Assembly (NCBI GenBank): GCA_021646405.1
Contig: SOER01000013.1
Location: forward strand, 1-64,000
Length of the DNA: 64,000 nucleotides
Direction: 5' to 3'
From: Candidatus Loosdrechtia aerotolerans
GTDB taxonomy: Bacteria > Planctomycetota > Brocadiia > Brocadiales > Brocadiaceae
In this document: one piece after another, positions 1 to 64,000 of the stretch
Position numbering within the stretch: position 1 is the first letter of the stretch
Layout: each line of letters begins with the position of its first letter
Notes under the pieces: model-generated
What the model saw: the letters and a program-made list of their open reading frames with translations, nothing else
Database searches by the model: none
What the model was told of the DNA's origin: nothing
Translations under genes and position numbers: made by a program

Positions 1-128
1 GCTTGCATGCCAAATTCTATCAGGCGGCTTTTGGTCTCTGATATTTCCAGGCCAAATTTCTTTAACCTACCTCCGAGGTCTCTCCATACTTTTTCTGCCG
101 CTTGCTTGTTTGTGCACCCAATAATGAG
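1..128 (-). pseudogene. 3' exon fragment of a reverse transcriptase (partial, runs off window)
   Basis: Read on the minus strand from 128 to 1, one open frame encodes LIIGCTNKQAAEK, then a stretch ending in KSRLIEFG. This is the segment that normally follows the catalytic YADD motif in group II intron-type reverse transcriptases (palm to thumb transition). It starts directly after the 3' end of the intron at 129-2010, so it is the downstream exon of an RT gene interrupted by that intron. The RLIEFG-type ending differs from the KIVYCKD-type ending of the intron's own RT, and the upstream exon (2012-2704) resembles the latter class. The two exons may therefore come from different RT genes. The rest of the gene lies outside the window. 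Confidence 0.6.
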
Positions 129-166
129 GTGAGTAGGCCGGTGGAACTTCCCCGCCAGCCCCTCGC

Positions 167-201
167 AGAACTGTACGTGAACCTCTCGACTCATACAGCT
201 C
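167..201 (-). ncRNA. Group II intron domain V hairpin
   Basis: Directly after the maturase stop codon the minus strand reads GAGCTGTATGAGTCGAGAGG, followed by a complementary arm ending in ACGTACAGTTCT. This forms the short catalytic hairpin of about 35 nt typical of domain V. The following GAGGGGCTGG...CCGGCCTACTC arms (about 166-129) form domain VI with an unpaired A as the likely branch point. This is a structure drawn by eye; no folding program was run. Confidence 0.75.
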
Positions 202-204
202 CCA

Positions 205-1452
205 TTATCCAACCGGTGACCCAAGACCCATCCTCCAGTGAACAAACAAATTTGGTTCTCGCCCTCTAATCTGGCCTAACCAATTTTTTGCCCGCCTTCT
301 ATGTCGCCTGAGTCTTTTGTATTTCCTTGTTGCCCAGCGTATCAGGTATATCTCAATGTTCCTGAGAGACGGATACATGGCAGATTTATAATATCGTCCA
401 TAATAGTTCACCCATCCCTGCACCTGAATATTGAACATCCTCGCCAGGTCTGTGAGGTTCTTGTCACTTCGAAGATGAATCTTCCAGCTTCGGATTTCTT
501 TCCGAATCCCCTTCGCTGCCTTGTTGCTGATTGCAGGGGTAAAGTTGACAAAGGTTTTACCATACTTGTTCTTCGACAACCGAGGCCGAAATGTGTATCC
601 CAGAAAGTCAAATTCTTCATGCTCATGCTTTCCTTTGCGATCAACATCCTTGCAGTAAACTATCTTTGTTTTCTCTGGATGCATCTCAAGACCACACTCC
701 TCTAAACGCTCCCTGATAGCCTCCAAAACCCTCTCTGCCTGACTCAACGATTGGCAATGCAACAGTCCATCATCTGCAAAACGCTCAAACTTCACAAAGG
801 GAAAGTGTCTTGCTATCCACTCATCAAACGCATGATGCATGAATATGTTGGCCAGTAACGGACTAATGACCCCTCCCTGCGGAGTGCCCTTATCTCTTTT
901 GACAAGCTGTCCATCTTTCTGCTGGAGTGGGGCTTTCAGCCACCTTTCCACATAAAGATGTATCCACTTCTCTTTTGTATGAAATCTGATCGCCTTCATC
1001 ATCAGGTCATGATTCAGATTATCAAAGAATCCCTTGATGTCCAAATCGATCACCCAGTCCTGATTCCAGCAGCGTTGTCTTGCTGTCCCAACTGCATCCA
1101 GGGCTGACTTCCCGGGACGATACCCGTAGGAGTCTTCATGGAACTTTGGGTCGACTATAGGTTCCAAGTGCAGTTTTACAACTGCCTGTGCTACCCGATC
1201 TGAAACAGTTGGTATCCCCAATAAACGAGTGCGCCCATCAGACTTTGGGATCTCTACTGCCTTTACTGGCGGTGGAAAATACGATCCTGACGACATCCTA
1301 TTCCATATCTTATAGTGATTGTCCTTAAGGTTCTTCTCAAAGTCCTGAATTGATTCTTCATCAATTCCATAAGTACCTTTGTTGGCCTTGACTCTCTCCC
1401 AAGCGACCATAACGCTTTTCTTGGAAATACTAAATGGTTTCATTTTACTCAA
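205..1452 (-). CDS. ltrA: Group II intron reverse transcriptase/maturase
   Basis: 415 residues, multifunctional intron-encoded protein that binds the intron RNA, helps it splice and copies it into target DNA. The RT fingers and palm contain GIPTVSDRVAQ, SYGYRPGKSA, GTPQGGVISPLLAN and the catalytic box FADD (F instead of the usual Y). The C-terminal maturase (X) domain contains QGWVNYYGRYY. The protein ends in a basic tail without an HNH endonuclease motif, so it is an En-minus type. The TTG start is favoured because GGGAGG lies about 7 bases upstream; an ATG follows three codons later. The stop codon is just before domain V, as expected for an ORF in domain IV. Confidence 0.93.
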   Translation of the reverse strand: MSKMKPFSISKKSVMVAWERVKANKGTYGIDEESIQDFEKNLKDNHYKIWNRMSSGSYFPPPVKAVEIPKSDGRTRLLGIPTVSDRVAQAVVKLHLEPIVDPKFHEDSYGYRPGKSALDAVGTARQRCWNQDWVIDLDIKGFFDNLNHDLMMKAIRFHTKEKWIHLYVERWLKAPLQQKDGQLVKRDKGTPQGGVISPLLANIFMHHAFDEWIARHFPFVKFERFADDGLLHCQSLSQAERVLEAIRERLEECGLEMHPEKTKIVYCKDVDRKGKHEHEEFDFLGYTFRPRLSKNKYGKTFVNFTPAISNKAAKGIRKEIRSWKIHLRSDKNLTDLARMFNIQVQGWVNYYGRYYKSAMYPSLRNIEIYLIRWATRKYKRLRRHRRRAKNWLGQIRGREPNLFVHWRMGLGSPVG

Positions 1453-2011
1453 TCAGTTCCTCCCAATTTTCTGGTTGGCTCATTAGTAAAACTGGATAAT
1501 TCGACCCCTTCGCTCCATTGGCTTTCACCAACTTCTTCACTACTACGGGTCGTTCCGCCCCTGATCCTCGTCTTGGTACTCTCACCCTTATGGTTCTGCC
1601 ACTTGGATTTCTCCCTTTACACCAAAGATCAGGTTCCCACGTTCCATATAAAAGCCTGAATCAGGTTCATGCCACCTCTATGCCGGAGACCATCTGGCCA
1701 ATAAACAGGTTTCCGCCAGATTTATCCCGGGTTAACGACTACCCCCCGGTTTCGATCCCGTTTATACGCTTTCGACACTTCCGCAGTGGTTCAATCACTT
1801 CATCTCCCTGATCCTCACCTGATGCCTTGTAAGACACCTTTTCTCTAACGCTCACTACCATAGCTTTTGACTACAGCAGCTTAGAGTGGTTTGAAGCCTC
1901 CTCCTGTAAGGCGGCTTCGGAGAGCCATCCTCCATCTCTTATATAGTTGCACACAAATTGCGTTATCTGATTATGGCTTCATATAACCCTTCTTTGTGCT
2001 CGTGGCGCACT

Positions 2012-2704
2012 ATCATCTGCGTACCTCACAAAGTTCACTTGCGGGTAGTTCTTGGATAGCCACACATCAAGCGTGAAGTGGAGGTAAAGGTTTGCAAGTA
2101 AAGGGCTTATTACCCCGCCTTGCGGTGTCCCTTTCCCATCTTTGAGGTGGAGTGTACCGCCTTGCTTTTGCACCGGCATCCTTAACCATCTCTCTACGTA
2201 CATCTTCACCCATTTCTCTTCCATTACATGTTCCACTGCTTTTATCATCAATTCATGGTCCATTTCATCAAAGAACTTGCTTATGTCCATGTCTATTACC
2301 CAGTCCTGCCTGTAGCAGTTCTCTCTGACCTGTTCTATGGCTTGATGTGCACTCTTCAATGGCCTATACCCATAAGAATTCTCATGGAAAAGTTTATCTA
2401 TTTTCTTCTCCATGTAGTCCTTCGCTACTTGCTGCGCTATCCTGTCTCGTAGTGTCGGTATCCCTAATTTACGCATGGTGCCGTCTTTCTTCGGTATTTC
2501 TACCTCTCTTACGGCTTGTGGATGGTAACTCCCAGAAGCCAGCCTATTCCAGATGACGTAGAGATTACCCGCTCTTTTCTTGTCAAACTCTCTCCAGCTC
2601 TCGTTGTCTATCCCGGCTGCCTTTCCACCCTTCTTCACCTTGTTGTATGCGTTTACCACCTGGCTGTACTCAATTGGTACTGTTTTGCATATGTGCGTAT
2701 TCAT
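2012..2704 (-). pseudogene. Group II intron RT, N-terminal part, interrupted at YADD
   Basis: 231 codons of a second RT/maturase of the same general class as the one at 205-1452. Recognisable boxes are GIPTLRDRIAQQVA, SYGYRPLKSAHQA, DMDISKFFDEMDHE, GTPQGGVISPLLAN and NFVRYADD. Reading on past YADD enters the inserted intron and stops after ten unrelated residues. As it stands the gene encodes only fingers and half of the palm, unless the intron is spliced out and the 3' exon is in frame. It lies downstream of its own intron RNA 5' region (2705-3266). The sequence is clearly related to, but not a recent copy of, the RT at 205-1452. Confidence 0.85.
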
Positions 2705-3266
2705 TTGTTAATCTTCCCACGAGAGATTTTTTTCCCTTACAAGGTTGTTGTAGTGAATCATGCACTGAATAACCTAAGCCCTTCGCTCCTTTCCGTTTTC
2801 ACGGATTATCATCACTCGTATGGCTTAGTCCGACTTCCGTTTCACGGCTTTTGCAACCGTTACCCAGAAACGGATATCCCGTGTTCTGTAATAAAGCCCA
2901 ACTTTAAGTCATGTCGCCTGTATAACGGTGGGCACATAGCCAGTAAACAGGTTTCCGCTATGCTTATCTCTGCATCCTTCGCACAATGCGATTTTGCCCG
3001 ACAACTTACGTGATTTCGTTACTTCTTCAGCGATTCATTTGCATTCATCTCTTAAAGTCATACTTGATGAGTTCTTCTCACCTTTTCCTCTATCCGTTCA
3101 CCACAGCAGCTTTACAGCTTTTGCAGCGTAGAGTAGTTTGACAACCCCGCCTGTACGGCGTTGCCGATACTTCACAATAGTTAGCGCTTCCACTGGTGTA
3201 TCATCTTTATTACAGCATGTTAAGGAACTTTGTCGTTCCTTTACTTCACGGCACAAGCGAAGGCAC
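2705..3266 (-). mobile_element. 5' RNA region of a second group II intron (3' part missing)
   Basis: Non-coding 560 bases upstream of the broken RT at 2012-2704. On the minus strand it carries features shared with the first intron's 5' region, such as the GCGGAAACCTGTTTA box and the GGAGCGAAGGG box just before the ORF. The probable 5' end is GTGCC near 3266-3262. The 5' boundary is uncertain because GTGCC departs slightly from GTGYG. Domains V and VI of this intron are not in the window: they are either beyond the left edge or lost. Confidence 0.55.
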
Positions 3267-3311
3267 AGAGAATAAAGAATGATGAAGGATAGAGTGTCAA
3301 GAATGGGGACA

Positions 3312-3418
3312 TGCCATATATCTGATATTCAAGAGGTTTTCAGATGAAGAGGTTCTCAAAAATATACCTACAAGAAATTTCTCAAACGTGACAGGAAACT
3401 TCTTGAATGTCAGATATA
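3312..3418. repeat. MITE-like imperfect inverted repeat
   Basis: The ends are ATATATCTGATATTCAAGA on the left and the inverted copy on the right (about 20 of 22 positions match), with partial pairing inside, so the 107-base unit can fold into a long hairpin. About 53 bases of it (3318-3370) occur again in inverted orientation at 15345-15397 with a handful of differences. It has no coding potential of its own. This pattern fits a small non-autonomous element or dispersed palindromic repeat. Confidence 0.55.
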
Positions 3419-3470
3419 TCCTGGTGTCCTGGTGACTTTGTATAAGGATCAGAAAAAGTACAGCATTGTT

Positions 3471-3496
3471 CCTTAGCTTGATGCATATGGGACAAT
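3471..3496 (+). repeat. Short dispersed repeat, copy 1
   Basis: The motif CCTTAGCTTGATGCATAT followed by GGGACAAT occurs here. It recurs on the minus strand at 26979-26953 with a single inserted A. A 26-base match between two distant non-coding sites is unlikely by chance, so this is probably part of a repeat family in the genome. Confidence 0.5.
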
Positions 3497-3543
3497 TTCC
3501 CCCTACGGGTTTTTTCAAAAAACTACGGTGTTAAGAAATTCTT

Positions 3544-4971
3544 TTATTGTAATAAGTTTAAAGCTAATAATTTCGGTTCTGTCATTTCTTCTATCGCATA
3601 CCGAACACCCTCGCGTCCGATACCGGATTCCTTTACACCTCCGTATGGCATGTTATCAGTACGAAAAGAAGGCACATCATTAACAATCACTCCTCCTACC
3701 TCCAGATGCTCATACGCAAAGAAAACGTGCCTTATATTATTCGTGAAGATACTTGCCTGTAATCCATAAGCAGAATCATTTAATCTCATTACTGCCTCTT
3801 CAAAGGCATCGTGCCTCGTAACTGTTACCGCGGGTGCAAATAATTCATTTTTCCCAACCTTCATGTGTGGTGTGGTGTTCGTAAGTACTGTTGTTTCATA
3901 AAATGCACCCTTACGCTTTCCTCCGGTAACCAGGGTTGCGCCCTCATTTACCGCTTCATTAACCCATGACTCTATCCTTTGGGCAGCCTTTTCATCAATC
4001 ATTGGCCCAAGCTTTGTAGATTCATCCATAGGATCACCCATCCTTAATTTCTTCACATCCTCAAGAAAGTTTGACAGAAAATCATCATAGATCCTTTTAT
4101 TAACAAACAACCTTTGGAGTGATATGCAAATCTGCCCGCTAAAGGAAAAGGCACTGACAATACACCGTTTTACTATATAATCCAGATTTTCATTACTATC
4201 AATAACTGCACCTGCGTTCCCGCCTAATTCTAATGTTACCTTTTTTCTGCCGGCAACCTGCTTAAGCCTCCAGCCAACCTCTGCACTCCCTGTAAAGGTA
4301 AACATCTTGAAGCGTTCATCGGCTACCATTTTTTCAGCTACATCCGGTGTACAGGGAAATACGCTGAATGCCCCCGCAGGCCAACCCGATTCTGCGACAA
4401 CCTCGCCGAGGAGGAGCGCAGTGAGAGGCGTCTTTGAAGCCGGTTTAATAACAATAGGATTTCCTGCCGCAAAAGCCGGTGCTACCTTATGAGCGATGAG
4501 ATTCAGGGGAAAATTAAAAGGTGAAATCCCCAGGACAGGGCCAATGGGAAAACGCCTGTGAATCCCGATCCTGTTTTTTGAGCGCTCGGAAATATCTAAA
4601 GGAATGTACTCCCCAAGCATTCTTTTTGACTCTTCCAGTGCTACCTGAAATGTTCCAACAGCCCTTTCAACCTCGGTCCGCGAATCAAGAATGGGTTTGC
4701 CTGCCTCTAAAGTTATTAACCGTGCAAACTCTTCACTTCGTTTACGGATGCCATTACAAATATTATCCAGAATTTCAGCCCTTTTAAAACTGGGTAGTCT
4801 TCTCGTATCCTCAAAAGTCTTGACAGCCGATTGAATGGCATCGTCTGCATCTTTTTCGCTGGCAAGAAATGTGATACCGGCAACATCATTATTATATGGA
4901 TTTCTCACCTCAAGTAAATCACTGCTCTCCCGCCATTCGTTACCAATAAGGTATTTATATTTGCCTCTCAT
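3544..4971 (-). CDS. Aldehyde dehydrogenase family protein
   Basis: 475 residues from the chosen start. An NAD(P)-dependent aldehyde dehydrogenase that oxidises an aldehyde to the acid; the substrate cannot be told, though the overall look resembles the lactaldehyde/GapN-like branch. Visible family motifs are GISPFNFPLNL and KPASKTPLTA (cofactor binding), FTFTGSAEVG, LELGGNAG with the general-base Glu, and SGQICIS with the catalytic Cys. The frame extends 41 codons further upstream. The ATG at 4971 is preferred because AAGGAG lies 8 bases before it and the ALDH fold starts there. It is a single gene, divergent from the gene at 5322. Cytoplasmic. Confidence 0.9.
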   Translation of the reverse strand: MRGKYKYLIGNEWRESSDLLEVRNPYNNDVAGITFLASEKDADDAIQSAVKTFEDTRRLPSFKRAEILDNICNGIRKRSEEFARLITLEAGKPILDSRTEVERAVGTFQVALEESKRMLGEYIPLDISERSKNRIGIHRRFPIGPVLGISPFNFPLNLIAHKVAPAFAAGNPIVIKPASKTPLTALLLGEVVAESGWPAGAFSVFPCTPDVAEKMVADERFKMFTFTGSAEVGWRLKQVAGRKKVTLELGGNAGAVIDSNENLDYIVKRCIVSAFSFSGQICISLQRLFVNKRIYDDFLSNFLEDVKKLRMGDPMDESTKLGPMIDEKAAQRIESWVNEAVNEGATLVTGGKRKGAFYETTVLTNTTPHMKVGKNELFAPAVTVTRHDAFEEAVMRLNDSAYGLQASIFTNNIRHVFFAYEHLEVGGVIVNDVPSFRTDNMPYGGVKESGIGREGVRYAIEEMTEPKLLALNLLQ

Positions 4972-5252
4972 TATTAAGCTCCTTAATCTATGTAAAAAAT
5001 CAAGTATGATTATTTTATCCTGTCTTGTTACCGGGAATCCCCGGTAACAATGATTTTCATATTTAAATGGTATCCCGATTCCACTTCTCCGCAATAATTG
5101 CTGTGCCTGTGTTTAAGATACCACCACATCTTCAGTGTAACCTATTACAAGCAGGTTGTACTGAACATCTTGTATAATGACAAGTAAGGCAAGGTAAGTC
5201 AATATCAATTGTGTTGATTGCGTGACTTTTCAGGCAGTCTTTGAATGATTAT

Positions 5253-5281
5253 TTGATTAATAACAGAAAAATGGGTATAGT
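5253..5281 (+). promoter_or_regulatory. Sigma-70-like promoter
   Basis: TTGATT (5253-5258), a 17-base spacer and TATAGT (5276-5281), about 40 bases before the start of the DUF362 fusion gene, in the divergent intergenic region. A second TATAAT lies at 5285-5290. Pattern match only. Confidence 0.45.
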
Positions 5282-5321
5282 ATGTATAATCAAATTTTAC
5301 CATATTTCGTAAGGTACACTA

Positions 5322-7463
5322 TTGGATTTAGTTATGACTGACAGAACGGGCGTATCACTTGTTCGTTGCGAAAGCTATACCAGAGAAAATATCTTTGCCG
5401 CAGTTGATCAGGTTTTTCAACATTTCGGCGGTATTCAAACCCTGATAAAAAGGGGAACAAGGGTATTATTGAAACCAAATTTTATAAAAGAAAGCCCGCC
5501 CGAGGCATGCGCTATTACCCATCCGCTTATTATAGAAGCAGTTGCCAAAAAAATAATCGAGCTGGGCGCAACACCGGTTATCGGTGACAGTCCTGCCTTT
5601 GGTGCTGTAGCAAGGATTGCACATCGTGCAGGTCTGGATCGTTTTGCAAGAGAGTACGGCGTCGATATTATCGAACTTGATTCCCCACGTAAAGTAAAGG
5701 CAGTGTGCGGAACAAAACCGTTTTTACTCACCGTCTCAGGTAAGGCATTAGACGTAGACGCAATCATAAATCTTCCCAAATTGAAGGCCCATGTACAGTT
5801 ATTATTTACTGCCTCGGTAAAGAATATGTATGGATGCGTCAGCGGCAAGAGAAAGGCATGGCGGCATTTTCAATCACATGATAATCTTGAATGGTATACG
5901 GAAATGTTATTAGCAAATTATCAGGCCGTAAAACCAACCTTTACCCTTGTAGATGCCGTTATGGCTATGGAAAAACACGGACCAACGGGTGGAGTTCCCA
6001 GACAGGTCTCTTTAATCATTGGAGGTACTGATTGTATTGCTATAGATCGGGTCGTGGCAGAGATTCTTAACGTCTCCCCCTCCCACGTACCTCTTTTAGA
6101 AACAGCGAGAAAACATAGTATAGGAGAACAAAACGTGACCAATATAAAAATCTTCGGAGAATCACTATCTTCTGTAAAAATACCCGATTTTCTACTTCCA
6201 AAACTAAGACCAATAGGGTTTAATATCTTCAGGATTATAAAAAGCCTTGCCAGGCATCTTTGGATGAAACGTTTTGCAAAAGCACTTCTATTTCTTATGG
6301 TATTTAACCTTGCCATGACAACACATGCCTTTTCAGAAACAGACAAGCTAAAAAACTTCCCCTCACATATAGAGCACGGTGATATTATTCATGTTCCGAC
6401 AGGGATTAAGGTTCAATTTTCTAAGCTTACACCCTTTTTCGACTGTGCCGAAGTATTTTATGTTGGTGAAATCCATGCAAATATGGCATCCCATCAGGTA
6501 CAATTAAAAATATTCAAGGCATACTATGAAAAGTTCGGAAACAATATGGCAATTGGAATGGAGATGTTTACAAGACCGTACCAACCCTTTCTCGATCACT
6601 GGATTGCAGGTGAAATCACTGAAGAGAAGTTTCTTGAAGACACCCGGTGGGATAAGGAATGGGGGTATGATTATATCCTGTATAAAGACATTCTCGATTT
6701 TGCCCGTGAAAAAAACATCCCTGTTATAGCCCTCAATGCACCAAAAGATCTGGTAAAAATGGTGCGGGAAAAAGGGCTAAAAAACTTAAGCGAAGAAGAG
6801 AAAGAAAAATTACCCGAGATTGATACAACCGATTTCTTTCACAGGGTTTATTTGAAAATGGCTATCGAACGGCATGCAGACGTCTCAAATGAATTCGAAA
6901 GATATAATGACATACAATCCCTGTGGGAAGAATATATGGCCCAGACAATTATTGATTATTTATCCTCCTGGGAAGGAAAAGGCAAAAAATTTCTGGCCTT
7001 TATTGGAAACGGTCATATTGTATACGATTTTGGAGTCCCGAAAAGGGTGTTTCGGCGCAATTCCCTGCCTTACTACACCGTCTACCCTGCCGAATTTCAG
7101 GACGGCAAACCCGCTGCTGACAGAGAACTATTCTCACCGGCTATCCCATTAGAACCGGCCGATTTTGTCTGGGTTATCCCCCCGTCAGGGGCACAAAAAA
7201 AGCCCGTATATTTAGGGGTTCAACTTCAGAAGGTACCTGATAACAAATTGGTTATCCAGGAAATACTTCCGGAAAGCCCTGCAGAAAAGGCAGGGCTTGA
7301 AGTAGGTGATGCCATCGTATCAGTTGACGAAAAACCAGTAAAAAATGTCGTAGAACTGATCCATTACCTTCAAACGAAGCAATTTGGCGATATCTGTTAT
7401 GTAGAAATTGACCGGGATGGGACAAGGATATCGTACCCGGTAACCCTCTTTCAAATGGAATAG
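5322..7463 (+). CDS. DUF362 - ChaN-like - PDZ fusion protein
   Basis: 713 residues in one frame with three parts. Residues 1 to about 300 are a DUF362 domain (VLLKPNFIKESPPEACAITH, NLPKLKAHVQ, SVKNMYGC, GGVPRQV). Residues 315-345 (MKRFAKALLFLMVF...) look exactly like a signal peptide with a cleavage site near HAFS. About 350-600 is a ChaN/Tiki-like domain (FYVGEIHANMASHQVQL, GMEMFTRPYQP, FIGNGHIVYDFG), a family tied to haem or iron handling. About 625-713 is a PDZ domain (KPVYLGVQLQKV, SPAEKAGLEVGDAIVSVDE). TTG start at 5322 with AAGG upstream, or ATG at 5334. The internal signal-like segment (ATG 6264, no clear ribosome site) means it is either a true fusion with one membrane segment or two fused genes. 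Compare the DUF362-ferredoxin at 43763. Confidence 0.8.
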   Translation: MDLVMTDRTGVSLVRCESYTRENIFAAVDQVFQHFGGIQTLIKRGTRVLLKPNFIKESPPEACAITHPLIIEAVAKKIIELGATPVIGDSPAFGAVARIAHRAGLDRFAREYGVDIIELDSPRKVKAVCGTKPFLLTVSGKALDVDAIINLPKLKAHVQLLFTASVKNMYGCVSGKRKAWRHFQSHDNLEWYTEMLLANYQAVKPTFTLVDAVMAMEKHGPTGGVPRQVSLIIGGTDCIAIDRVVAEILNVSPSHVPLLETARKHSIGEQNVTNIKIFGESLSSVKIPDFLLPKLRPIGFNIFRIIKSLARHLWMKRFAKALLFLMVFNLAMTTHAFSETDKLKNFPSHIEHGDIIHVPTGIKVQFSKLTPFFDCAEVFYVGEIHANMASHQVQLKIFKAYYEKFGNNMAIGMEMFTRPYQPFLDHWIAGEITEEKFLEDTRWDKEWGYDYILYKDILDFAREKNIPVIALNAPKDLVKMVREKGLKNLSEEEKEKLPEIDTTDFFHRVYLKMAIERHADVSNEFERYNDIQSLWEEYMAQTIIDYLSSWEGKGKKFLAFIGNGHIVYDFGVPKRVFRRNSLPYYTVYPAEFQDGKPAADRELFSPAIPLEPADFVWVIPPSGAQKKPVYLGVQLQKVPDNKLVIQEILPESPAEKAGLEVGDAIVSVDEKPVKNVVELIHYLQTKQFGDICYVEIDRDGTRISYPVTLFQME

Positions 7464-7544
7464 AACGCACGATTACGAATTCAGTGTGAAAAGAAAAAAT
7501 CTCCCAGCTACAACAGATTATAGAGAATCCCCAAATACAACTTG

Positions 7545-7587
7545 AATACTCATCATTTATTCAATACAATGAGTGTTTATTATTTTT
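7545..7587 (+). terminator. Possible weak terminator before valS
   Basis: AATACTCAT (7545-7553) pairs with ATGAGTGTT (7569-7577), with one G-U pair, followed by TATTATTTTT. It lies between the DUF362 fusion gene and valS. The stem is AT-rich and the loop long, so the call is tentative. Confidence 0.35.
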
Positions 7588-7639
7588 AGAAGACTTACCT
7601 TATTGCAAAGCTGAATAGTTACAAAGTACGAATAGAACA

Positions 7640-10324
7640 ATGCAGACAACATTATCAACGCAGTATAACCCAAAAGAGACAGAAGATAAATGGTATCGTT
7701 TCTGGGAGGAGAAAGGGTTTTTCCACAGCAAACCTGACCCTTCCAGGAAACCATACACCATTGTCATACCTCCTCCGAATATAACCGGCGTACTCCATAT
7801 GGGGCACGCTTTAAATAACATTATCCAGGATATTTTAATCCGCTGGAGACGTATGCAGGGATATAACGCCCTGTGGATGCCCGGCACCGATCACGCTGGT
7901 ATTGCAACCCAAAATGTAGTTGAACGGGAATTATCAACCAAACATACGAAACGTGAACACCTAGGGCGTGAACGCTTTATCGAAGAGGTCTGGAAATGGA
8001 AGAAACAATATGGTTCAACCATTATCACACAGTTGAAAAAACTCGGGAGTTCATGCGACTGGGCACGGGAACGGTTCACCATGGATGAAGGCCTTTCAAA
8101 AGCGGTAAGAGAGACTTTTGTCCGGCTATTTGAAAAAGGATTGATCTATAAGGGTAAATACATGATTAACTGGTGCCCCCGGTGCACTACAGCCCTTGCG
8201 GATGATGAAGTTGAACATGAGGAGCACGAGGGAAACCTCTGGTATATAAAATATCCATTTAAGGATACCCCCCACCTCTCTCTTGTTGTCGCGACAACAC
8301 GTCCTGAAACTATGCTCGGTGATGTTGCTGTAGCCGTTAATCCAAAAGATGAGCGGTACAGGGATATGATTGGCAAAACCCTTACACTTCCTATCGTAGG
8401 ACGTGATCTGCCAGTTATTGGTGACGACTTTGTCGATCCTTCTTTCGGAACCGGTGCAGTAAAAATCACACCGGCCCATGATCCCAATGATTTTGAAATG
8501 GGAAAACGTCATAACCTGCCCTCCATCGTTATCATGCGAGAGAACGGGATCATGAATGAAAACGCAGGTGATTATGAGGGTGTTGACCGGTTTGAATGCA
8601 GGAATGCGCTGATAGAGGAATTAAAACTAAAAAAACACATTGAGGCCGTTGTCCCCCATAAACACTCTGTCGGTCACTGTTACCGGTGTCATACCGTTAT
8701 CGAACCATATATTTCTGATCAGTGGTTTATAAAGATGCGCCCCCTTGCCGATGCCGCTATCCAGGCATCACGTGAAAAGCAGGTAAGTTTTTTCCCTGAT
8801 CGCTGGGAAAAGGTTTATTTAAGCTGGCTCGAAAATGTACGGGATTGGTGTATTTCCCGGCAGATCTGGTGGGGACATCGTATCCCCGCATGGTACTGCC
8901 AGGATTGCGGTGAAACTATTGTATCACGGGAGGTACCTGCAAAATGCTCACGGTGCAGCGGTACAGAGCTCAAACAGGATGAAGATGTTCTGGACACATG
9001 GTTCAGTTCTGCACTATGGCCTTTTTCTACCCTGGGTTGGCCAGGGGAAACACCCGAATTACACTATTATTATCCGACATCAACTCTTGTTACCGACCGC
9101 GGGATCATTTACTTCTGGGTTGCGCGAATGGTTATGATGGGGCTTCAAATGATGCATCAGGTTCCTTTCTCCGCTGTTTACATTCACGGTACAATCCTCG
9201 ACGAACAGGGAAGAAAAATGAGCAAATCGCTCGGTAATGGAATCGATCCGCTCGTCATGATTGACCGGTACGGGGCAGATGCCCTGCGATTTTCGCTCAT
9301 TATCTTAACAACAGAAGGCCAGGACCTAAAGCTCTCGGAAAGCAAGTTTGAGATGGGCCGTAATTTTACCAATAAAATCTGGAATGCAGCACGATTTGTT
9401 ATGTTGAATCTGAAGGAGGAGCATCCGGAAGAAATTGAGCTCACAGCGGCGGATTACCAATTTGAAGACAAATGGATCCTTGGCCGGTTATATTCGACAA
9501 TTGAATCCTGCACCGCATATTTAGAACAGTTTAAGTATAACGATGCGGCCATGAAGATCTATGATTTTACCTGGCATTCCTTCTGCGACTGGTACCTGGA
9601 AATCGTTAAGGCACGTCTGTATGAACCGAAAAGTCCACGAGATAAAAAGGTAGCACAAACAGTACTTGCAAAGGTATTTCATACAACACTTCGCCTGCTT
9701 CACCCTTTTATTCCTTTTATCACGGAAGAACTCTGGCAGAATTTAAAGAAAATTATCCTTGAAAACAAAATCACCGTCCAGGAGGATATGAGTTACGAAA
9801 GTATTATGTGCAGTGTTTGGCCTGAGGCTGTTCAGCCGTATCAGGATTCTACAGAAAAAAACATGATGATCCTTCAGGATGTTATTCGGGCCATTCGAAA
9901 CATACGAAGCAAAATGAATATTCCGGAGAAAGAAAAATTAGATGCGGTAATCTCCGTCTCCGGAAATGGCGAACTTGAGCTCAGGGAACATTCGGAGCTT
10001 CTGAAACGAATGGCAAATTTAAAGCATGTAGAAATTGGTAAAGATCTCGCAAAACCTGATAACGCTGCCAGTGAGGTTATTGGACAAATACAGGCGTTTG
10101 TACCACTAGCAGACATTATTGATCCAAAAGCAGAAAAAGAACGACAGATAAAGCATTTAAAACAACTGGAAGAACATTTGCTCATAGTGAGGCGTAAGTT
10201 AGAAAACAAAAATTTTGTCACACGGGCACCGGCACATATCGTGGAAATGGAACAGAACCGGGAAAAGGGGTTGTTAGAACAAATACAAAAGGTAAAACGT
10301 ATTGTGGGCGACCTCTGTAAATAA
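7640..10324 (+). CDS. valS: Valyl-tRNA synthetase
   Basis: 894 residues, full length for bacterial ValRS. It charges tRNA-Val with valine in the cytoplasm. Class I signature HMGH at residues 53-56 within PPPNITGVLHMGHALN, and KMSKS near residue 527. The CP1 editing domain carries TTRPETMLGD and GTGAVKITPAHDPND. A zinc-ribbon-like CPRC/CRRC pair type is visible (WCPRCTTALADDEVEHEE; YCQDCG...CSRCSG). The anticodon-binding domain follows, and the C-terminal 70 residues form the coiled-coil arm typical of ValRS. No T-box or other leader is visible in the 176 bases upstream. Confidence 0.98.
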   Translation: MQTTLSTQYNPKETEDKWYRFWEEKGFFHSKPDPSRKPYTIVIPPPNITGVLHMGHALNNIIQDILIRWRRMQGYNALWMPGTDHAGIATQNVVERELSTKHTKREHLGRERFIEEVWKWKKQYGSTIITQLKKLGSSCDWARERFTMDEGLSKAVRETFVRLFEKGLIYKGKYMINWCPRCTTALADDEVEHEEHEGNLWYIKYPFKDTPHLSLVVATTRPETMLGDVAVAVNPKDERYRDMIGKTLTLPIVGRDLPVIGDDFVDPSFGTGAVKITPAHDPNDFEMGKRHNLPSIVIMRENGIMNENAGDYEGVDRFECRNALIEELKLKKHIEAVVPHKHSVGHCYRCHTVIEPYISDQWFIKMRPLADAAIQASREKQVSFFPDRWEKVYLSWLENVRDWCISRQIWWGHRIPAWYCQDCGETIVSREVPAKCSRCSGTELKQDEDVLDTWFSSALWPFSTLGWPGETPELHYYYPTSTLVTDRGIIYFWVARMVMMGLQMMHQVPFSAVYIHGTILDEQGRKMSKSLGNGIDPLVMIDRYGADALRFSLIILTTEGQDLKLSESKFEMGRNFTNKIWNAARFVMLNLKEEHPEEIELTAADYQFEDKWILGRLYSTIESCTAYLEQFKYNDAAMKIYDFTWHSFCDWYLEIVKARLYEPKSPRDKKVAQTVLAKVFHTTLRLLHPFIPFITEELWQNLKKIILENKITVQEDMSYESIMCSVWPEAVQPYQDSTEKNMMILQDVIRAIRNIRSKMNIPEKEKLDAVISVSGNGELELREHSELLKRMANLKHVEIGKDLAKPDNAASEVIGQIQAFVPLADIIDPKAEKERQIKHLKQLEEHLLIVRRKLENKNFVTRAPAHIVEMEQNREKGLLEQIQKVKRIVGDLCK

Positions 10325-10397
10325 TGAAAACCAGAGTCCCTGGCGTTTCTTTCCTGCCTGTGCGAAATGCAAATGTATGATTAGGATGGAGGAGAAT

Positions 10398-10424
10398 CCA
10401 CGGGTATCTTCTTTCGTGGTTTTA
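10398..10424 (+). terminator. Hairpin with T-run after valS
   Basis: CCACG (10398-10402) pairs with CGTGG (10415-10419), followed by TTTT. It lies 75 bases after the valS stop. The stem is short (extended by one or two pairs at most), so it may be a weak terminator or attenuator. Confidence 0.35.
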
Positions 10425-10487
10425 AAACATATAGTCTTGTAGTTGTGTTTGGGTATCCTAAAATCAATTGTTTAGTATAGGAATAGA

Positions 10488-11915
10488 ATGATAAAAATAT
10501 ATAGTGTCTCTTTATTTCTCATATTAATGTCATATTTTACTTTTGCCCCGGGTCTTTCTGCAGAAACCACAGTATCAAAAACAGGGACCAAAAAATGCCC
10601 GCTCTGTAATACGGTATATACGGATGAAACAAAATTCTGTGGCAAAGACGGAACCAAATTAACAGAAACACCCGTAAAAATGGTCTGCCCTGAATGTAAA
10701 AAAGAAGGAATACCGGGAGATAAATTCTGCAAGGAGCACGGCAAGAAATTCGTTCCCCTGCCAGAAGCACTTTCCAGCCAGGAGGGAAATCACTCAGAAC
10801 AAAAGAAAGAACTTGCGAAAAAATACTACAAGGAAGGCAATGATTTCTGTGATGCGGAGCAGTATGACTTAGCATTACAATCGTACAAGAAGGCAGAAGA
10901 GGCATTCCCCGATTTTCCTGCGCTCCACTACAATACAGGATGGCTTTACGGTAAACTGGGAAACATAGAACAAGCAATCAACCATTTACAAAGATATATC
11001 GTTCTTGCCCCCGGGGCAAAGGACCTTACCGAGGTACAGAGTTATATTGTCATCCTCAAGCAGGCAAGGGAAAAACAGAAAAACATCCGTGATCGCTTCA
11101 AAAACAGAGAAGAGATCATGGGAGAGGCACTTGCCGAACAGAAAAAAAACTATACGAGTGTAACAATCCCTGCCGGTAAATTTATTATGGGATCGGATGA
11201 TTCAAGGGAAGATTCATACCCTCAGCATGCCGTATATCTGGATGCTTATGAAATAGACCGGTATGAAGTAACAAATGCACAATATTGGGAATTCCTGGAA
11301 TATATGAAAAAGACAAACGATCACAGTAAATGTTTCAAAGGAGAACCGAGCGGGAAGGATCACACCCCGCGATTCTGGGAAAATGAATATTATAACAATC
11401 CGGACTATCCCGTTGTGAGAATTGACTGGTACGATGCTTATGCATATGCCGCATGGGCAGGAAAGCGGTTACCAACGGAGGCAGAATGGGAAAAGGCTGC
11501 ACGGGGAGCTGACGGAAGAAAGTATCCATGGGGAAACGAATGGGATCCTGCACGATGTCACCTGAGCGGAGACCCTAAACCCGTTGGCAGTGTTGAAAGC
11601 GGGAAAAGTATCTATGGATGTTATGATATGTCAGGCAGCGTGTATGAGTGGTGCGCAGACTGGTATCACCACACATATTATCAGGAATCTCCATCGAAAA
11701 ACCCAAAGGGTCCGGATAAGGGTCTCCGGCGTGTAATACGGGGAGGTTCACATTTTTCTCAACCGTTTCAAACGCGTACAGACACGAGGAAATCAGAACA
11801 ACCCGAGCTGTTTAATCAGGCCTTAGGATTTCGGTGTGCAAAGGATGTGGGAGAGAAAAAGGTTGATGTAGCCGAAACCTCACAACAAACATCCTCAAAG
11901 GATACTGCCAGGTAA
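10488..11915 (+). CDS. Zinc-ribbon/TPR protein with FGE-sulfatase fold domain
   Basis: 475 residues. A signal peptide (first 26 residues, ending near GLSAET) is followed by two zinc-ribbon-like cysteine sets (CPLCNTVYTDETKFC and CPECKKEGIPGDKFC), a TPR-type helical pair at about 105-180, a short coiled coil, and an FGE/SUMF1-fold domain at about 218-460. That domain shows IPAGKFIMGSDDSREDSYP, YEVTNAQYWEF, WAGKRLPTEAEWEKAARG, GSVYEWCADWY, RRVIRGGSHFS and ALGFRCAKD. The cysteine pair that true formylglycine-generating enzymes carry after RGGS is absent (HFSQPFQTRTD), so catalysis of sulfatase activation is unlikely. A binding, structural or regulatory role is more probable. Likely exported. Confidence 0.85.
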   Translation: MIKIYSVSLFLILMSYFTFAPGLSAETTVSKTGTKKCPLCNTVYTDETKFCGKDGTKLTETPVKMVCPECKKEGIPGDKFCKEHGKKFVPLPEALSSQEGNHSEQKKELAKKYYKEGNDFCDAEQYDLALQSYKKAEEAFPDFPALHYNTGWLYGKLGNIEQAINHLQRYIVLAPGAKDLTEVQSYIVILKQAREKQKNIRDRFKNREEIMGEALAEQKKNYTSVTIPAGKFIMGSDDSREDSYPQHAVYLDAYEIDRYEVTNAQYWEFLEYMKKTNDHSKCFKGEPSGKDHTPRFWENEYYNNPDYPVVRIDWYDAYAYAAWAGKRLPTEAEWEKAARGADGRKYPWGNEWDPARCHLSGDPKPVGSVESGKSIYGCYDMSGSVYEWCADWYHHTYYQESPSKNPKGPDKGLRRVIRGGSHFSQPFQTRTDTRKSEQPELFNQALGFRCAKDVGEKKVDVAETSQQTSSKDTAR

Positions 11916-12072
11916 GAACCTGTACGAATGGTATGTTGCGCAGAGACAGGTTAAAACTTGCCCCGGCACAACATAGAACATATTGTTATTGTTGGGAACT
12001 TTTCAGAAAAGGAAATTGTTATGCTTTCTTAAGGTTTTTCCAAAAAATTAAAGGGTTACCATTTTTATAGCA

Positions 12073-12092
12073 GCCGTACTACGGCATTTTTT
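12073..12092 (+). terminator. Small GC hairpin with T-run
   Basis: GCCGT (12073-12077) and ACGGC (12081-12085) flank a 3-base loop, followed by ATTTTTT. It sits 30 bases before the GTG start of the next gene, so it could attenuate read-through from the upstream gene. The stem is only five pairs. Confidence 0.3.
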
Positions 12093-12122
12093 GTAAATCA
12101 TTTATTTTTAGGAGGGAGTATC

Positions 12123-12431
12123 GTGAAACGTATTGGATATTTTTTTGGTGTTGTATGTATCACATCTGCATTGGTGACTTCTTATGCAGTCAAAACAACC
12201 TTTGCAGGGGAAAGTTGTTGCGGTTCTAAAAAGGCTTCTGCCGCTGAGGAATCAAAGAATGCATGTGTAGTTTGTGGAAAAACCGTTGGTAAAGGCAAGG
12301 GTATAAAGGTAGAATGTGAGGGAAAGACAGTAGTTTTATGCTGCAAGAGTTGTGAAACCGCATTTAAAGAGGGTTGCGAAAGCGAAAAGAAATGCTGTGA
12401 AAAACACGAAGAAGGCCACCACCATCACTAA
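12123..12431 (+). CDS. Small exported TRASH-like metal-binding protein with His tail
   Basis: 102 residues, GTG start with TTAGGAGGGAG immediately upstream (a very strong ribosome site). An N-terminal signal peptide ends near FAGES. The mature part is cysteine-rich: SCCGSKK, then CVVCGKTVGKGKG, CEGKTV and LCCKSCETAFKEGC. This resembles the TRASH/YHS treble-clef family that binds heavy metals. The tail is CCEKHEEGHHHH. Probable periplasmic (or equivalent compartment) binding of copper, nickel or zinc; the metal cannot be told. It is a single gene with its own strong terminator at 12477. No metal-responsive regulator is next to it. Confidence 0.8.
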   Translation: MKRIGYFFGVVCITSALVTSYAVKTTFAGESCCGSKKASAAEESKNACVVCGKTVGKGKGIKVECEGKTVVLCCKSCETAFKEGCESEKKCCEKHEEGHHHH

Positions 12432-12476
12432 TATACTATTTGTTGTCTAATATCTACCAAAAGCATTCCATCAATC

Positions 12477-12519
12477 AAAGGCATTCCGTATCTTTTTGAT
12501 ACCGAATGCCTTTTTTATT
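12477..12519 (+). terminator. Rho-independent terminator
   Basis: AAAGGCATTCCGTATC pairs with GATACCGAATGCCTTT (one internal C-C mismatch) around a TTTTT loop, followed by TTTATTTTT. A 15-pair stem plus T-run makes this the clearest terminator in the window. It ends the small metal-binding gene. Confidence 0.9.
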
Positions 12520-12635
12520 TTTCTTCTCAACAGGAACAGTATTAGTTGGAAATATTTATCTAGATAAATTGACCAAAATACAATACGATTAAATTGTTAT
12601 AACTTTTTTTATTTGTTTAAAATTACTATTAGTAT

Positions 12636-13409
12636 ATGAACAATTTGGTATTGAACGATTTATCAGTTTATGGTGAAGAATTTACCCTGGTTAATGGCAA
12701 TCCGGCGTGTCTACTCATACACGGTTTTGGCAGCGGTCCTATCCTGATGAGGGAGATTGGAGAATATTTGCACAGGGATGGCCACACTGCCAGAGGCTTT
12801 CTGCTGCCGGGGCACTGCAGGAATATGGGGGGAATTGCCTGCGGCTCTCATCACAGTTGGTTCGAGAAAGTAGAATCTGAATATCAGCAATTATCAAATA
12901 AGTATAAAGAGGTTGTAGTGGTCGGATTTTCTTTAGGTGCCCTCCTGGCCATGCAACTGGCAATAAAGTATCCAATAAAGAAAATCATCCTTTTAAGTAT
13001 ACCATTATTCCTCGTACGGGAGTACCTGCCAATAAGTTTTTTCATCAAAATATTCAAAAATTTTACCCCGAGGATTAGAACATGGAGACGAAAATGCTAT
13101 ATGGAATCGGAAATATATTCAGGCTATTTATATCATCCGATAGATACCTATTATTCATTCCAGGCAATTGAGGACATGATAACGACTATCGAGATTGTCA
13201 AACCGGGGTTAAAAGATATAACATCATCAACACTCATCATCCATTCTAAAAGGGACGGAGTTGCAGACCCGCTAAGTGCGGGGTACGTATTAGAGCACCT
13301 TGGTTCTCCCGATAAGCAGTTACTGTGGCTTGAACAGAGCCATCACTACATACTCTGTGATAACGAAAAGCATATCGTCTTTGATTCTATAAGAAACTTT
13401 CTCAAGTAG
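12636..13409 (+). CDS. Alpha/beta hydrolase (carboxylesterase-like)
   Basis: 257 residues. A serine hydrolase of the Est30/monoacylglycerol lipase-like group, cytoplasmic. The oxyanion region is LLIHGFGSGP, the nucleophile elbow is VVVGFSLGALLAM, the acid is in IHSKRDGVADP, and the catalytic His is in LEQSHHYILCD. A lid-like insert sits between about 120 and 190. The substrate is unknown; small esters or acyl-glycerols are typical for the family. No good Shine-Dalgarno precedes the ATG. It is followed by a hairpin at 13425 and then by the IS4 insertion region. Confidence 0.85.
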   Translation: MNNLVLNDLSVYGEEFTLVNGNPACLLIHGFGSGPILMREIGEYLHRDGHTARGFLLPGHCRNMGGIACGSHHSWFEKVESEYQQLSNKYKEVVVVGFSLGALLAMQLAIKYPIKKIILLSIPLFLVREYLPISFFIKIFKNFTPRIRTWRRKCYMESEIYSGYLYHPIDTYYSFQAIEDMITTIEIVKPGLKDITSSTLIIHSKRDGVADPLSAGYVLEHLGSPDKQLLWLEQSHHYILCDNEKHIVFDSIRNFLK

Positions 13410-13424
13410 AATTAGAAAAAAAAT

Positions 13425-13453
13425 TCTGTTTCGTGTTTCATCCTCGAAACAGA
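13425..13453. terminator. Hairpin after hydrolase gene
   Basis: TCTGTTTCG (13425-13433) pairs perfectly with CGAAACAGA (13445-13453), 15 bases after the stop codon. There is a run of A on the left side and only GTTTCG on the right, so its shape would suit termination of minus-strand transcription better. The 170 bases that follow, up to the palindrome at 13662, show no gene. Confidence 0.45.
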
Positions 13454-13661
13454 GTTTCGACATCCATTGTATTCCCAAAATGGATAATAATTTTCTTTTC
13501 TCCATCAGTATTCATCCGTACTACAATCCACCAACTTCTTGTTTTTTCTGCATGTTTTTCCTACCGCCTTTTTCCATAAGTGTCTTAATATCTTGTAAAG
13601 GCTGATAATCATATCATCAAAGTTACCATGAGACCTGGTGAAGAAAGATATCCTTTTCCCT

Positions 13662-13695
13662 CCCCCTTCATCCCCCTCCGGAGGGGGATGAAGGG
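13662..13695. repeat. GC-rich palindrome split by the IS element
   Basis: CCCCCTTCATCCCCCTCC is followed by its reverse complement GGAGGGGGATGAAGGG, and the remaining Gs of the right arm continue beyond the IS at 15288-15300. Before insertion this was a palindrome of roughly 36 bases with TCTTTTGT after it, able to form a very stable hairpin. It may have been a terminator or a dispersed palindromic repeat. Confidence 0.7.
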
Positions 13696-13838
13696 CATAC
13701 GTGTTAAGCTAAGAAATAAAAGAATATTATAAACAAGTATGCTATAACAAGTTGCAAGTATTCCAGGGTAAAACAGAATGATAGAAATTCTCAGTAAAAG
13801 TTCAAGGGTAATGATAGCAAAAGAATTGAAAGCTGGTA

Positions 13839-13866
13839 TTGACAATCCACTTTTTTCTCGTACCAT
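13839..13866 (+). promoter_or_regulatory. Candidate transposase promoter
   Basis: TTGACA (13839-13844), a 16-base spacer and TACCAT (13861-13866), inside the IS about 85 bases before the transposase start. The -35 is perfect and the -10 is poor. Pattern match only. Confidence 0.35.
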
Positions 13867-13951
13867 ACTAAGAGTTCAGACAATTGTGTAATGCTCTGGT
13901 TGAGGCATACAGTGGTGATTTTTGCAAATATGGCAGTGAGGAGGTTTTATC

Positions 13952-15274
13952 ATGATTACCGAAAAGATACTTCTGAGGGTTTTAAAAAAACTCCTGTTCC
14001 AAATGGCAAAGCAAACAGGGTTCATAAAAAGAAAAGGGAAATTGAGTGCATTCGAATTTATTCTGCTGATGACCGTCGGGCAGATGTCCATGGTTCATCC
14101 ATCCTTGTCAGGTATGGTCGAGGCAATCCGTGCCAGGATAAGCAGGGTTGCTTTGCATCAGCGGTTTACGGCCCAAGCCGTGGAATTCCTTCTGAGGTGC
14201 CTGAAGATGGTTGTTGAATATTCAGTTTTTCCAGAGAGAATCACTCCCCTTGCCCTTAATGCTTTCAAGCGTGTACACATTTTTGATAGTTCGAGCTGGG
14301 ATATTAATCCCAGACTCAGGCATGTCTTGCCTGGTTCTGGCGGTGAGGCATCACAGGCCAATTGCAAATTGCAGCTTGACTATGAGTACAAGAGTGGCAG
14401 CCTCGGCTTTTGTGCACTCACTGAAGGCATCAAACCTGATCAGGCGTACAGTAGTTGTCTCGTCGATTTTGTTGACACAGGAGAGCTGATGATAACCGAT
14501 CTTGGTTACTTCAAACTCAGTGTATTTGAGAAACTTGCGGCAAAAGGCGCTTATTTCCTCTCAAAACTCTTGATAGGGACAACCTTGCTCACTGCTGAGA
14601 CCTTAGAGAAAATCGACTTGAGTGCAACCCTGAGCAGATTTATCGGTACTACCTTGGAAATCAATGTCATTATGGGTAATGATAAAAACGCTGTGCCATG
14701 CCGTTTGATATGCTTTCGCGTTCCGAAGCAGATTGCAGATGCAAGACGCAGAAAATTGCTCAAGGAAGCCAAAAAGAAGGGTCGTACTCCAAGCAAACAT
14801 CGTCTGGCATTATGCGATTGGACCCTCTTGGTGAGCAATGCCTCATCTGAACTCCTACCGGCCACGGTTGTTTTCTCTCTTTACCGTCTCAGATGGCAAA
14901 TAGAACTTATTTTCAAACAACTCAAGAGTGTTCTTCGCATTCATTGTTCTCATACTGCCAAAGAATATCGCCTAAAATGTGAAATACTGGGAAAACTTAT
15001 CATGGCAGTGATTATTCATGGTATCCACTCATCGATGAATGCCCGTATGTGGACTACACGAAAAAGGGAAATCAGTTTGGATAAACTCTACAAACGCATC
15101 CAGGAACGTGCTTTCTCCTTCCTGCAGAATATCCTCCATAATGTCGTTACGGCTATAAAACAGTTTCTTCGTGAAATCAACCGCCTTGCCCGCTCTTGTA
15201 TTAAAAGCAGACAACCTTCACGAAAAACTACCCTGGAATTATTGGAGCATTTTCATGCTTTTTCTATATCTTAA
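13952..15274 (+). CDS. IS4-family transposase
   Basis: 440 residues, DDE transposase that moves the element by cut-and-paste. First Asp in VHIFDSSSWDINP, second Asp in GELMITDLGYF, and the Glu in the IS4 signature YRLRWQIELIFKQLKS (Y-2-R-3-E-6-K). It is full length for the family. A strong ribosome site GAGGAGG lies before the ATG. The stop codon is 13 bases from the right inverted repeat. No frameshift is seen. Confidence 0.95.
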   Translation: MITEKILLRVLKKLLFQMAKQTGFIKRKGKLSAFEFILLMTVGQMSMVHPSLSGMVEAIRARISRVALHQRFTAQAVEFLLRCLKMVVEYSVFPERITPLALNAFKRVHIFDSSSWDINPRLRHVLPGSGGEASQANCKLQLDYEYKSGSLGFCALTEGIKPDQAYSSCLVDFVDTGELMITDLGYFKLSVFEKLAAKGAYFLSKLLIGTTLLTAETLEKIDLSATLSRFIGTTLEINVIMGNDKNAVPCRLICFRVPKQIADARRRKLLKEAKKKGRTPSKHRLALCDWTLLVSNASSELLPATVVFSLYRLRWQIELIFKQLKSVLRIHCSHTAKEYRLKCEILGKLIMAVIIHGIHSSMNARMWTTRKREISLDKLYKRIQERAFSFLQNILHNVVTAIKQFLREINRLARSCIKSRQPSRKTTLELLEHFHAFSIS

Positions 15275-15344
15275 CTTAACACGTATGGGATGAAGGGGGG
15301 TCTTTTGTCTATCCTCTCCAACGCCCTGAATTATCACAACACCT

Positions 15345-15397
15345 GCAGGTATATTTTTGAGAACCTCTTCGTATGAAAAACCTCTTGAATGTCAGTT
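15345..15397 (+). repeat. Partial copy of the 3312-3418 repeat
   Basis: AGGTATATTTTTGAGAACCT, then CTTC and CCTCTTGAAT with TCAG, match the reverse complement of 3370-3318 with about six differences in 54. Only half of the inverted repeat is present. It lies 58 bases to the right of the IS4 element, in the otherwise empty stretch 15298-15479. Confidence 0.55.
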
Positions 15398-15479
15398 ACA
15401 AGGATACTACTATACCTTTTTATTGATCAAATTTCACCTTTTTGGCTGCGGCCAAAGGCCGCGCCGGGTTCATCTGTGG

Positions 15480-16724
15480 TTAGCTTACCTTTAAATTTAA
15501 AGAAGTTACATAACGTCCAATGGTTAATCCCTGTACTAATATTGAAAATACTACTATTATGTAGGTTATTGCAAGCAAAACTTCCCGCTCTTTCCCCCCA
15601 GGAAGCGACAGTGCAAGTGCCACGGAGATGCCTCCCCGTAAACCTCCCCAGGTGAGAATTTTTACGGCATCCGGACTAAATTCTTTTATAGGGCGCATAA
15701 GGGTAATCGGCACACCCACACTTATAAACCGGGCTAGTAATACAATAGGAATCATGATGAGACCGGCAATAAAATAACTCGCTTTTATCGTAACGACCAG
15801 CACCTCCATCCCAATCATGAGAAAGAGAACCGCATTTAAAACCTCATCGACCAACTCCCAGAATGAGTCCAGGTGTTCGCGCGTTTTTTCACTCATTGCA
15901 AGAAGTCTTCCTTTGTTGCCAATGAGAAACCCCGCAATAACCACTGCGATAGGGCCTGAAAGATGGAGCATGTTTGCAAGGGCATATCCTCCCATAACCA
16001 GCGCCAGGGTAACTAATATCTCCACCTGATAGTTATCAATGGCCTTCAGCATCCAGAAGGCTATCATGCCTGTCACGAACCCAAAGATGATTCCGCCAAC
16101 TGCTTCCTCAATAAAGAGAAGGGAAATATGTTGAAAGGTAACCTCGTGCCCGCCGGTTACAATACCCATAAGTATCAAAAATACAACTACCGCCACACCA
16201 TCATTAAAAAGACTTTCGCCGGTAATCTTGGTTTCAAGACTTTTAGGAACCCCTGCCCTCTTCAGTATGCCAACAACCGCTATGGGATCGGTTGGAGCAA
16301 TAAGAGATCCGAACAAAAGGCAGTATATATAGGATAATTTAATGTTTATCAGACTGAATACCAGCCATGCCAGACTGCCGACAATAAAAGTATTTGCTAT
16401 AATTCCAAATGTTGCAAGTACGCAAATAATGTACTTATGTTTTGCCATGTCATTCAGATTGATATGTAAAGCCCCGGCAAAAAGGAGAAAACTGAGCATG
16501 CCGTTCATAAGCGTTTTATTAAAATCAATCCGGTTCAGGGCATACGTCGCCTTTTCGTGGATCTCTCCAAGTCCCAAAAAACCCAGTATCACAATCATCA
16601 TAGATGTGAGAATTGCTATCAGCATAATACCGATAGTGGTAGGAAGCTTTATGAAGCAGAGGTTTATATAGCTGAAGATTGCCGCAAGGCTAAGCAAAAT
16701 TGCGATAAGGTTAAATATTTCCAT
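15480..16724 (-). CDS. Na+/H+ antiporter, CPA1 (NhaP-like) family
   Basis: 414 residues, about 12 membrane helices, inner membrane. It exchanges Na+ (or K+) for protons for pH and salt homeostasis. CPA1 signatures: LLFAGALHINL in helix 3-4, GSLIAPTDPIAVVGIL, the conserved GESLFNDGVAVVVF (ion-binding Asp), LSGPIAVVIAGFLIGNKG, and WGGLRGGISVALALSLP near the end. It is shorter than animal-type NHE proteins and has no cytoplasmic regulatory tail. Transcribed alone; the gene upstream (RecD2) ends 48 bases away. Confidence 0.9.
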   Translation of the reverse strand: MEIFNLIAILLSLAAIFSYINLCFIKLPTTIGIMLIAILTSMMIVILGFLGLGEIHEKATYALNRIDFNKTLMNGMLSFLLFAGALHINLNDMAKHKYIICVLATFGIIANTFIVGSLAWLVFSLINIKLSYIYCLLFGSLIAPTDPIAVVGILKRAGVPKSLETKITGESLFNDGVAVVVFLILMGIVTGGHEVTFQHISLLFIEEAVGGIIFGFVTGMIAFWMLKAIDNYQVEILVTLALVMGGYALANMLHLSGPIAVVIAGFLIGNKGRLLAMSEKTREHLDSFWELVDEVLNAVLFLMIGMEVLVVTIKASYFIAGLIMIPIVLLARFISVGVPITLMRPIKEFSPDAVKILTWGGLRGGISVALALSLPGGKEREVLLAITYIIVVFSILVQGLTIGRYVTSLNLKVS

Positions 16725-16772
16725 AGTATTGGTATTCCTACATGTGTCTTTCTAACAGATATTAAAGAAAAG

Positions 16773-19322
16773 TCAAATTAATCTTCCCGATCCCCGGTTT
16801 GAAATGAGCCGGGTAAGTGCCGTTTGGCGTTTTCTGTTATCAATTTGTCTGACAGCCATTGATAACGCCTTTCTGCTTCCAACAAACACGCACAGTTTTT
16901 TAGCCCTTGTCAGACCCGTATACATCACGTTTCGAAAAAGCATACGAAAGTGTTGTGTCGCTACAGGGATAATGACTGCATCGAACTCACTTCCCTGTGA
17001 TTTATGAATCGTGATTGCATACGCTAAAACAATTTCCGTAAGGTCTTCTCTCTCATAGAGAATTGGCTTCTGTCTTCCGAAACGAATATGGCAACAAAAC
17101 GATTCCAGGTCAACGTGTATGATTTTTCCGATATCTCCATTAAAAACACCAAGATCATAGTTGTTTCTCGTTTGTATGACCCGGTCACCCTCTCTGAATA
17201 CCCGGTCCCCTATTTGTATTTGGCGCTTTTCTTCTTTCTCAGGATTCACAGCATTTTGTAATTCCCTGTTGAGGTTCATAGTCCCCAGGCTCCCCCGTAC
17301 CTGGGGGGTTAAAACCTGTATCTCAATATCTTTACCAAAATACGCAGGAATGGTTTTTGTATAAAGACGCAATACAACGTCCAGCCCTGTCATTCCATAG
17401 TGAAGCGCAGACCATGGATGAACAGACTTAATAATTGATTTTATCTCTTCTAAATCATCTTCCGCCCGTGAAAGTTTTTCAAGGTCAACATGGGTAAACT
17501 TGCCCGGGATTACGAATACGGGAGTGTTTATCTCATAAGGGGTACTGAATTCCTGAACACATAAATCATCTACCTTGATCCCATCATCGGTTTTCTTCAG
17601 AACACCGGTGATCTTTTCTTCCTTCTGGATGAGGTATTCCTCGCCGGAAGATACCGTTTTAGCGAGTACAGATTTAGCCTTCTGAAGAAACTTTACCTGT
17701 TCTTTCGTGGCCTCTTCTGCATCAACAAAAAGACAACCGGACTGCTCATGCCAGAGTGCTGACCGGTGAATGGGAGATTCAATCCTGGGTATTTCTCCCC
17801 TGTTAATCTGGTGTGCAAACCTGATAATCATAGATTCCTCTGCCTGTCTGAAGACCTTCGTCAGCCGGAAAATCGGGATTACCGGCACTTCCAGAAGATC
17901 GTGGAGAACGTTTCCTGCACCGACGGAAGGAAGCTGATCGGGGTCTCCGATAAACAAGACCTGTGCCGTTAAGGGAACTGCCTTAAGCAATGCATTTGCA
18001 AGACTTATGTCAAGCATTGAACATTCATCAACAATCAGGAAATCCACCTGTAAGGGATTTTCTTCGGATTTTTTAAATCCGTTCTTATCCGGCATCCATT
18101 CAAGGAGCCGGTGAATTGTCCCGGCCTCGTACCCAATAACCTCACTCATCCTCTGTGCAGCCCGGCCGGTTGGTGCCGCCAGTACCACCTTTTTCCGCAT
18201 CGCCAGTAAGAGTTTTACTAACACCCTTGTTGTCGTGGTTTTTCCGCATCCGGGACCACCCGTGAGAATTGAAAAGGATTTTTGTGATATGCCGACCACC
18301 GCAGCTTGTTGTTCGCTGCTTAATGCGATTGCCTGTTTGTTACAATATCGCTCGACCCAGTTCTGAACCCGGCCATGATCAACGCCTAACTTCTGTGAAA
18401 TCATCAGTTGTATTTTCGATGCAACGCAGGATTCATCGAAGAACAGGGTATTGGCATAGAAGGCATCCCGCATTTCTCCGTCTTCAGATTCTATGATCCT
18501 TTTCTTTACCTCGTTCTTCAAAAGGAGTTCTTTTAAAAGCAAACGGATCCGGTCCGGAACTTCGATTAGAAGCAATGCCTGGGTATTTTTGAGAATTTGA
18601 TCCTCGTATAAATAGCAGTGTCCTTCATCTCTCGATGCTGCCAGTACATGTTTTATCCCCGCCTCGATCCGGGGGGCACCATCCTTTTCAAACCCCATAT
18701 TCAACGCTATCTTATCGGCAGAGAAGAAACCAATACCATAAATGTCCTTCGCCAGTTGGTAGGGATTCTGAGAAACAATACCGATCGCATTGTCTCCATA
18801 GGTCTTAAATATCTTTACGGCAAACAGGGTGCTGATCCCATAACCCTGCAGAAAAAGCATCACATCTCTGATTGCTTTATGTTCCTGCCATGAGTTTTTA
18901 ATATCGAACAGCTTTTTTTCAGCAATGCCGGGGACATTCAGGAGGTCATCTATCTTCTCTTCAAAAACCTGAAGGGTATTTTCCCGAAAATATTTTACAA
19001 TTTTTGATGCCGTTTTAGGACCAACACCCTTTATAAGACCGGAGCCCAGGTATTTTTCCATGGCTGCAGTCGACGCCGGTTTTTTTTCAATGGCCTTTGT
19101 TGCCTTAAATTGTTTACCATGCTTCGGATGATGGTTCCATACGCCCCAGAACTCCATCGAACTGCCTGCAAACACTTTTGCCTGATGAATCAGTACCGTT
19201 ACCAATTGATGGGGTTCATGAAAAGGCGATACCTTAAGAACAGACCACCCATTTTCCGGATTATGGTACGTCACACGTTCTACTATCCCTGAAAGGCATA
19301 TTACGGTATCTTTATCGATCAT
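16773..19322 (-). CDS. recD2: RecD2-type ATP-dependent DNA helicase
   Basis: About 849 residues. A superfamily 1B 5'-3' helicase acting alone (no RecBC partner nearby) in DNA repair. N-terminal OB-like domain and helix-hairpin-helix repeats (GSGLIKGVGPKTASKIV, LLNVPGIAEKK, IYGIGFFSADKIA), Walker A GGPGCGKTTT at about 365-374 counted from the upstream start, Walker B LIVDECSMLD, GDPDQLPSVGAG, and the C-terminal motifs YAITIHKSQGSEFD and LTRAKK. Extra sequence of about 90 residues (about 565-655) separates FVDAEEATKEQVKFL from the VLTPQVRGSLGT motif, so it is longer than typical RecD2. The ATG at 19322 is chosen; a TTG ten codons upstream is possible. Confidence 0.92.
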   Translation of the reverse strand: MIDKDTVICLSGIVERVTYHNPENGWSVLKVSPFHEPHQLVTVLIHQAKVFAGSSMEFWGVWNHHPKHGKQFKATKAIEKKPASTAAMEKYLGSGLIKGVGPKTASKIVKYFRENTLQVFEEKIDDLLNVPGIAEKKLFDIKNSWQEHKAIRDVMLFLQGYGISTLFAVKIFKTYGDNAIGIVSQNPYQLAKDIYGIGFFSADKIALNMGFEKDGAPRIEAGIKHVLAASRDEGHCYLYEDQILKNTQALLLIEVPDRIRLLLKELLLKNEVKKRIIESEDGEMRDAFYANTLFFDESCVASKIQLMISQKLGVDHGRVQNWVERYCNKQAIALSSEQQAAVVGISQKSFSILTGGPGCGKTTTTRVLVKLLLAMRKKVVLAAPTGRAAQRMSEVIGYEAGTIHRLLEWMPDKNGFKKSEENPLQVDFLIVDECSMLDISLANALLKAVPLTAQVLFIGDPDQLPSVGAGNVLHDLLEVPVIPIFRLTKVFRQAEESMIIRFAHQINRGEIPRIESPIHRSALWHEQSGCLFVDAEEATKEQVKFLQKAKSVLAKTVSSGEEYLIQKEEKITGVLKKTDDGIKVDDLCVQEFSTPYEINTPVFVIPGKFTHVDLEKLSRAEDDLEEIKSIIKSVHPWSALHYGMTGLDVVLRLYTKTIPAYFGKDIEIQVLTPQVRGSLGTMNLNRELQNAVNPEKEEKRQIQIGDRVFREGDRVIQTRNNYDLGVFNGDIGKIIHVDLESFCCHIRFGRQKPILYEREDLTEIVLAYAITIHKSQGSEFDAVIIPVATQHFRMLFRNVMYTGLTRAKKLCVFVGSRKALSMAVRQIDNRKRQTALTRLISNRGSGRLI

Positions 19323-19390
19323 AAATTTGATTCTTTGGTATGGAAAAAACAAGACCCCATGTTAGGAATTTGTGTAATGAAGGCATTCCA

Positions 19391-20743
19391 TTAGTCTACC
19401 TGCATAAGGTTTCGTGCGGCAGCAATCCCCATTTCCATGGCGGTATCCATAAAAATATAACGAAACGTCCCCTGTCTGCCACACGTAATTAAGTTTTTAT
19501 AGCAATTGAGAAAGTCAAGGAGTTTCGATTTGTGGAACATATAACCAAGACTATAAACGGGATACCCATGAATCACGCTTGTTGTAAAATAATCAATCAC
19601 CTTGTTTTCGATGTTGATACCCAGTTCTTTTAAATCTGCAAGGCATCGTTCCAGCAAACTTTCTTTCGGGCAATTCCATACTTCATCATTTTCATCGCAG
19701 GGTATCTCAAGTATAAGAGACGTTTTCCCTTCCGGTGCATTGTATGGACTTCGGCGTTTCGGTTCCTGGATGCGCGCCATACTATATTTATCTTCTGAAA
19801 CATACATCCATGTATTATCACTAATATCAGGAAGATCTATGAGGATGTTGAGAAATTTTACAGAACGGAATTTCAGTGCTGATACACTATCCAAGATTTC
19901 ACGAGGAAGTTGATTCGGGAAGGATTTTACAAGGTCTGGCAAGGGTATCGTTGAAATAACCGCATCACAGTTAATTGTTTTTGTCATACCATGCTGTATG
20001 TATGATATACTTTCCACACTCTTATTGTGTGAATTTATCGCTAAAACTGTAGCATTCAGGATTATCTTTCCACCCATCTTCAAAATCTCATTACTCATAT
20101 TATCAAACATCTGCCCTATACCTTTTTTCGGATAAAAATACTCCCTGGCATGGGTTCGTAGCGTACTTTTTTTTAGTTGGAAGAGATGGAGAAGAACTTC
20201 CTTAAGATTTAACAAAGATATCCTCTGAAATGCCCAATCGGATGATATACGCTTAGGGGAAATCCCCCACAATTTCTCAGTATAAGGGCCAAAAAACAAA
20301 CGATAGAGTACTCGACCAAAGCGATTAACAGCCCAATCCTCAAAAGAGGTGTCCTTTCTTCGAAAAACTATTTTGAAGATGGCAGCAATTATGTATACAG
20401 TAAATGCTTTTAGATTCATCCATGGATCCATCTTTAAAAAAATATCTTTAGCTGATAGAGGATAATCGAAGGTCTTATCTTTTAAAAGGATAACGCTCTT
20501 TCTCATGGAAGTGAGCAATTCATCACCCATCATCGTACGAATACTCTCAATAAGTTCCCTATTTTTTGAAATAAAACGATGCCCTCCAAGATCAAAACGA
20601 AAGCCTCTATATTCATTGGTAATACACAACCCTCCAACCTTAGAATCTTTCTCAATTACCGTAACATCAAGTCCACACCTAGATAGTTCCCAGGCAGCCG
20701 ATAGACCACAAGGTCCACCACCAAGTACTATAATATTCTTCAT
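19391..20743 (-). CDS. FAD-dependent amine-oxidase-fold oxidoreductase (UDP-galactopyranose mutase-like)
   Basis: About 450 residues. Rossmann FAD site IIVLGGGPCGLSAAWELS at the N-terminus, then RGFRFDLGGHRF, DYPLSAKDIF and GPYTEKLWGISP. These features are shared by bacterial flavoproteins annotated as protoporphyrinogen oxidase-like or UDP-galactopyranose mutase-like, often found in polysaccharide or lipid loci. The second dinucleotide-contact segment is CDAVISTIPLPDLV, and the C-terminal ITCGRQGTFRYIFMDTAMEMG binds FAD. The ATG at 20743 has GAGGGG 9 bases upstream, so the longer frame is rejected. It follows the hydrolase gene by 41 bases and probably shares its transcript. Substrate unknown. 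Confidence 0.82.
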   Translation of the reverse strand: MKNIIVLGGGPCGLSAAWELSRCGLDVTVIEKDSKVGGLCITNEYRGFRFDLGGHRFISKNRELIESIRTMMGDELLTSMRKSVILLKDKTFDYPLSAKDIFLKMDPWMNLKAFTVYIIAAIFKIVFRRKDTSFEDWAVNRFGRVLYRLFFGPYTEKLWGISPKRISSDWAFQRISLLNLKEVLLHLFQLKKSTLRTHAREYFYPKKGIGQMFDNMSNEILKMGGKIILNATVLAINSHNKSVESISYIQHGMTKTINCDAVISTIPLPDLVKSFPNQLPREILDSVSALKFRSVKFLNILIDLPDISDNTWMYVSEDKYSMARIQEPKRRSPYNAPEGKTSLILEIPCDENDEVWNCPKESLLERCLADLKELGINIENKVIDYFTTSVIHGYPVYSLGYMFHKSKLLDFLNCYKNLITCGRQGTFRYIFMDTAMEMGIAAARNLMQVD

Positions 20744-20784
20744 TTTCAGTAACCCCTCAAAGATGAGAACATAAACTTTTACCA

Positions 20785-21462
20785 CTATGGGTATGCATGA
20801 AAAAAATTACAAATTTTCTGTGAAACATACTCTTCATATCCGCGATAAAAATGGTCAGTACCCTGTACCAGTTCCAGAATTTTGGGGGCAGATACTTTTG
20901 AAAAACTCCTTAACGTCTCTTCTGTAGTCGTTGCAAAATCATTTTCATTATAAAGAAATAATTTTCCCTTCTTACAGTATTGTAAAAAATCCAGGTTATA
21001 CCAACCAAATGGCGTGGATATAGAGGCGAATGCCTTCGTATGGTTATTCTCCCATCCGACCTTTATACCAATTATAGCACCAAATGAATATCCGGCAATG
21101 AAGATACTGTCTCTACCAATTTGAGAAATTAAGAAGTCTAATGCAGCCTGTGCATCCCTAACGGCATCAGTATAATCTCCTCCACATAAAGATTTTTCCC
21201 AGTACTGGTACTTTTGTGCGCTATTATTTTCATAGCTCTCACTATTCCCCACACCCCGATAGTTAAACCGAAGAGATAGAAATCCTCTCTGAGCCGATAC
21301 TTGTGCAAGACTCATAATAATATTATTATCCATATCGCCACCTAAACTGGGATGCGGTGCGCACAAGAGAATTGCCGGAGATAATGAAAAATCTTCCTGA
21401 TATGTCAGGATACCTTCTAACCTCAAATTATCCACAGAAAAATGTATATACTCTTCCATCAT
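20785..21462 (-). CDS. Alpha/beta hydrolase (COG2945-like)
   Basis: 225 residues, small serine hydrolase. LLCAPHPSLGGDMDNNIIMS near the N-terminus is characteristic of the COG2945 group; next come FNYRGVGNSE and the nucleophile elbow IFIAGYSFGAIIG. The acid lies in LFLYNENDFATT and the His in LVQGTDHFYRGYEEY. No signal peptide; cytoplasmic. It sits between the FAD oxidoreductase and the multiheme cytochrome genes on the same strand. The 111-base gap to the cytochrome leaves it unclear whether it belongs to that operon. Substrate unknown. Confidence 0.85.
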   Translation of the reverse strand: MMEEYIHFSVDNLRLEGILTYQEDFSLSPAILLCAPHPSLGGDMDNNIIMSLAQVSAQRGFLSLRFNYRGVGNSESYENNSAQKYQYWEKSLCGGDYTDAVRDAQAALDFLISQIGRDSIFIAGYSFGAIIGIKVGWENNHTKAFASISTPFGWYNLDFLQYCKKGKLFLYNENDFATTTEETLRSFSKVSAPKILELVQGTDHFYRGYEEYVSQKICNFFHAYP

Positions 21463-21573
21463 ATTTCAAATATACCAGAACATGATTTTACATGACAATT
21501 TAGTTTTTAAAAATTCCCAACAATAACCGTGTGTTATATACTGTAATAGAGCAGGTTTCAAACCTGACCTACC

Positions 21574-23589
21574 CTAATTTATTTCTTCTTTCTCTACCAT
21601 TTGTTTAACGGATTTTAAAAGTATTTTCGATAAGCGGAAGTTATGCATACCATATGATTGAATCAACCTTAAAAGATCTTGTATATCTCTACGAACATCA
21701 TTTTTATAAAGTCGTTTAACTTCTTTGTTAAGGATTTCCTGCCACGCATCGTATAATAAACCATAATCAGGGTTATGACATTTCACGCAGTATTCCCGAA
21801 CAGCTCTTAATGAATATCCATCCGGTCCAAACTCGTGGCAATCTATACAAGAAACAGCCCTGTACATCCAATCAGGTGTTTTTGGAACCGCGCCTTTAAG
21901 GTCTCCGTTTATGTAATCTCTCACATCGGCATGGCATTTAAGACAATCGTTTTCGTTCAGTAACTGCCTCTCCAATACTGGCTCTTTCAAAATTCTTTTT
22001 AATACAGTATAATTCGGAAACAGGAAAGATTCTCCAAAATTTTTGTTATCCTTCGATAATAAAGGTATAAGTATTGTATCCATTCTTTTATGGTGACAGG
22101 CCGTACAATCTTTATTCTGAATAGTTAATCTGCCATGTGTTTCCCTATCAATAGGATCATTGTTGTGGCACTGGCTGCACTCCAGCCCTTTATCTGGTGA
22201 ATGGCTCTTATGCTGAAAAACGTTTCCTTGGTATATTGTACGATATGCCATGTAATTTACGTGGCACCTGTCGGTGCAGGAATTTGTTGGATATTGATAC
22301 TTTTGGAAAGATACTCCTGACTTGATTTTTTGTTTATCATAGTAAAAAGTACTATTCTGTCTTTCTTTGGAAATGTGTTTTACGTTTTTGATACTATAGT
22401 GCAAAAGGTCTTTAATATATTTAATATTGTGAGCACCGAGGCTGCCATCCTCCCTGATGAGATTATAGTTTGCTTCTGCTTCCCAAAGTATAGAATTCCC
22501 GGCACTGTTCTGCCTTTTCTCCTTTATTAGCAAGGTTTTTAACATCTGCATCCTTGATGCGATGAAATGCATCTGTTCAGACAATACCTTATCAAATCCT
22601 TTTGTGTGGCAGTTAGTACACACCTCAGGTGTTACATGCGTGGAGAACTGTTTGTCCTTATGACATGCAGAACAATCCAAAGTTGCAAGATACATAGGGT
22701 CAGGTTTACCAGTAATACCCTTCCCCCCTTCTCCCATCATAATCAAATTTTGGACATTACTATTGCCTCCGTTAAATTCGGGATTATTACTTCTATAAAT
22801 AGTATTCCTTGTTTGGGTCCGTCCGTGTTTAATAGAAGCATGGCATGATGTACAGGCTATTTTATGTCTATCAATATGAATATTATGTAAATCTGATGCA
22901 CCCTGTGATTTACCTGTAAGATTTGAGTGACATTGAAGACAATTTTTCTTATCTACTTCTCCATCCCCCTGAACTGACTGAAAATGACAATCAGAACAGA
23001 GCACTTTTTCATTTTCCTCGTATATGTTATGCTGAAATATTTTTCCATAAATCTCTTTGGTTTTCTCAATATGGCCATGACATAAGGTACAATCAGACTT
23101 AGAGTTTCTCTTTTGTGTATTTATGAAGTGACATATATTACATGCCCTCTCGTCGGTTTCAAAATGTTTTTTTCCCCTGAGGCTAGTATGACACGTAGTG
23201 CATTTAAGTTTAAAATCCTTAGTAACTTCGGAGACATGTGTTTTATGTTGAAAAGGTTTTATATCTTTGTACAAACTTGCCTTTGCTGACAGCGTACTGA
23301 GGGGATGGCATGGTTCTGAAGTGCAATGTTCATTTCTTATCTCCACAGCCATTACCGGTATACCTTTATTTGTATTGGTGTGGCAGTCTATACAGGCAAT
23401 ATCCCCTGATAGAGCTTTGCAAGTAGTATTAAAGGTTATAGTACTATGGCACTTTGCACAATAGTGGGAATGATTTGGTCTTGTCAGGGTAATAAAAAAC
23501 ACAAAAACAACCACACCTATAGCTGTAAGAGAAAATAATGCAAGCTTGATGGTTGTTTTCTTATTTAATTCTTTTACTTCGTTAAACAT
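21574..23589 (-). CDS. Membrane-anchored multiheme cytochrome c (about 17 hemes)
   Basis: 671 residues. One N-terminal helix (residues 15-36) anchors a large exported domain. There are fifteen CXXCH motifs (first at C44, last at C601), one CX3CH (C438-H443, CTDRCH) and one CX4CH (C89-H95, CTSEPCH), giving up to 17 c-type hemes. Motifs cluster at 44-250 (nine or ten), 306-328 (two) and 438-605 (six). A heme-free helical segment at about 335-430 contains DGSLGAHNIKY, reminiscent of the helical part of NrfA/HAO-type cytochromes. Probable role: electron wire accepting from or donating to the cytochrome b6-like complex encoded directly upstream (38 bases from the pentaheme gene). Exact partner unknown. 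Confidence 0.9.
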   Translation of the reverse strand: MFNEVKELNKKTTIKLALFSLTAIGVVVFVFFITLTRPNHSHYCAKCHSTITFNTTCKALSGDIACIDCHTNTNKGIPVMAVEIRNEHCTSEPCHPLSTLSAKASLYKDIKPFQHKTHVSEVTKDFKLKCTTCHTSLRGKKHFETDERACNICHFINTQKRNSKSDCTLCHGHIEKTKEIYGKIFQHNIYEENEKVLCSDCHFQSVQGDGEVDKKNCLQCHSNLTGKSQGASDLHNIHIDRHKIACTSCHASIKHGRTQTRNTIYRSNNPEFNGGNSNVQNLIMMGEGGKGITGKPDPMYLATLDCSACHKDKQFSTHVTPEVCTNCHTKGFDKVLSEQMHFIASRMQMLKTLLIKEKRQNSAGNSILWEAEANYNLIREDGSLGAHNIKYIKDLLHYSIKNVKHISKERQNSTFYYDKQKIKSGVSFQKYQYPTNSCTDRCHVNYMAYRTIYQGNVFQHKSHSPDKGLECSQCHNNDPIDRETHGRLTIQNKDCTACHHKRMDTILIPLLSKDNKNFGESFLFPNYTVLKRILKEPVLERQLLNENDCLKCHADVRDYINGDLKGAVPKTPDWMYRAVSCIDCHEFGPDGYSLRAVREYCVKCHNPDYGLLYDAWQEILNKEVKRLYKNDVRRDIQDLLRLIQSYGMHNFRLSKILLKSVKQMVEKEEIN

Positions 23590-23627
23590 CTATAAGAGAA
23601 AATAATGTTCATGAAATACTCTCGTAG

Positions 23628-24611
23628 TTACCAGGACGATTTGTATATCGTTTCTGCCAGTAACACATTTGTATCTTTATACAAGGATGTTCGGATCATA
23701 TTTGCTTTCACTGCCCCTACATCTTCATTACCATAGAAACAGAATGGTATAGTCATCTTCTCTTTATATTTTAAGGCAGTATTCATTTCAACAAATAGGG
23801 ATTTTTTCTGAGAATTTATGACACATCCTGTTTTATCCTGCATTTCTATTGTCACAATAACTTCTCGGTACCCATAATCTCCTGTCGGCACACTGTGGGG
23901 AACACCTATGTTTTCAACTTCTAAAATACCTTCGATCTTACCTTCTGAATGGGTTACTTTTACAAATGACATTACCAGCAAAGTCTTATCCTTCAAGTTT
24001 TGGTATGAGAATACATGCTGCTTTCCTTCTCTTTTCGGATAGATCTTTTGCCAGGGATCATCCTGAATGAGTTTCCTCTGTACAGCAGGCATATGGCAGT
24101 CCTGGCATGTCTTTTTGTATCCTGCAACATCAGATTCCTGCCATACCTTGAAGGTACTTATATGGCATTTTCCGCACAGTTCACTTGTTTTATAGAATGG
24201 ATCTTTTTCAGAAATAGGGTGTGGCCCATATGCAGATGTTGGACCACTTAATTTGCAATCATTTAAATGACAGCTATTGCAATTTACACCCTCTGTTACA
24301 TTTATCTTACGTGATTCAACCTTGTTATCTGTAAAAATAGTTTCCGGAACATGACACCCAAGGCAAAAGGTAAATTGATACTCATTCGTCTCTTCTTTGA
24401 ACGCAGTACTCGTAAAGCTGCGTGCATGGGGAGATTCCTTCCATTCATAGTAAATATCCCTGTGACAATCCCCGCATCGTTCAGATTTTGGTGAATTTAC
24501 TCCTTTTTCTACAAGTTCTGGATATATAACGCAGCTAACAGGTAAAAAACACCAGATTACAAAAAAGGTGGAGGTATATACTTTCGGGAATTTTACGGAT
24601 TTATAAAACAT
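23628..24611 (-). CDS. Pentaheme c554-like cytochrome c, probably membrane-tethered
   Basis: 327 residues from the ATG at 24611; the frame runs 20 codons further but that would sit wholly inside the upstream gene. N-terminal hydrophobic segment followed by a Cys (FLPVSC), an imperfect lipobox. Five CXXCH motifs: CGDCH, CLGCH, CNSCH, CGKCH and CQDCH. CGDCHRDIYYEWKESPHARS is the start of the cytochrome c554/HAO C-terminal family. The last 130 residues have no heme and look beta-rich (VENIGVPHSVPTGDYGYREV), a domain seen after such heme modules. The start overlaps the subunit IV gene by 19 bases, implying coupled translation. Likely electron carrier of the b6-like complex. Confidence 0.85.
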   Translation of the reverse strand: MFYKSVKFPKVYTSTFFVIWCFLPVSCVIYPELVEKGVNSPKSERCGDCHRDIYYEWKESPHARSFTSTAFKEETNEYQFTFCLGCHVPETIFTDNKVESRKINVTEGVNCNSCHLNDCKLSGPTSAYGPHPISEKDPFYKTSELCGKCHISTFKVWQESDVAGYKKTCQDCHMPAVQRKLIQDDPWQKIYPKREGKQHVFSYQNLKDKTLLVMSFVKVTHSEGKIEGILEVENIGVPHSVPTGDYGYREVIVTIEMQDKTGCVINSQKKSLFVEMNTALKYKEKMTIPFCFYGNEDVGAVKANMIRTSLYKDTNVLLAETIYKSSW

Positions 24612-25066
24612 AGGGTAATTACAAAAATAATCACAGTAATAACAATTGAAAACAGTATAGGCCTTTGCCATAGATTATTACTCTTTTTCATATACCTACT
24701 ATGCCTATCATCAAAGGATGGCACATTACATTTTCTCCCATCTGTATAAAATGGCCATAAAATAAATAACAATGCACCGAAGATTAAGAGAACAGTGAAT
24801 AGAACATCATTCTGAATAAGCTCATGTAATTTGTAGATTGGCAAAAAAAACCACGGGATATGATCTGGTTTATTAACAAATTTCCATGGTAATGGAAACA
24901 CGATAACAGCAATGAACTCAATGGCAATGAAAAAACAGGTAACAATACAATGCCTCAGAATCTCATTTGGAAAAAACGGTTCCAGTTCCTCCGGTTTTTT
25001 ATCCTTTGTATAATCTCTCATAGTGAATACGTGATTACTCAATTTCTTAGAAACGATGTTTGCCAT
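24593..25066 (-). CDS. Cytochrome b subunit IV-like membrane protein (PetD-like), PEWY lost
   Basis: 157 residues, three predicted helices (about 40-60, 85-105, 135-155). FFPNEILRHCIVTCFFIA and FPLPWKFVNKPDHIPWFFLP align with the start of PetD / C-terminal cytochrome b, where the canonical text is PxHIxPEWYFLP. Here the PEWY motif reads PWFF after HI, so the quinol-oxidising Glu and Tyr are missing. It follows the b6 gene by 12 bases. Role by family: completes the quinone-binding membrane core of a b6-type complex. The altered motif suggests that Q-cycle bifurcation is not performed. Confidence 0.82.
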   Translation of the reverse strand: MANIVSKKLSNHVFTMRDYTKDKKPEELEPFFPNEILRHCIVTCFFIAIEFIAVIVFPLPWKFVNKPDHIPWFFLPIYKLHELIQNDVLFTVLLIFGALLFILWPFYTDGRKCNVPSFDDRHSRYMKKSNNLWQRPILFSIVITVIIFVITLCFINP

Positions 25067-25078
25067 ACCTGACGACTA

Positions 25079-25621
25079 TCACAACGGCTCATAAATACCT
25101 GTCTTTCTAACCATAAAGAAGTGCATACCCATAGAGAACGCCACAGCCAGAGGGATACCAATAACATGCAAGGCATAAAAATATATCAAATGTACGGTAA
25201 AATGCTCATTCCCATTGTGAACAGATAATTTGCTTCCAGTATAATACATAAGGAAAGTCAGAATAAGCAGGCATGCACCTGATATCCAATGCAACTCTCG
25301 TGGATGCCGGTAAATTCCTCTAAAGAGGATGCGGAGCATATGGCTAAGTACCATTGCAATCATCATATGAGGTCCAATGGCATGGATGCGTTGGATAAGC
25401 CATCCATAAGGAACACTATGACTTACATACTGGATACTGGTTAATGCATCTTTAGTGGTTGGAATAAAATAGAACATGAGAAATATCCCTGTACTTAATT
25501 GGATAATAAATGCAAGCAGAGATAATCCCCCCATACATCCAAACCAGCTTAATCCTTTCGGAATTAGTCGCCTGGTAATATTGTTCTCTATAAATTCTCT
25601 CAGAAAGCCCTTGTTTTCCAT
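25079..25621 (-). CDS. Cytochrome b6-like protein with heme c-i cysteine, shortened Qo loop
   Basis: 180 residues, four transmembrane helices. Heme b ligands are H80 and H94 (H-x13-H) and H152 and H167 (H-x14-H, the b6 type spacing). C29 in WFGCMGG is at the position of the Cys that binds heme c-i (c-n) in b6f complexes. After TGSKL (canonical TGYxLPWDQ) about 25 residues of the Qo-side loop are missing, including LPWDQ and the segment before TRFYSLH. No Rieske iron-sulfur gene is seen in the window; the next genes are subunit IV-like and two multiheme cytochromes. Family role: quinol/quinone oxidoreductase core in the energy-transducing membrane. The gene start lies 22 bases inside the aminotransferase gene. 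Confidence 0.9.
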   Translation of the reverse strand: MENKGFLREFIENNITRRLIPKGLSWFGCMGGLSLLAFIIQLSTGIFLMFYFIPTTKDALTSIQYVSHSVPYGWLIQRIHAIGPHMMIAMVLSHMLRILFRGIYRHPRELHWISGACLLILTFLMYYTGSKLSVHNGNEHFTVHLIYFYALHVIGIPLAVAFSMGMHFFMVRKTGIYEPL

Positions 25622-26907
25622 TTCATTTTTATACTCAAAAATATGTCGTTCAAAATTTCTATTACCCGATCTATATCGTCACGTGTAATCACCAATGGAG
25701 GCTGAAAAGTAAGTACATTCCGTAACACGCCGGTCTTTCCTGCCAGGACCCCATGCTCTTTCAGCTCTTCAAGAACATAATCGATTTCTTCAGTAGCAGG
25801 AACTTTATTCTCTTTTACAAGTTCAGCACCTAGCATGAGTCCTATTCCTCTAACATCTCCTATAAGCCTATACCTCTGTTTCATTTCCAATAATTTATCC
25901 TTCAGATAATTACCAAGTTCCTTCGCCCTCTGTACCAGTTGGTATTTTTCTATAGCATCGATAGCTGCCAGGGCAGCCGTAGCTGAAACAGGATTACCAC
26001 CTGTGGTAGAAGCACCGGGGCGTGTATAAGAGAGGGCTATTTCATCATTTGTTATGAAGGCACCCATAGGGGTGCCATTGGATAGGGCTTTAGCCACAGT
26101 CATAATATCAGGGATAACACCCCAGTGTTTTATGGCAAACATTTCACCTGTACGTCCAAAACCTGTCTGTACTTCATCTGTTATTAAAAGTACCTGGTAT
26201 TTTTTGAGGATTTCACAAATTACCTTGAAATATTCTAAAGGCGGTGTAATAATACCGCCGTTGCCTTGAATAGGCTCGACAATAAAGGCAGCAAAATCAC
26301 TATCCTTAACAACATCTTCGATGCATGTTGCACACTGCAAGTTACAGAGAGGATAAGAAAGTCCGAACGCACAACGATAGCAATACGCTGCAGGGATATG
26401 AATGATATCACCAAGAGGATGAGGGTCTGTACGCCACATCGGAAGGCCTGTTAAATTCATTGTGAGTTTCGTACGTCCATGAAGCCCCTCGTGGACGGCA
26501 ACGAATTTGTGCTTCTTTGTAAACAATTGGGCAAGGAGTGCTGCCCCTTCGTTTGCCTCAGAACCGCTGGCACAAAAGAACGAGCGTTTGAGCTTCCCCG
26601 GAGAGATATGAGCCAATCTTTCTGCAAGATCCATGATAGGTTGAGTGAGGTAGATGGTTGTGGTGTGTTGAAGAGTCCTTATTTGTTCACATACCTTTTC
26701 TATGATTTCAGGGTTACAATGTCCCGCATTCATTACCGACACCCCACCGTAGAAATCCAGATATTGTTTACCTTTATGATCATACAAATACTGCATTTCA
26801 CCCCTGACAATCTGCATAGGTTTTTTATAAAAATGATATACACAGGGAATAAGGTATTCCTGTTTTTTTTGAAGGATTGCATCAGGTCCAATATAGTTTA
26901 TTGTCAT
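25600..26907 (-). CDS. Class III aminotransferase (PLP-dependent)
   Basis: 435 residues from the ATG at 26907, which has GAGG 5 bases upstream; the longer frame adds nine codons. It transfers an amino group from an amino acid to a 2-oxo acid using PLP. Motifs: FFCASGSEANEGAALLA, LLITDEVQTGFGRTGEMF and the PLP Lys in TVAKALSNGTPMGAF. An extra cysteine-rich stretch CYRCAFGLSYPLCNLQCATC is typical of the AGXT2/alanine-glyoxylate-like subgroup. The substrate is not certain; ornithine, 4-aminobutyrate and alanine-glyoxylate types share this fold. It overlaps the cytochrome b6 gene by 22 bases, so the two are co-translated, with no obvious metabolic link. Confidence 0.9.
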   Translation of the reverse strand: MTINYIGPDAILQKKQEYLIPCVYHFYKKPMQIVRGEMQYLYDHKGKQYLDFYGGVSVMNAGHCNPEIIEKVCEQIRTLQHTTTIYLTQPIMDLAERLAHISPGKLKRSFFCASGSEANEGAALLAQLFTKKHKFVAVHEGLHGRTKLTMNLTGLPMWRTDPHPLGDIIHIPAAYCYRCAFGLSYPLCNLQCATCIEDVVKDSDFAAFIVEPIQGNGGIITPPLEYFKVICEILKKYQVLLITDEVQTGFGRTGEMFAIKHWGVIPDIMTVAKALSNGTPMGAFITNDEIALSYTRPGASTTGGNPVSATAALAAIDAIEKYQLVQRAKELGNYLKDKLLEMKQRYRLIGDVRGIGLMLGAELVKENKVPATEEIDYVLEELKEHGVLAGKTGVLRNVLTFQPPLVITRDDIDRVIEILNDIFLSIKMKWKTRAF

Positions 26908-26952
26908 ATGTACCTCATGATTAATAAATCCCATCAGCCTGGTAAAGTGAGC

Positions 26953-26979
26953 ATTGTCCCTATATGCATCAAGCTAAGG
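26953..26979 (-). repeat. Short dispersed repeat, copy 2
   Basis: On the minus strand this reads CCTTAGCTTGATGCATAT, A, GGGACAAT, matching 3471-3496 except for one extra A. It lies immediately after the premature end of the metallophosphoesterase gene, which suggests that a repeat-associated deletion or insertion removed that gene's 3' part. Confidence 0.5.
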
Positions 26980-27000
26980 ATTTTTTGTTCGAGAGATTTA

Positions 27001-27552
27001 TTATTGAAGACTTTCCTCATTCGAGTAAGGCTCATTCAAAGTACGAAGGACAACAAACAGGCATTTCTGATATTCAAATGAGAAGATGCTGGGTCCGTAG
27101 ACTTCTTCGAACCTTGATAAAGGGAAACTATCCATATCGACATCATGGTTCCCAACAACAAAAAAGGCCGGAAAGGGAAATGTAAATTCGGTGGCATACT
27201 CAGATTTGAAATAGTTATGATTGCCTTCTGTACCTTTACGAACAAAATCTCCGAGAAATACCGCAAATGATAACGATTCGCTTCGCAATTCTCTGGCAAT
27301 TTGTTCAAATGTCCCATGGCTTTGGGTATCACCAATGATTGCAAAACAAAATTCATCCTTCTGCTGTTCTTTAGCCAACATTTCCCTGACTTGAGTAAAA
27401 TTGCCGGTTAGTTGTGGTAAATCGATATTACCTTCATAATTTTGTATAAACATCGTATACATTTCAAAGCCAAAAAATATGAGAATTAAAACTAAAAGAA
27501 TACTTTTCCATAAAGAGCTTAATTTATGGATTATTAAGTTTATCTTTATCAT
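27001..27552 (-). pseudogene. Calcineurin-like metallophosphoesterase, C-terminally truncated
   Basis: 183 codons. One N-terminal membrane helix (about 17-37) is followed by the first part of a metallophosphoesterase domain: FAIIGDTQSHG (motif I, GDxH altered to GDTQ), FLGDFVRKG (motif II) and FVVGNHDVD (motif III). The frame stops at NEESLQ, where family members continue for another 100 or more residues with the His motifs (including GHxH) that complete the dinuclear metal site. The stop is followed by a short dispersed repeat. It is therefore probably inactive as encoded. It lies 17 bases after the U32 peptidase gene. A sequencing frameshift is a possible alternative, although no continuing homologous frame is visible downstream. 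Confidence 0.7.
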
Positions 27553-27568
27553 ATTAAAGCAATTTCCT

Positions 27569-29575
27569 CTATTTCATGCTTTTCATTACTGCTGCAGTAC
27601 TCCGGGAATGGGTTACATCCTGTACATAGCCACCTAAATTAAACCCCCTCGGACTTTCTCTTGCAAGCGTATCCCAATCACTCTCCTGTAATGAGCGATA
27701 GTGATCAGGATATTCTTTTGCTATGTTCAAATACTTTCGATACAAGCCAACAAGGATTTTTATGAAAGTATCTTCATAATATTGCGCCTCAATTCTCATC
27801 ACCTGCACACCAGTCCGTACAAAGGTACCAAGATATGGCAATATACAAATATCCCTTGCAAGCAGGAGATGATTACGGCAGTATTGATCTATTTCAATAG
27901 TCCGTATTTCCCCGCGCTCATCCTTCAGTGCATATCCCATGTATTGGCATACCTGCCTGCAATGGTCCTTTTTGTGTGATTTAGAGGTTACCAGAGCAGG
28001 AATGCAGTGTTCCAGTATCATACTGCATACTGATCCGTGTACGATACACTCCACCGAAAGCAGTGCCTCGTGGGACAACTGTTCCAGCTGCTTATAGGAA
28101 CACTCTATGGAGGCCGTAATTCCGGAAATACCAAGTTCTTTTAAAAGCTTTAAGGCCTTCATATTGAGAGCATTCAACGAATAATCTCCTAAAACTTTTA
28201 AACCAAATTCCTTTGCAAGGCGCATAGTACCCAGGTTGTGAACCAACACAAAATCAAAATTAAGAAAAGCCGCTTGTTCAAATAACCACATCACATCGGC
28301 CATTTCTTGCGGAGTGGTTATACGAGGTGTACTCATTCCTATGGTTTTGCCCGCATCGTGGACCCTGGTGCAGGCCTCATGATATAATAATTTTGTCCAG
28401 AATTGTTTTCTCAAAGGTGAGACTTCAGCGCTTATATAGATGCGATCCGCACCTTCATTCAATGCTATCTTCAGACCATTCATCGAGGCAACTTTCACTG
28501 ATAGTACCGGATCTGTTTCATTTCTTTGCGTCAGAAAAGATTCTTCAAAAGGGTTATGGTAAATATCATCTTTTACCAGGGATGCTTCTTTTGCTGCACG
28601 GCTTAAGAAGAGAGGCTCCCGACTGCCTGATATATCAACCAGAGAAGCAGACCCCGGTGAGAATGCTACTGATGTTGTAAATTCACGTACCCTATGGTTA
28701 TACAGTTGCTCATACTCCATTGAGTTCATAGAATAGGCAAACGGGTTATCAAAATAGGTATCTATTGCTTTTCGATAGACACCAACAACTGTACGCAGGA
28801 AATCGGCCTGCCTCATGCGCCCTTCAATTTTTAATGAATGAACCCCCGCATAGACGAGGTCAGGAATGTGCCTCAAGAGGCACATATCTTTCATAGCCAA
28901 TAAATATCCGGAAGGGAACTCTCCTATAGGCTGTCCTGAATTATTTTCTACCAGTGAATAATGCCAGCGACAGGGTTTCATACACTCTCCCCGATTGGCG
29001 CTCTTACCGAAAAGAATACTGCTGGCAAAACACTGGCCACTCTGGCAAATACAGAGGTCTCCATGGATAAAATATTCAACTTCAATCCCTGTCTTTTCCT
29101 GAATCTCCTTTACCTGGGCCAGAGAAATATCCCTTGAAGTGACAATGCGGCTTACACCAAGCTCCTTCATCACGAGAGCAGATTCGATATTATGGATGTT
29201 CATCATGGTGCTGATATGAACAGGGGTATGGATCGACATTTGTCTGATTAAGTGTAAGATACCAAGATCCTGAACTATAACAGCATCAACCTGGATTTCA
29301 TGTAAAAATTGAAGAAAGATATTTACATCTCTCATCTCATCATCACAGAGCAAATTATTTACCGTAACGTAAAGTTTAACACCTCTGTCATGGGCATATC
29401 GTACAGCTTCTGCGATTTGTTCGTCGGTAAAGTGAAAGTCTGACCTGTGAAGCCGCATATTAAAGCGTTTACCGCCAATATATACTGCATCGGCACCAGC
29501 CTCTATTACAGTAGTTAATGCATCCCAGCGTCCTGCAGGTGCAAGTAATTCAACCTTCTTTTTGATTAACTTCAT
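27569..29575 (-). CDS. U32 family peptidase-like protein (two U32 modules)
   Basis: 668 residues. KVELLAPAGRWDALTTVIEAGADAVYIGG opens the U32 fold. VEYFIHGDLCICQSGQCFAS and NRGECMKPCRW carry the cysteines that in the RlhA/TrhP/UbiU relatives bind a 4Fe-4S cluster. SLKIEGRMRQADFL follows. A second module (about 360-620) contains ECIVHGSVCSMILEH and HCRQVCQYMGYALKD. Recent knowledge of the family points to tRNA/rRNA hydroxylation or ubiquinone hydroxylation rather than proteolysis. Which applies here cannot be told. Cytoplasmic. It sits in a tight minus-strand series with the adenylate-forming enzyme gene 42 bases upstream. Confidence 0.9.
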   Translation of the reverse strand: MKLIKKKVELLAPAGRWDALTTVIEAGADAVYIGGKRFNMRLHRSDFHFTDEQIAEAVRYAHDRGVKLYVTVNNLLCDDEMRDVNIFLQFLHEIQVDAVIVQDLGILHLIRQMSIHTPVHISTMMNIHNIESALVMKELGVSRIVTSRDISLAQVKEIQEKTGIEVEYFIHGDLCICQSGQCFASSILFGKSANRGECMKPCRWHYSLVENNSGQPIGEFPSGYLLAMKDMCLLRHIPDLVYAGVHSLKIEGRMRQADFLRTVVGVYRKAIDTYFDNPFAYSMNSMEYEQLYNHRVREFTTSVAFSPGSASLVDISGSREPLFLSRAAKEASLVKDDIYHNPFEESFLTQRNETDPVLSVKVASMNGLKIALNEGADRIYISAEVSPLRKQFWTKLLYHEACTRVHDAGKTIGMSTPRITTPQEMADVMWLFEQAAFLNFDFVLVHNLGTMRLAKEFGLKVLGDYSLNALNMKALKLLKELGISGITASIECSYKQLEQLSHEALLSVECIVHGSVCSMILEHCIPALVTSKSHKKDHCRQVCQYMGYALKDERGEIRTIEIDQYCRNHLLLARDICILPYLGTFVRTGVQVMRIEAQYYEDTFIKILVGLYRKYLNIAKEYPDHYRSLQESDWDTLARESPRGFNLGGYVQDVTHSRSTAAVMKSMK

Positions 29576-29616
29576 GATTTTTCCTTTTATCCGTTCAACT
29601 TCGTAAACTTAATTTG

Positions 29617-30831
29617 CTAATAAACACCCTGTCTTGCCCCTTCCCTCAATTCTTGTAATAACGAAGGATTTCTAACACCGTCCTGATATACGCCAAGTAA
29701 TTGAGTTTTTTTGGTAGGTGCAATTCGAGTAGCCTCATCCCTCTCAAACATATTAGGAATAAAAAATGACTCATCGAGCCTATGGCATACAACTTGTCCC
29801 TTTTCCCCGTATTCAACTACTTGTGATAAACGGTGTTTCAGTGGCAGGATACCGTCTTTCGTCGAAACAACATGCAGTACCATACGAGGTCCAGGTGGAT
29901 AGTAGTCAAGATCAAAATCTTCAGATTCATCAATCTCCATACAAAGGCCAAACAGGGTATTTCCATAACCAGCAATATGAACGGCATTAGGAAAAAACTC
30001 GGTCTTAAACCTTTTCAATTGTTCCTTTCCAATGGCGATCCCACCGTAGTGAATTCCCAGGATTTGCATTCTCTGTTCTGCATTCATTTCCTCTGCCAGC
30101 TTCATGAGGAGAGGCGGTGTCGAGAAAATTACTCCAATATGCTGATGCTGTAGTACATCCAGTACCTGTTCAACAATATGGCTGAGATACCTTTTATACC
30201 CAAGAGAATCTGGCTTAAGCTTTTTTATCCATCTTGGGTCCATGTCAATAGAAAATGGATCCATACTGCCCATACTCCTCGCTGCAGGGCCTACCGCTTT
30301 ACCTATAATGTGTGGACCACCTGGACCTACCCATAGCCAATTTACACCTTTTGGAAAATTTCTGTATGCAGCAATATATCGGAACCATTCTACGAAGGAG
30401 ATAAGGAACTCGTTTTTCGAATAAGCCGTGACTTTGGGAAGTCCTGTTGTTCCTGCAGTTTCTCCCACTATCAGATTTTCTTTATTCTCCAGATAAATTC
30501 TCGGAATAAAGTGTTCTATGGGATATTGTCGAAGGTCTTCTTCCGCCATTGGACCAAGGAGGCAGAGTTTATCCAGAGAAGATATGTCTCTCCTTGCATC
30601 GATTCTAAGTTCCTTTTCCTTTTGAAGCCAATATCGGGAACCAATGACCGGATCAAAATGAATTGATAGTATATGCTGCAGCCACATGTCAATAGGCATA
30701 CCAAACCACCTGGCATAATAAAGGTTTGGTAAAACCGTACTACGTTGGTCCGATGCAGAACACTTGTGCATCGGGAAAAAGTCCTTATCTATTACAGTAC
30801 TAACGTTTTTGATATTTATAGAATTATACAT
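29617..30831 (-). CDS. Adenylate-forming enzyme (ANL superfamily, PaaK/LuxE-like)
   Basis: 404 residues. The phosphate-binding loop is VGETAGTTGLPKV at about 122-134, and later motifs HYGGIAIGKEQL and AGYGNTLFG match the A4-A5 region of phenylacetate-CoA ligase/LuxE-type enzymes. Their job is to activate a carboxylic acid as acyl-AMP and pass it to CoA or a protein thiol. The mobile C-terminal lid domain appears short or absent. The neighbours are an RND exporter (65 bases upstream), an SCP2 lipid-binding protein and an SDR/acyl reductase-like protein, which points to a fatty or aromatic acyl substrate. The substrate itself is not recognisable. Confidence 0.75.
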   Translation of the reverse strand: MYNSINIKNVSTVIDKDFFPMHKCSASDQRSTVLPNLYYARWFGMPIDMWLQHILSIHFDPVIGSRYWLQKEKELRIDARRDISSLDKLCLLGPMAEEDLRQYPIEHFIPRIYLENKENLIVGETAGTTGLPKVTAYSKNEFLISFVEWFRYIAAYRNFPKGVNWLWVGPGGPHIIGKAVGPAARSMGSMDPFSIDMDPRWIKKLKPDSLGYKRYLSHIVEQVLDVLQHQHIGVIFSTPPLLMKLAEEMNAEQRMQILGIHYGGIAIGKEQLKRFKTEFFPNAVHIAGYGNTLFGLCMEIDESEDFDLDYYPPGPRMVLHVVSTKDGILPLKHRLSQVVEYGEKGQVVCHRLDESFFIPNMFERDEATRIAPTKKTQLLGVYQDGVRNPSLLQELREGARQGVY

Positions 30832-30895
30832 TTATACAATATGCAGAATAAAAGAGAGTCAATTCTCACGGTTCGTTTTGTTAAAATCACCAATC

Positions 30896-33238
30896 TTAAA
30901 ATTTCGGTTTAAAGAACATCAAACAACTAGGCGATATGAACAGATCTGATATAATTGCATTTACGAGGGTAACACTTGTTAGTATGCCAAAATATTGTAC
31001 CGGTTTAAAACTTGAGAAAGAAAAGACTATAAACCCGCATGCAGCTGACAGGGAAGTAAATAAGGCCGTTTTTCCTACCCCTTGTAATGTCCGGTGTATT
31101 GTCCCTGAATAATCCCCATCAACAGCCAGTTCTTTTTTAAAACGGTAGAATACATGAATCGTATTATCAACAGAGATCCCCAGGGCAATACTAGCTATCA
31201 TAATAGTAGCTGCATCAAGTCTCATGCCGCCGAAACCCATCAATCCAAGTGTTATCGTAATTGGTAGCAGATTGGGAATAATACTGATAAGCCCAATCTT
31301 TACCGATTTTAAGACAATTGCTGTTGAAAGAAATGTCAGCAAAAAAGCCAGGGAAAATGACCATATCTCGCTCCAAAGAATGTTTTCCTGAACAGCAATT
31401 AAAAGCGGAACAATCCCTGTAGTGTGCCATACTAAGTCAATTGTGTTGAGATGTTTGTGAATGTATTCTTTTATTTCCTTCATAATTGTCTGATAGCGGT
31501 TTGAACCTACCTGTTTCATACGTACCGATATACGAGCATTGGTAAGATCATCTGTATAAAAACAGTTAACAGACTTATCGCCATAAAGAGAAACCAACCT
31601 TACATAATCCATAGCCTCTTTCTCAGTAGAGGGAAGAGGGGAATACCGTACCCTGTTACCCTTTATATTCTGATGGAAATTCTGGATATAATTTACTACT
31701 GAAAGTGAATTAGTTATCTCTGGTATACCACGAAGATATCTTTGAAGAGCGGTTATGTTGTTCAGTATATCTGGTTGAAATATACTCGTGCCGTTGGTTG
31801 TTTCAGCAACAATCTCAACGGGTAACAATCCCATGAGATTCCTTTCAATAGAATGATTATCCTTTGCTATTCGGCTGTTTTTTTGAAAGGAGGCCATAAT
31901 ATCAGATTCTATTTGGATTTTTAAGATACCCCATACAGAAATTCCACCAACAATACATCCACATATAAGAATAAAATTTTTATATTTTATAATAAAATTA
32001 CTCAACCAGAAAAGGCAGACACTAAAACCCTGTTCTTTACCCCATCTTCTCCTGAAACTATTTTTCACGGGCCATAGAGTATTTTCCCTTGTTTTCTTTA
32101 AAATACCTCCAGGGTAAATCGGTATTCGAAAAGACACAAAAGAAAGAAGTATGGGTATAAGTATTACGCTGGTAAGAAAGGTAAACGCTGCACATCCGCT
32201 CATAAATAAACCCGTAGTAAAAACCGGCTGAATGCTGCTGGTGGCAAGCGAAATAAATCCAATTACTGTTGTTATAGTAGTCATAAGAATGGGTATGCCG
32301 ATGTGCTGGAGAGTATGGCAGATAGCATCCTCGTTATTTAAGGAAATGTTGCATTCCTGGTAGTAATGGTTCATAAAATGGATTGAGGTAGAAAGGGAAA
32401 TAATGAATGTAAGTGGAAGCAGCATGTTCGAAATCATATTCATCGTCTCTCCGCAGAGTACAAAGCAGCCGGTAATCCATACGATACAAACCACAACCAT
32501 CGAGACAGGAATAAGTACCCCGGATATCTTTCTGTACAAGCATCCCAACACAATTATTGACAGTAGAAACATATACGGAGTAAACCTTGCCATATCACGT
32601 TGTGACATACGGTCAAGTTCAGCATTTACTACGGAAGGTCCCGCAAGGCGATACCAACTTCTTCTTTTTATAGTGTTTATATTCTGTAGAGCGATCTCAT
32701 TGAGAACCGTTCTGACTTTGGATACTAATTGTTTCCTTGACTCTGGTCCTGTACATTTCACCGTTGCTATAATAGCTGTAGTCTTACCGTCTTTTGAAAT
32801 AATGGTATTTTGATATACGGTATCCTTCAGTGTTTGCCTCTTAAAGACAGCCATAAGCGATCGTTCTTGACGGGATCGAATTGACTCCTGAAAAAGTGGG
32901 GATACAATCTTATGTTTCAGTACATCGGCTAACGATGTCACACTTACAATACCGTCTATCCTTTTCAACCTTTCTGCCAGAATGTTAATCTGGTGTATAC
33001 GATCCTTCGTAAATAGATTTGCTGCACGAAAGGCAACGACCAGGAACTCCTCATCCCCGAATTTCTCTAAAAAAGCCCTGTAATAATTCAGGTCGTTATC
33101 ATGTTTAGAAAGCCATATTTCTGTGGAGTTATCTGTCTTCATTTTCCTGGCATGATATCCAAAAAACACTGTCATTATACATATACAGGTTAAAATTATT
33201 ATTTTATATTTGAAGAGGGTTTGAATGTAATTTTTCAA
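30896..33238 (-). CDS. RND/MMPL-type lipid exporter
   Basis: 780 residues with the duplicated RND layout: one helix, a large external loop (about 35-215), five to six helices, a second helix near 410, a second loop (about 430-620), and a final bundle. The repeated sterol-sensing-like segment shows ASIALGISVDNTIHVFYRFKKE in the second half and LSTSIHFMNHYYQE in the first. MMPL/HpnN-type RND proteins move lipids such as hopanoids or glycolipids across the inner membrane using the proton gradient. No fusion or outer-membrane partner genes are adjacent, as is usual for this lipid-moving branch. The substrate is inferred as a lipid from the SCP2, SDR and ANL neighbours. Confidence 0.88.
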   Translation of the reverse strand: MKNYIQTLFKYKIIILTCICIMTVFFGYHARKMKTDNSTEIWLSKHDNDLNYYRAFLEKFGDEEFLVVAFRAANLFTKDRIHQINILAERLKRIDGIVSVTSLADVLKHKIVSPLFQESIRSRQERSLMAVFKRQTLKDTVYQNTIISKDGKTTAIIATVKCTGPESRKQLVSKVRTVLNEIALQNINTIKRRSWYRLAGPSVVNAELDRMSQRDMARFTPYMFLLSIIVLGCLYRKISGVLIPVSMVVVCIVWITGCFVLCGETMNMISNMLLPLTFIISLSTSIHFMNHYYQECNISLNNEDAICHTLQHIGIPILMTTITTVIGFISLATSSIQPVFTTGLFMSGCAAFTFLTSVILIPILLSFVSFRIPIYPGGILKKTRENTLWPVKNSFRRRWGKEQGFSVCLFWLSNFIIKYKNFILICGCIVGGISVWGILKIQIESDIMASFQKNSRIAKDNHSIERNLMGLLPVEIVAETTNGTSIFQPDILNNITALQRYLRGIPEITNSLSVVNYIQNFHQNIKGNRVRYSPLPSTEKEAMDYVRLVSLYGDKSVNCFYTDDLTNARISVRMKQVGSNRYQTIMKEIKEYIHKHLNTIDLVWHTTGIVPLLIAVQENILWSEIWSFSLAFLLTFLSTAIVLKSVKIGLISIIPNLLPITITLGLMGFGGMRLDAATIMIASIALGISVDNTIHVFYRFKKELAVDGDYSGTIHRTLQGVGKTALFTSLSAACGFIVFSFSSFKPVQYFGILTSVTLVNAIISDLFISPSCLMFFKPKF

Positions 33239-33400
33239 AATTAAACCTTGTTTCTGATTTTGAATCTCAATTTTGAATTTGAGTTTTTAAAATTGATGTC
33301 TGGTACTTTCATTTGTGTTTATTTCCCGTTTGGCAAACACGAGTTTGATCATACAAAATTATTATGAGAGGTCGCCTAAGACCAACCTTTATTTCCTTAG

Positions 33401-33766
33401 TTACAGATAATTAACCAGGACATTCATTTTTAACGCCAGAATAATGTCACCTCTTATATCTACCTTTCCTTGAAAAAACGCTTGTTGGGGTGTCATTTCA
33501 CGTTTGATAACAGATAGAAACGTAGCACTGTCCAAGGTAAAAACACAGGTAGGTCTCTCATGTGAATCCCTTACAACCTGCTTTACGAGGCCATTTTCTA
33601 TTATGATGTTCCATATCCCATTTCCATTATCTAATATCTCAAATTGAATAACGGCATTGAGATTAGATATCTTAGGAATGGAAGACATATTTACCCTATT
33701 CTTTAACAGCAGGTTAAAGTACTCTGTATGAGTTATATTTTCTGGAATTGCCGGTCTTTCATCCAT
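33401..33766 (-). CDS. SCP2 sterol-binding-domain protein
   Basis: 121 residues, a single SCP2-like domain. AVIQFEILDNGNGIWNIIIENG, RPTCVFTLDSATFLSVIKRE and PQQAFFQGKVDIRGDIILALKM follow the SCP2 pattern: core beta sheet, then the short Q-A-F-xxGKxxxxGD helix region. Such domains form a hydrophobic tunnel that carries lipids or acyl-CoAs. The gene lies 74 bases after the SDR gene and 162 bases before the RND gene. No signal peptide, so cytoplasmic. A role delivering a hydrophobic intermediate between the neighbouring enzymes is inferred. Confidence 0.8.
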   Translation of the reverse strand: MDERPAIPENITHTEYFNLLLKNRVNMSSIPKISNLNAVIQFEILDNGNGIWNIIIENGLVKQVVRDSHERPTCVFTLDSATFLSVIKREMTPQQAFFQGKVDIRGDIILALKMNVLVNYL

Positions 33767-33840
33767 TTGCTTATAAGTTTCTAAAGTCTTACCGTGCTGT
33801 AATAAAGATTAAATTGAAAATGCATCACAATGGCCGTAAT

Positions 33841-34998
33841 TTATTTTCTCTTGCCCCACTTCGTATTTGCTGCATATACCATAAGATTGTTCACGAACTC
33901 CTGAGTAATAAGAGGGCACTCAATTCCCGTACCCCTGAGAAGATTCCTTGTACCCGTCGAGTCAAAATATGGCTCTCCAAACATATAGGGCAGGAGGGCT
34001 TTCGTACCCTGCAGAAGTAGCTTTTCATGCCGGGTATGAGGTGATAGCTGAAATTCATTCAAAGGTACTATTTTTACCTTACGGATACTGAATATAGTTT
34101 TCATCCACTCTGCAAGTTCGCCAAGTGTCGGTGGAGATGGATTTACCATATGGAATGTACTATTTATGCTTTTTTTCTGTGCGGAAATTTCAATAATTGC
34201 GCGAGTAACATAATCAACCGGCACGAGATTTAGAGTACTGTATTTATCTCCGGGAACCCTTAAAGGTGTTCGATAATTAATGCCGTTAATAAACCTTCTG
34301 TTTCTAGCCCGCATCTCATAATTTTTATAACGGTTCAAACCCTTGCCAAAGGCATAGATGTTATCGTAATTTTTGGTAAAGCCTGTCCGGGAATCTCCAA
34401 TAATAATACTGGGACGGTAAATAGTCACCGGGATACCATGCTTTTTAGTGAATTGCCCCAAAAATCTCTCTGCTTCAAATTTTGACTTTTCATAGGTATT
34501 ATTAAATGACTGCCTTTTTTCCAACTCATGTTCAAAAACCCTTTCCCGCCTCGTTCCTGCCACATAAGCAGTACTGATGTAATGAAGTCTCTTGAGTTTA
34601 TTTGACAAGCAGAACAAGAATATATGTTCAGTACCATACACATTGGTATTTACCAGGATACTATCTTCAGTAGTACCGAACTTTGTTGCAGCAGCGCAAT
34701 GAAACACCTCATCAACGCTATTTGCTAACCTTAAATACGTTTCTCTATCAAGCCCCAGGGAAATATCACAAACATCTCCCTCTATCACTTCAATACGATC
34801 ATTGAACATGCCGCAAGGAATTCCTGTCAGAGCTGGAAATACCTCGGGAATCCTTTCTTTTCCTTGAACATCTGCTCTTTTCCTCATAAGGAGTTTGAGA
34901 TGATACCCTATTTCGAAGAGTTCCCTAGCAAGATAGCTCCCTAAAAATCCCGTTGATCCCGTTACTAATATTATTTTTCGTTTCATTGTTTTTAACAC
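33841..34998 (-). CDS. SDR family, thioester-reductase/fatty acyl reductase-like
   Basis: 385 residues. NAD(P) site LVTGSTGFLGSYLARELF, active-site Tyr-Lys in NTYEKSKFEAERF, and YRPSIIIGDSRTG. The extended SDR layout with DEVFHCAAATKFG matches the NAD-binding-4 group, which includes thioester reductase domains of lipid and peptide assembly and fatty acyl-CoA reductases. The likely reaction is NAD(P)H reduction of an acyl thioester to aldehyde or alcohol, but an epimerase or hydroxysteroid-type role is possible. GTG start at 34998 (GGTGA just upstream) or ATG at 34986. First gene of the lipid-type set. Confidence 0.8.
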   Translation of the reverse strand: MLKTMKRKIILVTGSTGFLGSYLARELFEIGYHLKLLMRKRADVQGKERIPEVFPALTGIPCGMFNDRIEVIEGDVCDISLGLDRETYLRLANSVDEVFHCAAATKFGTTEDSILVNTNVYGTEHIFLFCLSNKLKRLHYISTAYVAGTRRERVFEHELEKRQSFNNTYEKSKFEAERFLGQFTKKHGIPVTIYRPSIIIGDSRTGFTKNYDNIYAFGKGLNRYKNYEMRARNRRFINGINYRTPLRVPGDKYSTLNLVPVDYVTRAIIEISAQKKSINSTFHMVNPSPPTLGELAEWMKTIFSIRKVKIVPLNEFQLSPHTRHEKLLLQGTKALLPYMFGEPYFDSTGTRNLLRGTGIECPLITQEFVNNLMVYAANTKWGKRK

Positions 34999-35082
34999 AG
35001 TTCACCACTGGTTTTTTCTTAACTGTGAGGCAGAACGCAACAGGAATGCCGAGTAATTCCGGATAGACATGAGAGGAACAAT

Positions 35083-35178
35083 ATGTACACTAAATATTAT
35101 GAAGATATAGTGTTAGGACTGGATATGTTTTTAATTTATGATACTTGCAATAGTATCTGTAAACACAAAACCGTGTAA
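35083..35178 (+). other. Possible 31-codon ORF or gene remnant (MaoC-like start?)
   Basis: In the 256-base gap between two minus-strand genes, a plus-strand frame has GAGAGGA 5 bases before an ATG and encodes MYTKYYEDIVLGLDMF and 15 more residues. The first residues resemble the beginning of MaoC-type hydratases, but the frame stops at once. It could be a small gene, a remnant, or chance. The rest of the gap holds only a weak CACAGTT/AACTGTG hairpin at about 34997-35033. Confidence 0.2.
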
Positions 35179-35254
35179 TAGTTACAATGGTAATGGTAAT
35201 TTTTACAAAATTATGGAATTGTGCAGGATTTTCTAACAGAGGAAAGGGGGAAGA

Positions 35255-36838
35255 TTATAATTTGTAAAGTAATAATTTCTCTTTCCCTCCATTCGTGTAT
35301 GGATTTTCCTGGAACAGCATCAGTGGAGGATGTTGTATCTCAAAATTCCTGATATCTCTCAACGAATGTATTACAAGGATATCGTGAGGCTTCCAGAGTG
35401 AAGATTGTATGTCAATATTCAGCTCTGTTATATCCCTTATACTTCTTACATCCCACAGAGGTTCATAATAATCAAAAAATCTTTTCTCCCCGCCACAATA
35501 AATTCTTGCAGAATTGATATCAAATTGCTGTTTGATAAACTGCATTACCAATAGTGGTGCAGGGATGGTACTATGATACTGAATAACCAGCAGGAAAGAC
35601 ACTAATGAGAGGACAGCAATAAACGAAAACATAAACATTCGGGCACAAAAAACGGTAATCTTTCTTTTTTCATAGATTTTGTATAACCCGTAAGAAATAA
35701 GCATCAATATCGGTGGTATAATGGGCATCATGTGTCTTGGATTTGCTACATTTTGCCCAAAACTTACCCAAAGTATATAGGGAATTATCTGTAAACCCAG
35801 GAACCACCATTGATGCCAGAGAAAGTGGTACCATTTAAAAGCATAAAGGAGTGCTGTTAGTATCATGAAGGAAGGAACTATTCGGTAAAATGAGGTATCA
35901 AACCACCATCCCCCAAGCCCATGCACCCATATGGATTTCATAAGGTAGGTAACTCTTTCAAATCCTCCAAAGGTAACAATTGAACCACCCCAATCGATAA
36001 AATGTCCACATAAGAACGAGAAACAATTCTGCCAAAAATGATGCCAGCCTACATACCCTATTTGAGGGAGAAGCCACAAACAGATACCAATAATAAATCC
36101 CAATAATCCATAAGTAACACCTCTTAGCTTAAGGGGTATTTTCTGAATAGCCATGAAGAATACTATACCTACCCATGAAATAACAAAGGGAAAGTAGGAA
36201 AGCCTGATACCTAATCCAAAGCCCAAAACAAGACTGCCCCAAAATAAACGGTTAAAATTGCGTGATAGATTCATATCACTTTCTCTTGGCCTTTTTATAT
36301 GAAAAGAGAGTTTCGAGGATGACAAGACATGGGAAGGAATGGAACGGAAACGCACGATCAAAGGGCTTGTACACATTGCATGGCAAACATCATATAAGAA
36401 ATAAGTCGACAACATTATAAAAAACAAACCCATAGCGTCTGACATCGGTCTTTCTGCCTGTAACCAGCACAAGGGGTTAATAAGGTAAAAGATACAGGTT
36501 AGTATCGCTATCCTTTCAGAAAATAATCTTCTGGCAAGGAAATAAAGTGGAAAGACAGTAAGACTGCCAAAAAGAACACTTGGGATTATCAGTGCCAAAG
36601 TATCATTATGGAATAATTTGAAAAATAGCCATGAAGTAAAGATATATACGGGATAACCTGGAAAGTGTGGTTGAAGAAGAGACAGGTCGTAATCACGAAG
36701 CCCAAGGGCAAAGTCTATGCTGTCGTAACTATCGAGATATTTCCCTGTAAAACAGAACCGCATTAAGAAACAAACAAAAAACAGAAGGCTTACCTTGCAT
36801 CGGAAACCTCTAAAAAAAACATACACATAATTAAACAT
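35255..36838 (-). CDS. Membrane glycosyltransferase (GT39/PMT-like, GT-C fold)
   Basis: 527 residues, about ten or more membrane helices. The first luminal loop carries the acidic pair of the GT-C fold (DSYDSIDFALGLRDYD), then PHFPGYPVYIFTSWLFFKL, and FPLYFLARRLFSERIAILTC, which resembles ArnT/PMT_2 transferases. These use lipid-phosphate sugars to glycosylate proteins or lipids outside the inner membrane. The extra stretch at about 160-190 is basic and cytoplasmic. The gene follows the NtrC-type regulator gene on the same strand (81-base gap). Donor and acceptor unknown. Confidence 0.78.
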   Translation of the reverse strand: MFNYVYVFFRGFRCKVSLLFFVCFLMRFCFTGKYLDSYDSIDFALGLRDYDLSLLQPHFPGYPVYIFTSWLFFKLFHNDTLALIIPSVLFGSLTVFPLYFLARRLFSERIAILTCIFYLINPLCWLQAERPMSDAMGLFFIMLSTYFLYDVCHAMCTSPLIVRFRSIPSHVLSSSKLSFHIKRPRESDMNLSRNFNRLFWGSLVLGFGLGIRLSYFPFVISWVGIVFFMAIQKIPLKLRGVTYGLLGFIIGICLWLLPQIGYVGWHHFWQNCFSFLCGHFIDWGGSIVTFGGFERVTYLMKSIWVHGLGGWWFDTSFYRIVPSFMILTALLYAFKWYHFLWHQWWFLGLQIIPYILWVSFGQNVANPRHMMPIIPPILMLISYGLYKIYEKRKITVFCARMFMFSFIAVLSLVSFLLVIQYHSTIPAPLLVMQFIKQQFDINSARIYCGGEKRFFDYYEPLWDVRSIRDITELNIDIQSSLWKPHDILVIHSLRDIRNFEIQHPPLMLFQENPYTNGGKEKLLLYKL

Positions 36839-36919
36839 CTAAGATACTATCACCCAGAAAGAATGTTTTACTGGTACTGTCATTTCCACCTAACGGGAGA
36901 AAAATTCTTGAATATTACT

Positions 36920-38281
36920 TTAAAAATTCAATTGCTGTTGATCAATATGATAGACATTCAGTTTGTTATAGAGGGTTTTTAATGATATGCCAAGGGTTTC
37001 CGCTGCAAGGGTCTTGTTCCATTGCTTTTCATGTAATATCTTAAGGATATATTTCTTCTCTACCTCTGAGAGAGTTTCCATCTTACCCGATGTCTCTTTA
37101 TTCAGCGCCGTATTACGGATGTTTTCCGGTAAATCCTCAGTAGAAACACTATCACCCTCTGTCAACACCACCAACCGTTCTATGGTGTTTTCTAGCTCAC
37201 GTATATTACCCGGCCATGGATATCTTGCCATCATCTCTATTGCTTCTGGAACCATGTTTTTCTTTTGTTTATTTCTACAAATCTTTTGAAAAAAATGTTG
37301 AATAAGGGCAGGAATATCCTCTTTTCTCTCCCGAAGTGGGGGAAGAGATACCGTAATTACATTCAACCGGAAATAGAGATCTTCCCTGAACTTACCATTC
37401 TTTACTTCCGCGGCAAGATTCTTGTGAGTGGCTGCTAAAATACGGGTATTTACCATAATTATTCTATTATCACCAACGCGCCGGATTTCGCCCGTTTGAA
37501 CAACGCGAAGGAGCTTTGATTGTGTGCTAACTGTTAGTTCTCCGACTTCGTCCAGAAACAGTGTTCCTCCATCCGCTACTTCAAATAAACCCATTCTCGA
37601 TTCGGTGGCACCGGTAAATGCCCCTCTCTTGTGTCCAAAAAGCTCACTTTCTAGTAAGGTTTCCTGGAGAGTAGCACAATTAACCACTACAAATGGCTTC
37701 TGCGCCCTTGTACTATGCTGATGAATTGCCTGAGCTACGAGTTCCTTTCCGGTACCACTTTCCCCCTGGATTAATACCGTAGCATCTGAAGGGGCCACCT
37801 TATCAATCATCTTATATACAGCATTCATCGCTACACTATTTCCGATCATACAGGAGGTTGTTTGAACACCCTTTACCAATCTTTTCAGGTATGCATTTTC
37901 TCTGCTCAATTGCCTTTTTTCAAGCGCTTTCTGGACCAATACGTCCAATTCAATTAATCGGCAAGGCTTTGTAAGATAATCATAGGCACCGAGCTTTATT
38001 GCCTGAACAGCATTTTCAATAGAACCCTGACCTGTCAGAATAATTACCTCCGTAGTAGGATCCACATCCTTTACCCTTTTTAATGTCTCAATGCCATCCA
38101 TATCAGGCATGTTTATATCCAGAATTACTGTATCAAAATCCCGTTCCTGTATGTTTTTTACCGTCTCCTCACCACTGGCACAACAGGTCACATGATATCC
38201 CATGCGATTAAGTTCATTTGACATAATATTTCGGAACGTATCTTCATCATCAGTAAATATAATATTTGGTTTTTTATTCAT
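36920..38281 (-). CDS. NtrC-family sigma-54 response regulator
   Basis: 453 residues. The receiver domain (1-120) has the phospho-Asp in VILDINMPDMDG and Lys in YLTKPC. The AAA+ domain (about 145-380) shows Walker A GESGTGKELVAQ, the sigma-54 contact loop GAFTGA in HKRGAFTGATES, and Walker B GTLFLDEVGE. The Fis-type HTH at the end is KTLAAETLGISLKTLYNKL. When phosphorylated it opens sigma-54 promoters. Its kinase is encoded 35 bases upstream. No convincing GG-N10-GC promoter was found near the porin or glycosyltransferase genes, so the targets may be elsewhere. Confidence 0.95.
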   Translation of the reverse strand: MNKKPNIIFTDDEDTFRNIMSNELNRMGYHVTCCASGEETVKNIQERDFDTVILDINMPDMDGIETLKRVKDVDPTTEVIILTGQGSIENAVQAIKLGAYDYLTKPCRLIELDVLVQKALEKRQLSRENAYLKRLVKGVQTTSCMIGNSVAMNAVYKMIDKVAPSDATVLIQGESGTGKELVAQAIHQHSTRAQKPFVVVNCATLQETLLESELFGHKRGAFTGATESRMGLFEVADGGTLFLDEVGELTVSTQSKLLRVVQTGEIRRVGDNRIIMVNTRILAATHKNLAAEVKNGKFREDLYFRLNVITVSLPPLRERKEDIPALIQHFFQKICRNKQKKNMVPEAIEMMARYPWPGNIRELENTIERLVVLTEGDSVSTEDLPENIRNTALNKETSGKMETLSEVEKKYILKILHEKQWNKTLAAETLGISLKTLYNKLNVYHIDQQQLNF

Positions 38282-38316
38282 AGGAATTCGTTACTTTGAA
38301 GGAGAGAACATTAACG

Positions 38317-39876
38317 TTACAAATATTTTTCATCTAGTATCAACGGCAATACTATGGTAAAAGTAGCACCTTTGTCAAGACCTTCACTGAATGCCTCGAT
38401 TCTTCCATTATGAACGTCAATAATGCCGTAGCATATCGCTAAGCCAAGTCCAGTACCCTTTCCTATTGATTTTGTCGTGAAGAACGGATCGAATATCTTG
38501 TTAAGATGTTCCGGTTGAATTCCAATACCGGAATCCCTAAAAATAATCTGGACGTACGTTTGTTTTTTACAGATCGAAAGGTAAATATCACCACCACCTT
38601 CTGTTGCATGAAATGCATTAATCATAAGGTTAAGAAAGACTTGCTTTAACTGTTGAGGATCTCCCATTATGTTACAAGCTTGTTCAGAAATATTGAGTTG
38701 AATCTTCTGCCCTTTTGACTGAAATTGATGTTGAATAATAGAAAGAACATCGTAGATAAGAGAGCGAATATCGATTCGCTTAAATTCAGGTTCGGAATGT
38801 CTGGCGAAATTTAGCAAGTTTGAGATGATAGATTTACATCGATAGGTCTCGTTACAAATAATCTTCAGATACTCGGGAAAGATTTTTAACTCCTCCTCGC
38901 TGCCACCATGCTCTCCCTTATACGGAAGAGTTTTCATTCGTTCTATCAAACCCTCTGCACAGCTGGCTACGGAGGCTAAAGGGTTGTTGATCTCATGGGC
39001 CAATCCAGTAACCAGCGTTCCGATACTTGCCAATTTTTCTGACTGCATCAGCATGCGTTGAGTGTCTTGTAATTCCTTATATACTTTACGAATTTCTACT
39101 GTTCTCTCCTCGACCTTGTGTTCTAAGGTATCACGTGCATCGACCAATTGTTTTGTCCTTACATTGATAATTCTTGCAGCCTTCAACATTATCAGAAAGA
39201 GAACAAAAAATAAAACCCCCATTGCAGAACCAGTTGTAATGATCGCCTTCTTCCGTGCCTTAGTTATTTGTTTCTTCAACCCCCACATGTCTTGATAAAT
39301 TTCCATAACTCCTGTCTGATGATCTTTTTTTAATCCTCCTTCTTGCATATCATAAATAGGATAATAGCTTTCGAGTAAGGTGTCTTCTACATAAGAACCT
39401 TTGGAGTCTATCGTACCTGCTAAGCGTAATGCGGATGCAGGAGTGCCACAAAGGGCAGAATCAAGTTTTTTGTTCTCTCCATGGCTTAAGGTAAATCCAA
39501 TATGCTCCGGTACCGTGCTATAAATTATATGACTTTCCATATTATATAAGTATAATTTCGTAATAGGTAATCCATATAAACTCTTCCGAATAACTTTATC
39601 CAGTCTCCTGCGCTGCCTCCGATTGTTTTCGAGATCGATCTGCTTATCTTTCCGAAGTGTCGGAAGAAGAAACTCTTTATAAATCTCATAATTCATATGA
39701 GTAATAAAATAGCCTGCATATTCTTCACTTCGTTTTATTAATTCCTGACTTTCCATACGCGGGAAAACCCATCCCACCATCAGGCTTATTATACCAATAG
39801 CTACGAAGCTGGTAATGGTATAGTAGAGAATCAGATTGAATTTTTCAGGATGGAAAATTTTTTGAAGTTTTTGCAA
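38317..39876 (-). CDS. Membrane sensor histidine kinase (NtrB-like)
   Basis: 519 residues. Two helices (about 18-38 and 215-235) flank an external sensor domain of about 175 residues with no recognisable ligand motif. A coiled coil (about 240-270) leads to the phospho-His box LVTGLAHEINNPLAS. The catalytic part has N box QVFLNLMINAFHA, G1 DSGIGI, F box DPFFTT and G2 [10 protein letters not shown]. It phosphorylates the NtrC-type regulator encoded directly downstream. The porin gene lies upstream on the same strand, suggesting an envelope signal. Confidence 0.93.
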   Translation of the reverse strand: MQKLQKIFHPEKFNLILYYTITSFVAIGIISLMVGWVFPRMESQELIKRSEEYAGYFITHMNYEIYKEFLLPTLRKDKQIDLENNRRQRRRLDKVIRKSLYGLPITKLYLYNMESHIIYSTVPEHIGFTLSHGENKKLDSALCGTPASALRLAGTIDSKGSYVEDTLLESYYPIYDMQEGGLKKDHQTGVMEIYQDMWGLKKQITKARKKAIITTGSAMGVLFFVLFLIMLKAARIINVRTKQLVDARDTLEHKVEERTVEIRKVYKELQDTQRMLMQSEKLASIGTLVTGLAHEINNPLASVASCAEGLIERMKTLPYKGEHGGSEEELKIFPEYLKIICNETYRCKSIISNLLNFARHSEPEFKRIDIRSLIYDVLSIIQHQFQSKGQKIQLNISEQACNIMGDPQQLKQVFLNLMINAFHATEGGGDIYLSICKKQTYVQIIFRDSGIGIQPEHLNKIFDPFFTTKSIGKGTGLGLAICYGIIDVHNGRIEAFSEGLDKGATFTIVLPLILDEKYL

Positions 39877-39986
39877 GGTAGTTGGATGGAAATAACTCCA
39901 TAAGGCTCATACTTCTTAATCACAGGGAATTACAAAGAGATACTGATATATTTAACCGTATTTGTATATATCTGTAAAGACCAAAT

Positions 39987-41147
39987 CTACCATTTAACTA
40001 TGGCCTGGATAAATGACTTCCCTAGTATTTCTTCTCCCGGTTCATTCTCAATCTCATATTCAAACTTAAATACCACATGTTCTGTCAGAGAATAATTTAT
40101 GCCAATAGCTAACCGGTCTGCCTCATTCCCGTCAGTAATATTCCTGTTAGGATCTACAGAATCAAACCGAAGGACTCCTTCCAGGTATCTCAAATAATTA
40201 AAATTCAATGGATACCGATAAGATATCTGAAGGTAATAACCGTTCCGGAGGTAATCGCCGCCATCTTCTTCCTCTTGTTCTACCTGACCGGTAATATACT
40301 CACCACGTACTTCCATATTGCCCCTGGTAAATTGAATATCTATTCCAAGGAAGTCAATATCTAAATGATTATCTTTATCATACTTTCCCCGTGAATACGA
40401 TCCCCCAATTTCCAGTCCTGGTAAACATTCATAGCCAAGCCTGCCACCAAGGGCTTTACTGCTATTGTTATCCCAGAGCTGCTGTACGTCCTCCGGATCA
40501 GGGCCTTCAAGACCATTTGTTACAGCAAATTCATACTTCAACTTTGTATTATTTGGAAATAAGACAGATCCATGGAGCATTCCACCAATATCAGAATATG
40601 TCCCAGGTATTACCTTGATTGACGGAAGAGGACGGTCTATCAACTTGTTTGACGGGGCAGATTCTACAAACCTTTCTATGCCGAAAGGGTATTTAAACTT
40701 GCCCAGGCGCAATATGAACAGCTTTTTTATAACGCTATAATCAAACTCAAACCTTTCCATCTCGTACTCTTGAAATCCTTTTTTGATCTCGACTTCAGAA
40801 TTAAAGAATAGTTTTCTAGATATTCGTTTACCAAACCAAAGGGTAAACTCGTTTTCATCCAAGAGCTGAGAGGAAGGCTGGTGTGACTCATCATCTTCCC
40901 CGTGGATTAGAGATGTGATGGCGAAAAAACCGTGAAAATCAATTTCCTTCCAGTCTTTTTTTCCTTCTTCTTGGGAAACTGCTTCAACCTGAAAGTAATA
41001 ATCCTCCGGTAAGGTGTTTAACCCTTCTTCCGTTATAGTATCTTCATTATATACGCTCCTTACAGTTTTACCTGCCCTGTTATCCGCAGAGCACAGAGGG
41101 TAGCAGACTATGACCAAGAGAATTGCAAGTAGAGATCTCCTTATCAA
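39987..41147 (-). CDS. Outer-membrane porin (OprP/OprO-like beta barrel)
   Basis: 386 residues. Signal peptide MIRRSLLAILLVIVCYPLCS, then alternating beta-strand pattern with an aromatic last residue (ending in QAIVKW), the standard insertion signal of outer-membrane barrels. Segments such as LWFGKRISRKLFFNSEVEI, RLGKFKYPFGIERF and GRLGYECLPGLEIGGSYSRG follow the phosphate-selective porin O/P family. It would allow diffusion of small anions across the outer membrane; selectivity is not readable from sequence. It sits between a secreted unknown and the histidine kinase gene, all on the minus strand. Confidence 0.85.
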   Translation of the reverse strand: MIRRSLLAILLVIVCYPLCSADNRAGKTVRSVYNEDTITEEGLNTLPEDYYFQVEAVSQEEGKKDWKEIDFHGFFAITSLIHGEDDESHQPSSQLLDENEFTLWFGKRISRKLFFNSEVEIKKGFQEYEMERFEFDYSVIKKLFILRLGKFKYPFGIERFVESAPSNKLIDRPLPSIKVIPGTYSDIGGMLHGSVLFPNNTKLKYEFAVTNGLEGPDPEDVQQLWDNNSSKALGGRLGYECLPGLEIGGSYSRGKYDKDNHLDIDFLGIDIQFTRGNMEVRGEYITGQVEQEEEDGGDYLRNGYYLQISYRYPLNFNYLRYLEGVLRFDSVDPNRNITDGNEADRLAIGINYSLTEHVVFKFEYEIENEPGEEILGKSFIQAIVKW

Positions 41148-41197
41148 CGTAATTTTACCTTACATTCTTACGCTATTTTTGCATTACCTGTTTCTTA

Positions 41198-41833
41198 TCA
41201 TTCAGAACCGAACTGCCCTGTTTCAAAATAAGGAAACGCCTGCACGAGTAAAGTTTCTATTTCCTTAGTTGTTATTTCAAAGTTCTTCAGATCTGGTTTT
41301 ATCGCCCCTACGCCTAAAAACCCCATACTACCCAAGGTATCCCGTGCCATTATAAATCTATTATAGATCTTCTCATGTAAATTTGTCTTGTGCCGGATAT
41401 CATAATTTCTTACATTTCCAGCAAGCAGGATACTATAATATTCTTCTGCCAGCCTTAACCGCACTTTAGAACGAATAAAGATCTCTAATTTTTCCTGACG
41501 ATTATAATAAAATTTTTCACGTATAGCCAAAAAGACAAAGTTGGCCATATAATTAGCCAGGGCCTGAAAGTCTTGCTGCTGAATAGCAGATTCAATCCGA
41601 GGTTTAAGATCTATTTTGAAAATTGTATAAATATCGGTAATACGGTTGTTGATAGTATTGATTTCTGCAGCAACCCTTGACCAATTTGACTGTCTTCCAT
41701 AAAAAATAACAGATCTGAACACTGTGATCAAAGGATCTTTTTCCCTGGCGTATCCATATCCATAAACATTTTTCTGAATCAGGAATAGATAACAGAGAAA
41801 AAGGATGAAACAAGTACTAGCGATCTTTTTCAT
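41198..41833 (-). CDS. Exported protein of unknown function
   Basis: 211 residues from the ATG at 41833 (a GTG ten codons upstream is possible; neither has a good ribosome site). The N-terminus MKKIASTCFILFLCYLFLI is a signal peptide, with cleavage near VYGYG. The remainder is mostly helical with many Arg, Glu and Tyr (FLAIREKFYYNRQEKLEIF, VRLRLAEEYYSILLAG) and no Cys. I do not recognise the family. It lies 50 bases before the porin gene, so it is probably co-expressed with it and with the two-component pair. Confidence 0.65.
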   Translation of the reverse strand: MKKIASTCFILFLCYLFLIQKNVYGYGYAREKDPLITVFRSVIFYGRQSNWSRVAAEINTINNRITDIYTIFKIDLKPRIESAIQQQDFQALANYMANFVFLAIREKFYYNRQEKLEIFIRSKVRLRLAEEYYSILLAGNVRNYDIRHKTNLHEKIYNRFIMARDTLGSMGFLGVGAIKPDLKNFEITTKEIETLLVQAFPYFETGQFGSE

Positions 41834-42115
41834 ACTTGGAATACTATAACTCAAATGGTACACCTCGTAGAAACCTGTTCAGCAAACCCGGCACTTCTTC
41901 ATTATAAATACCCCTGGATTATTTGTCTATTTTATCTTTAGGGAGGATTTGTACAGTAAGGTCATGAGATGCCATAAAATAGTAACTATTTCTGTTAAAA
42001 GATTATCTGAGAAGAGTAAACAAGATCAAATTCCCCTTGAAAGCCCTGCAATTCCCTATACAATAGGAGGGATAAAAATACATAAAAAACTTATATACAG
42101 GTGAAAAAACGCTCT

Positions 42116-43579
42116 ATGAATATTCTTTTAATGTCTATGCCTGACTGCGCCCCTCACTTTAATGCAAGGCGGTGGAGGCCTCCAAATCTCGCCATCGCTT
42201 CTATAGCAGGAAATATCGAGGGCCACAATATTTACATTGCTGATCTTATCTTACGGAGAGAAAGGATTCCTGAGACAGTTAAAGAACTGCTTATACAATA
42301 TCGGCCCGATGTTGTAGGGCTATCAGCTATGAGTTTTCAATTTACCACGGCCAGGAGAATAGCAAGTCTTATAAAAAGTCTCAATAAAGATATTGCCGTT
42401 ATCCTGGGGGGATACCATGCCACACTCTTGTATGATGAAATAGGTAAGAGTAGAGAATCGGACCCTTTTGATTTTATCATTCGCGGCGAAGGGGATCTCT
42501 GTTTTCATGAGTTGCTGGAAGCCATAGAGGGTAAAAAGCCCCTGGAGGGTATTACCGGTGTTTCTTTTCGTAGTAACGGTCGTTTTATCCATAACCCGCC
42601 GCGTCCTTTAGAAGATTTAACAAAAATAAAACTCCCGGATCGTTCTAAACGGATTTGGAAAGGATATAACTATTATGGTTTTACCCTTGATATTGTAGAA
42701 TCCTCCCGCGGATGCATCATGCCGTGCAATTTTTGCAGCATGGATAAAATGTATGGGAAAACCTTCCGGAGGTTTAGTATAGAAAGGGTACTCTCCGATA
42801 TAGCGAACGCCAAACGTCATGGTGCAGACTTTGTTATATTCTCAGACGATAACTTTACCCTCGATATAAAAAGATTTGAATCCTTATGCGATGCCATTGT
42901 GGAAGCAGGACATAACGATATTCGTTATATTATCCAGGCGAGTAGTGCCGGAATTACCGCCTCCGATACCCTGGTTGAAAAAATGGCAAGAGCAGGTTTT
43001 CGTATTGTTTTTCTTGGTATTGAAAACGTATCGGAAGAGAATTTGAGACTCATGAAAAAGGGAAACATCGTTGAAAAAACAAAACTGGCTGTTAAACGTC
43101 TTCAGGAATATCATATTATGATTGTCGGAGGTATGATCATTGGAAATCCATATGATACAGAGGAGGACATTGCAAGAAACTATGAATTCTTTGTAAATTT
43201 ACAAATCGATTTTTTTGCAGATCAGATATTAACACCGTATCCGAAGACGGGTATGCGTGAAGAGTTGTTAAAGATGGGGCTTGTGACAAATACGGATGAT
43301 TATAGTCGCTATAACTGCTTTTGGGCAAATGTTAAAACGCATACCCTGGAACCGGAAGAGATCCAGTTTCTCAGGTGGAAATACAATAAAAAATACGCTG
43401 ACTATATTTGCACGACACCATCCTTCATCAAAAATTATCCGCTTGCATACTATTACCGAAAGTATTTTAGAAGACCATGCATCAAATTTAAAAATTTCTT
43501 CTTTCAACGGAACATTGATGAACGAATGTTGTACAGAAGGGACATGGAACGGGCAGAATCCATGAATAGGTTCTTTTAA
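42116..43579 (+). CDS. B12-binding-domain radical SAM protein
   Basis: About 487 residues. The N-terminal cobalamin-binding Rossmann domain (LLMSMPDCAPHFNARRWRPP, VILGGYHATLLYDEI, FIIRGEGDLCFHELLE) is followed by a radical SAM core with the cluster motif CIMPCNFCSM (CX3CX2C) and RIVFLGIENVSEENLRLM. Enzymes of this layout methylate or rearrange unactivated carbons; they include HpnJ/HpnP-type lipid enzymes, but the substrate here is open. The C-terminal 100 residues are basic and aromatic. ATG at 42116 is preferred (GGTG upstream); GTG at 42101 is possible. Divergent from the secreted protein gene. Confidence 0.88.
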   Translation: MNILLMSMPDCAPHFNARRWRPPNLAIASIAGNIEGHNIYIADLILRRERIPETVKELLIQYRPDVVGLSAMSFQFTTARRIASLIKSLNKDIAVILGGYHATLLYDEIGKSRESDPFDFIIRGEGDLCFHELLEAIEGKKPLEGITGVSFRSNGRFIHNPPRPLEDLTKIKLPDRSKRIWKGYNYYGFTLDIVESSRGCIMPCNFCSMDKMYGKTFRRFSIERVLSDIANAKRHGADFVIFSDDNFTLDIKRFESLCDAIVEAGHNDIRYIIQASSAGITASDTLVEKMARAGFRIVFLGIENVSEENLRLMKKGNIVEKTKLAVKRLQEYHIMIVGGMIIGNPYDTEEDIARNYEFFVNLQIDFFADQILTPYPKTGMREELLKMGLVTNTDDYSRYNCFWANVKTHTLEPEEIQFLRWKYNKKYADYICTTPSFIKNYPLAYYYRKYFRRPCIKFKNFFFQRNIDERMLYRRDMERAESMNRFF

Positions 43580-43762
43580 ATATTTTTCTATTTCCAGTCA
43601 TAAATATATGGTAAACAACCGGATGTTCATTTATAATTAACCGGATTAAAATTCTTCTGACATAAGAAATTCTTAACAAACAACAGTAATCCATCTTCAC
43701 CACTTTCTTACATGAAAAGTTACTATTAATTTAACGTTTTATCTTATGAGGAGGTTATCAAT

Positions 43763-44953
43763 ATGCCTTCCGTCTCGATTGTTAAATGTGATACGTATGA
43801 ATTAGAAAAAGTATACCATGCTATTCATAAATCTTTAACATTGATCAACAGCGGTGACAGGTTGGTTAAGCCCGGCATGAAAGTGCTCCTAAAAATCAAC
43901 CTTCTTTCATCTTCACAACCTCCCGAAAGGGCCGTTAACACGCATCCTATTATCGTAAGAGCGCTTGTCAATATATTTCAGAATGATTTTGGATGTGAAG
44001 TTTCTATCGGAGATTCATCTGGCAGCGTTAAAAACAGCTCAACCTTTCATGCATTCCGGGTAACACGTATTAATGAAATTGCAGAGGATACAGGAGCAAG
44101 GATTGTTAACTTTGACAAGGACGAATATCTTGATATTCATAACAAGGGGTATGAGGTTGTAGATAAATTCCGAATTGCCAAAACACTGCGAACCGCTGAT
44201 CTCATCGTCTCTGTACCCAAACTCAAAACGCATGGCTTAACGCAATATACCGGAGCTATAAAAAATATGTTGGGTACAATTCCAGGCAACGGCAAAAAAA
44301 ATATCCATCTCATTGCACCAAAACCCACTGTGTTTGCCAAAGCACTGGTAGATATTTACCAAATGGTACCTCCGCATCTTATCATTATGGATGCCGTCGT
44401 AGGGATGGAAGGAAACGGTCCCAATGCCGGCCAACCAAAAAAGGTGGGTTTGATCCTTGCCAGTCGTGACAGTGTGGCCTTAGATGCAGTAGCCAGTAAT
44501 ATCATTGGATTTGAGCCTATGGCTATACCAACAATTCGCTTTGCACATCAGCGCGGCTTAGGCAATGGAGAACTAGACACCATCAATATAGCCGGTGAAT
44601 CCATATCAAATGTCACTGTCCCTGATTTCCAAAAACCTTCCAGCGGTGCTCAAGACTTTGCAGGAAAATACCTGCCAAATTTCTTATTATCCTTGATGTT
44701 TGATAACACATGCTCGACGTTTTCTACGGTAAATCATTCACGATGTACGCAATGTTATGAATGCGTTAGAAATTGTCCCGCGGGGGCCATGTCCAGAGAA
44801 AACGGTAAGGTACTTGTAGATAAGAAAAAATGCATTGGATGTTTCTGTTGTGATGAGGTCTGTGATTTTGAGGCAATTCAAATGAAGCGTTCTCTATTAG
44901 GAAGAACGCTTTTAGGTATGGCAAAGGCACTTGGTGTTGAGAAAGTCGAGTAA
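43763..44953 (+). CDS. DUF362 protein with C-terminal 2x[4Fe-4S] ferredoxin domain
   Basis: 396 residues. The DUF362 domain (1-300) shows MKVLLKINLLSSSQPPERAV, GDSSGSVKNSSTFH, VSVPKLKTHGLTQYTGAIKN, and GQPKKVGLILASRDSVALDA. The ferredoxin domain (about 325-375) has CTQCYECVRNCPAGAM and CIGCFCCDEVCDFEAI, ligands for two 4Fe-4S clusters. GGAGG lies before the ATG. The function of DUF362-ferredoxins is not established; an electron-transfer or cofactor-maturation role is likely. Compare the related DUF362 at 5322, which lacks the ferredoxin and carries a ChaN domain instead. Confidence 0.9.
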   Translation: MPSVSIVKCDTYELEKVYHAIHKSLTLINSGDRLVKPGMKVLLKINLLSSSQPPERAVNTHPIIVRALVNIFQNDFGCEVSIGDSSGSVKNSSTFHAFRVTRINEIAEDTGARIVNFDKDEYLDIHNKGYEVVDKFRIAKTLRTADLIVSVPKLKTHGLTQYTGAIKNMLGTIPGNGKKNIHLIAPKPTVFAKALVDIYQMVPPHLIIMDAVVGMEGNGPNAGQPKKVGLILASRDSVALDAVASNIIGFEPMAIPTIRFAHQRGLGNGELDTINIAGESISNVTVPDFQKPSSGAQDFAGKYLPNFLLSLMFDNTCSTFSTVNHSRCTQCYECVRNCPAGAMSRENGKVLVDKKKCIGCFCCDEVCDFEAIQMKRSLLGRTLLGMAKALGVEKVE

Positions 44954-45033
44954 CCGAAAACAGAAAAGCAGGTAAACTACCGTTAAGAGAATAGAATAGA
45001 ACATTCAAATACATACCGGATCGTATTATAATT

Positions 45034-46398
45034 ATGGAAATACAATGGCAAAAAATATTTCTTCCGGAGATTAAGGAGCTCATAGAGAATAAGGACTTCA
45101 GAGGTCTGCGGAGTTTCCTCCGGGAACTTCACCCGGCTGATATTGTCGATATTCTCCGGGAGCTTGATCCGACAGAACGGGTAATGAGTTTTAGACTTTT
45201 GGATAAAGATAAAATTTCTGAGGTTTTCGCGCTCTTTGAATATACCGAACAAGAAGAACTCCTGAAGCAATTTACGGAACATCATACAAAAGAAATTTTA
45301 ACGCAGATGCAACCGGATGACAGAACACAGCTTTTCGATGAACTGCCGGCACATATTGTAGAAAAATTACTGAAATTACTTCCGCCCGAGGAATGGAAAG
45401 AGGCTAATGAACTCCTCAATTATCCGGATAATTCCGCCGGGCGTATCATGACACCTGAATATGTGGATCTTCAAACGGATATGACCATTGGAAAAGCACT
45501 TGAGCACATTCGTCAAACAGGTCCGGATCGTGAAACCATCTACATTTGTTATATCGTGGACGAAACTAAAAGACTCCGTGGTGTAACCACGTTAAAGAAT
45601 ATCATTCTTGCAAGCACGGATCAATTTATCAGGGATATTATGAATGAGAATGTCATCTACGTCCGTACCACTGATGATCAGGAGAGTGTGGCTCAAGTAG
45701 TTCAAAAATATGATTTCTTAGCAGTGCCTGTTGTGGATCATGAAGACAGACTGGTAGGGATTGTTACCGTAGATGATATATTAGATGTCGTACAAGAAGA
45801 AGTGACTGAAGATTTTCAAAAAATGGCCGGTATACAGACCATTGAGGAAGAATATTTCCGTATAGGATTCTTACGATGTGTGAGTAATCGTATCCCATGG
45901 TTAGTTGTTCTTGTAATAGCTGCAACTATATCACAGACTATATTAAGAAATTACTCCGGCATATTAAGCTCTGCAATCGCCCTGACCTATTTCATTCCTA
46001 TGCTTACAGGATCCGGCGGAAATACAGGATCACAATCCTCTACACTCATCATCCGGGCGCTAGCAACAGGAGAGGTTAAATCGAAGGAATGGTGGTACAT
46101 TATCGTCCGTGAACTTAAGGTCGGTATTGCACTTGGATTTATCATGGGTTTTACCGCTTTTATTATTGCAATCATATCCTTAGGTCAAACAGCCACATCT
46201 TTAACCGTAGGTATTTCATTATTTACTGTGGTTTGTGTTGGAAACATTGTTGGAGTGGCAATCCCTTTATTTTTTCGGTTTGTAAGGCTCGATCCGGCTT
46301 TTGTATCTGCACCACTTATTGCAACGTTATTAGATGCTACCGGACTCGTTATTTACTTTGAAATCGCCAGGAGAATATTAACAATAACTGCTTCATAA
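45034..46398 (+). CDS. mgtE: Magnesium transporter MgtE
   Basis: 454 residues, standard MgtE layout. The N-terminal helical domain (LRELHPADIVDILRELDPTERV) is followed by two CBS domains (about 135-255; ending VVDHEDRLVGIVTVDDILDVV) and a five-helix pore domain with PMLTGSGGNTGSQSSTLIIRALATGE, the conserved Mg2+-path segment. The dimer conducts Mg2+ into the cell and the CBS/N domains close it at high Mg2+. The 80 bases upstream are too short for an M-box riboswitch, and none is visible. Confidence 0.97.
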   Translation: MEIQWQKIFLPEIKELIENKDFRGLRSFLRELHPADIVDILRELDPTERVMSFRLLDKDKISEVFALFEYTEQEELLKQFTEHHTKEILTQMQPDDRTQLFDELPAHIVEKLLKLLPPEEWKEANELLNYPDNSAGRIMTPEYVDLQTDMTIGKALEHIRQTGPDRETIYICYIVDETKRLRGVTTLKNIILASTDQFIRDIMNENVIYVRTTDDQESVAQVVQKYDFLAVPVVDHEDRLVGIVTVDDILDVVQEEVTEDFQKMAGIQTIEEEYFRIGFLRCVSNRIPWLVVLVIAATISQTILRNYSGILSSAIALTYFIPMLTGSGGNTGSQSSTLIIRALATGEVKSKEWWYIIVRELKVGIALGFIMGFTAFIIAIISLGQTATSLTVGISLFTVVCVGNIVGVAIPLFFRFVRLDPAFVSAPLIATLLDATGLVIYFEIARRILTITAS

Positions 46399-46492
46399 GG
46401 AAAAGATAGAGGGAGAAAACCGGTACGTTGCCCGCTGTATGAAATTCAGAGTAGTACTCCAGGGTAAAACAGTTGAAGAGGCACATATTAAC

Positions 46493-46521
46493 TTGACATT
46501 TTTTTGCCAGAATGGTATCTT
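46493..46521 (+). promoter_or_regulatory. Sigma-70-like promoter
   Basis: TTGACA (46493-46498), a 17-base spacer and TATCTT (46516-46521), 38 bases before the start of the 46559 gene. Perfect -35, moderate -10. Probably drives the run of small genes that follows. Confidence 0.6.
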
Positions 46522-46558
46522 CTTAGACAATTTTCTAATATAATATATATTTAGTGTT

Positions 46559-46873
46559 ATGAGTATATCACGAAACAGAAAGGAGTTGTCTTTGAATAAT
46601 CAGCACAAAGCATCAAAGGGAAATTCTATCATTTGTGGCCTTGCCTTTGACAATGAAGATAATCACAAACGAATCACAACCGGAGAGAATTTTTGCATAT
46701 TGGGCGGTTCTGAAAAAACCCACGAGAATCTTGTTGATATGGTGTTAGAATTTAATGAGGCCATTAAAAAATACGGTAAAAAATTAGACTACCTTTCTGA
46801 AAATGAATATTATGATATAATAAAGGAAATTTCCAAGGATAATGAAAAAACATATTGGCTTTATCATGCTTAA
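46559..46873 (+). CDS. Small conserved-looking protein of unknown function
   Basis: 104 residues, soluble and charged. The core CGLAFDNEDNHKRITTGENF looks like a beta region, and GGSEKTHENLVDMVLEFNEA with KKYGKKLDYLSENEYYDII forms helices. It has one Cys pair at a distance (CGLA, FCIL). No family is recognised. The ATG at 46559 lacks a ribosome site, whereas TTG at 46592 has AGGAG 6 bases upstream and may be the true start (93 residues). It overlaps the TPR gene that follows and has its own promoter-like sequence. Confidence 0.6.
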   Translation: MSISRNRKELSLNNQHKASKGNSIICGLAFDNEDNHKRITTGENFCILGGSEKTHENLVDMVLEFNEAIKKYGKKLDYLSENEYYDIIKEISKDNEKTYWLYHA

Positions 46874-47690
46874 TCAACAGAATAATTTTATAAGAAAAAC
46901 TCTTTTTGCATTTTTAGTTTTCTGTTCAAGTATTACCTATTTTAACCTTAGTTACGGCACAGGTATGTTTAACGATTTCGATACGCACTATCAGCTCGGA
47001 AATGAGTACAACAAGCAAGGTATGGTTGACGATGCAATTCAGGAATACCAAAAGGCGATTGAGATAAATGAGTATTCCTCAAAAGTGTATAATAACCTTG
47101 GCGTAGCTTACGGCAAAAAGAATATGGTTGATGAAGAGATCTCTTCATACAGAAGGGCTGTTGATTTAGATGAAAATTACAAAGAGGCCTACTTTAATTT
47201 GGGAATTGCATATGGTATAAAGAAAATGGCAGACGAAGAAATCGCCGCCTATCAAAAAGTTATAGAATTGGATCCGGAAAATTTAGAGGCATATTATAAC
47301 CTTGGTAATGCTTACCGGGATAAAGAAATGTACGATAAGTCAATTACAGCATACAAAAAAGTAATTGAGATTGACCCTGCGTATATAGATGCACACTTTA
47401 ATTTAGGCGTCTCATACGGCAGAAAAGGTTTGCTGGATGATGAAATTCTACAGTATAAAAGAGTACTGAGCCTGAATCCGTACAATGCAGAGGCACACTT
47501 TAACCTCGCGATCGCTTATGGGGAAAAGAAGATGTTTGATGATCAGATTCGCGAATACAAAAAGGCAATTGAGCTGAATCCAAATTATGCCAAGGCATAT
47601 AAAAATCTTGAATCTGTCTATCGTGCCAAAGGAATGAAAAAAGAGGCAGATAATGAATTATCAAAGTATCATGATATAGTAGAACGTTAA
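46842..47690 (+). CDS. Exported TPR-repeat protein
   Basis: 282 residues. An N-terminal signal or anchor segment (KTLFAFLVFCSSITYFNLSYG) is followed by about seven 34-residue TPR units from residue 45 to the end. The consensus is clear in each: NLGVAYGKKNMVDEEIS, NLGIAYGIKKMADEEIA, NLGNAYRDKEMYDKSI, NLGVSYGRKGLLDDEI, NLAIAYGEKKMFDDQI. Regular TPR solenoids bind peptides and scaffold complexes in the envelope. The start overlaps the previous gene by 32 bases; an ATG eight codons later (46866) would cut this to 8 bases. Confidence 0.88.
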   Translation: MKKHIGFIMLNQQNNFIRKTLFAFLVFCSSITYFNLSYGTGMFNDFDTHYQLGNEYNKQGMVDDAIQEYQKAIEINEYSSKVYNNLGVAYGKKNMVDEEISSYRRAVDLDENYKEAYFNLGIAYGIKKMADEEIAAYQKVIELDPENLEAYYNLGNAYRDKEMYDKSITAYKKVIEIDPAYIDAHFNLGVSYGRKGLLDDEILQYKRVLSLNPYNAEAHFNLAIAYGEKKMFDDQIREYKKAIELNPNYAKAYKNLESVYRAKGMKKEADNELSKYHDIVER

Positions 47691-47726
47691 AATACATACA
47701 GTTATTAGATAGAGAAGGAGAAACAG

Positions 47727-47996
47727 ATGATAGAGAAAATAGAAAAAACGATTACAGAGAAATCTGATAAAATCATGAAAAACGAAAAAATATCGGGATT
47801 TATAAATAACATAGGAGGAGTGCTCAGTTTTTTTGGCGCCGTTGTATTTGGTATCATGTTTATCGTATGTGGTGCAAGTTTAATGAAAACAGGCAAGAAT
47901 TACGTTGTAGGACCTTCAGCAGCCGTAGCTGAAGAAGAGGCAGCCGAAGAAGCATCTGAAACATCTGAAGAAGAAGAAGAAGAAGAAGAGGAATAG
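47727..47996 (+). CDS. Small membrane protein with acidic tail
   Basis: 89 residues. A charged amphipathic start (MIEKIEKTITEKSDKIM) is followed by one transmembrane helix (about 28-52, GGVLSFFGAVVFGIMFIVCG), a short basic stretch, then a low-complexity tail rich in Ala and Glu ending in an unbroken run of nine Glu. AAGGAG lies before the ATG. The polyglutamate tail may bind cations or a basic partner. No family is recognised. It lies 36 bases after the TPR gene in the same direction. Confidence 0.7.
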   Translation: MIEKIEKTITEKSDKIMKNEKISGFINNIGGVLSFFGAVVFGIMFIVCGASLMKTGKNYVVGPSAAVAEEEAAEEASETSEEEEEEEEE

Positions 47997-48064
47997 GATA
48001 TCAGCGAAGGGCATTATAATAGAAATATTCCGCTAACGACTATTAACAGAAATACTTATAGTAG

Positions 48065-48094
48065 GTAAGTAAACTATCATGGGAAATTACTTAC
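48065..48094. other. Short hairpin in the 48.0-48.2 kb gap
   Basis: GTAAGTAA (48065-48072) pairs with TTACTTAC (48087-48094) around a 14-base loop. There is no T-run after it, so it is not a normal terminator. The 178-base gap (47997-48174) otherwise holds nothing clear. Confidence 0.3.
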
Positions 48095-48174
48095 ATAACT
48101 ATTTTGGTTTGGCGTCAAATATTTTCTAGTATTGGTTTTTCATCACCTTCAGTGTTTTTACAAGGATAAAAATT

Positions 48175-48774
48175 GTGGTTAAAAAGATATTTTTTTCACT
48201 CTGTTTTTTAGTTACAGGCCTGAGTTTATGTTTCCTGAGGCAAGCTCATGCTGTTAATTTAAGACTAACCCCGGTCCAAATCCAGGAGGCCGTGGAATAT
48301 GGCCAGAAAAATAAAAATCTGGACATGGCTGTTTTCTCAGAGGCGTGGACTGTCTCATTGGGGAAAGGAAAAGGCTTTGCCACTTTATTTACTCCATATC
48401 ATAACATTGCCTATAAGACGAAGAAACTTGCTGTTGAACGGAAAGAAATTACCAGGAGAGAAATTCAAGATGCATTGCAGATATCTGACTCCCTCGCTTT
48501 TTCTGTAACTGTTTACGGTGATGAATACGATTTTGCAAGTCGTTATTCAGCAGTTCTTTATCAGGAAGATGCAATAATACAGCCTGAATTTGAGTTTATA
48601 CCAGAAATTGCAGACGCTAGTGAGTTCTGGCCCGATACACCGAGTAATATAGCTCGCCTCGTTTTTAAATTTCCTGTAAATGATGTAGATTTAAATACTC
48701 CTGTTACCTTTGTGGTACAGGTTCCCGGCGGTGAAGAAATTTCATTTAACTTCGACCTGTCAAAAATAAAATAA
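48175..48774 (+). CDS. Exported protein of unknown function
   Basis: 199 residues, GTG start with AAGGA 9 bases upstream. A signal peptide covers about 28 residues (SLCFLVTGLSLCFL...AHAVN). The mature protein has a helical first third (LTPVQIQEAVEYGQKNKN) and a beta-rich remainder (FSVTVYGDEYDF, RLVFKFPVNDVD, VTFVVQVPGGEEISFNF). No cysteine in the mature part. I do not recognise the family. Neighbours in the same direction are also envelope proteins. Confidence 0.7.
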   Translation: MVKKIFFSLCFLVTGLSLCFLRQAHAVNLRLTPVQIQEAVEYGQKNKNLDMAVFSEAWTVSLGKGKGFATLFTPYHNIAYKTKKLAVERKEITRREIQDALQISDSLAFSVTVYGDEYDFASRYSAVLYQEDAIIQPEFEFIPEIADASEFWPDTPSNIARLVFKFPVNDVDLNTPVTFVVQVPGGEEISFNFDLSKIK

Positions 48775-48887
48775 TTTTTCCTAAAACATCAAAAACTCAT
48801 AAAGGATTACTTCTCTTTCAGGAAAATACCGTCATTACCCTAAAACATAATGATAGTGTTTTCATTTACTATAAAAGGTAATTTAAA

Positions 48888-49628
48888 ATGAAATACTTTT
48901 TCCTTATTTTTATTCTGTTTGGCTGTTCTTCCTTTTCAATCGGGTGTGCCGGGTTCTCAAAAAAATTATTTGAGAATACATCGAAGGCAGAAGAGGAACG
49001 TTTGGTATTAATAGAGCAAAAAATTCAAGAGCTGGAACAAGCGCTCTCAATTTTGAACACTTCTGAGCAAAATCTTGCAAAACGTTTTGAGGAAATCTCA
49101 CAGAAAACTGCTACGATAAGCACAGATCAAGTAAATCTCTATGACACCGTTAACACCCTTAATTCAAAATTTGAGAGAAAAGATATAACAATTGAGAGTA
49201 ATCTTGTCAAAACGCAAAAAAATATTGACGATCTTGAAAATAAATTAAATAAATTACAAGAAATAGAGAAGATAAAAACTGACTTACAAAACCAGATTAT
49301 TGTCCTCTTAGCCCAGAAATCAAGTATTACGGATACGGAAGTAAGGAAGGTAAGAAATGAGTTGGGAGAAGAGGTCGTAGATATACTCTCTCACAAAAAT
49401 GAAATGAGTAAAAACACTTCTGAAGAAAAACGGATGGAAGAACCGAATAGAAACCTGGAAAAAGAAGAACTGCAGCATATGATGGACGAGGCTCTTTCTC
49501 TTTACAGAGAAGGAAAATATAAAGAATCATCACTGAAATGGAAAGAAGTTCTTACCATTGACCCGGGAAACCTGGAAGCAAAATTTAACCTTGATATTCT
49601 TGAGGAGAAGATGAAATCTTCTTTTTAA
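48888..49628 (+). CDS. Coiled-coil lipoprotein with C-terminal TPR
   Basis: 246 residues. The start FLIFILFGCSSFSIGCAG gives a lipoprotein-type signal with Cys at 13 or 20. A long coiled coil runs from about 30 to 140 (IQELEQALSILNTSEQNLAK, DLENKLNKLQEIEKIKTD), then a charged linker and a TPR-like end (LSLYREGKYKESSLKWKEVL, NLEAKFNLDILEEKM). The layout recalls YbgF/CpoB-type envelope proteins (coiled coil plus TPR) but the TPR part is much shorter. Convergent with gmhB, only 16 bases away. Confidence 0.75.
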   Translation: MKYFFLIFILFGCSSFSIGCAGFSKKLFENTSKAEEERLVLIEQKIQELEQALSILNTSEQNLAKRFEEISQKTATISTDQVNLYDTVNTLNSKFERKDITIESNLVKTQKNIDDLENKLNKLQEIEKIKTDLQNQIIVLLAQKSSITDTEVRKVRNELGEEVVDILSHKNEMSKNTSEEKRMEEPNRNLEKEELQHMMDEALSLYREGKYKESSLKWKEVLTIDPGNLEAKFNLDILEEKMKSSF

Positions 49629-49644
49629 CTGCATCTGGTCATAC

Positions 49645-50202
49645 TCATCGGGCAAAAAGCTTTGCGGCTTCAAATAAATCTTTTACACAGTAATCTGCGT
49701 CTATTCCAGAAACAGAATTTTGACCATGTATCTCTGTGTCCTTTATCAATATACAGGTACACCCGGCGTTTTTACCAGCCACCATGTCCGTTTCAGAATC
49801 ACCGATCATGAAAGATTGTTTTAAGTCAATATGGTACTCCGCTGCTGCATCATATATCATCTTGGATTTCGGTTTTCTGCAGTCACAATCTATTCTATAC
49901 CGCTCGACAGCACCCTTTCTATAATGCGGGCAGTAGTAAATATCATCGATAGTCACTCCCTCCTTTTCAAGCATATCCTTGAGTCTTTCATGGATAAACG
50001 TTAAGCATTCTTCATTGAAAAATCCCCTCGCTATACCTGACTGGTTGGTAACAATAATGATTAAATACCCATGTTCTTTAAAAAGACGGATTCCTCTGAC
50101 AGCGTTCGGCAGTAATTTTAACTGATCAGGGGAATTCAAATAAGGTACGTGAACAACAAGGGTACCATCCCGGTCAAGAAATATCGCCTTCCTTTTTGTC
50201 AT
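49645..50202 (-). CDS. gmhB: D-glycero-D-manno-heptose 1,7-bisphosphate phosphatase
   Basis: 185 residues, HAD superfamily. The nucleophile motif is AIFLDRDGTL, followed by VTNQSGIARGFF and KPKSKMIYDAA and the Mg2+ Asp in FMIGDSETDM. YCPHYRKGAVERYRIDCDCRKP carries the Cys/His zinc-binding loop typical of GmhB. It removes the C7 phosphate of heptose bisphosphate in the ADP-heptose pathway for the LPS inner core. Last gene of hldE-gmhA-gmhB, 13 bases after gmhA. Confidence 0.93.
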   Translation of the reverse strand: MTKRKAIFLDRDGTLVVHVPYLNSPDQLKLLPNAVRGIRLFKEHGYLIIIVTNQSGIARGFFNEECLTFIHERLKDMLEKEGVTIDDIYYCPHYRKGAVERYRIDCDCRKPKSKMIYDAAAEYHIDLKQSFMIGDSETDMVAGKNAGCTCILIKDTEIHGQNSVSGIDADYCVKDLFEAAKLFAR

Positions 50203-50215
50203 GTTGTATCAGCAA

Positions 50216-50785
50216 TTAAACTCCAAAAAGCCCCTTCTCAATAAGAGAACACAGGATATGCCCGACAGTAATATGGCACTCCTGTATCCGGGGTGTATTA
50301 TTTGAAGGAATTTTCAGGCAAATATCAACGGCATTTTGTAATTGCCCGCCATCCTTCCCGGTAAATCCAATAGTGATTGCCCCGATAGTTTTTGCACTCT
50401 GAACGGCATGGATGATACCTTGAGAATTTCCGCTTGTACTAAAAGCAAGGATAACATCTCCTGTACGGACCAATGCCTCGATTTGCCTGACAAAACACAT
50501 ATCATAACCAAAATCATTTGCAATCGCAGTCATCACAGAACTATCGGTTGTCAGGGCAACAGCAGGAAGCGGCTGCCGGTTCTTCTGAAATCTCCCCATT
50601 AATTCACCGGCAATGTGCTGGGCATCCGCAGCACTTCCTCCGTTACCGATCAGATAAATGTAGTTATGCTGCCTGAGCGCTCCAATAAGTGTATTTCCAA
50701 TATCTCTAATTATCTCAAGATTCTCCGATAACAGCATTCTCTTCGTTTCTATGCTCTCCAGCAATTGTGACGTAATATCATCCAT
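50216..50785 (-). CDS. gmhA: Sedoheptulose-7-phosphate isomerase
   Basis: 189 residues, SIS-fold. YLIGNGGSAADAQHIAGELMGRF is the GmhA signature, followed by FAFSTSGNS-type LAFSTSGNSQGIIHAV and TIGFTGKDGGQL. ECHITVGHILCSLIE includes the catalytic His and Glu region. It converts sedoheptulose 7-phosphate to D-glycero-D-manno-heptose 7-phosphate, the first step of ADP-heptose synthesis. Located between hldE (5 bases upstream) and gmhB. Confidence 0.95.
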   Translation of the reverse strand: MDDITSQLLESIETKRMLLSENLEIIRDIGNTLIGALRQHNYIYLIGNGGSAADAQHIAGELMGRFQKNRQPLPAVALTTDSSVMTAIANDFGYDMCFVRQIEALVRTGDVILAFSTSGNSQGIIHAVQSAKTIGAITIGFTGKDGGQLQNAVDICLKIPSNNTPRIQECHITVGHILCSLIEKGLFGV

Positions 50786-50790
50786 AATTT

Positions 50791-52299
50791 TTACCTTTTT
50801 CCCATCTGTTCTGCCTGATTACAACTCATTATTATCCTGGAAACAATATTTGTAGTCGATATGCCTCCGACAAAAGGTGCAAAGAGAATCTTTCCTCCAT
50901 ATGATTCAATAAATTCCATACCAACTACCCCTGCATCTTTCCAATCCTCTCCCTTTACCAGTACATCAGGCCTGATTGCTTCAATCAAATTTAACGGTGT
51001 ATCCTCGTCGAAAAGTATGACATAACTTATATCTTCCAGAGCTGCAAGCATCTTTGCCCGTTCCATTTCCGAAATAATCGGACGAGTAGGACCTTTCAGG
51101 GCCCTTACAGAGCGATCAGTGTTTAATCCTACAACAAGAAGATCACCTTGTTTTCGTGCAAATTTAAGATACTCAACATGTCCAACATGCAGTATGTCAA
51201 AACAGCCATTGGTAAAAACAATTTTATCATGTTTCTTTCTATGTTCATTGACAATATTTACAAGCACATCAACATCTTTAATTTTACTTGAAAGCTGATT
51301 TCTCCCGTGCATAAGCTCGTTTAAGATTTCAGCTTTACTAACCGGTGATGCACCAATCTTTCCAACTTCTATTCCTGCGGCAATATTGGCGAGTGAAGAG
51401 GCATCTTCAAAGCTGTGACCACTTCCTACAACGATACCAAACATACTCAGCACCATGTCTCCGGCCCCGGTTACGTCAAACACCGTTCTCGGTGTGGTTG
51501 GTATGATTTTCCCGTCCTCATGTTTGGGGTATAAAAAAATACCATCTTTATCAAGCGTAATAATACAGTATTCAAGAGAGAGGCAGGAAACAAGCTTTTC
51601 TGCTGCTTTCTGAAGGCTGCTGTTATCCACAATCTTCATTCCCGTAGCAAGCTCAGCTTCATTCCTGTTAGGAGTAATAGCGGTAACCCCCCTATAGCAC
51701 GAATAATCGTTAACGAGTTTCGGATCTACAATTACCATTTTTCTATACCTTTTACAGAGCGTTACAATTGTCTGTAAAAATGAGTTGGTAAGTAAACCCT
51801 TATTCATATCAGAAATCAAAACAACATCGCACACCGGTATGGTTTCTTGCAAATAGGCAGTAAACTGTGCTTCTATTTCAGACGATACAAGGTGTGTTTT
51901 CTCATAATCAACGCGTAATAACTGTTGTACTCCTTTACCGGCGGTCTGCAAGTGTCCCAGGAAACGGGTCTTTAAAGTTGTTGGGCGGCTACTATCAATA
52001 ACAATTCCTGTCGTATCTGCTCCCATACCTTTAAAAATTTCCAAAAGATTATGGCCGTAGCTATCGTTACCGATGATTCCACAAACAAATACCCGGGCAC
52101 CTAATGTTTGTAAGTTATTAACAACACTTCCGGCTCCGCCAGCCTTCACATCCTCCGATGTAACATTAATGATTGGTATGGGGGCTTCCTGCGAGACACG
52201 CCTTACTTCTCCCCATACATACTTATCAAGCATCATATCACCAATAACAGCAATCTTTGGTGAAGGTAAATGAGAAATGATGGTAAACAACCTGTCCAT
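50791..52299 (-). CDS. hldE: Bifunctional heptose 7-phosphate kinase / heptose 1-phosphate adenylyltransferase
   Basis: 502 residues. The N-terminal PfkB/ribokinase domain (1-325) has GGAGSVVNNLQTLGARV and the anion-hole motif DVTGAGDMVLSMFG. The C-terminal nucleotidyltransferase domain (about 350-500) opens with VFTNGCFDILHVGHVEYL (HxGH site). The kinase makes the 1,7-bisphosphate and the second domain makes ADP-heptose after GmhB acts. Full fused length as in Gram-negative bacteria. First gene of the heptose operon; it shows that the organism makes heptose-containing LPS. Confidence 0.97.
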   Translation of the reverse strand: MDRLFTIISHLPSPKIAVIGDMMLDKYVWGEVRRVSQEAPIPIINVTSEDVKAGGAGSVVNNLQTLGARVFVCGIIGNDSYGHNLLEIFKGMGADTTGIVIDSSRPTTLKTRFLGHLQTAGKGVQQLLRVDYEKTHLVSSEIEAQFTAYLQETIPVCDVVLISDMNKGLLTNSFLQTIVTLCKRYRKMVIVDPKLVNDYSCYRGVTAITPNRNEAELATGMKIVDNSSLQKAAEKLVSCLSLEYCIITLDKDGIFLYPKHEDGKIIPTTPRTVFDVTGAGDMVLSMFGIVVGSGHSFEDASSLANIAAGIEVGKIGASPVSKAEILNELMHGRNQLSSKIKDVDVLVNIVNEHRKKHDKIVFTNGCFDILHVGHVEYLKFARKQGDLLVVGLNTDRSVRALKGPTRPIISEMERAKMLAALEDISYVILFDEDTPLNLIEAIRPDVLVKGEDWKDAGVVGMEFIESYGGKILFAPFVGGISTTNIVSRIIMSCNQAEQMGKR

Positions 52300-52329
52300 G
52301 GAATGAGCCTCCCGGGGGATTAATATATT

Positions 52330-52968
52330 TTACAGGACTTTACTATGTGTATCCTTTAATGCAGATTCATCACCTTCTTCAAGAAAGGATGATATTTTTA
52401 CGTTAAGAGATGAAGATAATTTATCAAGGGTTGTAAGAGATGCAGCTATTTGTCCGTTTTCTATTTGGGATAGTAAACTGGGTGACAAACCTGTACGGTC
52501 TGCCAGTTGCTTTTGAGTAATTTTCTTACTTTTTCTCAGGAGTTTAAGTTTTTTCCCGACAGAGCTTTTGAGCTTATCCTTTGAATTTCCGATAAGGCAG
52601 TATGTCTTCTGCGCATTGCTCAACGCCTTTCGCAGATCGTTTAAATCAAATGGTTTTTTCAGGTAATCGAATGCATCAAGCTTCATTGTTTCAACCGCAG
52701 TTTTAAAGGATGGATATCCTGTCAGGATAATAACGCAAACATTCTGGAACCTTAATTTTATTTCCTTCAGTAATTCTGTGCCATTGATCTGGGGCATTTT
52801 TAAATCTAATATGACAATATGGAACTTCTCCTTCTCAAGTACCAGTAAGACATCCTGTGGTTTTGTTATACCTTTTACAAGGTATCCTTCATCAGTTAAA
52901 AATTTTGTTAGATACAAGTTGTAATCTTTATCGTCATCTACAACCAGGATGTTTATTCCTCTATCCAT
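52330..52968 (-). CDS. Response regulator with XRE-type HTH output
   Basis: 212 residues. The receiver domain (1-120) has the phospho-Asp in HIVILDLKMPQING and Lys in YLKKPF. A linker leads to an XRE/Cro HTH at about 140-195 (LRKSKKITQKQLADRTGLSP and SLLSQIENGQIAASLTTL). This output type is much less common than OmpR, NarL or NtrC types. It is expected to bind DNA as a dimer; targets unknown. The start overlaps the end of the kinase gene by 8 bases, so the two form a pair. Confidence 0.9.
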   Translation of the reverse strand: MDRGINILVVDDDKDYNLYLTKFLTDEGYLVKGITKPQDVLLVLEKEKFHIVILDLKMPQINGTELLKEIKLRFQNVCVIILTGYPSFKTAVETMKLDAFDYLKKPFDLNDLRKALSNAQKTYCLIGNSKDKLKSSVGKKLKLLRKSKKITQKQLADRTGLSPSLLSQIENGQIAASLTTLDKLSSSLNVKISSFLEEGDESALKDTHSKVL

Positions 52969-55324
52969 GAGTTGTCACCTTTTCAAAATCTATTGGTAAA
53001 TTGATATCAAAGGTAGTACCTTTGCCTACCTTGCTTTTGACTTTTATTATACCATGATGCCTCTCAATAATTCCATATGTTATAGATAATCCAAGTCCCG
53101 TACCCTTTCCCACCTCTTTCGTTGTAAAGAAAGGGTCAAAGATTTTTGACAGGTTATCCGGAGGAATACCCATCCCTGTATCTTTAAAACCAATATGAAT
53201 CATCTTCTTATCCTTTTCACTTGTCGTTATGGAGACAGTATCGCCTTCCTCCGTAGCATCATCAGCATTAATTAATAAGTTCATAAAAACCTGTTGTAAT
53301 TGATCTGCAATGCCATTAATTCTTGGGAGAGAAGGAGATAGTTTTAGATTAATATTTTTGTTTTTTGTAATAAACTGTTCATCAATAAGGGATACGGTAT
53401 TTTTAATTAATTCGTTGACATTTATGAATCTAGGCTGTTCAGTTCCCTCAAAATGAGATAGATCAAGCAAAGAGTCAACTATTTTTTCAATACGTTTTGT
53501 TACCTTTTGCATAGTCTTGAATTCTTTTATCGTCTCTTTTGCAAAAGAACCACTTTTTTCAAGAAACCCCTGGATCATGCCGGAGAGAATTGCAAGAGGT
53601 GTGTTGACTTCGTGTGCAACGCCGGAGGCAAGTCTTCCGATAGAAATTAATCTGTCTGAGTGGATAAGTTGTTGTTGAAGCTTTTTCTGCTTTTCTTCCT
53701 CATGCTTTTTGTTTGTGATATCCTGGATTAACTCCAGTACCTGTATAACATTTCCATCTTTATCAAAGATAGGAGAGCTAATTACGTTATAAAATTTTTT
53801 CTTGTGGTGATTGTAAACTGTGCGTTCAATCTGGTGTATTTTTCCTGTCTCAAACACTTTAAGGGAAGGACAGTCTTCCGGAACAGACTGCAGATAACAA
53901 TAGGTATCAAAACAGGCACGATTCAATATGTTTTTGCCTAAAGGATGATGCGCTATCAGCCGTTTATTTGCCCAGCAAATCTTGTTATTTCTATCAATTA
54001 CCAGGAGGTCAGCACCTATTTCACTTACAATATTATCAAGCTTTTTCTTTTCCTCCATCAACTCCGTTTCAAGGTTCTTTTTTGCCGTTATATCACGAAA
54101 ATGCACAAGCAAATACAGGATACTTCCCTCTTCTCTCACTACGGTAATATCTAATTCCATTACCAGAATTTGTTGGTCCCTGCCGATAACTTCAATCTCA
54201 GTTGTCGGGACTTTATTACTTACCGCCTTTATAAGGAGTTCTGCAACAAATTTTTTTGACATCTCAGGTAAAAAATCGTAAATATACTTACCCAGGAGTT
54301 CTTTCATTCTGTAACCGATAATCTCCTCTTCACGCTGATTTACCGTTAGTATTTTTCCATTGAGATCGATCATTAACATTGAATCAGCAGCATTATTAAA
54401 TAGAGTCTTATATCGCTCTTCCGAGGCCTTTATGCGATGAAATAATTTTGTATTCTCCAGGGCAATGGCTAATTGTGGTGCAACCTGCCAGAGATAATAA
54501 TTACATTGTTCATGAAAACTGTTTGCTTTTTCACTGCCAAAAGCTATAGCACCGAGCACCTTTCCCTTGTAGGTAAGGGGAAATCCAAGCCTCGAGTGTA
54601 TTCCCTCCTTATGTAATACTTTATCGGTCCAAAAACGGCCATTTTCAGTATCATTCATAATAACAGGCTCACCTGTTCTAATGATCTCCTCTAAAAGGCT
54701 GCCAGATATTGGGAAAGATCCCCCCTTATCAATTTCACTGAAATTATAGGTTTTGGTTAGGGCAAATACCTGAAACCACTGCCCTTGATCGTTAGAAATA
54801 ACAATACAGGCCCGGTCAAACGGTATAACCTTTTTTAACTCACTACATACCGTAGAAAAACTCTCCCTGACATCAAGACTGGTAGCTATCGTTTTATTGA
54901 TGTTGCTAATAATTTCCTTATCTATGAGTGTTTTTTTAAGGCTGGCCTCCAATTGTTGTTTATAAAGGGCTTTCTCGATGGTCTTTTTCAGATAATCGGG
55001 ATCAAACGGTTTCAGGATATAATCAACGGTATCCGGGCAGAGTGTATTTATCACCGTCTTTACCTTATCCTGATCAACCATAACGAGTATGATTGTATCT
55101 GCCGAAACGCCTTTAATCCTGTTTACTAATGAAAGTTCACTCACATCCTGTAATATCAAATCAAACAGGATTAAATCGATCCTGTGATTTTCAAGGATAT
55201 GCACAGCATCATCACCGTTAGATACCACATAAACATGGTACCCATTTTCCTCTAAGAGGCTTTTCAGTGATACACACATCATTTTATCATCATCGATGAT
55301 AAGAATATTGTGCTTCTTATTCAT
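52961..55324 (-). CDS. Soluble REC-GAF-PAS-PAS histidine kinase
   Basis: 787 residues, no membrane helix. Order: receiver domain (1-120, [13 protein letters not shown] with Asp, [11 protein letters not shown]), GAF (about 150-300, [30 protein letters not shown]), PAS (about 305-425, [17 protein letters not shown]), PAS (about 435-550, [17 protein letters not shown]), HisKA with phospho-His in [15 protein letters not shown], and the ATPase domain ([34 protein letters not shown]). A receiver at the N-terminus implies that the kinase is itself a phosphorelay target. It signals to the REC-XRE regulator encoded just downstream. Cytoplasmic signal, possibly redox or a small ligand. Confidence 0.93.
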
Positions 55325-55483
55325 GTAAAATCCGGCCTACTCTATTTAAGTATTTGACTCAAAAAGAATTATTCGTTTTGGTTATATTAATATCAGAGAA
55401 AATTTATGTCAAGAACAAAGCATGATTGATTGGGCAAGAACTGACGAAACAATTTTCCGTAAACTTTTCTTAGAATAACCTTT

Positions 55484-56248
55484 TCAGACCAAAAGCTTTA
55501 CTACCATTCCAATAACACAAAGGGTAAGTACTATCCTGATAAACCGTTCGCCCTTACTAACAGCAAGGTGGCTGCCAATCCAACCCCCAAGGCCGTTACC
55601 TGCAGCCAGAATGAACCCTACAATCCAGTATATCTTATTATGAAACATAAATACAAATAGCGAAAATAGTGCATTAATACCGGCAATAAACACCTTATGA
55701 CTATTCGTTTTTACAAGATCGAGCCTACCGATTATGTTCAGGACCATAATAATCAGAAAACCAACACCCGCCTGAACAAAACCACCATAAACCCCCGTAA
55801 AGAATAAGAAGACCATAATTGCTATACGCCAGGCCCAATTGAGATGAAATACATCTTCAACAGAGCGAACATTATCATACTTCCTCCGGACAGGATTCCA
55901 TAAAATAAGTCCGAGAACACCTATCATGATAACAGCGAGTATCTTTTCAAACAAAACATCGGGTATGCCGATAGCAAGCCGGGCACCGATGACGGATCCT
56001 AATACTGCAGGCCCGGATAAAATTAAGCTTAGCTTAAAATCGGAAACGCCCTTACTTTTAAAACCAGCAACTGCAAATATACTCTGAACTACAATACCCA
56101 GACGATTCGTCCCGTTCGCAACAGTTGCCGGCAGGCCGAGAAAAATGAGCATTGGCAGGGTAAGGAGTGAACCACCTCCTGCAAGGACGTTAACAAACCC
56201 CGCGATTGCTCCGGCTGCAAAAATAATAAGATATTGCCACAGTTCCAT
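55484..56248 (-). CDS. TauE/SafE family membrane permease
   Basis: 254 residues, about eight membrane helices. AGAIAGFVNVLAGGGSLLTLPML is the family's first-helix motif, and FFTGVYGGFVQAGVGFLII is the matching motif of the second half. The family moves sulfite, sulfoacetate or other organic anions across the inner membrane. The substrate is not readable here; no sulfur-oxidation gene is near. It follows the flavoprotein gene by 54 bases on the same strand. Confidence 0.88.
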   Translation of the reverse strand: MELWQYLIIFAAGAIAGFVNVLAGGGSLLTLPMLIFLGLPATVANGTNRLGIVVQSIFAVAGFKSKGVSDFKLSLILSGPAVLGSVIGARLAIGIPDVLFEKILAVIMIGVLGLILWNPVRRKYDNVRSVEDVFHLNWAWRIAIMVFLFFTGVYGGFVQAGVGFLIIMVLNIIGRLDLVKTNSHKVFIAGINALFSLFVFMFHNKIYWIVGFILAAGNGLGGWIGSHLAVSKGERFIRIVLTLCVIGMVVKLLV

Positions 56249-56302
56249 ACAGGTTTCAATCTAAAAACAGAGAAAAACAAGCATCCGGGTAAGGTAAAAA
56301 TT

Positions 56303-57352
56303 TTATTGCGGCATAAGATCTCTACCTGCAATTTTTGAACCTAACCTCCACGATACCTTTGTCTGTCTCCTCTCCACCGCTGTTAATTTTGAATAAAAAT
56401 CAAGTGCGCTCCCCCCTGCTGTGATACTCTTATGTATTGCCTCAGCAGCAAGCAAGCCTGTTGATAGGGCACAGGAGATCCCTTCACCAAAGGCATGCAG
56501 AAAACCTGCTGCCTCTCCGACCAGAAGTACGTTTCCCTTTCCCAGGTAAAAATTACCTGTCGAACACATATCGTTACCCAAACAACTAACCTTCCTCACT
56601 AATCTCCCGGATTTTAAGCCAAATCTTTCTTTTAACATTTCTGAATACCTTTGAAGGCAAGGGTATATCTTACTGCCTTTTCTCACTGCTGTACCAAAGA
56701 CCTGCAAACCATCTTTCGTGCTATACCATGCATAGACTTCACCATAGTGTGGCTCCAGAAAACCGTGATAGAAATAAGGATCCAGATCAGAATTACCTTC
56801 ATAATAGTTTTGGTATGCAATGAACCATTTTAAACCCTTTTCAAATGATGGTTCAAGCAGTGCTCTGATTGTCGATTTACAACCTTCAGCACTTATGAGA
56901 TATTTAGAGGTAATATGTATCGTTTTACCATGAGCACCGTCGGTACACTCCACTCTCAGGTAATCGCCATAATCATAAAATCCTTTTAAAGAGCAGCAAT
57001 CTTTTACCTCTGCCCCGGAATTTTCAATAAGCCAGTAATCATATGCTGATCGCCACACGTTTGGCGCTCCATTCCTTTCCTTTTGAAAAGACCAATCGGT
57101 AAAGTTTTCATTATCTGCCCAGAATCTTACCCCCTTTAAGAGCTTCGGTGTAACATAGACTGATTCAGGGATTTCCCCAAAATATTTTTCAGTAATATCC
57201 TGTGCTTCTTTAAAAATAATACCAGAACATATTTTATACCGGGGAAGCTTCTTCCTCTCTACTATCAGGACCTTTAGACCCTCATTTATTAAACCTCTCG
57301 CCGAAGCCGCACCTGCAGGTCCTGCACCTACAATTACAACATCATAGTCCAT
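56303..57352 (-). CDS. Geranylgeranyl reductase-family flavoprotein
   Basis: 349 residues. The FAD Rossmann motif VVIVGAGPAGAASARGLI is followed by VERKKLPRYKICSGIIF (the CxG motif of the geranylgeranyl reductase group) and LLVGEAAGFLHAFGEGISCA (second FAD motif). The group reduces double bonds of isoprenoid chains or acts as a general FAD monooxygenase/reductase. Possible substrates are menaquinone or other polyprenyl chains, but this is open. No signal peptide. A 51-codon ORF lies 119 bases upstream (57472-57627). Confidence 0.82.
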   Translation of the reverse strand: MDYDVVIVGAGPAGAASARGLINEGLKVLIVERKKLPRYKICSGIIFKEAQDITEKYFGEIPESVYVTPKLLKGVRFWADNENFTDWSFQKERNGAPNVWRSAYDYWLIENSGAEVKDCCSLKGFYDYGDYLRVECTDGAHGKTIHITSKYLISAEGCKSTIRALLEPSFEKGLKWFIAYQNYYEGNSDLDPYFYHGFLEPHYGEVYAWYSTKDGLQVFGTAVRKGSKIYPCLQRYSEMLKERFGLKSGRLVRKVSCLGNDMCSTGNFYLGKGNVLLVGEAAGFLHAFGEGISCALSTGLLAAEAIHKSITAGGSALDFYSKLTAVERRQTKVSWRLGSKIAGRDLMPQ

Positions 57353-57471
57353 TCAATATTAACTCCTGCATCATTTTTGAATTCATGATACTCCTTGCGA
57401 AAGACCTTAACATCTGATACATTGGTATAGGTATTTAGATGATACAATAGCCCGCAGGGATACAAATTTTA

Positions 57472-57627
57472 TCACTCTGGTTCTTTGTGTTCTATTATTC
57501 TCTCAATTCCTGAGATAAAGTCAATGTACTTTTTCCCGGCAGACACATGCATTATGATATAACCGTAGTCCTGAACAGAACTTAATTTGACAAAGTTTAA
57601 ACGTTCATACAGGGAGGGTATTATCAT
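57472..57627 (-). CDS. Possible small protein (51 aa)
   Basis: An open frame of 51 codons in the 332-base gap between divergent genes. It starts MIIPSLYERLNFVKLSSVQD and ends EHKEPE. The composition is that of a real small protein: hydrophobic and charged residues are evenly mixed, with an amphipathic helical end (FISGIERIIEHKEPE). No ribosome site precedes the ATG, which weakens the call. It reads toward the flavoprotein gene. The rest of the gap (57353-57471 and 57628-57684) shows nothing clear. Confidence 0.4.
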   Translation of the reverse strand: MIIPSLYERLNFVKLSSVQDYGYIIMHVSAGKKYIDFISGIERIIEHKEPE

Positions 57628-57684
57628 AGGAGTTCATATATTCTCTATCCCGCCATTATTCCTGCGAAAAAGAGGTAATTTACT

Positions 57685-59214
57685 ATGACTTCCTGTCCTA
57701 TAAATAGCACACATTTGCTTCTTGCACCCATCATCCTTTTTTATGCCCCCGCCGCATTATGGTTGTTTCTTTACGGCATCAATAATTATTATATGATTTA
57801 TCTTTTTCTGAGAACGGTAAAAAGGGAATCATTGAGAAATTCTGAATTTCTGGCAAAATTCTGGTTAACGAACAGCGATACTCTACCCAAAGTAACTACA
57901 CAGTTACCCATTTATAATGAAAAAAATGTTGCAGAACGCTTAATCAATGCCGTCATAAACATTCAATACCCAAAAGAACTCCATGAGATACAGGTATTAG
58001 ACGACTCTCATGATGAAACAAGAGATATAGTTGTCGCTTTAGTAAAAAAATATAAAGATTTAGGGTATAACGTAAAACACATCACCCGGGAAAAGAGAAC
58101 AGGATTTAAGGCAGGGGCTTTAAATACTGGTCTTGAAATAGCGGAAGGTGAGTTCCTGGCAATCTTTGACGCAGATTTTCTCCCGGACGAAGATTTTCTC
58201 TACAAGACCATTCCCTTTTTTTATGAGACCAAAAAAGTTGCCCTGGTCCAGACACGATGGGGATATATAAACAGGAACTATTCCCTTTTAACGATTGTTC
58301 AGAGCATTGGTATCGACGGGCATTTTATTATTGAACAAGGTGCAAGGACATGGAACGGGTTCTATATGAACTTTAATGGTACAGCAGGTGTCTGGAGGAA
58401 GGAAGCCATTCTTGATGCCGGCGGGTGGCATTATGATACCTTGACAGAAGATTTGGATCTATCGTACAGGGCACAATTAAAAGGGTGGAAAACAAAGTTT
58501 ATTTCCGATGTTGTCACCCCTTCAGAAATACCTATTACAGTAAACGCCTATAAATCTCAACAACACCGGTGGGCAAAAGGTTCAATACAAACAGCCAGGA
58601 AAATCCTTCCTCATGTTTTTCAATCTCATGATACACTTATAAAAAAAATACAGGCATTTATCCATCTCAGTCAATATATGGTCCATCCTATGATGATTAT
58701 TATTGCCCTGCTGTCGTATCCGTTAGTGTTTCTTTTAAAATCGATAAATCGTTTATCAGTCTCTTTTATGGTGGAAATTTTGTGGGGTTTTATATTTTTA
58801 AGTACCTTTGCCCCGTTGATTCTCTATATGATCTCCCAAAAGACACATCATAAAGATTGGCTAAAAAGATGTATTTTCATACCTACTGTTATAATTATAG
58901 GATGTGGCATTGCAATCAATAACACAAAGGCGGTAGCTGAAGCACTCTTAAATGTAAAAAGTGACTTTATCAGGACACCGAAATACGGTGTCATCAAAAG
59001 AGATCAAAATACGGTAATAAAAGATTATGCACTGACAAAGAATCTCAACCCTGTTAGCGAGATACTTTTTGGGATATACTGCTGTGCAGGATTTATCCAA
59101 TATGTAGTAAACAAGGAGTATATCTTTGGCTATTTCCTATTGGTCTGTACTCTGGGATTTTTCTATATAGGTACCTTTTCTTTTCTGGAAAATGTAAAAA
59201 GGAAAAAAATCTAG
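57685..59214 (+). CDS. Processive family 2 glycosyltransferase (CslA/BcsA-like)
   Basis: 509 residues. An N-terminal helix, then a GT-A domain with VTTQLPIYNEKNVAERLI, QVLDDSHDET (first Asp set), AIFDADFLPDEDFL (DxD), TEDLDLSYRAQLKG (catalytic TED) and QQHRWAKGSIQT (QxxRW). Three to four C-terminal helices form the polymer channel. This is the layout of enzymes that build beta-linked polysaccharides such as mannan, cellulose or related glucans while exporting them. No BcsB or PilZ partner is near. It starts divergently from the flavoprotein gene. Confidence 0.9.
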   Translation: MTSCPINSTHLLLAPIILFYAPAALWLFLYGINNYYMIYLFLRTVKRESLRNSEFLAKFWLTNSDTLPKVTTQLPIYNEKNVAERLINAVINIQYPKELHEIQVLDDSHDETRDIVVALVKKYKDLGYNVKHITREKRTGFKAGALNTGLEIAEGEFLAIFDADFLPDEDFLYKTIPFFYETKKVALVQTRWGYINRNYSLLTIVQSIGIDGHFIIEQGARTWNGFYMNFNGTAGVWRKEAILDAGGWHYDTLTEDLDLSYRAQLKGWKTKFISDVVTPSEIPITVNAYKSQQHRWAKGSIQTARKILPHVFQSHDTLIKKIQAFIHLSQYMVHPMMIIIALLSYPLVFLLKSINRLSVSFMVEILWGFIFLSTFAPLILYMISQKTHHKDWLKRCIFIPTVIIIGCGIAINNTKAVAEALLNVKSDFIRTPKYGVIKRDQNTVIKDYALTKNLNPVSEILFGIYCCAGFIQYVVNKEYIFGYFLLVCTLGFFYIGTFSFLENVKRKKI

Positions 59215-59251
59215 CACCCTCTTGTTTCTCCCCTTCTCGTCAAATTAAACA

Positions 59252-60088
59252 ATGCCTATACGAACATTTACCTTTACAGACAGGAACAGTAAGAATACAC
59301 TTCTGGATTTTATTGCCCGTAAACTCTCCCTTTCTAAAAAGAAAGCAAAACAGCTCCTTGATAAACGACAAGTCTTTGTAAATACAAAACGGGTCTGGAT
59401 CGCTTCCTATCAACTACAGAGAGGTGATATCGTCGAGATTCTCACAGAAGAAGTACCATCTTTACAATTGCCACATAATTTTATTTTATTTCAAAACAAA
59501 CACTATGTAATCGTATCAAAACCACCCGATATTTTAACAAATGGTCCTGAAAGCCTTGAAGTTATTCTGAGAGAGCGTTTTCATAATAAAACTATACAGG
59601 CGGTTCATCGACTGGACAAGAACACTTCCGGAGCCGTCATCTTTGCCATGCATAAGGAAGCCTTTGAGCGTATGAAAACCTTATTTAAAAAGAATCTTGT
59701 GAAAAAAATATACAGGGTCATCGTAAAAGGACATGTAAGGAAACAGGTCTTTACAATAGGCACCCCTATTCACGGGCAAAGGGCTGTAACACACGTAACA
59801 CTCTTAAAGAGGGGAACAACCGCCTCCTACTTAGAGGCTGATATTGAAACAGGCAGAACACACCAGATCAGGATTCATCTTGCATCCATCGGACATCCTG
59901 TTATCGGGGAGACAGAATATGATCGCAGGCCGGTTGAAAACCCTCTGGCAAGACAGATCGGAAGGCACATGCTTCATGCCTATCAAATCACTTTTCCGCA
60001 TCCATACACCCATACAACAGTATCAGCAACGGCTGATATACCTGATGATTTCAGCCAGGGTCTGAGGATGCTTGGTCTTACAGAATAA
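59252..60088 (+). CDS. RluA-family pseudouridine synthase
   Basis: 278 residues. An S4 RNA-binding domain (FIARKLSLSKKKAKQLLDKR, VEILTEEVP) is followed by the catalytic domain with AVHRLDKNTSGAVIFA (Asp of HRLDxxTSG), IYRVIVKGHV and LEADIETGRTHQIRIHLAS. It isomerises uridine to pseudouridine in rRNA or tRNA; the site cannot be assigned. It follows the glycosyltransferase by 37 bases and may be co-transcribed. Convergent with hflC. Confidence 0.92.
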   Translation: MPIRTFTFTDRNSKNTLLDFIARKLSLSKKKAKQLLDKRQVFVNTKRVWIASYQLQRGDIVEILTEEVPSLQLPHNFILFQNKHYVIVSKPPDILTNGPESLEVILRERFHNKTIQAVHRLDKNTSGAVIFAMHKEAFERMKTLFKKNLVKKIYRVIVKGHVRKQVFTIGTPIHGQRAVTHVTLLKRGTTASYLEADIETGRTHQIRIHLASIGHPVIGETEYDRRPVENPLARQIGRHMLHAYQITFPHPYTHTTVSATADIPDDFSQGLRMLGLTE

Positions 60089-60141
60089 AATATACTCCTT
60101 TTCTACCCGGACCCGTTCATGTTAAGATCACGATACGACTG

Positions 60142-61116
60142 TTATCTCCCGTCATTCGCAGTAATAAGCATCTCCTTATCCTGAAAGCTTTTTAAATATT
60201 TAAGGTAATCTCCATCTGTAGTAAGTACAAGATGTGTTTGTTTATTAAAAATTGATTCATAGGTTGCCAGCGTTTTTGTAAAGGAATAGAATTCCGGGGC
60301 TTTCTTATAGGCGTCAGCATAGATTTTCATAGCTTCGGCATCAGCCTGGCCTTTAATTTCTTGTGCACTACGGTATCCTTCCGATTCAATACGCTCCAGC
60401 TCTTTTTTCATAGAACCGAGTATTTCAGCCTCTTCTCTCCGCCCCTCTGATTCATACTTGTTTGCGATACGAATACGTTCAGAACGCATTCGATCATATA
60501 TCTTGGGAATAACAGCCTCAACATAATTAATATATCTAATACGGACATCTACTAAATCAATTCCGTAGCGCCCCTCTAATGCACGTCTGGCCATCTCCCG
60601 AATCTCTTCAACGATCTTATCACGGCCCATGGTGATCGTTACCCGCTTAATAATATCAGCCTCCTCCAGTTCCTTTGTCGTATACTCCAGCTTGCGATTG
60701 GTATTTCTCAAAACTTCCCTGAGTGTATAGGAACTAACTACGTTCTTGACGGCAGATTCAATTACCTCATCAAGGACTCCCTTGCCTCGCGACTCCATCC
60801 CTAATGACGTATAAAATTTGAGAGGATCATCGATCCTCCATCGTGCCCATGTGCCTACACCAATATTTTCTTTATCCCGTGTCAGGATATCACTCGGTTC
60901 ACCGCTCCAGTCAAGTAATCTTTTATCAAAGTACCTGATTTCCTGGATAAAGGGAGCTTTTGCATAAAGTCCTGGTTCTGTAACGATCCGGACTGGTTTA
61001 CCAAATTGTGTAATAACTGCCTGTAATCGCATATCGACAACATACAGTGATGACAGTAAACATATGAGTACAACAGCCGATGAAATAAGTATAATAACAA
61101 TAACTGGCTTTTTCAT
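60142..61116 (-). CDS. hflC: HflC-type SPFH/band-7 membrane protease modulator
   Basis: 324 residues. One N-terminal helix (IVIILISSAVVLICLLSSLY), then the SPFH domain (VDMRLQAVITQFGKPVRIVTEPGLYAK, RDKENIGVGTWARWRI, RYGIDLVDVRIRYINY) and a long helical segment (IRIANKYESEGRREEAEILG). It forms with HflK a ring or cage around FtsH that limits membrane-protein proteolysis. Its start overlaps the hflK stop by 4 bases (ATGA), so translation is coupled. Confidence 0.93.
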   Translation of the reverse strand: MKKPVIVIILISSAVVLICLLSSLYVVDMRLQAVITQFGKPVRIVTEPGLYAKAPFIQEIRYFDKRLLDWSGEPSDILTRDKENIGVGTWARWRIDDPLKFYTSLGMESRGKGVLDEVIESAVKNVVSSYTLREVLRNTNRKLEYTTKELEEADIIKRVTITMGRDKIVEEIREMARRALEGRYGIDLVDVRIRYINYVEAVIPKIYDRMRSERIRIANKYESEGRREEAEILGSMKKELERIESEGYRSAQEIKGQADAEAMKIYADAYKKAPEFYSFTKTLATYESIFNKQTHLVLTTDGDYLKYLKSFQDKEMLITANDGR

Positions 61117-62108
61117 CTCTTAGCCCCCTCTTCGCTAAGTCCCAATATTGGTAAAAAACCTTTGAGATCTTTATCAATGATATACAGCTTTTCACACTTC
61201 GGCATGACCTTTAACATGGTTTCCAAAAAGAGCCTGCGGCGCGTAACATCTTCTGCATTTTTATATTCTTCATATACCGCCAGGAATGCCTTAACATCAC
61301 CCGTGGCTTCGTTCACCCTCCGGATCCGGTATCCCTCAGCCTCCCGAATAACCTGCTCTTTTTTTCCCTCTGCAGCAGGGAGTATCTTATTTTTCTGCCC
61401 TTCGGCGTCGTTGACAATTTTATCCCTGATCTGTATTGCCTGATTTACAGCATTAAAAGCATCTTTTACCGGTGCCGGCGGATCAACACCCTTCAGTAGT
61501 ACCGTTTGAATATCAATACCACATTTATAACCATCCAGAATCCTCTGTATATTCTCTTTAGACTTCTGTTCAATCTCTATTCTCCCGATGGTTAACACTT
61601 CATCAATAGACCGATCACCGATCAGAGTACGCATAACGGCTTGTGAAACACCCCGTATCGTCTCCCGAACATTTTTTACATTTAAAAAATAATTTTCTAA
61701 TGCTTTTATCTTATACCGAATAACCCAATGTACCTCGGCACAATTCAGGTCACCGGTAAGCATCAATTTTTCTTCTCTTACATCATCGTAGCCAACTGCC
61801 CGGGTAAAACCATAATCCTGCGTTCTGAATCCAAATTCTTCGTTATAAATCCGCTTGACTTCCGCTTTAAGTATTCTGTCAACTCCGTAAGGAATTTTCG
61901 TATGTAATCCGGGACCAACCGTTTCTATGTATCGGCCAAACCTTAAAATAATGGCCTCTTCATTTGTTTTAACGGTGAAAAAAGCCGTATATCCGGTAAC
62001 AATGACAAAAATAATAATAAAAAAAGGAATCATAAACCTTTTTATTGATTGCCATTGAATATTTAAATTTATATCCTGCGGTTCTCTGTACGGTCCATAA
62101 TTAGGCAT
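61113..62108 (-). CDS. hflK: HflK-type SPFH/band-7 membrane protease modulator
   Basis: 331 residues. A short cytoplasmic N-terminus, one helix (about 28-50, MIPFFIIIFVIVTGYTAFF), and the SPFH domain (VKTNEEAIILRFGRYIETVG, LLKGVDPPAPVKDAFNAVNQ). The helix continues as EGQKNKILPAAEGKKEQVIR. Partner of HflC in the FtsH-associated complex. It lacks the Gly-rich N-terminal repeat of E. coli HflK. First gene of the pair. Confidence 0.93.
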   Translation of the reverse strand: MPNYGPYREPQDINLNIQWQSIKRFMIPFFIIIFVIVTGYTAFFTVKTNEEAIILRFGRYIETVGPGLHTKIPYGVDRILKAEVKRIYNEEFGFRTQDYGFTRAVGYDDVREEKLMLTGDLNCAEVHWVIRYKIKALENYFLNVKNVRETIRGVSQAVMRTLIGDRSIDEVLTIGRIEIEQKSKENIQRILDGYKCGIDIQTVLLKGVDPPAPVKDAFNAVNQAIQIRDKIVNDAEGQKNKILPAAEGKKEQVIREAEGYRIRRVNEATGDVKAFLAVYEEYKNAEDVTRRRLFLETMLKVMPKCEKLYIIDKDLKGFLPILGLSEEGAKR

Positions 62109-62184
62109 GTTTTATCCCCTTCATCTCTATAACAGAACTTTTCAAACGTTATTTTTATACGATAACATTATTCATACATCATCT

Positions 62185-63201
62185 TTATAAAACCTTTGTA
62201 ATTTCATCAACCCTGAATGTCTGCATTTTCACAGATTTACCGTTTCTCAGGAGTTTTAATCCTTCACTCTTTTCTGTCAACTTTCCGATGGGTGTACATA
62301 CTATACCATTCTTTGTAAGGATAGCAATAACTTCTTTCGTAATTCCCGGGTCAACAGCAATAAGTAATGCCCCCGACGCAATGAGACCAAATGGCTGGAT
62401 ATTGTAAAATTTGCATATCTCTTCTGTTTCCGGATAACATGGGATCCTTTCTTCATCAATAATAACCCCCGTACCTGAGACCTTTGCCAATTCCAGAACG
62501 CCAGTTGCCAATCCACCTTCTGTTGGATCATGCATGGCATGGATTCGGGCTACACTGTTTGCCAGCAATGCATCCTTTACGACGCTTAAACCCGGATTAT
62601 CTAAAAACGCCTGCGCCCGTTTAACAAATTTGCTGCCGAATTTGTTCCGAAGCACTGCCTCTTTTTCCCGGGCAATAATGGCTGTTCCTTCTATCGCAAT
62701 ACCCTTGGTAAGTAAAAGATCATCGCCGGGACGCGCCCGGGTATTCACTACCAGTTTATGTTTTTCCACCTCACCCAGCATGTGTCCAACTATAATCGGA
62801 CGATCGATTTTATAGGAAATTTCTGTATGTCCGCCACAGAGAGTGATCTGGAGTGCCCTGGTTGCTTCAATAATATCACGAAAGATTTGTGATACCAGCC
62901 TCTTGTCAGTTTTCCCTTCAGGTAACAGGATTGTTACAAGGAACCATTTTGGAGTAGCCCCCATGGTAGCAATATCGTTGGCGTTAATGTTAACAGTATA
63001 CCATCCGATACGTTTCGCCGTAAAGGTAACAGGATCTGTTTTGACCACAAGGTATTTTTCTCCAAAATCGATCACAGCCGCATCTTCACCAATGCGCGGC
63101 CCGACGATTACCCTTGGATCACGAACAGGATTTAAGGCAAGTAGCTTTTCAAGCAAACGGTAATCAAGTTTTCCTACAGGAAAATGAGTCATAAGTGGCA
63201 A
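62185..63201 (-). CDS. AIR synthase-related (PurM/HypE-like) protein
   Basis: 338 residues. It has the PurM-fold N-terminal half with VGPRIGEDAAVIDFG (metal/ATP site), NINANDIATMGATPKWFLVT and TLCGGHTEIS, and a C-terminal half with HAMHDPTEGGLATGVLELA. The family includes AIR synthase, FGAM synthase, selenophosphate synthetase, ThiL and HypE. The DPTEGG motif is closest to HypE-like archaeal and bacterial proteins, but the HypE C-terminal Cys (PRIC) is absent here, so true HypE function is doubtful. Probably an ATP-dependent enzyme of unknown substrate. Confidence 0.82.
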   Translation of the reverse strand: MPLMTHFPVGKLDYRLLEKLLALNPVRDPRVIVGPRIGEDAAVIDFGEKYLVVKTDPVTFTAKRIGWYTVNINANDIATMGATPKWFLVTILLPEGKTDKRLVSQIFRDIIEATRALQITLCGGHTEISYKIDRPIIVGHMLGEVEKHKLVVNTRARPGDDLLLTKGIAIEGTAIIAREKEAVLRNKFGSKFVKRAQAFLDNPGLSVVKDALLANSVARIHAMHDPTEGGLATGVLELAKVSGTGVIIDEERIPCYPETEEICKFYNIQPFGLIASGALLIAVDPGITKEVIAILTKNGIVCTPIGKLTEKSEGLKLLRNGKSVKMQTFRVDEITKVL

Positions 63202-63270
63202 ACAGACCCCTCCTTCTTTCGCAGGAATACTGCAAAATCATACTGTTAAAAACAAAGTGAATGCGCGCAT

Positions 63271-63957
63271 TTACACAATGTCGCGTATATCCCTTAAACC
63301 AATCTGCTCACGGCTCATGTAAGGTTCGCCGTAGTCAACCCGTATCAGATTACCATAATACCGGCACTTTGCTGTAATTGATCTGCTGATATGTTCCCAG
63401 CGGGCCTCATCATAGGCAAATTGGGACTGATACGTCCGGGCTATTTCGAGTTTTTTTTCAAACTCACTGCTGATATCTAAAATAAATGATGGTGTGACGT
63501 GGAGCCGGAAGTGAGAACAAAGATAATAAAAGATATAGGGAGGATAGCAAGGTTCTCCGGGGATATCTGATTTTGTTAGTTTTGCATAGAAACGGGCAGC
63601 CTCTCCGATTTGAGTAGTTTGAATATGATCGGGATGTGCATCAATCCAGTAAGGAAGGAAGATTATTTCGGGTCGTATCTGCCGTATTACAGCGGCAACT
63701 TTTTTACGGGCCTCAATAGTATCTATAAGATACCGGTTTGGTAAATCAAGAATCGTCCTGCTTTTTATCCCTAACATAGCAGTCGATTGTTCCCACTCTT
63801 TCTTTCGAATATCAGCATTACCATAAGGGGTGGGTTCACCATTTGTCATATCAAGGATATGGACTTCGTATCCCAGCTTAACGAATTTAAGAATACCCCC
63901 GCCCATACCGGCTTCAACATCATCGGGGTGAGGACCTACTGCAAGAATAGTTGTCAT
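63271..63957 (-). CDS. bshB1: PIG-L/LmbE deacetylase, BshB1-like
   Basis: 228 residues. Zinc site motif AVGPHPDDVEAGMGG, then VHILDMTNGEPTPYGN and WIDAHPDHIQTTQIG (AHPDH). The whole length and the order DMTNGE, KEWEQSTAMLGI, DLPNRYL match BshB1, the N-acetylglucosaminyl-malate deacetylase of bacillithiol synthesis. If the assignment holds, the organism makes a bacillithiol-type thiol. No bshA or bshC is in the window, so a related GlcNAc-derivative deacetylase remains possible. It is 69 bases upstream of the PurM-like gene on the same strand. Confidence 0.75.
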   Translation of the reverse strand: MTTILAVGPHPDDVEAGMGGGILKFVKLGYEVHILDMTNGEPTPYGNADIRKKEWEQSTAMLGIKSRTILDLPNRYLIDTIEARKKVAAVIRQIRPEIIFLPYWIDAHPDHIQTTQIGEAARFYAKLTKSDIPGEPCYPPYIFYYLCSHFRLHVTPSFILDISSEFEKKLEIARTYQSQFAYDEARWEHISRSITAKCRYYGNLIRVDYGEPYMSREQIGLRDIRDIV

Positions 63958-64000
63958 AAGAGATATCGAGTACGAAAGATTGCCATCAAGGAATGTTGTA

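Follow-up and report, generated by a model that had tools for sequence, protein, structure and literature searches.

The window, a 64,000-nt stretch of a Candidatus Loosdrechtia aerotolerans genome (contig SOER01000013.1, positions 1 to 64,000; contig C4 below), begins at a contig end, and close to that end a group II intron, intron I, interrupts RT coding sequence on the minus strand. The features of the locus are listed from upstream to downstream on that strand; negative numbers count exon bases back from the insertion point, which is marked by a slash in the sequences quoted below.

3254, minus strand: 5' end of the O intron (GTGCCGTGAAG); same start in L052, L055-L061 and L064
3062..3173, minus strand: O intron D1-D4 (RF01999, 67.1 bits)
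2011..2704, minus strand: 5' exon, N-terminal half of the O RT, ending in YADD plus A (TIGR04416/RVT_1, partial)
2023-2012, minus strand: YADD codons of the O RT, within the 5' exon
128..2010, minus strand: inner group II intron I, class-D-like, 1883 nt (GTGCG, RF01999, RF00029, D6 and the empty site on contig C2)
1817..1933, minus strand: intron I D1-D4, the part modelled by RF01999 (D1-D4-2), 114.4 bits
1764..1769, minus strand: intron I EBS2, GCGTAT, facing -14..-9, GTACGC (Tyr-Ala codons)
1734..1740, minus strand: intron I EBS1, AGTCGTT, facing the Asp-Asp codons, with an A-A mismatch at -1
205..1452, minus strand: intron I IEP, an RT-maturase (RVT_1, PF00078; GIIM, PF08388; TIGR04416)
128..203, minus strand: intron I D5-D6 (RF00029, 57.7 bits)
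1..127, minus strand: 3' exon, where the C-terminal half of an X-class RT begins (IIGCTNKQAAEK...), cut off at the contig end

Intron I unites the D1-D4 and D5-D6 ribozyme domains of a group II intron with a 5' GTGYG and an IEP that carries RT and maturase domains, and it shares with class D (IIB3, RmInt1-like) introns an endonuclease-less IEP, a 7-nt EBS1-IBS1 pairing and an EBS2 lying past the -8 linker; a domain profile scan of the IEP found no endonuclease domain (HNH). The initial annotation placed the 5' end correctly, GTGCG at 2010 on the minus strand directly following GATGATA of NFVRYADD and adjoining AACTTTGTGAGGTACGCAGATGATA (NFVRYADD plus A). GTGYG was also considered as chance RT sequence, the uninterrupted RT of locus L027 reading GATGATAGTGTG, and this was rejected because the 5' ribozyme profile begins exactly at GTGYG. 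The 3' end, first given as 129, moves to 128, where the RF00029 match to D5-D6 stops; identity between the window flank and contig C2 starts exactly at 127, just past the intron. Relatives of intron I finish in CTACTCACC; in most, as in the window, three bases follow a CTACTC-type strand. In a Sinorhizobium meliloti relative (L103) a second, 100% identical intron copy begins directly after CTCACC. The RT frame across the junction is kept only with a 3' end at 128; an end at 129, with a Leu codon, loses the frame here and in the relatives, and both D6 and the empty C2 site point to 128. The predicted splice of 2010-128 would read GAT GAT A/TC ATT ATT GGG, in frame. The residues beyond the intron, proposed as LIIG, do continue an RT, but they start with Ile instead of Leu (YADD-IIIG) and belong to a different RT gene.

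The two flanks have separate origins. The O RT starts at 2704, reads to NFVRYADD and is interrupted one base on (A, 2011); this 5' flank is 90.5% identical in amino acids to the uninterrupted O RT of L060, from the same genus. The 3' flank matches the X-class RT at G000:C2:72447-72573 in 127 of 127 nt (100% over 41 aa). A plain twintron, in which intron I is enclosed by a single O intron and the O RT carries on in 127-1, would account for a joined frame that is open and reads as RT, yet O relatives go on DD-IVVHCTSKAEAEKVLE, only 43% identical over 37 aa to the window exon, and the exon's complete identity to the X-class RT leaves that arrangement a very slim chance. The C2 RT itself (G000:C2:72447-72982, near a contig end) reads YCDDFIIG and is followed by D5-D6; it has lost, in frame, a segment that starts at RT2 and stops immediately short of YADD, for which reason it was discarded as a further functional host. 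C2 carries an empty site, GATGATT/TCATTATT; the seven bases before the slash are identical to those pairing 7/7 with the same EBS1 in L024.

As far as its sequence can tell, the window copy is no intact twintron but a chimera produced by rearrangement, lying at a contig end: the nesting first described, which takes an inner intron within one outer intron, gives way here to two RT genes as flanks. The earlier observation is nonetheless real and partly confirmed, with its boundary corrected and its flanks found to be mixed. Since the 5' half is O and the 3' half X, excision would yield a chimeric O-X RT, and the outer element of this copy is probably not a working intron; its 3' part lies out of view because the window begins at a contig end. 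The mixture could have arisen as an assembly error, the intron residing in two RT genes and the assembler joining one 5' flank to the other 3' flank. Position 1 is the end of C4, and the stretch shared with C2, exactly 127 bp, resembles an assembly k-mer overlap such as would be expected at a de Bruijn graph junction. Such an error is nevertheless rather unlikely: no other contig of this 3.26-Mb, 99.4% complete genome has an end of intron I (the genome encodes hydrazine synthase, PF18582, which makes an anammox planctomycete very probable); a comparable copy with mixed flanks lies in the middle of a 626-kb contig of another genome (L105, below); and the error would leave the 20 other loci described next untouched, several of them from complete plasmid records. 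The single copy in this genome would thus bridge an O-class 5' half and an X-class 3' half, the likeliest route being recombination between intron copies or RT genes at two YADD sites. Upstream, O-family introns (window 3254-3300 and the loci that share its start) sit behind a dispersed intergenic repeat ending CTT or TTT, and the 43 bp adjoining the O start occur at over a dozen places in the window's genome.

Relatives were selected for their similarity to intron I or to its IEP, never for their target, with plasmid records hand-picked from the top of the match list. At YADD plus 1 nt, twenty further introns interrupt RT genes, which belong to several classes and come from at least four phyla; with the window the total is 21. 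The twenty are L024, L025 (whose host is degenerate), L045, L070, L077, L093, L094, L096, L097, L098, L101, L103, L106, L107, L108, L115, L116, L117, L120 and L122. Their hosts include Ca. Megaera polyxenophila, Vibrio parahaemolyticus, Bradyrhizobium elkanii, Alkalihalophilus pseudofirmus, Enterococcus faecalis, S. meliloti, Rhizobium, Peribacillus, Priestia, Sulfobacillus and Streptomyces, together with a Pseudomonadales MAG, a Desulfuromonadales MAG and genomes of the window's own phylum. At 14 loci besides the window, RT sequence lies on both sides and the joined frame is open across the junction, giving ORFs of 403-621 codons in 13 of the 14; the joined frame of L103 was computed after taking out two tandem intron copies. 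The host RT proteins are mostly 25-50% identical to one another. With 20 relatives found by similarity at the same nucleotide, insertion at YADD is, in sequence terms, more than chance, and the proposal of insertion exactly at the conserved YADD codons of a rival intron's RT holds across these loci and their cognate EBS1 and EBS2. Full twintrons, in which a complete inner intron is preceded by the D1-D4 of the outer one and followed by its D5-D6, occur at L070, L093, L096, L097, L098, L101, L107 and L115; by Rfam, the outer introns carry other ribozyme types (D1-D4-3, -5, -6 and -7) around an inner D1-D4-2, with two D5-D6 matches each. Twintron-like nesting is therefore borne out in other genomes, and the twintron/YADD reading fits the family better than the window copy that gave rise to it. 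The word competitors, applied at the outset to the hosts, is apt, as the four host RTs scanned match the group II intron RT/maturase family. As was also argued there, the insertion would break the host RT unless splicing is exact; since it lies one base past YADD, in phase 1, exact splicing would restore the host RT.

The guides of these introns are close to uniform. EBS1 is AGTCGTT in 17 of the 21 YADD introns and differs at one position in the remaining four; its hairpin was folded for eight introns, and the loop is open in most. Cognate EBS1 and IBS1 pair at 216 of 231 positions over 33 introns (permuted partners: mean 166, maximum 192 in 10000), a count for which the heptamers were picked by visual inspection of the aligned EBS1 loop, a choice that favours pairing, and which omits the introns at IS3 D-I/T, L074 and L102, where convincing EBS1 pairing was not found. 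EBS2 is GCGTA in 21 of 21, facing TAYGC of the Tyr-Ala codons, with one mismatch inside the five in L025; at that place it occurs in none of the 12 introns at other targets. The guides place G opposite the wobble base of the Tyr codon and of both Asp codons, where the exons have either C or T, and the unpaired -8 base is the third base of Ala (G, C or A seen). By computation, GCGTA and GTCGTT together pair with all 32 spellings of YADD, and with 4 of 32 if the three Gs are replaced by A. A mismatch to EBS1 at -1, as in the window (A in the 5' exon), recurs in L096, L097, L106 and L116. EBS2 GCGTA would thus read TAY-GC and EBS1 (N)GTCGTT would read GAY-GAY, with a G set opposite each two-fold codon position and the unpaired -8 linker falling on the four-fold Ala position; such degenerate guides would allow one intron to reverse-splice into RT genes of any class. 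Self-immunity of the YADD introns was considered, their own YADD being mostly followed by Gly or Ala codons that would give a -1 mismatch, and was dropped because many relatives at other sites are alike in this respect.

Comparison of introns with their hosts bears on how the shared position came about. Two plasmids of one Ca. Megaera strain, pPCS148 and pPCS201, carry inner introns 99.9% identical (1859 of 1860 nt) in host RTs whose flanks are 45% identical over 200 nt, the last ten exon bases being equal, and the introns of S. meliloti L103 and Rhizobium L120 are 98.7% identical with host RT flanks at 52%. Judged by these comparisons, the position at YADD would reflect homing. Descent, in which one ancient YADD intron was inherited as its RT hosts diverged, would suit intron and host families that are both old, but it is contradicted by introns this similar in RTs this different, and scarcely any weight can be given to it.

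Insertion has not been confined to YADD. Relatives with fitting EBS1 lie at WHLDE/V of an IS240/IS6-type DDE transposase (L099, L104), at KYADH/L of IS66 (L109, L118), at a conserved IS3 motif (L088) and in a DDE_3 (IS630-like) transposase (L121). A sister group lies directly after the RT codons G-x-P-Q (L037, L051, L105, L111), with 5' end GTGCGCTGCAGG and EBS1 TTGTGG. Its member at L105, 2210-3830 (G008:C3:461209-462829), sits at GMPQ/GG with an in-frame chimeric RT around it, the 5' flank from a non-class-D RT and the 3' flank 86% identical to the intron I IEP; on its sequence, its two flanks come from different RT classes, as they do in the window copy. Changes of EBS1 accompany changes of target (TGTCGTT/GATGACA, CTTCGTT/GACGAAG, GGTGGTT/GACCACC and GATCTGG/CCAGATC, guide before the slash and target after it): L115, for instance, has TGTCGTT with A at -1, and its close relative L122 AGTCGTT with T. 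L095 and L110, whose sites are not intact RT genes, show matching changes in EBS1 or EBS2. In L095 (2456-4325, Neochlamydia sp. S13 plasmid) the intron follows TATGCAGACTAAG (Y-A-D-stop), and EBS1 CTTAGTT and EBS2 GCATA fit the altered site. In an IEP tree built only among the relatives found here, without reference classes, the YADD introns are not one clade; the YADD label needs 7 changes, against a mean of 13 when shuffled, so that targets cluster but switch.

These patterns also speak to the idea that the YADD bias is a survival filter, with loosely specific insertion and with selection or splicing constraints removing the rest. A survey of intron and intein positions reported group II introns to lack a preference for conserved sites (PMC2814812), and the case for targeting is itself one of sequence comparison. 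Several findings go against a filter, which is very unlikely: the insertion falls on one and the same nucleotide in 21 RTs, EBS1 and EBS2 are cognate to the site, almost identical introns occupy unrelated RTs, and EBS1 changes along with new targets.

The preferred reading, at a probability of about 0.85, is that a widespread class-D-like (RmInt1-type) clade contains many introns that home to YADD-coding DNA by antisense guides, and that the window copy bridges O and X. It draws on the positions, frames, guide complementarity, distribution and mixed flanks described above, and would have reverse splicing, splicing activity and recombination as its steps. The odds are about even for a broader version: a bacteria-wide hyperparasitic clade, with a codon-degenerate antisense guide to the RT motif and sister groups at GxPQ and transposase motifs, that may invade nearly any group II intron, switch targets via small EBS changes and shuffle RT genes by recombination.

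Among the closest known systems is RmInt1, in which a 7-nt IBS1 (-7..-1) is separated from IBS2 by a linker nucleotide (PMC3123198) and which homes into an IS630-family element (PMC5894124). RmInt1/class D (IIB3) introns and the YADD introns are alike in their endonuclease-less RT-maturase IEP, their IBS1/linker geometry and their homing into mobile elements, and an S. meliloti plasmid intron (L103) falls in the YADD set; the canonical target of RmInt1 is ISRm2011-2 and close relatives, whereas the YADD introns occupy the YADD codons in many classes of group II RT. Nesting of group II introns is already known (PMC4424553, PMC2882425). Methanosarcina introns home into ORFs of other introns, and in the archaeon M. 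acetivorans as many as five are nested (Dai & Zimmerly 2003, as described in PMC4424553). In Thermosynechococcus elongatus (PMC2882425), twintrons such as TeI3c in TeI4c likewise show a group II intron at a constant site within other group II introns, but their inner introns are ORF-less and lie between two start codons of one intron family, neither at a catalytic motif nor across classes. Inteins and group I introns (PMC2814812) share the strategy of occupying codons under purifying selection; they use homing endonucleases in host genes, whereas the YADD introns use RNA guides, and the gene they enter is a selfish element too. A literature search, with most subscription papers outside its reach, found no report of YADD targeting. 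The clade described here would be a clear exception to the survey's conclusion, and the reason can be read from its guides, which are antisense to a protein motif and set G against two-fold codon positions while leaving the four-fold position unpaired. These would be selfish RNAs specialised on other selfish RNAs, whose intron-on-intron parasitism and target switching become directly testable, and the degenerate-guide principle may aid the design of intron-based targeting.

Natural twintrons are available for such work on plasmids of cultivable bacteria. Two of the rhizobial loci have unusual arrangements. One RT gene in L103 (2463-6184, S. meliloti pMl3) contains a pair of intron copies, 100% identical and in exact head-to-tail tandem, and in L120 (3820-5728, Rhizobium sp. 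T1470) D1-D4-6 and RT pieces follow the inner intron and replace the 3' half of the host RT, a rearranged flank.
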